The translations under genes and the position numbers were made by a program. Shown one piece after another: positions 1 through 20,078 of a stretch of DNA of 20,078 bases; positions within the stretch are counted from its first letter, which is position 1, and every line of letters begins with the position of its first letter. The stretch is from a virus, in the IMG/VR virus record IMGVR_UViG_3300027708_000348, positions 1 to 20,078 of that record; one strand, written 5' to 3'. The notes beneath the pieces are model-generated. The model ran no database searches. It was not told where the DNA came from and was given only the letters and a program-made list of their open reading frames with translations.

Positions 1-644
1 TAACAATTGATACAACTGCTTTAACATTCGTCCAGTTCTCTGGTGCTGGTTCTGTTATCGCTGGTGATGGTTTAACTAAATCTGGTAATACTCTAAACGT
101 AGTTGGAACTACAAACAGAATTTTAGTTAATGCTGACTCTATTGATATTTCCTCAAGTTATGTTGGTCAGTCTTCAATTACAACTCTTGGTACTATTACT
201 ACTGGTACTTGGAATGGTTCTGTAATTGGTGCTACTTATGGTGGTACTGGTATTAATAATGGCAGTTATACTATCACTCTTGGTGGTAATATTTCTACTG
301 CTGGTTCATTAACTACTGCTGGTGCTTACGCTACAACATTAACTACAACTGGTAATACTTCTGTTACCTTACCAACAAGTGGTACACTTGCCACTCTAGC
401 TGGTACTGAATCATTAAGCAATAAAACAATTACTGCTTCTAGTTTCTCTGGCACTACTCTTGCAGCTTCTGGTTTAGTAACACTCACTAATACTACTGAT
501 GCTTCTGCTCTTGGTACTGCTGGTGTTGTTACTTCTGGTGGTTTATCAGTTGCTAAATCAATATATGTTGGTATTAATATCACTGGTGCTGGTGCAGCTA
601 CTTCAACTTTGGATGGTTTCCAAATTGATGGCGGTACATACTAA
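1..644 (+). CDS. Tail-fibre-like structural protein, 5'-truncated (last 213 residues)
   Basis: An open frame enters the window already in progress (first full codon at 3) and stops at TAA 642-644. The visible 213 residues are low-complexity and rich in Thr, Gly, Ser and Ala, as in beta-structured phage fibre shafts. Recognisable modules in order are AGDGLTKSGNTLNVVG, then a GTWNGSVIGATYGGTG block, then LATLAGTESLSNKTI, and a short end DGFQIDGGTY. The GTW/YGGTG and SNKT/TNKT blocks recur in the gene at 1460-3247, including at the DNA level. Such modules are common in fibre and virion proteins of marine T4-like phages (family knowledge). A role as an adhesin or fibre shaft is inferred. The N-terminus, and so the attachment domain, lies outside the window. 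No membrane segment or enzyme motif is seen. Confidence 0.8.
   Translation, partial: TIDTTALTFVQFSGAGSVIAGDGLTKSGNTLNVVGTTNRILVNADSIDISSSYVGQSSITTLGTITTGTWNGSVIGATYGGTGINNGSYTITLGGNISTAGSLTTAGAYATTLTTTGNTSVTLPTSGTLATLAGTESLSNKTITASSFSGTTLAASGLVTLTNTTDASALGTAGVVTSGGLSVAKSIYVGINITGAGAATSTLDGFQIDGGTY
225..251 (+). repeat. Direct repeat A, copy 1 (fibre YGGTG block)
   Basis: These 27 bases match 2531-2557 with a single mismatch (t versus a at the ninth base of the second half) and encode IGATYGGTG in both genes. The protein similarity continues on both sides of the repeat, so this is the best-conserved core of a longer duplicated module and a possible recombination point between fibre genes. Confidence 0.75.
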
Positions 645-656
645 TTAAATTATAAT

Positions 657-678
657 ATTGGGGATTTTTATTCCCAAT
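657..678 (+). terminator. Hairpin, possible intrinsic terminator
   Basis: The arm 657-664 (ATTGGGGA) pairs with 671-678 (TTCCCAAT) around a six-base loop. This gives eight pairs including one G-U. A short T-run follows at 684-688 after TAACC. It lies in the 54-base gap between the truncated fibre gene and the gene at 699. The T-run is displaced and short, so this may be a weak terminator or an RNA-stabilising 3' end rather than a strong stop. Confidence 0.45.
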
Positions 679-698
679 TAACCTTTTTAGGAATATAG

Positions 699-1430
699 AT
701 GAGTGCTGCTCCTGCTGCTGCTGCTAATAAAGTTTTACTTAAGAAGTCTTCTGTTGTAAGTAAAGTTCCACTGACGACTGACTTGGCATATGGTGAATTG
801 GCATTAAACTATGCTGATGGATTATTATATTATAAAAGCGCAAATAATGTAATACAATATTTCTCAGATAGTAATACTAGTGTAACATTAACTGGTACTC
901 AAACTTTAACGAATAAGACTTTAACTAGTCCTACAATTAATAATGCAATATTAACTGGCACTGTTACTGCTGGTGGTAGTGTTGGAACAAATGGACAAGT
1001 TTTAGCATCTACTGTAACTGGTGTTCAATGGGTTGACAGTGGTGCAGCAGTTGATCCAGTTACTACAATCACAAAGTCGTTGACTCTGACAACTGACTGG
1101 CAAAATACAGGAATTAGTTATACAGATTTAAGCACAGGGACATATCTAGTTCAGTTATATGCAAATGATACTGGTGCTGGTGGTTCTAATTCAAATGAGT
1201 ATTATTCGGGAACTATGAGTTGGTATGCTGGGGCAACAAATTCTTCAGTAGAATTACCAACTGATGAGATTGTACTACACAGAGCAGGACAGTCTAGTGA
1301 GGGTGGTCTATATTTAAGAACATTTAGATCAACTTCTGGAAGTGGTGCAAATTTAAAATTGCAGATTTACGCAAACTTGGCTAACTCATCAGCATCGAAT
1401 TATGTGTTTAAGTTTAGAAAAATGATCTAA
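699..1430 (+). CDS. Tail-fibre-like protein with GELAL N-terminal module and distinct C-terminal tip
   Basis: This 243-residue protein begins after an AGGA ribosome site (TTTTTAGGAATATAG). The N-terminal part (about 10-48) has KSSVVSKVPLTTDLAYGELAL followed by DGLLYYK. It resembles the widespread phage-fibre N-terminal pattern in which a GEL-(A/T)-(L/I) strand is followed by DG-x-L-Y. Next come TLTNKTLTSP (69-78), LTGTVTAGG (85-93) and GQVLASTVTGVQWV (99-112). The last about 120 residues form a different, non-repetitive domain with EYYSGTMSWYAG, LPTDEIVLHRAG and a basic end YVFKFRKMI. This looks like a folded fibre tip and is similar to tips I associate with marine T4-like phages (from memory, not searched). 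The middle module is shared with the gene at 3301-3822. Role inferred: structural fibre or receptor-binding subunit. Confidence 0.8.
   Translation: MSAAPAAAANKVLLKKSSVVSKVPLTTDLAYGELALNYADGLLYYKSANNVIQYFSDSNTSVTLTGTQTLTNKTLTSPTINNAILTGTVTAGGSVGTNGQVLASTVTGVQWVDSGAAVDPVTTITKSLTLTTDWQNTGISYTDLSTGTYLVQLYANDTGAGGSNSNEYYSGTMSWYAGATNSSVELPTDEIVLHRAGQSSEGGLYLRTFRSTSGSGANLKLQIYANLANSSASNYVFKFRKMI
951..977 (+). repeat. Direct repeat B, copy 1 (LTGTVTAGG block)
   Basis: These 27 bases match 3511-3537 with one mismatch and encode LTGTVTAGG in both fibre genes. In both proteins the block is followed by GQ-(V/I)-L and a Q-W, so the match is part of a longer shared segment. Confidence 0.75.
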
Positions 1431-1438
1431 CATAAATA
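1431..1438 (+). promoter_or_regulatory. Late-promoter-like motif CATAAATA
   Basis: The octamer matches the T4 late promoter TATAAATA at seven of eight positions. It lies directly after the stop at 1430 and 21 bases before the ATG at 1460. The same heptamer ATAAATA recurs before five other structural genes here, which supports a regulatory role. No start-site data are available. Confidence 0.5.
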
Positions 1439-1459
1439 GAAATATAAGGGGAGTTTTAG

Positions 1460-3247
1460 ATGGCATTTAAAATAAAAGACGGGTTGCGAATTGGCACCAC
1501 AGATATATTCAACACTTCTGCTCAAGTAGTTGGTACTGGTGTAGCATTTGCAGGTTCGACTAGCGGAGCGACTACTCTTCTTGCAACTGCAGTAGCTGGC
1601 ACAACGTCATTAATACTACCAGCTGCATCTGATACTTTAGTTGGTAAAGCAACTACTGATACTCTAACAAATAAAACAATCGCTGCTGGTTCAAATACTA
1701 TCAGTGGATTAACTAATACTAATCTATCTGGTACTGCTGGTATTACTAATGCCAACTTAGCGAATAGTTCTGTTACTATTGGTTCAACAGCAATCTCACT
1801 TGGTGCTTCTAGCACTACTATCGCTGGTCTTACATCAATTGATGCTACTGTTGGTTCCACTTCTTTCTTTGCTACTCCAACTTCACCAGCCTTATTTGGT
1901 GCTGGTACTGCTATTACTATTGGTGCGGCAACTGGTTCAACTACTGTTAATAATAGTTTAATAGTTGCTGGAAATTTAACAGTTAATGGATCAGTCACCG
2001 CAGTTAATAGTAATACATTAACTGTTGATGATAAAAATATTGAATTAGGATCAGTTACAGCTGTCACTCCAACTGGTAACATTAGTGCTGGTTCAGCAGT
2101 TGTTACAAATCTTTCAAGTACTGCAAATATTATTGTTGGCTCCGCAGTTAGTTCGCTAACTGGTGCGGGCACTGTCACATTACCAGCAAGCACTACAGTT
2201 GCTTCTGTCGATAGTTCAACTCAAATTACTCTAAGCGCCACATTAACTGGTACTAGTTCTCAGGCTGGCGCAACATTAAACATTGGTGGTGCGACAGACG
2301 TTACTGCTGCAGGTGGTGGTATTACGCTTAAAGGCACTAGTGATCATAGTATTACTTGGAGTGTAGCAAACGGCTGGACATCAACTGAAGATATTAACAT
2401 TGCTACTGGTAAGATTTATAGAATTAACGGTACATCAGTTCTAAATTCAACAACTCTTGGTTCTGGAGTTACTAGTTCTTCACTTACTTCTGTTGGTACA
2501 ATTGGTACTGGTGTTTGGCAGGGTACATTAATTGGTGCTACATATGGTGGTACTGGTGTAAACAATGGTTCCAATACTATCACAGTTGGTGGTAATGTTT
2601 CAATTGCAAATGCGTTCACTACTAGCGGTGCGTTTGGTTTAACACTTACTGCAACTGCAACTACCAATGCTACTCTACCAGCAGGAACTACTACTTTATT
2701 AGCTACTACTGGATCTGGTTCAAGTTTAACATTCGGTACAGGTAGTTTATCATTATCAAGTAATTTAACTACCACTGGTGGATTTACTACAAGTTTAACA
2801 CAATCTGCCAACGTAACATTAGCATTACCAGGTGCAAATGGCACACTGGCTACTCTTGCTGGTACAGAAACGCTAACTAATAAAACAATTGGTACTACTC
2901 TTACTTTTGCTACAGCTACACCTACTACAATTTCTACAGAAGCTGTTGTTACAGCTACAGTTGCATCTGCCTCAGTAGCTGATGTTGATACATGGCCAAT
3001 AGCAACTTATAGAGCAGTAAAATATTTGGTCACTATTAAACAAGGTACTAACTATCAGGTAAGTGAAATTATAGTTATCCATGATGGTACTACTACATAC
3101 ATGACTGAATATGGAGTTATAGAAACCAATGGTGTATTGGGAGCATTTACTTCTGATATATCTGCAACAAATGCTAGATTGCGTGTAACTATGGGTTCTG
3201 CAACTTCTTCAACAATAAATGTTAGACGAACTCTGATGGTCGTTTAA
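1460..3247 (+). CDS. Large tail-fibre-like protein with repeated shaft modules
   Basis: This 595-residue protein has a strong ribosome site (AAGGGGAG) nine or so bases before ATG. The N-terminus MAFKIKDGLRIG closely matches that of the gene at 3301 and may be a shared attachment tag. TLTNKTI follows (68-74). The long middle is Thr/Ser/Gly/Ala-rich shaft sequence with NSNTLTVDDKNIELGSV, GGGITLKGTSDHSITW, the GVWQGTLIGATYGGTG block near 351 and a second TLTNKT near 470. The last about 89 residues, from ADVDTWPIATYR (about 507), form a non-repetitive domain (VKYLVTIKQG, VSEIIVIHDGTTTYMTEYG, ending VRRTLMVV). This is a tip-like domain that I associate with fibres of marine T4-like phages. Role inferred: virion fibre. 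The strong bias for ACT, GGT and GCT leaves long stop-free frames on the opposite strand (1522-2193, 2416-2844), which are not genes. Confidence 0.85.
   Translation: MAFKIKDGLRIGTTDIFNTSAQVVGTGVAFAGSTSGATTLLATAVAGTTSLILPAASDTLVGKATTDTLTNKTIAAGSNTISGLTNTNLSGTAGITNANLANSSVTIGSTAISLGASSTTIAGLTSIDATVGSTSFFATPTSPALFGAGTAITIGAATGSTTVNNSLIVAGNLTVNGSVTAVNSNTLTVDDKNIELGSVTAVTPTGNISAGSAVVTNLSSTANIIVGSAVSSLTGAGTVTLPASTTVASVDSSTQITLSATLTGTSSQAGATLNIGGATDVTAAGGGITLKGTSDHSITWSVANGWTSTEDINIATGKIYRINGTSVLNSTTLGSGVTSSSLTSVGTIGTGVWQGTLIGATYGGTGVNNGSNTITVGGNVSIANAFTTSGAFGLTLTATATTNATLPAGTTTLLATTGSGSSLTFGTGSLSLSSNLTTTGGFTTSLTQSANVTLALPGANGTLATLAGTETLTNKTIGTTLTFATATPTTISTEAVVTATVASASVADVDTWPIATYRAVKYLVTIKQGTNYQVSEIIVIHDGTTTYMTEYGVIETNGVLGAFTSDISATNARLRVTMGSATSSTINVRRTLMVV
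2531..2557 (+). repeat. Direct repeat A, copy 2
   Basis: Partner of 225-251 with one mismatch. It encodes IGATYGGTG at about residue 358 of the large fibre protein. Confidence 0.75.
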
Positions 3248-3261
3248 TAGTGTTAGTATGG

Positions 3262-3276
3262 GGACTATCGTAGTCC
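3262..3276 (+). terminator. Short perfect hairpin after the large fibre gene
   Basis: GGACTA (3262-3267) and TAGTCC (3271-3276) are perfect complements around a three-base loop. Two further G-U pairs are possible outside (3260-3261 with 3277-3278). It is followed by TTATTT and lies 14 bases after the stop of the 595-residue gene. It could be a weak terminator or a processing or stability element. The U-tract is poor, so termination is uncertain. Confidence 0.4.
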
Positions 3277-3278
3277 TT

Positions 3279-3302
3279 ATTTCGTGGAAAATGAAACGAA
3301 AT
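3279..3302 (+). promoter_or_regulatory. Hairpin covering the start codon of the next fibre gene
   Basis: ATTTCGT (3279-3285) is the exact complement of ACGAAAT (3296-3302), leaving a ten-base loop that contains the only candidate ribosome site, GGAAAA (3286-3291). The first two bases of the start codon (3301-3302) are inside the stem. Two outer G-U pairs could extend it. If formed in mRNA it would hinder translation of the gene at 3301. It stands directly after the hairpin at 3262-3276. Confidence 0.4.
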
Positions 3303-3822
3303 GGCGAACGAATTTAAAATCAAGAATGGGTTATCCATTGGTGGCACCACCTCTGGAGTTACAATCCTTAAATCAAGTGCAGCTGCTACTGGTACATTAA
3401 CGCTACCAGCTACAACTGACACGTTGGTTGGTCTGGCCACGACAGATACACTAACCAACAAAACCCTTACATCTCCGACAGTTAATTCTGCTACTGCAAA
3501 TAATTTAACATTAACTGGTACTGTTACTGCTGGTGGTGGAACAGGCACAAGTGGACAAATTCTTTCTTCCACAGGATCTGGTATTCAGTGGATAACCCAA
3601 GCAACTAGTAATTCTGTTTTTATTGCCAATGCTAGAAGCGATCTCGGATATGTATATGATGCTACTGTCACAATTATAGAAGACCTAGGCACACCAATTG
3701 GTACCACAACAATATCGTATGACTTAGCTGTTCTTAAAGTTGATGGTATTGTTTCATTAGACAATTTGGATAGTTCTGTTAAATCAGACTATCTTGCTCA
3801 AGCAATTATTTTTGGATTCTAA
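3301..3822 (+). CDS. Tail-fibre-like protein, 173 residues
   Basis: The start is chosen because MANEFKIKNGLSIGG matches the N-terminus of the 595-residue fibre (MAFKIKDGLRIG). The ribosome site is weak (GGAAAA) and is embedded in a hairpin. After the N-terminal tag come TDTLVGLATTDTLTNKTLTSP, LTGTVTAGG and GQILSSTGSGIQWI (85-98), all shared with other fibre genes in this window. The C-terminal about 75 residues are different, with DLGYVYDATVTIIEDLG and the end YLAQAIIFGF. This end resembles the AMAIVFGA end of the gene at 6728. Role inferred: a short fibre or fibre accessory subunit. Which structure it belongs to cannot be told from sequence. Confidence 0.8.
   Translation: MANEFKIKNGLSIGGTTSGVTILKSSAAATGTLTLPATTDTLVGLATTDTLTNKTLTSPTVNSATANNLTLTGTVTAGGGTGTSGQILSSTGSGIQWITQATSNSVFIANARSDLGYVYDATVTIIEDLGTPIGTTTISYDLAVLKVDGIVSLDNLDSSVKSDYLAQAIIFGF
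3511..3537 (+). repeat. Direct repeat B, copy 2
   Basis: Partner of 951-977 with one mismatch over 27 bases. It encodes LTGTVTAGG in the 173-residue fibre protein. Confidence 0.75.
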
Positions 3823-3831
3823 GGATATAAA

Positions 3832-6705
3832 ATGGCACGTCAGTTAGTTGAGAAATATATTTTCACCCCAGGAGTTGCGAACGTAGGCAACTTAAAAATT
3901 CCTGGCAAGATTGAATTAAATCAGTTATTAATTATTGCCAATAAAACCACTCAAGAGAACATTTATGCTCTTGGCGATACAACACGTAATGCATATTCAT
4001 TAACTTATGATGCAACAGATAGTACTACTTTTTATTCACCAGATGATGGTGTAACTACTATTGTATTCGCCAGAGATACATCGGCAATGTCTGCAAATGA
4101 TAAGATTGCTGTTTATACTGATGCTCCAAAGAACGTGGGTAATATTATTCGTCCATATGCGTTTGGTGTTGATGCGATTGAAAGACAACGTGTTTCCAGC
4201 CCACAAGCATTGATTGATGCTGACTTTGAGTATGGACTACAACCAACTAAGTGGCAGAACTATACTGATATGCGTAATATTCCAGGTGTATTCGAAAAAC
4301 CTGGACTTGATTTACCAATCACTGCAGTTACGACTGATGGAACAACCCCATCTCTTATTACTGTTACTACTGGTTCTGCTCATGGCATGGCTGCTGGAGA
4401 TCCAATTATTATTTACGGTTTAGGTATTGTTAGCACCTACGCTCGTGCTGAAGGCGCATTTGTTTGCGCATCTGCTTCTGGTACTACTCTGACATATTAT
4501 GCTAAAGGTAACGTAGGTTCCAATGGTAATTCATTATTTACTTCATCAACCTATGGTCGTAAGGCTGGATTCTTTTCTGGAGCAAACTTACCAATAGCAA
4601 GCATTGCAAGTGATGCTGCATCACCATCAGTAATTACAGTAACAACTTCTAATAACCATGGTCTAGTTCCTGGAGCAACTTTACTTTGTGTTGCTACTTC
4701 TGTTGGTACTAACCATGGATTAATGACTGGTGCAGTTTACGCAGAAACAGTTCCATCTCCAACTACCTTTACCTTTACTGCCAGAACTGGTGGTGCAGTG
4801 GCAAACGCATCTATTACGGCAAATATATATACTCGTTCTGACGCATTTGTTTTGCATCGCCCATTTGATGGTGGTGTTCAACTTGGTACATTCAATCCTA
4901 GTCATGGTGCTTCAGTTTCTCGTCAAACTAAAAAATACATGCGTTACCAATCTGGTAAAGGATTGCTTTGGACGTCAGGTGTATTATTTAATCCAGTTCT
5001 TAACTTAGACCAAATCTCTGCATCAAGCACTTCTATTGGTGCAACTATTACAGTAACAACAGAAAATGACCATGGTCTACAAGCTGGTGCAACAGTTCTT
5101 ATCGCAGGTGTTGTAACTGCTGGATATAATGGAACATATGTTGTTAATGCTGTTACAAACGAAAATACATTTACGTATATAGCAACTATTGCCCCAGCAT
5201 TAACAAATGCTGTTATTACAAATCTTCCACGTGTAACAATTAAAACATGGCATGGTGCCACAGTTCGTGTTGGTCCATTCGATGATCAAAATGGATTATA
5301 TTGGGAATTTGATGGATCAGAATTAGCAGTTGGTAAGCGTTCTGGTACATATCAGTTGTCTGGAACAATTGCTGTCAATGCTGCATCTCAGGCAGTCACA
5401 GGAACAACAACTCGTTTCACTCAGCAATTAAAATCTGGTGATCGTATTATTATTCGTGGTATGACTTACATGGTTAACTCTATCACAAGCGATACAGCAT
5501 TAACTATTAATCCAGAATTCCGTGGCGTCAATAACGTATCTGGTGTTAAAATTGCAGCAATTATTGAAACTCGTATTCCACAATCTCAGTTTAATGTGGA
5601 TAAAATTGATGGTACTGGTTTCTCTGGTTATAATATTAACCTAAACAAGATGCAGATGTTGGGTATTTCCTCAACATGGTATGGTGCTGGTTTTATTGAC
5701 TACATGGTACGTGGTGTAGACGGTAACATGGTTCTTGTTCATCGTATGAAACAAAACAACGTAAACGATGAAGCATACATGCGTACAGGTAACGCTGCTG
5801 TTCGTTATCAGGCTATTAATGAATCCGCACGTGATCGTCTTGCAGTAGCAATGACAAACAGTGATACATCAATGACTCTTGCGGATGCAAGCAGATTCCC
5901 AAATCCAGGTGCTACTTATCCTGCAGCTGTTATGTGTGAGGGTGAGATTATTCGATATACCACCAAAACAGGAAACGTACTTTCTGGTTTAACTCGTGGT
6001 TCTTCAATCTCACAGTTTAGTGGTGGACAGGCAAGAACATTTACTGGAACTGCTGCAGCAGCACATGCTTTAGGTAATGGATATAACTCAGTAACTCTTG
6101 TAAGTTGTACTGCTGCACCAGTTGTTAATCACTGGGGTTCTTCTTATATCATGGATGGTGGATATGATCAAGATCGTGGTTACTTCTTTAACTATCCAAA
6201 AGTTAATTTTGCTTTGACTAATGGACAAGTTTTAACTGCATTCTTTGTTCGTCTTGCACCTTCTGTTAGTAACTCAGTAACAGGAACTCTTGGTGATCGT
6301 GAACTTATTAATCGTTCACAATTACTTCTGCAAAGATTACAAGTTCAGTCTGACCAATCTGTTCAGGTTTATGGTATTTTAAATCCAGGTAATATTGATG
6401 CATCATCATTAACTTGGAATACTTTGAATCAAACATCATTCGGATCGCAACCTTCTTTTGCTCAAATTTCAACTAGCAATACCACTGCTGCAACTCCAGG
6501 TGAACAGATTTTTGGTACGTTAGCACCTCCAGGTGGTTTGAATGAAGTTGACTTAACTGCACTTAAAGAATTAACAAATTCGTCTATTGGTGGTTTTAGT
6601 AACTATCCAGATGGTCCAGATAACTTAGCGATTGTGGTTCAAAATCTTACAACAAATGCTGCACGTGTAAGTCTTAACTTATTCTGGTCAGAAGCGCAAG
6701 CATAA
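3832..6705 (+). CDS. Large virion structural protein (957 residues), unassigned
   Basis: The gene starts nine bases after the previous stop with an AGGA ribosome site. The N-terminus (LVEKYIFTPGVANVGNLKIP) and the GLQPTKWQNYTDMRNIPGVFEK region (135-156) are of a type I associate with large virion proteins of marine T4-like phages. Three similar beta modules follow, each with ITVTT-x-x-x-x-HG-(L/M)-x-x-G (176, 268, 406). They resemble the FCCH-like or HGL repeats common in phage structural proteins. A further beta segment (about 511-575) has LKSGDRIIIRG and ITSDTALTI. Then come GISSTWYGAGFIDYMVRGVDG (611-631), a MTLADASRFP segment (681-690) and a non-repetitive C-terminus. No catalytic motif is seen. 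It sits among fibre genes upstream of the neck genes, so a baseplate or fibre-linked role is likely but not shown. Confidence 0.85.
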   Translation: MARQLVEKYIFTPGVANVGNLKIPGKIELNQLLIIANKTTQENIYALGDTTRNAYSLTYDATDSTTFYSPDDGVTTIVFARDTSAMSANDKIAVYTDAPKNVGNIIRPYAFGVDAIERQRVSSPQALIDADFEYGLQPTKWQNYTDMRNIPGVFEKPGLDLPITAVTTDGTTPSLITVTTGSAHGMAAGDPIIIYGLGIVSTYARAEGAFVCASASGTTLTYYAKGNVGSNGNSLFTSSTYGRKAGFFSGANLPIASIASDAASPSVITVTTSNNHGLVPGATLLCVATSVGTNHGLMTGAVYAETVPSPTTFTFTARTGGAVANASITANIYTRSDAFVLHRPFDGGVQLGTFNPSHGASVSRQTKKYMRYQSGKGLLWTSGVLFNPVLNLDQISASSTSIGATITVTTENDHGLQAGATVLIAGVVTAGYNGTYVVNAVTNENTFTYIATIAPALTNAVITNLPRVTIKTWHGATVRVGPFDDQNGLYWEFDGSELAVGKRSGTYQLSGTIAVNAASQAVTGTTTRFTQQLKSGDRIIIRGMTYMVNSITSDTALTINPEFRGVNNVSGVKIAAIIETRIPQSQFNVDKIDGTGFSGYNINLNKMQMLGISSTWYGAGFIDYMVRGVDGNMVLVHRMKQNNVNDEAYMRTGNAAVRYQAINESARDRLAVAMTNSDTSMTLADASRFPNPGATYPAAVMCEGEIIRYTTKTGNVLSGLTRGSSISQFSGGQARTFTGTAAAAHALGNGYNSVTLVSCTAAPVVNHWGSSYIMDGGYDQDRGYFFNYPKVNFALTNGQVLTAFFVRLAPSVSNSVTGTLGDRELINRSQLLLQRLQVQSDQSVQVYGILNPGNIDASSLTWNTLNQTSFGSQPSFAQISTSNTTAATPGEQIFGTLAPPGGLNEVDLTALKELTNSSIGGFSNYPDGPDNLAIVVQNLTTNAARVSLNLFWSEAQA

Positions 6706-6708
6706 ATA
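6701..6708 (+). promoter_or_regulatory. Late-promoter-like motif CATAAATA
   Basis: The motif overlaps the TAA stop (6703-6705) of the 957-residue gene and lies 19 bases before the ATG at 6728. It is identical to the octamers at 1431 and 11396, and seven of its eight bases match T4 TATAAATA. Confidence 0.5.
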
Positions 6709-6727
6709 TACAAATTAGAGGACAATT

Positions 6728-7156
6728 ATGGCAACCCAAGTACAATTTCGAAGAGGAACCACAGTACAGAACAATGCGTTTACTGGTGCGCAGGGCGAAA
6801 TTACAATTGATACAGACTTAAAAACCCTGCGTCTTCATGATGGTACTACTGCTGGTGGTGGTTCCACTATTGTCACTCTTGCTGGTACTCAAACCCTAAC
6901 CAACAAAACTTTGAGCACTGGATCTACATGGACAGGTTCTGCAGTTGGTCTGGCATATGGTGGTACTGGATCTTCTTTAACCGCAACTGCTGGTGCTGTT
7001 CCTTATTCTACTGCTTCTGGTTTAGCTCTTAGTGCTGTTGGAACTACTGGTCAAGTACTAACATCCGCTGGTGCTGGTGCTCCAACATGGGCAACTCCAA
7101 CAGTCTACGCAACTACTGGTAAATCTATTGCTATGGCAATAGTATTTGGAGCATAA
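6728..7156 (+). CDS. Short tail fibre with Mtd-like N-terminal domain
   Basis: This 142-residue protein follows an AGAGGA ribosome site. Residues 1-45 (MATQVQFRRGTT, AFTGAQGEITIDTD, LKTLRLHDGTTAGG) closely follow the N-terminal domain of the Bordetella phage major tropism determinant (Mtd), which has QFRGGTT, GEITVDTD-like and HDGATAGG elements. This is from memory of the family, not a search. It continues with TLTNKTL (56-62), LAYGGTG (75-81), GQVLTSAGAGAPTWATP (108-124) and ends GKSIAMAIVFGA. The Mtd C-lectin receptor domain is absent, so this is a short fibre with the anchoring module only. The tail end is shared in style with the gene at 3301 (QAIIFGF). It is the last gene before gp13, where T4 has fibritin. 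Attachment or accessory fibre role inferred. Confidence 0.8.
   Translation: MATQVQFRRGTTVQNNAFTGAQGEITIDTDLKTLRLHDGTTAGGGSTIVTLAGTQTLTNKTLSTGSTWTGSAVGLAYGGTGSSLTATAGAVPYSTASGLALSAVGTTGQVLTSAGAGAPTWATPTVYATTGKSIAMAIVFGA
7125..7142 (+). promoter_or_regulatory. Perfect 7-bp hairpin just before the gp13 ribosome site
   Basis: CTATTGC (7125-7131) pairs exactly with GCAATAG (7136-7142) around the loop TATG. It lies in the last codons of the short fibre gene and ends five bases before the GGAG ribosome site (7148-7151) of gp13. It could mark a transcript boundary or influence gp13 initiation. It may also be chance, because the bases also encode SIAMAI. Confidence 0.3.
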
Positions 7157-7157
7157 T

Positions 7158-8117
7158 ATGGCAATCCCAATAACTAGAGAAGGTTTGAAGCAATATTGCC
7201 TACGAGATTTAGGTGCGCCTGTACTAGAAATTAACGTAGACGATGATCAGCTAGAAGATCGTATTGATCAGTCGTTAGAATTCTGGCGTCTCTACCACTA
7301 TGATGGTATTGAGAAACTTTACATGAAGCAGCAGATTCGTGCTTCTGAGATTGTTATTCAACAATCAATTGCTCAAACTTTTAAATTAGAAGATATTGTT
7401 AGAGGTCAAATTTCTGGTGCCACCGCAAAAGTATCTAAAGAAAATCTTCGTTCATCAACAGGAACTTTACTTCTTGTAAGAAATATTACTGGTACGTTCC
7501 AAGCTGGTGAAACTATTATCGCTGACAGTGGTCAAACAGCAACTCTTGTATCTGCTACTAAACATGAGTACGATAACAAATATATTGAGATAGATGATTG
7601 GGTATATGGCATCACTCGTGTGTTACCTTTCTCTCAAGCATCTTCCTCAAAGAATCTATTTGATTTGCAGTATCAGTTGCGTTTAAACGACTTATATGAT
7701 TTATCATCAACATCAATCGTTTACTTTAAAACTGTAATGAGTCACTTGGCCATGCTCGACTTAGAGTTAAATGGTTATCCGCTATATCGTTTTAATCGTT
7801 TACAAAATCGTTTGTACTTAGATATCAATTGGGAAACTGACATTCCACTTGGAGACTTCATTGTTGTTGAAGCATATCGTGCGCTAAACCCAGCAGAGTT
7901 TACAAAAGTATGGAATGAGAACTGGTTGAAAAGATACGTAACTGCGCAATTTAAGCGTCAATGGGGAACCAATCTTAAGAAATTCTCTGGCATTCAACTT
8001 CCTGGTGGTGTAACACTTGATGGTGATAAACTTTACGATGAAGCCACCACAGAAATAAAAGATCTCGAAGACGAACTACAAAATAAATCTGCACCTCTTG
8101 AATTTTTTCTTGGGTAA
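7158..8117 (+). CDS. 13: Neck protein gp13 (head completion)
   Basis: The 319-residue product is close in length to T4 gp13 (309). ATG 7158 is preferred over the in-frame TTG at 7146 because GGAG (7148-7151) lies six bases before it and it avoids an 11-base overlap with the fibre gene. The N-terminus (MAIPITREGLKQYCLRDLGA, VDDDQLEDRIDQSLEFW) is typical of the marine T4-like gp13 family. The protein closes the filled head and helps form the neck with gp14. Residues about 81-134 carry an extra beta-rich segment (GQISGATAKV, GTFQAGETI, SGQTATLVSA). After it the family sequence resumes with YIEIDDWVYGITRVLPF and YDLSSTSIVYFKTVMSHLAMLDLEL. Gp14 follows after three bases, so co-translation is likely. 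Confidence 0.9.
   Translation: MAIPITREGLKQYCLRDLGAPVLEINVDDDQLEDRIDQSLEFWRLYHYDGIEKLYMKQQIRASEIVIQQSIAQTFKLEDIVRGQISGATAKVSKENLRSSTGTLLLVRNITGTFQAGETIIADSGQTATLVSATKHEYDNKYIEIDDWVYGITRVLPFSQASSSKNLFDLQYQLRLNDLYDLSSTSIVYFKTVMSHLAMLDLELNGYPLYRFNRLQNRLYLDINWETDIPLGDFIVVEAYRALNPAEFTKVWNENWLKRYVTAQFKRQWGTNLKKFSGIQLPGGVTLDGDKLYDEATTEIKDLEDELQNKSAPLEFFLG
7398..7559 (+). other. Inserted beta-rich module in gp13
   Basis: This stretch encodes two short similar units: GQISGATAKV followed by TLLLVRNITGTFQAGETI, then SGQTATLVSA. The alternation of SGATA-V and FQ-GE-I resembles small beta modules found in many phage structural proteins. It interrupts the otherwise alpha-helical, T4-like gp13 sequence. 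The boundaries are approximate. Confidence 0.5.
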
Positions 8118-8120
8118 TTA

Positions 8121-9050
8121 ATGCCAACCAATGTTTATTTTACGCAGGGAACTAAGAACGAACAGTACTTAGTTGAAGACCTGATCATAGAATCGTTAAA
8201 GATATTTGGTCAGGAGATGTTTTACATCCCAAGAACATTGGTTTCAAAAGATGAAATTCTTGGCGAAGATCGTCTATCAAAATTTACTTCATCATTCCCA
8301 ATTGAAATGTATTTTGAGAACGTAGATTCTTTTGCTGGTCAGGGTGCGTTTATTCAGAAATTTGGTTTAATGATGGAGCAATCTGCTACGCTGGTAGTTG
8401 CTCGTAGACGCTGGGAACAATTAGTTGGTCGTTATGGAGTTACTAATATTCCTACTCGTCCGAATGAAGGCGATCTACTTTATTTCCCGTTGACTAAAGG
8501 TTTGTTTGAAATCAAATTCGTACAACACCAAGATCCATTTTATCAGCTTGGTAAACTTTATGTTTACAAACTACAGATTGAACTCTTTCAATATGCTTCT
8601 GAAGCAATTGATACTGGTATTCCTTCTATTGATGCGTTTGAAACACTAAAAACATTCAATACAAATACAACTCGTACACCATATGGTGAGGTAACTTCTA
8701 TTACAGTTAGTAATCAGGGAGTTGGTTATACTTCTGTTCCAACAGTATCATTCACTGATGGTGGTGGTTCTGGTGCAGCTGCTACTGCTGTACGTGGAAC
8801 TGGAGCGAATATAGGTAAAATTATTCGTGTTGACATTACAGATCCAGGAATTGGTTATTCAACTGCACCAACTGTAGTATTTACTGGTGGAGGATTTAGT
8901 TCTACTGCAGTAGCGACTTCATCAATCTCAGCCAACGTAGATAAACCAGAATCATTCGGTGATAACAACAAGTTTAAAACAGAAGCACAGGATGTATTGT
9001 TTAGTGTAACAAATCCATTCGGTGAAGTAGATAAAGAGAATAATCCATAA
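8121..9050 (+). CDS. 14: Neck protein gp14 (head completion)
   Basis: The 309-residue product is longer than T4 gp14 (256). Residues 1-170 match the family pattern: VYFTQGTKNEQYLVEDLIIE, GQEMFYIPRTL, DRLSKF and the region IEMYFENVDSFAG. The C-terminus FGDNNKFKTEAQDVLF-SVTNPFGEV (279-302) also fits. The extra length is a Gly-rich insert at about 189-270 made of two repeats with GVGYTSVPTVSFTDGGGSGA and GIGYSTAPTVVFTGGG. This repeat type is also in the tail sheath gene downstream. Gp14 forms the neck ring with gp13 and couples head to tail. It overlaps gp15 by one base (TAATG), which suggests translational coupling. No strong ribosome site is seen before its own start, only three bases after gp13. 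Confidence 0.9.
   Translation: MPTNVYFTQGTKNEQYLVEDLIIESLKIFGQEMFYIPRTLVSKDEILGEDRLSKFTSSFPIEMYFENVDSFAGQGAFIQKFGLMMEQSATLVVARRRWEQLVGRYGVTNIPTRPNEGDLLYFPLTKGLFEIKFVQHQDPFYQLGKLYVYKLQIELFQYASEAIDTGIPSIDAFETLKTFNTNTTRTPYGEVTSITVSNQGVGYTSVPTVSFTDGGGSGAAATAVRGTGANIGKIIRVDITDPGIGYSTAPTVVFTGGGFSSTAVATSSISANVDKPESFGDNNKFKTEAQDVLFSVTNPFGEVDKENNP
8685..8930 (+). repeat. Gly-rich GxGY double repeat inserted in gp14
   Basis: Two units of about 40 residues share the pattern I-x-V-x-(N/D)-x-G-x-GY-x-x-x-PTV-x-F-x-GGG followed by Ala-rich sequence. The four units in gp18 at 11764-12243 follow the same pattern. The flanking sequence is normal gp14, so this is an insertion. Confidence 0.75.
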
Positions 9051-9796
9051 TGTTAAACAATAAAGTTTTCTATCATGGAATTATACGCAAATGTATCGTA
9101 GGATTTGGTACTCTATTCAGTGACATCTATATCGATCGTAAAGAAGGTGACTCTGTTACTGGAACTACTATTCAACGTCTTCAAATCCCACTTGCCTATG
9201 CACCTAAAGAAAAATGGATTGTTCGTCTAGACCAAGATCCAAATCTAGAGAATCACACTTACATATCACTACCACGTATGTCTTTTGAGATTACTGGTTA
9301 TACTTATGATGCAGCAAGAAAAACTGCTCGCATGCAAAGGATTACTTGCGGTGATACTAGCACTTCAATGTCATACATGTATGCTCCAGTGCCGTATAAC
9401 ATAGACATATCTTTATACATTCTCACTAAAACTCAAGAAGATGCTATGCAGATTGTTGAACAGATTCTTCCTACCTTTACTCCAGAATATACGTTATCAG
9501 TTAATGCTATTCCAGAGATGAATGTTACACAAGACATTCCAGTTATCTTAAATGGTATTACAGTTCAAGATGAGTATGATGGTGATTTTCAAACACGTCG
9601 TTTCGTTACACATACTTTGACATTTACGTTAAAGACAAACCTATATGGTAATGTTAATACTCAAGGTGTTATTGATCAGGTTACTGCTAATATTGGTCAG
9701 AACGAAAACTTTACTAACCCAAATAGAATTTATGCAGCAGAAGGTAATCCTATCACCGCAACTGTTGCGAATGAAAATTGGACGTTTAATTTATAA
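9050..9796 (+). CDS. 15: Tail completion and sheath stabiliser gp15
   Basis: The 248-residue product fits T4 gp15 (272). The N-terminus VFYHGIIRKCIVGFGTLFSD, the block RLQIPLAYAPKEKWIVRLDQ and the diagnostic RMSFEITGYTYDAARKTARM (about 83-102) are family hallmarks. The C-terminal half has VILNGITVQDEYDGDFQTRR and a TFTLKTNLYG strand. In T4, gp15 forms the hexameric ring that ends the tail and binds the neck. Its start overlaps the gp14 stop by one base, and its stop overlaps the gp17 start by one base. No gene lies between it and the large terminase, where T4 has gp16. Confidence 0.92.
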   Translation: MLNNKVFYHGIIRKCIVGFGTLFSDIYIDRKEGDSVTGTTIQRLQIPLAYAPKEKWIVRLDQDPNLENHTYISLPRMSFEITGYTYDAARKTARMQRITCGDTSTSMSYMYAPVPYNIDISLYILTKTQEDAMQIVEQILPTFTPEYTLSVNAIPEMNVTQDIPVILNGITVQDEYDGDFQTRRFVTHTLTFTLKTNLYGNVNTQGVIDQVTANIGQNENFTNPNRIYAAEGNPITATVANENWTFNL

Positions 9797-11376
9797 TGGC
9801 ACAAATTTATAATGCTAATGTAAACTTAAAAGCAGCTGGGGTAAAGGTTCAATTTACTCCAGAACAGGTTCAGGAATATCTAAAGTGTGCGGCTAGTCCA
9901 ATTTACTTTATTGAAACATATTGTAAAATTATTTCACTTGATCATGGTTTAATTGATTTTAAACTTTATCCATGTCAGGTCAATAAAGTAAATATAATTC
10001 ATAATAATCGTAAGGTTATTCTTATGGAAGGTCGTCAGCAGGGTAAGACGACTACATCGGCAGCTTATATTCTTTGGTATACTTTATTCCAAGAATCTAA
10101 AACTGTTGCAATCCTTGCAAACAAAGCAACTGCTGCTCGTGAGGTTCTACATCGTTATCAATTGATGTATGAGAATTTACCTCACTGGTTACAACAGGGT
10201 GTTATTACTTGGAATAAAGGTGACGTTGAATTAGAAAACAAGTCCCTTGTATTTACTGCAGCAACAACTGCTTCTGGTATTCGTGGTAAATCTGTTAACT
10301 TGCTTTATGTTGATGAGACTGCCATTATTCCAAACACAGTTGCTGAGCAATTCTTTACGTCAGTCTACCCAACTATTTCAGCTGGTGATACTACAAAGAT
10401 TCTATTAAGTTCTACACCTCTTGGTTATAATCACTTCTGGAAATTCTGGAATGATGCTGAGAATAAGAGAAATGATTTCGTTCCATTGTTTATTCCTTAT
10501 TGGGAAATTCCTGGACGTGATGAGAAATGGGCAGAAGCACAACGTCGTCAGCTTGGTGATTTAAAGTATAATCAAGAGGTACTATGTAAATTCCTTGGTT
10601 CTAGTTTAACTCTAATCAATGCTGATACTATCGCCAAGATGTCTTTGGCTCAAACAGTTTATAGTAAAGATGGTTTAGATATCTACGAAAAACCACAAAG
10701 AGGTCATACGTATGTTATCGTAGCTGATACTGCTAAAGGTGTTGGTGGTGACTACTCTGCCTTTACTATTATGGATATAACTGAAGTCCCGTATAAACTG
10801 ATCGGGAAATATAGAAGCAATATAATTAGTCCGCTTCTATATCCAAACTTCATTTATGAGGTAGGTAAACAATATAATTATGCATATGTTCTGGTAGAGA
10901 TAAATTCTTCCGAGCAGGTGCCTCATATTCTTTACCAAGAACTAGAATATGAAAACATACTTTTCGTAAATAGAACTACAGGGTCTCAAGTTGTTTCTGG
11001 TGGTTTCGGTGGAGGTAAAACTCAACTCGGAGTCAATACCGATAAGAAAGTTAAAAGAATCGGTTGTCATAACTTCAAATCCTTAGTGGAAGAAAATAAA
11101 TTAATAATACAAGACGCAGATACGATATCGGAAATTTCAACCTTCATCGAAACCAAAGGTACATATATGGCGGATGATGGTTATCATGATGACTTAGTGA
11201 TGAGTTTGGTTCTGTTTAGTTGGCTTACTACCAACCCTTATTTTAAAGACCTAAATAATATTAACTTGAGAGAAATAATGTATAAGAAACAGATGCAAGC
11301 GATCGAGGATGAACTTACGCCATTTGGGGTTTATGACGATGGGAACCATGAAGAAAAAGCACCCCTGAACTTTTAA
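9796..11376 (+). CDS. 17: Large terminase subunit gp17 (packaging ATPase/nuclease)
   Basis: This is the DNA-packaging motor and headful nuclease that acts at the portal. In order, the sequence shows Walker A GRQQGKTT (79-86), Walker B LLYVDE (169-174), coupling motif SSTP (205-208), and the RNase-H-like nuclease acidic residues D311 in VIVADTAKG, E368 in LVEIN and D465/D466 in YHDD. These correspond to T4 D401, E458 and D542. At 526 residues it is shorter than T4 gp17 (610). Most of the difference is before Walker A, which is at about 161-167 in T4, so the N-terminal extension is absent. The start is set by overlap with the gp15 stop (TAATG). All active-site residues appear intact. A partner small terminase is not adjacent. 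Confidence 0.96.
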   Translation: MAQIYNANVNLKAAGVKVQFTPEQVQEYLKCAASPIYFIETYCKIISLDHGLIDFKLYPCQVNKVNIIHNNRKVILMEGRQQGKTTTSAAYILWYTLFQESKTVAILANKATAAREVLHRYQLMYENLPHWLQQGVITWNKGDVELENKSLVFTAATTASGIRGKSVNLLYVDETAIIPNTVAEQFFTSVYPTISAGDTTKILLSSTPLGYNHFWKFWNDAENKRNDFVPLFIPYWEIPGRDEKWAEAQRRQLGDLKYNQEVLCKFLGSSLTLINADTIAKMSLAQTVYSKDGLDIYEKPQRGHTYVIVADTAKGVGGDYSAFTIMDITEVPYKLIGKYRSNIISPLLYPNFIYEVGKQYNYAYVLVEINSSEQVPHILYQELEYENILFVNRTTGSQVVSGGFGGGKTQLGVNTDKKVKRIGCHNFKSLVEENKLIIQDADTISEISTFIETKGTYMADDGYHDDLVMSLVLFSWLTTNPYFKDLNNINLREIMYKKQMQAIEDELTPFGVYDDGNHEEKAPLNF

Positions 11377-11395
11377 AATTAGAAATGTGGGTTTT

Positions 11396-11403
11396 CATAA
11401 ATA
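11396..11403 (+). promoter_or_regulatory. Late-promoter-like motif CATAAATA before the tail sheath
   Basis: It lies in the 93-base gap between gp17 and gp18, the longest in the window, and 66 bases before the gp18 ATG. It has the same octamer as at 1431 and 6701. The rest of the gap is AT-rich, with an A-run and a strong AAGGAG ribosome site just before 11470. No small gene was recognised in the gap. Confidence 0.55.
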
Positions 11404-11469
11404 AATTAGTGATGACCATGCCCATGATTGTCAAAAAAATAACATGTTAATGTAATAAGGAGAATTACA

Positions 11470-13632
11470 ATGCCTTTTCAACTAAGTCCTGGCGTTGCAG
11501 TCGTAGAAAAAGACTTTACCTCTATCGTTCCAGCAGTAGCTACCTCAACTGGTGGCTTTGCAGGTGCTTTTGTGTGGGGTCCAGTTCTAGATCCAGTAAC
11601 TATCAATTCTGAAAACAATCTAGTTTCAAGATTTGGTAAACCAAATGACGACAATGCAACTTCGTTTTTCACTGCAGCAAACTTCCTATCTTATGCAAAC
11701 GATCTTTTAGTCGTTCGTGCTGATACGGTTGATCATAGAAATGCTGTTTCAACTAAAACTGGTGGTATCACTGCAGTAACTGTGGCTGGTACTAACTCTG
11801 GTTATTCTTCAACTGCTGCTGCTCCTACTATTACTGTTGGTGCTCCACAAATTACTGGTGGAACTCAAGCAATTCTAACTGCAGTTCTTTCTGGTGGTGC
11901 AATTACTGCTGTTGCAGTTTCTAGTGGTGGTACTGGCTACTCTGGTACTCCAACTGTAGTTATCACTTCTTCTGGTGGTGGTTCTGGTGCTACATTTAGC
12001 GTAACTGTTGTTGCTAACGCAATCACTGCTGTTACAGTTCTAACTGGTGGTTCTGGTTACAAAGGTACTGTTACTGCTGCATTCTCTGGTGGTGGTGGTT
12101 CTGGTGCTTCTGCTGGTGCAGTTACTGTTGGCACTTCATCTATTAGCGTAACTCTTACTAATCCTGGTACTGGTTATACTTCTGCTCCAACTGCTACACT
12201 TAGCGGTACTGCTACTCTTACACCAGTAGTTACTGTTGGTGGTATTAAGATTAACAATGAAGCTGCATACACTACAACCTACATTAATGGTGCTGGTGTT
12301 GTTGGTGAATTTGCTGCTAAGTATCCAGGTGCTCTAGGTAACTCTATCGCTGTTCACATGGCTGATGCTGCAACTTATTCTACTTGGACTTACAAGACTG
12401 AATTTGATGCAATCCCAGGCACATCCAACTACGCAACTAATGCTGGTGGATCAAATGATGAAATGCACATAATTATTATTGATACACTTGGACAGTGGAC
12501 TGGTACTATCGGTTCTGTACTAGAAAAGTATGCTTTTGTTTCTAAAGGTTCTGATGTTAAGAAAGATGATGGAACAAACAACTATTACCGTGATGTAATA
12601 AACAATCGTTCTAAGTATGTATGGTGGATGGATCATCCAACTGTTGGTACTAACTGGGGCAATGCTGCTCTTGGTACTGCGTATCTTTCTTTAGGTACTC
12701 CATACGCATCTGCACTAACTGGTGGTCTTGATGATGTTATTCCAACTGATGGTCAGCTAATGACTGCTTGGGCAATCTTCTCTGACGATAGTCAGTATGA
12801 TGTTCGTCTATTGCCAGTTGGTAAAGCGTCTGCAACAGTTGCTTCTAGCGTAATTGCTATTGCTGAATCACGTGCTGATTGCGTTGTGTTTGTTTCTCCA
12901 CAGAGCACAAGCACTGGTGATTATATTGTTGCTTCTGGTAGCGATGCTACTAATGCAATCATTGCTTACCGTAATGCACTACCAAGTTCTTCATACGCTG
13001 TTATGGATTCTGGTTACAAATATCAATATGATCGTTACAATGACAGATACCGTTGGGTTCCATTGAACGGCGATATTGCTGGTCTATGCGCTCGTACTGA
13101 CTATCAACAAGACCCATGGTTCTCTCCAGGTGGTTTGAATCGTGGTCAGATTAAGAACGTAGTTAAGTTGGCAGTAAATCCATCTAAGACTGATCGTGAC
13201 AATCTTTACAAAGCTGGCGTTAACCCAGTTGTTACATTCCCAGGACAAGGTACTGTGATGTTCGGCGATAAGACTCTATTGGCTAAGCCAAGTGCGTTTG
13301 ATCGTATCAACGTGCGTCGTTTGTTTATCGTTCTTGAGAAATCTATCGCAACTGCTGCTAAATTCCAGTTGTTCGAATTCAACGACAGCTTTACTCGTGC
13401 ACAATTTAAGAATTTGGTTGAACCATTCTTACGTGATGTACAAGGTCGTCGTGGTATTACTGACTTCGTTGTTAAGTGCGATAATACAAATAACACTGGT
13501 GAGGTTATCGATAGTAACAACTTTGTTGCTGATATCTTCATTAAGCCAAATCGTTCTATCAACTTTATTACTCTCAATTTCGTCGCTGCTCGATCTTCTG
13601 TATCGTTCACTGAAATTGGCGGTGGTCAATAA
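11470..13632 (+). CDS. 18: Tail sheath protein gp18
   Basis: The 720-residue product is longer than T4 gp18 (659). The N-terminus LSPGVAVVEKDFTSIVPAVA, the VWGPVLDPVTINSE segment and FFTAANFLSYANDLLVVRA (67-85) are typical of contractile sheath proteins. So is the C-terminal half with WVPLNGDIAGLCARTD, PWFSPGGLNRG, DRINVRRLFIVLEKSI and the closing FNDSFTRAQF domain. Residues about 99-258 are an insert of four Gly-rich GxGY repeats that interrupts the N-terminal part. It probably forms a surface domain on the sheath. A strong AAGGAG ribosome site precedes ATG. Role: polymerises around the gp19 tube and contracts on infection. Confidence 0.95.
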   Translation: MPFQLSPGVAVVEKDFTSIVPAVATSTGGFAGAFVWGPVLDPVTINSENNLVSRFGKPNDDNATSFFTAANFLSYANDLLVVRADTVDHRNAVSTKTGGITAVTVAGTNSGYSSTAAAPTITVGAPQITGGTQAILTAVLSGGAITAVAVSSGGTGYSGTPTVVITSSGGGSGATFSVTVVANAITAVTVLTGGSGYKGTVTAAFSGGGGSGASAGAVTVGTSSISVTLTNPGTGYTSAPTATLSGTATLTPVVTVGGIKINNEAAYTTTYINGAGVVGEFAAKYPGALGNSIAVHMADAATYSTWTYKTEFDAIPGTSNYATNAGGSNDEMHIIIIDTLGQWTGTIGSVLEKYAFVSKGSDVKKDDGTNNYYRDVINNRSKYVWWMDHPTVGTNWGNAALGTAYLSLGTPYASALTGGLDDVIPTDGQLMTAWAIFSDDSQYDVRLLPVGKASATVASSVIAIAESRADCVVFVSPQSTSTGDYIVASGSDATNAIIAYRNALPSSSYAVMDSGYKYQYDRYNDRYRWVPLNGDIAGLCARTDYQQDPWFSPGGLNRGQIKNVVKLAVNPSKTDRDNLYKAGVNPVVTFPGQGTVMFGDKTLLAKPSAFDRINVRRLFIVLEKSIATAAKFQLFEFNDSFTRAQFKNLVEPFLRDVQGRRGITDFVVKCDNTNNTGEVIDSNNFVADIFIKPNRSINFITLNFVAARSSVSFTEIGGGQ
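11764..12243 (+). repeat. Four GxGY Gly-rich repeats inserted in the tail sheath
   Basis: Units start near residues 99, 143, 183 and 222 of gp18. Each has I-(T/S)-(A/V)-V-x-(V/L) followed by GYSS, GTGYSGTPTVVIT, GSGYKGTVTAAF or GTGYTSAPTATL, with GGG-SGA linkers. The DNA is dominated by GGT, ACT and GCT codons. The same unit type occurs twice in gp14. Confidence 0.8.
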
Positions 13633-13636
13633 TAGA

Positions 13637-13644
13637 GATAAATA
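13637..13644 (+). promoter_or_regulatory. Late-promoter-like motif GATAAATA before the tail tube
   Basis: It lies five bases after the gp18 stop and 20 bases before the gp19 ATG. It contains the ATAAATA core shared by six gaps in this window. A perfect AAGGAG ribosome site follows. It could allow extra tube protein relative to sheath. Confidence 0.45.
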
Positions 13645-13664
13645 AAGGATAAAGGAGATAACAA

Positions 13665-14258
13665 ATGGCAAATATTGCTGACTTTAAAGCGGTAATGCTT
13701 GGTGGCGGTGCACGTCCCAACCAATTCCGTGTTGAACTATCATTCCCATCATATGTTACTGGCGGTATCGTAGCTGGTCAGCAAGCACAGTTCTTGTGCA
13801 AAGCTGCTCAGTTACCTGCTTCTACTGTAGAGGACATTAATGTCCTTTACCGTGGTCGTCCAGTACACTTTGCTGGTGAGCGTACTTTCCAACCATGGAA
13901 CATTACAGTTTATACTGACACTTCTTTCAACATCAGAAATGCTGTTGAGCAGTGGCAAGCTGGTATTCAGAACTATGGTACAACTACTGGTCGTACTAAC
14001 CCACGTGACTATCAGGTAGATTTGAATGTTCATCAATTGGATCGTAATGGTGCATCTGTAAAGATTTACAAATTCACTGATGCGTACCCAACAAACATTG
14101 GCGCAATTGCTCTTGACTATGAGCAACAAAACCAAATTGAAACTTTTGACATTGAATTTACTTACAACTACTTCACTAGCAACTCTACTGAAGGAAATAG
14201 TTTCGGAGTTAATGTTTCTATTAATACACCTATTGGTTCGTTCCCAGCCCAAACTTAA
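13665..14258 (+). CDS. 19: Tail tube protein gp19
   Basis: This 197-residue protein is somewhat longer than T4 gp19 (163). The N-terminus MANIADFKAVMLGGGARPNQ with FRVELSFP, the CKAAQLPASTVEDINVLYRG loop (45-64), FAGERTFQPWNITVYTD, the IRNAVEQWQAGIQNY helix and the closing YPTNIGAIALDYEQQNQIET with FDIEFTYNYF are the signature of the T4-type tube fold. The tube hexamers form the DNA channel inside the sheath. It follows gp18 with a 32-base gap that holds its own late-promoter-like motif and an AAGGAG site. A short Ser/Asn-rich C-terminal tail (about 175-197) is additional to the conserved fold. Confidence 0.95.
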   Translation: MANIADFKAVMLGGGARPNQFRVELSFPSYVTGGIVAGQQAQFLCKAAQLPASTVEDINVLYRGRPVHFAGERTFQPWNITVYTDTSFNIRNAVEQWQAGIQNYGTTTGRTNPRDYQVDLNVHQLDRNGASVKIYKFTDAYPTNIGAIALDYEQQNQIETFDIEFTYNYFTSNSTEGNSFGVNVSINTPIGSFPAQT

Positions 14259-14277
14259 TTTTGGTTGAAATTTAATT

Positions 14278-15843
14278 ATGCAGATTTTTGGCTTTGAAAT
14301 AAAACGAAAGAATGAAAAATTAGATGTGGGGAGTGTAATAACTCCCCCATCTGACGATGGTTCTACTGTAGTCGCCTCAGCCAGTGCCTATTATGGCATG
14401 GTTATGGACGTCGAAGGTGTCGTTAAGAATGAGAATGATTTAATTCGCAGATATCGCGAGGCAGCACAATATGCTGATTGCGACGCTGCAATTGAAGACA
14501 TTGTCAATGAAGCCATTATCTCTGATGAGCATGAACAAACTGTTAAAGTAAATCTAGATACGCTGAAAGTTTCTGACGGTATCAAGAGAAAAATTCGAGA
14601 TGAATTTGATCAGGTCTTGCGCCTGTTCAAATTTAATATTAAGGGACATGATATATTTCGTTCCTGGTATATAGATGGTCGTTTGTACTATCATATTCTC
14701 ATTGATGAAAATAATATTAAACAAGGTATCGTTGAGATGCGTTATGTGGATCCGAGAAAGATCCGTCGTATTAAAAACGTAACTAAAGAACGTAGTCCTG
14801 GTGGTGTTGAACTTGTAAAGAAAGTTGATGAATACTTTCTCTATAATGATAAAGGGATTACTGAGCAATCAACACAAGGTGTTAAACTTTCGCTAGATTC
14901 GATTGTATTTGCACCTTCTGGTTTACAAGATGCTAATACTGGGATGACATTATCCCCATTACACAAAGCAATCAAACCAGTAAACCAATTAAAGATGATT
15001 GAAGATGCGGTAGTGATTTATCGTATCTCTCGTGCTCCAGAACGTAGAGTGTTTTATGTTGACGTTGGTAATCTGCCTAAGTTAAAAGCAGAACAATACG
15101 TTAATGATATCATGAACAAGTTTAGAAATAAAGTTGTTTACGATGCAACTACTGGTGAAGTGCGTGATGACCGTAAACATCTTTCAATGATGGAAGATTT
15201 CTGGATGCCTCGTCGTGAAGGTGGTAAGGGTACAGAGATTACTACTCTTCCAGGTGGCCAAAACCTTGGCGACATTCAAGACATCGAATACTTCCAGAAA
15301 AAATTATATCAAGCACTTAATGTGCCTATGTCTCGTATGATGCAGTCTCAGGGATTTAGCCTTGGACGTTCACAAGAAATTACTCGTGATGAGATTAAGT
15401 TTAGTAAATTTATTTCTCGTTTACGTAAAAGGTTTTCTGTGTTGTTTTCTGATACCTTACGTGTACAGTTAGTAGCAAAAGGAATCATTAGTGCTGATGA
15501 GTGGGAAGATATGACTCACTACATCACTTATGATTTCCAAGAAGACAATCACTTTAATGAATTAAAAGATGCTGAGTTGTTGACAAATCGTATTACTATT
15601 CTACAACAGCTTGATCCATACATTGGTAAGTACTACTCGTCGCAATGGGTTCGTAAAAATGTTCTTATGCAAACTGATGCAGACATTGAACAAATGGAAG
15701 GCGAGATGGAACAAGACAATGATGATAAGATGCAGCATGCTGAATTAGATGGAAATGTTGCTGGCGCACAACAAACTGCTCAGCAGAATTATGTTGTTAA
15801 AAACGCCATACCAGATCCTAATGAACAACCTCCTGCAAAATAA
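14278..15843 (+). CDS. 20: Portal vertex protein gp20
   Basis: The 521-residue length matches T4 gp20 (524). Recognisable blocks include YREAAQYADCDAAIEDIVNE (59-78), the clip and stem region with LYYHILIDENNIKQGI and MRYVDPRKIRRIKNV (154-168), APERRVFYVDVGNLPKLKAE, DDRKHLSMMEDFWMPRREGG, GTEITTLPGGQNLGDIQD and YFQKKLYQALNVPMSRM. The portal dodecamer nucleates prohead assembly and is the docking site for gp17 and later the neck. The C-terminus is acidic and Gln-rich (EQMEGEMEQDNDDK). The 19-base leader TTTGGTTGAAATTTAATT has no clear Shine-Dalgarno sequence, unlike its neighbours. The start is supported by the family length and an N-terminus that begins IFGFEIKRK. Confidence 0.95.
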   Translation: MQIFGFEIKRKNEKLDVGSVITPPSDDGSTVVASASAYYGMVMDVEGVVKNENDLIRRYREAAQYADCDAAIEDIVNEAIISDEHEQTVKVNLDTLKVSDGIKRKIRDEFDQVLRLFKFNIKGHDIFRSWYIDGRLYYHILIDENNIKQGIVEMRYVDPRKIRRIKNVTKERSPGGVELVKKVDEYFLYNDKGITEQSTQGVKLSLDSIVFAPSGLQDANTGMTLSPLHKAIKPVNQLKMIEDAVVIYRISRAPERRVFYVDVGNLPKLKAEQYVNDIMNKFRNKVVYDATTGEVRDDRKHLSMMEDFWMPRREGGKGTEITTLPGGQNLGDIQDIEYFQKKLYQALNVPMSRMMQSQGFSLGRSQEITRDEIKFSKFISRLRKRFSVLFSDTLRVQLVAKGIISADEWEDMTHYITYDFQEDNHFNELKDAELLTNRITILQQLDPYIGKYYSSQWVRKNVLMQTDADIEQMEGEMEQDNDDKMQHAELDGNVAGAQQTAQQNYVVKNAIPDPNEQPPAK

Positions 15844-15855
15844 GGAAAATTTAAA

Positions 15856-16038
15856 ATGAGTAATGTAAAAGATTTAATTGATGCAATTGCTACTGGCGAT
15901 ACTATTGGAACTGAAAGTTCTTTCAATGCTGCCATCGCAGAAAAGATTGCTGGACGTTTAGAAACTATGCGTGCATCTGTTGCACAAAATATGTTTAATA
16001 CTCCAGAAACTGAAGTTCAAGGTGAAGAGAATGTCTGA
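15856..16038 (+). CDS. 67: Small prohead core protein, gp67-like
   Basis: This 60-residue protein sits directly after the portal, where T4 has gene 67 (80 residues). An AAGGA ribosome site lies ahead of ATG. VKDLIDAIATGDTIGTESSF followed by NAAIAEKIAGRLETMRASVA resembles the first 50 residues of T4 gp67 as I remember them (LI-x-AI-x-x-x-D, a central F-x-x-A-x-A, then an amphipathic helix ending A-x-x-x-F). The strongly acidic T4 C-terminal tail is reduced to a short TEVQGEENV. In T4, gp67 is a minor internal scaffold component that is processed by gp21. Assignment rests on position and a weak pattern match. Confidence 0.7.
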   Translation: MSNVKDLIDAIATGDTIGTESSFNAAIAEKIAGRLETMRASVAQNMFNTPETEVQGEENV

Positions 16039-16261
16039 TCTAATCAACTCTGTATTAAAATCATTGGATCAAGCTAGCAGCACATCTAATGTGTTTTCCG
16101 AAATGGACAAAAGTCAGCCTAGCACTGGTCGTGATATTGAACAAAAGTCTGGACCAGACAAAGAAGCAAAGCCAATATCAAAAGATAAAATGAATAAAGA
16201 TGCAGTTGACATGTTAAACAAAGCAATGTCCAAAGAAACTAAGAAAATGGATAACTGTTAA
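16031..16261 (+). CDS. Small hydrophilic protein in the prohead core cluster
   Basis: This 76-residue protein starts at ATG 16031, preceded by GGTGAAGAG and overlapping the gp67-like stop by eight bases. An upstream in-frame start at 15971 would put the first 20 residues inside the gp67-like gene in another frame and is rejected. The sequence MSDLINSVLKSLDQASSTSN is followed by a very charged stretch (DKEAKPISKDKMNKDAVDML) ending KKMDNC. It has no membrane segment. I do not recognise the family. Position, small size and Lys/Asp richness suggest a scaffold or internal head protein, but this is inference. The next gene begins two bases after its stop. Confidence 0.75.
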   Translation: MSDLINSVLKSLDQASSTSNVFSEMDKSQPSTGRDIEQKSGPDKEAKPISKDKMNKDAVDMLNKAMSKETKKMDNC

Positions 16262-16262
16262 T

Positions 16263-16823
16263 ATGTACTACGGTCAGTTCTCTAAATCTGTACTTAACAA
16301 ATCCACTGGGTTGGATGTTGTTGAGACATTTCGTTCATATGAAAATCTGATTCAGAGAACAGCAGATGATACAATTTATATCAATGATAGCGAAACTGAT
16401 TTTAAAACGATTGAAGAAGCAAGAACATACATTAAAACAAAACAAACTTCAGATAATTTAGAAGAGACTGTCACACAAGAGGTTTATGAAGAAATTACAG
16501 CAAACCGTATAGCGAATATCATTAAAGAATATCACGATACCAAAGTTACCGATACTCTAATAGAATCATACGTTGAACTTGCTTCTTCAAATATTTTTAC
16601 AATTGACCCAGTCGTTCAAGATATTCGTAAACTAAACAAACTAGATGTTGTAGTTGAAGGTAAGGTTCACTATGAACTAACCGATGGTTCCGTAGTTGCA
16701 ATTAATGAGTCTACGCAAGAGTTACTAAATAATTTGTTACAAGACCAAAAAGAAATTATCGAGTACATGAGAGAAGGTAAAGAAAATTTCTTTCATGTGC
16801 TTGAACGTATAGAGGAACAATAA
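16263..16823 (+). CDS. Putative prohead core protein at the gp68 position
   Basis: The 186-residue product is mostly charged and predicted alpha-helical (NLEETVTQEVYEEITANRIA and a C-terminal helix LLQDQKEIIEYMREGKENFF). It begins MYYGQFSKSVLNKSTGLDVV. It lies where T4 has gene 68 (141 residues) between gp67 and gp21, so a role in the prohead core is suggested by synteny. I cannot confirm sequence homology to gp68 by eye. Spacing to neighbours is one base upstream and two bases downstream, so it is part of a tight operon. Alternative: a phage-group-specific head protein. Confidence 0.75.
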   Translation: MYYGQFSKSVLNKSTGLDVVETFRSYENLIQRTADDTIYINDSETDFKTIEEARTYIKTKQTSDNLEETVTQEVYEEITANRIANIIKEYHDTKVTDTLIESYVELASSNIFTIDPVVQDIRKLNKLDVVVEGKVHYELTDGSVVAINESTQELLNNLLQDQKEIIEYMREGKENFFHVLERIEEQ

Positions 16824-16825
16824 GA

Positions 16826-17284
16826 ATGGCTGTCACTAAAACTATCATTAAAAATACAAACCAAGAGACCATCGTTAAAGTTGGTGGTACTGCAGGATCT
16901 GCTACTATTGCTTTAGCGACTGACTGCCTTGCAAGTACTCAAGCACTAGATGGTGCTACTCAAACTGCAGATATTGTTACCTGTCAGGTTACTGGTTTAT
17001 TAACTTCAGCAGTTACTATTGTTAGGAACTCGGTTCCAGTTTTAGCATTTGCTCCAGAAAATAATGGTCTATTTGATTTTGAAGGACAGGGGCATAGAGA
17101 TTCTATTGAGAATACTAAAGATCTTGTTGTTACCATTTCTGGTGCTGAGGCACATATCTATATCACTCTTCGTAAAATTGGTGGATACGCTACTAAAGTT
17201 GAACCAGCTACTTATGGTTCTTATGACGACACTACTCGTGTCGGTGCTTCAACTACTGCTTCTGGCTCTCCAGATAAGGCATAA
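16826..17284 (+). CDS. Conserved-looking beta-rich protein between core genes, function unknown
   Basis: This 152-residue protein starts two bases after its neighbour, with AGAGGAA upstream of ATG. MAVTKTIIKNTNQETIVKVG opens a beta-rich chain, then LASTQALDGATQTADIVTCQ, FDFEGQGHRDSIENTKDLVV, IYITLRKIGGYATKVEPATY and a flexible end GASTTASGSPDKA. I recall similar proteins (TLRK-x-x-GY-x-TK-x-EP) as uncharacterised proteins of marine T4-like phages. T4 itself has no such gene between 68 and 21. The all-beta composition differs from the helical scaffold proteins around it, so a capsid-surface or decoration role is a reasonable guess and no more. Confidence 0.8.
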   Translation: MAVTKTIIKNTNQETIVKVGGTAGSATIALATDCLASTQALDGATQTADIVTCQVTGLLTSAVTIVRNSVPVLAFAPENNGLFDFEGQGHRDSIENTKDLVVTISGAEAHIYITLRKIGGYATKVEPATYGSYDDTTRVGASTTASGSPDKA

Positions 17285-17286
17285 TC

Positions 17287-17943
17287 ATGAAACTTATTAG
17301 AGAAGTATTAGATAATCCAGTTAACCTAGTTACCGAAAGTACAATCGGTAAAGGTAAGACTCACTTTATTGAAGGTGTATTCCTTCAATCCGAATTACAA
17401 AATCGTAATGGTCGTATGTATCCAGAAAAAGTTATGGATAAAGAAGTCGGTCGTTACATTAAAGAATATGTCGAAAAGAATCGTGCATACGGTGAACTTG
17501 GTCATCCAGAAAATCCACAGATCAATCTTGATCGTGTTTCTCACTTGATCACTTCGCTACACAAAGAAGGCACTAATTATATCGGCAAGGCAAAGATTCT
17601 AGAAACACCTATGGGTAAAATCGCTATCGGTTTACTCGAGGGTGGCGCAAACCTTGGCGTGTCTAGTCGAGCACTTGGATCCCTTCAAACAAATAATGAA
17701 GGTGTACAAATTGTTCAGGACGATTTTATGCTGTCAACAGCAGCAGATATCGTTGCAGACCCATCTGCACCTGATGCCTATGTACGTGGTATCATGGAAA
17801 GCAAAGAGTGGGTTTTCGTTGATGGAAAGTTTGTGGAAAAACATATTGAAGAAACTCAGCGATTCATTCGCAAAACTTCTTCACGTAATCTAGAAGAAGC
17901 GAAGATCCTCGCTTTTCAAAGTTTTCTGAGTAAAATCAGATAA
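17287..17943 (+). CDS. 21: Prohead core protease gp21
   Basis: The 218-residue product matches T4 gp21 (212), a serine protease of the herpesvirus-assemblin-like fold. The likely catalytic residues are His73 in AYGELGHPENP and Ser126 or Ser127 in GVSSRALGS. The pattern NGRMYPEKVM (41-50) near the N-terminus and DIVADPSAPDAYVRGIMES (154-172) are family hallmarks. In T4 the enzyme sits inside the prohead, cleaves scaffold and capsid proteins after (I/L)-x-E, and then cleaves itself. Matching sites are present in the downstream gp22 and gp23. It begins two bases after the preceding gene, with no strong ribosome site, which suggests coupling. Confidence 0.95.
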   Translation: MKLIREVLDNPVNLVTESTIGKGKTHFIEGVFLQSELQNRNGRMYPEKVMDKEVGRYIKEYVEKNRAYGELGHPENPQINLDRVSHLITSLHKEGTNYIGKAKILETPMGKIAIGLLEGGANLGVSSRALGSLQTNNEGVQIVQDDFMLSTAADIVADPSAPDAYVRGIMESKEWVFVDGKFVEKHIEETQRFIRKTSSRNLEEAKILAFQSFLSKIR

Positions 17944-17945
17944 TT

Positions 17946-17953
17946 AATAAATA
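17946..17953 (+). promoter_or_regulatory. Late-promoter-like motif AATAAATA before the scaffold gene
   Basis: It lies three bases after the gp21 stop and 31 bases before the gp22 ATG, in a 41-base gap. It has the ATAAATA core preceded by A. A TTAGGAGAA ribosome site follows. A promoter here would raise scaffold and capsid output over the protease. Confidence 0.45.
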
Positions 17954-17984
17954 ATATAGAACTATTCCAGTTAGGAGAAAAACG

Positions 17985-19028
17985 ATGTCAATCGAACAAA
18001 AAATCGCCGAGATGCTTGCTGAATCTAATAAACAAAGATTAGAAGAAGCAAAACCAATGGGTACAGAGGGTGGTCAGAATTCCGCTAAAGGTAGCGCACA
18101 AGCTGGTGATCAATCAGTTATGCGCACTGCTACTAATTCTGTTCCTAATGGTGGTGAAACACCAAACCCAGAAAATGCTAAAAACAATGTAGACGACGAA
18201 GATGAGGCAGCAGGTGCTACATCTAAGAAGCCAAATGTTGCTACTGCAAAAGCAGAAGCTGGTGACCAGTCTCCAGTAGTTGCTGGTCCAACTGGTGCTA
18301 AGCCAAATATGAAAGAAGACGTTGATGCTCTTTTAAATGGCGAAGAATTAAGTGAAGAATTTAGACAGAAAGCTGAAACAATTTTTGAAGCTGCTGTTAT
18401 GAATCGTGTTAAGACTGAAGTCGCACGCATTCAAGAAGAGAATGAAGTTAAACTTGCTGAGCAAGTTGAAGAAATGAAAGAGGGTTTGGTTGAAAAAGTT
18501 GATGGATATCTCGACTACGTTGTCGAGCAGTGGATGACACAGAATGAAATTGCCCTTGAGCATGGTATGAAATCTGAAATTCTTGAAGGTTTTGTATCTG
18601 GTATGAAAGAACTTTTCGTTGAGCACTATATCGATATTCCTGAAGAGAAATTCGATGTACTTGGTGCACTAGAAGAGAAAGTTGAAACCCTAGAAGCTAA
18701 GTTGACTGAAACAGTTGAGTCAAACATCGAGTTGAATAAAACTCTTGGTGAATTGAAGCGTACTGAATTGGTTCAAGAAGCTGCACATGGCTTGGCTGAC
18801 ACAGAAGCTGAAAAGCTAAAAGGTCTTGCTGAAGAATTAACTTTCGAAAGCGAAACTACTTTCAGAACTAAGTTACAAACTATTCGTGAAAACTATTTCA
18901 CTACTAAGAAAGCACAAGCAGATGTTAAGTCTGTAGTTACCGATGCTCCTGTAGACACACTAACTGAAGAAAAGAAATTAGATCCAGTTATGGCTGCTTA
19001 CACTAGTATCCTCAACCGTAATAAATAA
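17985..19028 (+). CDS. 22: Major prohead scaffold protein gp22
   Basis: The 347-residue product is longer than T4 gp22 (269). A ribosome site (TTAGGAGAA) precedes ATG. Residues 1-20 form a helix (SIEQKIAEMLAESNKQRLEE). Residues about 25-110 are a Gly/Asn/Ala/Pro-rich, probably disordered linker. From 122 a long charged helical region begins with LSEEFRQKAETIFEAAVMNR, the gp22 hallmark, and continues as coiled-coil-like sequence to about 305. The C-terminus KLDPVMAAYTSILNRNK is also family-like. Candidate gp21 cleavage sites of the (I/L)-x-E type include IAE (7-9), LAE (11-13), LSE (122-124) and LAE (158-160). The protein forms the inner core around which gp23 assembles and is degraded on maturation. 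The extra length is mainly the disordered linker. Confidence 0.93.
   Translation: MSIEQKIAEMLAESNKQRLEEAKPMGTEGGQNSAKGSAQAGDQSVMRTATNSVPNGGETPNPENAKNNVDDEDEAAGATSKKPNVATAKAEAGDQSPVVAGPTGAKPNMKEDVDALLNGEELSEEFRQKAETIFEAAVMNRVKTEVARIQEENEVKLAEQVEEMKEGLVEKVDGYLDYVVEQWMTQNEIALEHGMKSEILEGFVSGMKELFVEHYIDIPEEKFDVLGALEEKVETLEAKLTETVESNIELNKTLGELKRTELVQEAAHGLADTEAEKLKGLAEELTFESETTFRTKLQTIRENYFTTKKAQADVKSVVTDAPVDTLTEEKKLDPVMAAYTSILNRNK
19020..19027 (+). promoter_or_regulatory. Late-promoter-like motif AATAAATA before the capsid gene
   Basis: The motif overlaps the end of gp22 (stop TAA 19026-19028) and lies 12 bases before the gp23 ATG. This is very close, so a transcript from it would have a short leader. 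It may instead be a coincidence of the NRNK-stop codons. Confidence 0.35.
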
Positions 19029-19039
19029 AGGAAATCAAA

Positions 19040-20078
19040 ATGACTATTCGTCAAGATCTCGTAAAAAAGTGGGCTCCAGTATTGGACCACTCGGGCGCAG
19101 CCCCAATCAAGGAACAGTATCGTCGTGAAGTTACTGCTGTTCTATTAGAAAACCAAGAAATCGAAATGCGTCGTGGTCGTGAAGCCATGGGCGAATTGAA
19201 CGAAGCTGCTCCAGCTAACGCTGTTGGTTCTTATGGTGACACTGGCGGTTTCGCTAAGTTTGATCCAGTATTGATCAGCTTGGTTCGTCGTGCAATGCCA
19301 CAACTTATCGCTTATGATGTTTGCGGTGTTCAACCAATGACACAACCAACTGGCTTGATTTTCGCAATGAAGTCACGCTACTCTACTCAAGGTGGTACTG
19401 AAGCATTGTTCAACGAAGCTGATACTGACTTCTCTGGTACTGGTACTCATGCTGGTTCTACTTGGAATCCATCTAGCAACACTACTGGTACTGGTAATAC
19501 TACTGCCGCTGGTGAGCGTCTAGGCCAAGGTGGTACTAGTGATGGTTCTTTCGGTGCTATGGCTTTCTCTATCGAAAAGCGTTCAGTTACTGCTAAGACT
19601 CGTGCTTTGAAGGCTGAGTACTCAATCGAACTAGCACAAGACATGAAGTCTGTTCATGGTCTTGACGCTGAAGGCGAATTGAGCAACATCCTTTCTACTG
19701 AAATTCTTTCAGAAATCAATCGTGAAGTTATCCGTACTATCTACAAGACTGCTAAAGTTGGTGCAGCTGTTGGTACTACTACTGCTGGTACTTTTGACTT
19801 AGACACTGACTCTAATGGTCGTTGGTCTGTTGAAAAATTCAAAGGTCTATTGTTCCAAATCGAACGTGAAGCCAATGCTATTGCTCAACAAACTCGTCGT
19901 GGTCGTGGTAACTTCATCATCTGTTCTTCAGATGTTGCAAGTGCTTTGGCAATGGCTGGTGTTCTTGACTATGCTCCTGCTCTTAACACTTCTTTGAATG
20001 TTGATGAAGCAAGCACTACTTTTGCTGGTGTTCTAAATGGTAAGTATAAAGTATATGTTGATCCATATACTGCTAACC
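19040..20078 (+). CDS. 23: Major capsid protein gp23, 3'-truncated (346 codons)
   Basis: The frame opens at ATG 19040 after AAAGGAAATC and stays open to the window end. The product so far is 346 residues; T4 gp23 has 521. Hallmarks are MTIRQDLVKKWAPVLDH, GGFAKFDPVLISLVRRAMPQ (69-88), the DVCGVQPMTQPTGLIFAMKS strand (93-112), EALFNEADTDFSG, FSIEKRSVTAKTRALKAEYS with IELAQDMKSVHG, then LSNILSTEILSEINREVIR and GRGNFIICSSDVASALA. The first about 55 residues are the delta-domain removed by gp21; the likely cut is after E55 in GELNEAAP, matching the (I/L)-x-E rule. The protein forms the hexamers of the head shell. The missing C-terminus lies beyond the window. Confidence 0.96.
   Translation, partial: MTIRQDLVKKWAPVLDHSGAAPIKEQYRREVTAVLLENQEIEMRRGREAMGELNEAAPANAVGSYGDTGGFAKFDPVLISLVRRAMPQLIAYDVCGVQPMTQPTGLIFAMKSRYSTQGGTEALFNEADTDFSGTGTHAGSTWNPSSNTTGTGNTTAAGERLGQGGTSDGSFGAMAFSIEKRSVTAKTRALKAEYSIELAQDMKSVHGLDAEGELSNILSTEILSEINREVIRTIYKTAKVGAAVGTTTAGTFDLDTDSNGRWSVEKFKGLLFQIEREANAIAQQTRRGRGNFIICSSDVASALAMAGVLDYAPALNTSLNVDEASTTFAGVLNGKYKVYVDPYTAN

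Follow-up and report, generated by a model that had tools for sequence, protein, structure and literature searches.

The neck protein gp14 and the tail sheath protein gp18 of a T4-like phage carry inserts built from the same unit of about 40 residues, and the likeness between the units of the two proteins is real and exceeds what shared composition would produce. This sharing is old. Within each gene the inserts change fast, and comparisons of sister phages show that both diversify several times faster than the genes that host them. The material analysed, called here the window, is a virus record of 20,078 bases (IMG/VR IMGVR_UViG_3300027708_000348), taken in its complete length. It comes from a T4-like phage of the freshwater-type group.

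Two structural genes with the same repeat unit

The window holds a T4-like structural block that runs through gp13, gp14, gp15, gp17, gp18, gp19, gp20 and onward. The features discussed below are the following.

7146-8117: gp13
8121..9050, plus strand: gp14, neck protein (head closure Hc2), 309 aa (PF11649, phrog_460, T4 gp14 fold matches)
8676..8936, plus strand: two-unit GxGY insert of gp14, residues 186-272, with a conserved helix before it and a conserved C-terminal tail after it
8685..8792, plus strand: gp14 unit 1, residues 189-224 (HMM E=4e-16)
8814..8918, plus strand: gp14 unit 2, residues 232-266 (HMM E=1e-12)
9050-9796: gp15
9796-11376: gp17
11470..13632, plus strand: gp18, tail sheath protein, 720 aa (PF04984, PF17482, PF22671; phrog_23; T4 gp18 structure)
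11755..12255, plus strand: four-unit GxGY insert of gp18, residues 96-262, in the slot of T4 domain I
11761..11880, plus strand: gp18 unit 1, residues 98-137, with the degenerate motif NSGY (HMM E=3e-07)
11896..12006, plus strand: gp18 unit 2, residues 143-179 (HMM E=7e-09)
12016..12126, plus strand: gp18 unit 3, residues 183-219 (HMM E=1e-08)
12142..12234, plus strand: gp18 unit 4, residues 225-255 (HMM E=5e-07)

As the initial annotation had supposed, gp14 and gp18 clearly belong to their respective T4 families, by Pfam, PHROGs and structure matches alike. gp14 matches PF11649 over its conserved N-terminal domain (E=2.6e-34, 119.3 bits against a cut-off of 25) and phrog_460 (E=6.5e-86), and T4 gp14 structures are the top matches in a fold search with its model. 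The sheath core domains PF04984, PF17482 and PF22671 of gp18 all score above their cut-offs, phrog_23 matches with E=2.5e-128, and the model agrees with the T4 gp18 structure (gp18M) with Z=31.4 and an rmsd of 2.6 over 339 residues.

A unit HMM, started from six units spotted by eye and then iterated across relatives, finds two GxGY units in gp14 and four in gp18, the very numbers proposed at the outset. A strict GxGY is missing from the first unit of gp18, which has NSGY. The span originally given to the shared repeat (8685-12243) also takes in gp15 and gp17, which are both free of units. Profiles applied across the two genes, together with shuffled inserts, served as the control for shared composition as the cause of the likeness. 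The profile made from the relatives' gp14 units only gives 28.6 bits on the gp18 of the window, where the best of 1000 shuffled inserts reaches -3.9, and the profile made from the relatives' gp18 units only gives 63.3 bits on its gp14 (best shuffle 6.2). These scores are far above the shuffle maxima and the homology of the units thus goes beyond composition. In the proteins tested, the unit falls outside every Pfam and NCBIfam model, and in PHROGs it is visible only as cross-matches between unrelated families.

Slots, fold and composition of the inserts

Both proteins had been thought to exceed their T4 counterparts by about the size of the insert. This turned out to be wrong: gp14 has 309 aa against 256 in T4 (+53) for an insert of 87 aa, and gp18 has 720 against 659 (+61) for an insert of 167 aa. 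The excess is smaller than the insert since neither place is empty in T4: other residues stand there, in gp18 those of the 91-residue domain I. Domain I of T4 gp18 (residues 98-188) is an outward-pointing insertion that is free of contacts between gp18 copies and to which the long tail fibres bind when retracted (PMC3004832). The residues on either side of the gp18 insert align with T4 residues ~82-97 and 185 onward, and the insert lies between the N-terminal part of domain III and domain II, as Gp18_dom_I (PF22639) does. By homology with T4 domain I, this slot is exposed. The gp14 insert sits after a conserved helix and before the conserved last 30-odd residues; the T4 gp14 region 178-256 is disordered until tail joining, when it comes to touch gp15 (PMC12270204). 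The gp14 insert, too, probably faces outward. PF22639 has no match in the gp18 of the window up to E=0.1 (T4 itself scores 126 bits), and the units and T4 domain I give no HMM match in either direction. Profile comparison between them aligns just 22-23 columns around GSNY, at weak P values of 0.0026-0.039 taken without multiple-test control.

The AlphaFold2 model of gp18, based on 63 sequences, predicts the insert with a pLDDT of ~90-95 and about three strands per unit. The gp14 units are predicted at ~86-92, with an uncertain junction to the body of the protein (~63-66 near residues 175-190). The hit lists of fold searches with the complete models were taken up by the sheath and neck cores. 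The units are rich in Gly, Ser and Thr and have no Trp; among their aromatic residues just the motif Tyr is conserved, and it may be structural. Charged residues number 3 of 167 in the gp18 insert and 22 of 91 in T4 domain I. One might speculate that a pair of units makes a single barrel and that T4 domain I is a diverged pair, given that units tend to number 2, 4 or ~8, that a pair has six strands and that T4 domain I is reported to be a six-stranded barrel. The relative L108, with three units, is an exception to the paired pattern.

Carbohydrate-binding families, including CBM 5/12, have no match in the window proteins; in relatives there are weak sub-threshold matches to CBM 5/12, located in a different, neighbouring module. 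Ig-like Pfam families (Big, Ig or related) have no match in gp14 or gp18 up to E=0.1. Searching the PDB with a profile turned up no more than a weak hit (E=0.31), the phage tailspike Dpo31/Dpo36 (28lx, 8ck1), where two short GxGY stretches fall in residues 445-507. We take this match as a lead and not as a result.

Gain and loss of units among relatives

An ancient fixed feature, in the terms of the initial annotation, would be present in every relative at the same place and with deep divergence. This is not what is found among the relatives from IMG/VR, classed by slot length and HMM count: several have no inserts, which are dispensable across relatives. The gp18 slot measures 3-10 residues when it has no units (L057, with 72% core identity, L131, L133, L142-144, L151 and others). 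Its length is ~90 residues for a pair of units and 130 for three (L108); four units, the number in the window, take up ~170 residues and some eight units ~340. In a few relatives it holds other, unrelated modules, either added to the units or replacing them. On the gp18 core tree (FastTree, insert left out, no root inferred) the unit classes require at least 17 state changes, and the well-supported branches alone force at least five changes for several classes. Across relatives gp14 has 0, 2 or 4 units, and its insert is absent in L146, L133, L122 and L119. Two units in gp14 and four in gp18 have long persisted over a large clade.

The inserts of the two genes mostly occur together. Strict coupling was considered and rejected: the two units of L057 gp14 have no counterpart in its gp18, and L122, with three scored units in gp18, has a gp14 free of them. 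Modules also occur in other loops of the sheath: X1 and Moby have two units at residues 240-315, the units of the L162 and L163 sheaths lie farther along the chain than the domain I slot, and in the L005 sheath residue 407 is followed by an unrelated module of 88 residues, missing from its relative L006.

Fast divergence of both inserts between sister phages

The sister phages L007 and L012 are 98% identical over 7 kb, and outside the inserts 131 of 6354 sites differ (2%, in 7.1 kb of shared sequence). The gp14 insert has 30 differences in 261 sites (11%, P=5e-13) and the gp18 insert has 143 in 489 (29%, P=6e-96). Elsewhere the most divergent 150-base window is at 10%, and the windows listed inside the gp18 insert are at 25-33%. 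The nucleotide excess in both inserts recurs in L011/L013, L068/L053, L026/L053, L105/L053 and L020/L013, and in the gp18 insert it is also seen in L051/L116 and L140/L137. Pairs with L053 or L013 in common do not count as independent, and a few further pairs have no nucleotide excess in the inserts.

Five of ten pairs have raised divergence at silent fourfold sites of the gp18 insert (L007/L012, L011/L013, L051/L116, L140/L137 and L020/L013; P from 7e-4 to 3e-11). The silent excess is absent or marginal in the remaining five, four of which are without significance. Relaxed constraint on the protein is insufficient by itself to account for raised silent divergence, which points to an import of diverged copies. 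The gp18 insert is swapped as a cassette between sister phages. The other sign of recombination is that the gp18 insert of the window is closer to that of L008 than the remaining gene is (4 of 126 fourfold sites differ in the insert against 41 of 226, P=2e-5). The excess in the gp14 insert is chiefly one of amino-acid changes (20/92 versus 3/216 in one example); its silent-site excess has the same direction in five of six pairs and is weak, one pair having P<0.05. The dN/dS of gp18 is raised in the insert, 0.4-0.95 versus 0.2-0.3, and is still below 1. Together with the confidently predicted fold, this argues that the insert is a maintained domain.

An old module present in unrelated phages

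The presence of the unit in both genes had been read as a sign of recent movement between gp14 and gp18. Our results point elsewhere. The nearest neighbours of units in other genomes are at the same gene and position in 292 of 297 cases, and gp14 units share with gp18 units an identity of 0.369 whether the two are taken from one genome or from different ones. Thus gp14 and gp18 have not exchanged units recently. A copying of units between the two genes inside the window genome could be invoked for their short DNA likeness, 84% over 43 nt; yet the grouping by gene and position and the equal identity within and between genomes speak against it, as does the number of identical codons between gp14 and gp18 units, which is about that expected from codon use. 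We regard such copying as extremely improbable.

The module has spread to unrelated phages and prophages. In larger contigs of relatives it occurs in a gp8-type wedge protein (phrog_438, 938-988 aa, 8-9 scored units), in a gp53-type wedge protein (PF11246, two units) and in further ORFs. In a phage collection, the top matches to the two-unit module of gp14 are annotated tail sheaths of unrelated 44-kb phages, namely Xanthomonas phages FoX1-FoX5, M29 and Murka, and Pseudomonas phages PPpW-3 and Persinger. The gp14 module is 57-60% identical to those of the FoX1 and PPpW-3 sheaths over ~80 residues, linker included, against ~40% to the gp18 of its own genome. When bacterial genomes were scanned with one single such module as the query, it was found in records of Flavobacterium, Rhizobium, Metarhizobium and Paracoccus within sheath genes that have Pfam sheath domains, in a lambda-like tail tube protein of Pseudomonas entomophila (PF16460), in CrtC-type lipocalins, and in large secreted or surface-type proteins with Big_7, Laminin_G_3, PATR or T9SS (secretion-tail) domains.

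The early idea of a mobile module on the surface is broadly correct, and the route it proposed is not. The position of the gp18 insert in the T4 domain I slot, the losses and changes of unit number, the cassette replacement and the module in unrelated sheaths all agree with it, whereas a recent passage between gp14 and gp18 does not. The module is an old one, placed in exposed slots and swapped or diversified by relatives.

What the inserts might do

How could such a module be of use to the phage? Each unit is a little beta module with three strands and hardly any charge, as a rule paired with another, and it plugs into exposed and dispensable slots of tail proteins. In gp18 it takes the slot of the outward-pointing domain I of T4, and the array would stud the sheath. 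In gp14 it lies in the C-terminal arm, between the barrel and the end that in T4 reaches gp15, and the pair would ring the neck. The gp18 insert diversifies in part by import of diverged copies at its borders. The inserts would form a hypervariable coat that touches a variable partner outside the particle, most likely by low-affinity adhesion to host surface polymers in the manner proposed for phage Ig-like domains. We give this reading an even chance; the adhesion part follows from the analogy with those domains (PMC9230969, PMC10385173), and the composition of the units (no Trp, 3/167 charged residues, one conserved aromatic) gives it no direct support. Some observations sit uneasily with an adhesion coat: raised dN/dS fits weak constraint too, gp14 is a part of the neck, far from first contact, and some close relatives manage without either insert. 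A more specific version, in which the gp14 and gp18 cassettes are rapidly replaced by recombination because both contact the same variable host partner, is possible though rather doubtful. If it were true, the sheath, normally seen as a motor, would also be a rapidly evolving recognition surface.

Other explanations must be weighed against a coat that touches a partner outside the particle. The modules might contact adjacent subunits of the sheath or neck, stiffening the tail or fixing distances along it, and bind nothing on the host. Stability of this kind was proposed for extra sheath domains generally, from phage 812 (PMC9230969), and it would suit inserts that are folded and constrained and a module found in wedge, sheath, neck and tail tube proteins, all of them structural. 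But T4 domain I makes no contacts between gp18 subunits (PMC3004832), and an interface fitted to its neighbours should not tolerate a range from 0 to ~8 units or a 29% divergence of the cassette amid a near-identical sheath. This makes a stabilising role unlikely. The inserts might also be nearly neutral decorations, exposed slots accepting any folded beta module and recombination shuffling them with little benefit. That some relatives lack them, that the slot accepts unrelated modules and that dN/dS is high for a structural gene would all be expected in that case. It is at odds with dN/dS below 1, with two units in gp14 and four in gp18 being long kept over a large clade, with the spread in unrelated phages and with the expense of enlarging a protein of which each particle needs many copies, and we hold it to be improbable too. 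Finally, the modules might vary to escape recognition or trapping, by vesicles or host surface layers, instead of varying to bind. Both inserts being hypervariable together and the almost uncharged surface (3/167 residues) would fit. Yet, we know of no recognition system acting on the sheaths of free-living aquatic phages, and this explanation seems to us very unlikely.

Sheath and neck proteins are usually treated as conserved parts of a machine. Here, their exposed slots are the places of highest divergence in 7 kb of near-identical phages. They offer a testable surface for host contact besides the tail fibres, and they call for caution in marker-gene and recruitment analyses based on gp18 or gp14. 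The module is also a domain family that has no name in the public libraries searched and that links neck, sheath, tail tube and baseplate proteins from unrelated phages with bacterial secreted proteins.

Comparison with known systems

Sheaths with extra beta domains and virions with Ig-like modules are already known. What is new is the unnamed module, the joint hypervariability of neck and sheath, and the near match in the sheaths of unrelated phages. The extra tail sheath domains surveyed in PMC9230969 are likewise inserted into the conserved sheath core, and adhesion or stability was proposed for them; unlike the units described here, they are mainly Ig-like folds, and the word "repeat" is missing from the main text. 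As far as we found, that survey mentions neither that sister phages vary in these domains nor that the neck carries the same module. Phage Ig-like domains (Hoc, tail tube, fibre; PMC10385173) are also small beta modules present on many unrelated virion proteins, and as presented in PMC10385173, and by Fraser et al. 2006 as cited in PMC9230969, they are exchanged horizontally and thought to bind host surfaces weakly. The window units differ in having no Pfam Ig-like match, in their ~40 residues and three strands, in their richness in Gly, Ser and Thr, and in being unnamed in Pfam and NCBIfam.

Domain I of T4 gp18 (PF22639, residues 98-188) resembles the gp18 insert in occupying the same sheath slot, in its ~90 residues, the length of two units, in pointing outward and in being absent in some relatives. 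It has six beta strands, the number that two window units would give. It differs in the lack of an HMM match and in being charged (22/91 against 3/167 in the gp18 insert). The sheaths of FoX1-FoX5, M29, Murka, PPpW-3 and Persinger carry a two-unit GxGY module, which in FoX1 and PPpW-3 is 57-60% identical to that of gp14 and has the linker GTGA(N/D)-G(K/R)V in common with it. These are phages of ~44 kb outside the T4 type, and in them the module occupies residues 148-229 of a 479-aa sheath, a loop other than the slot of T4 domain I.

Other modules in structural proteins

Modules and repeats of further types lie in virion proteins of the window and of its IMG/VR relatives (L-numbered):

Window 3832-6705: virion protein of 957 aa with three ITVTT...HGL modules
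Window 7374-7560 (approximate), within gp13 (7146-8117): insert of a repeat type other than GxGY, motif SGAT...F-AGE
L005 gp18 residues 408-495: 88-residue LGGTGTI.GYAT-type module
L207:3608-6553 and L209:1229-4039 (both wedge proteins), and L115 gp18 (one sheath array): NRLYTVT.AGTT...APTH module

The LGGTGTI.GYAT-type module is missing from gp18 of L006, a close relative of L005, and it breaks up the GxGY arrays of L068, L105, L117 and others. In profile searches the NRLYTVT.AGTT...APTH module resembled CBM 5/12 weakly and below the cut-off (E=0.0045-0.067), and the ITVTT...HGL modules showed a weak likeness to the E1_FCCH domain. Four fibre-like ORFs (699, 1460, 3301 and 6728; window 699-7156) have in common a TLTNKTL motif.

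GxGY units in bacterial records

In L258, a record from Pseudomonas entomophila, a tail tube protein of the lambda-like type (PF16460) has two GxGY units. CrtC-type lipocalin proteins of bacteria (records L273 and L288) have two each, a surprising location for a module known also from phage tails.

Comparison with known phages

When the window proteins were compared with PHROGs profiles, gp13 matched phrog_358 at residues 70-183; the repeat type of its insert occurs in cyanophage gp14 as well. The large terminase gene gp17 starts at 9796, where gp15 ends, and the window has no small terminase (gp16) ORF between the two. In this junction the window differs from HTVC008M, Mosig and T4.
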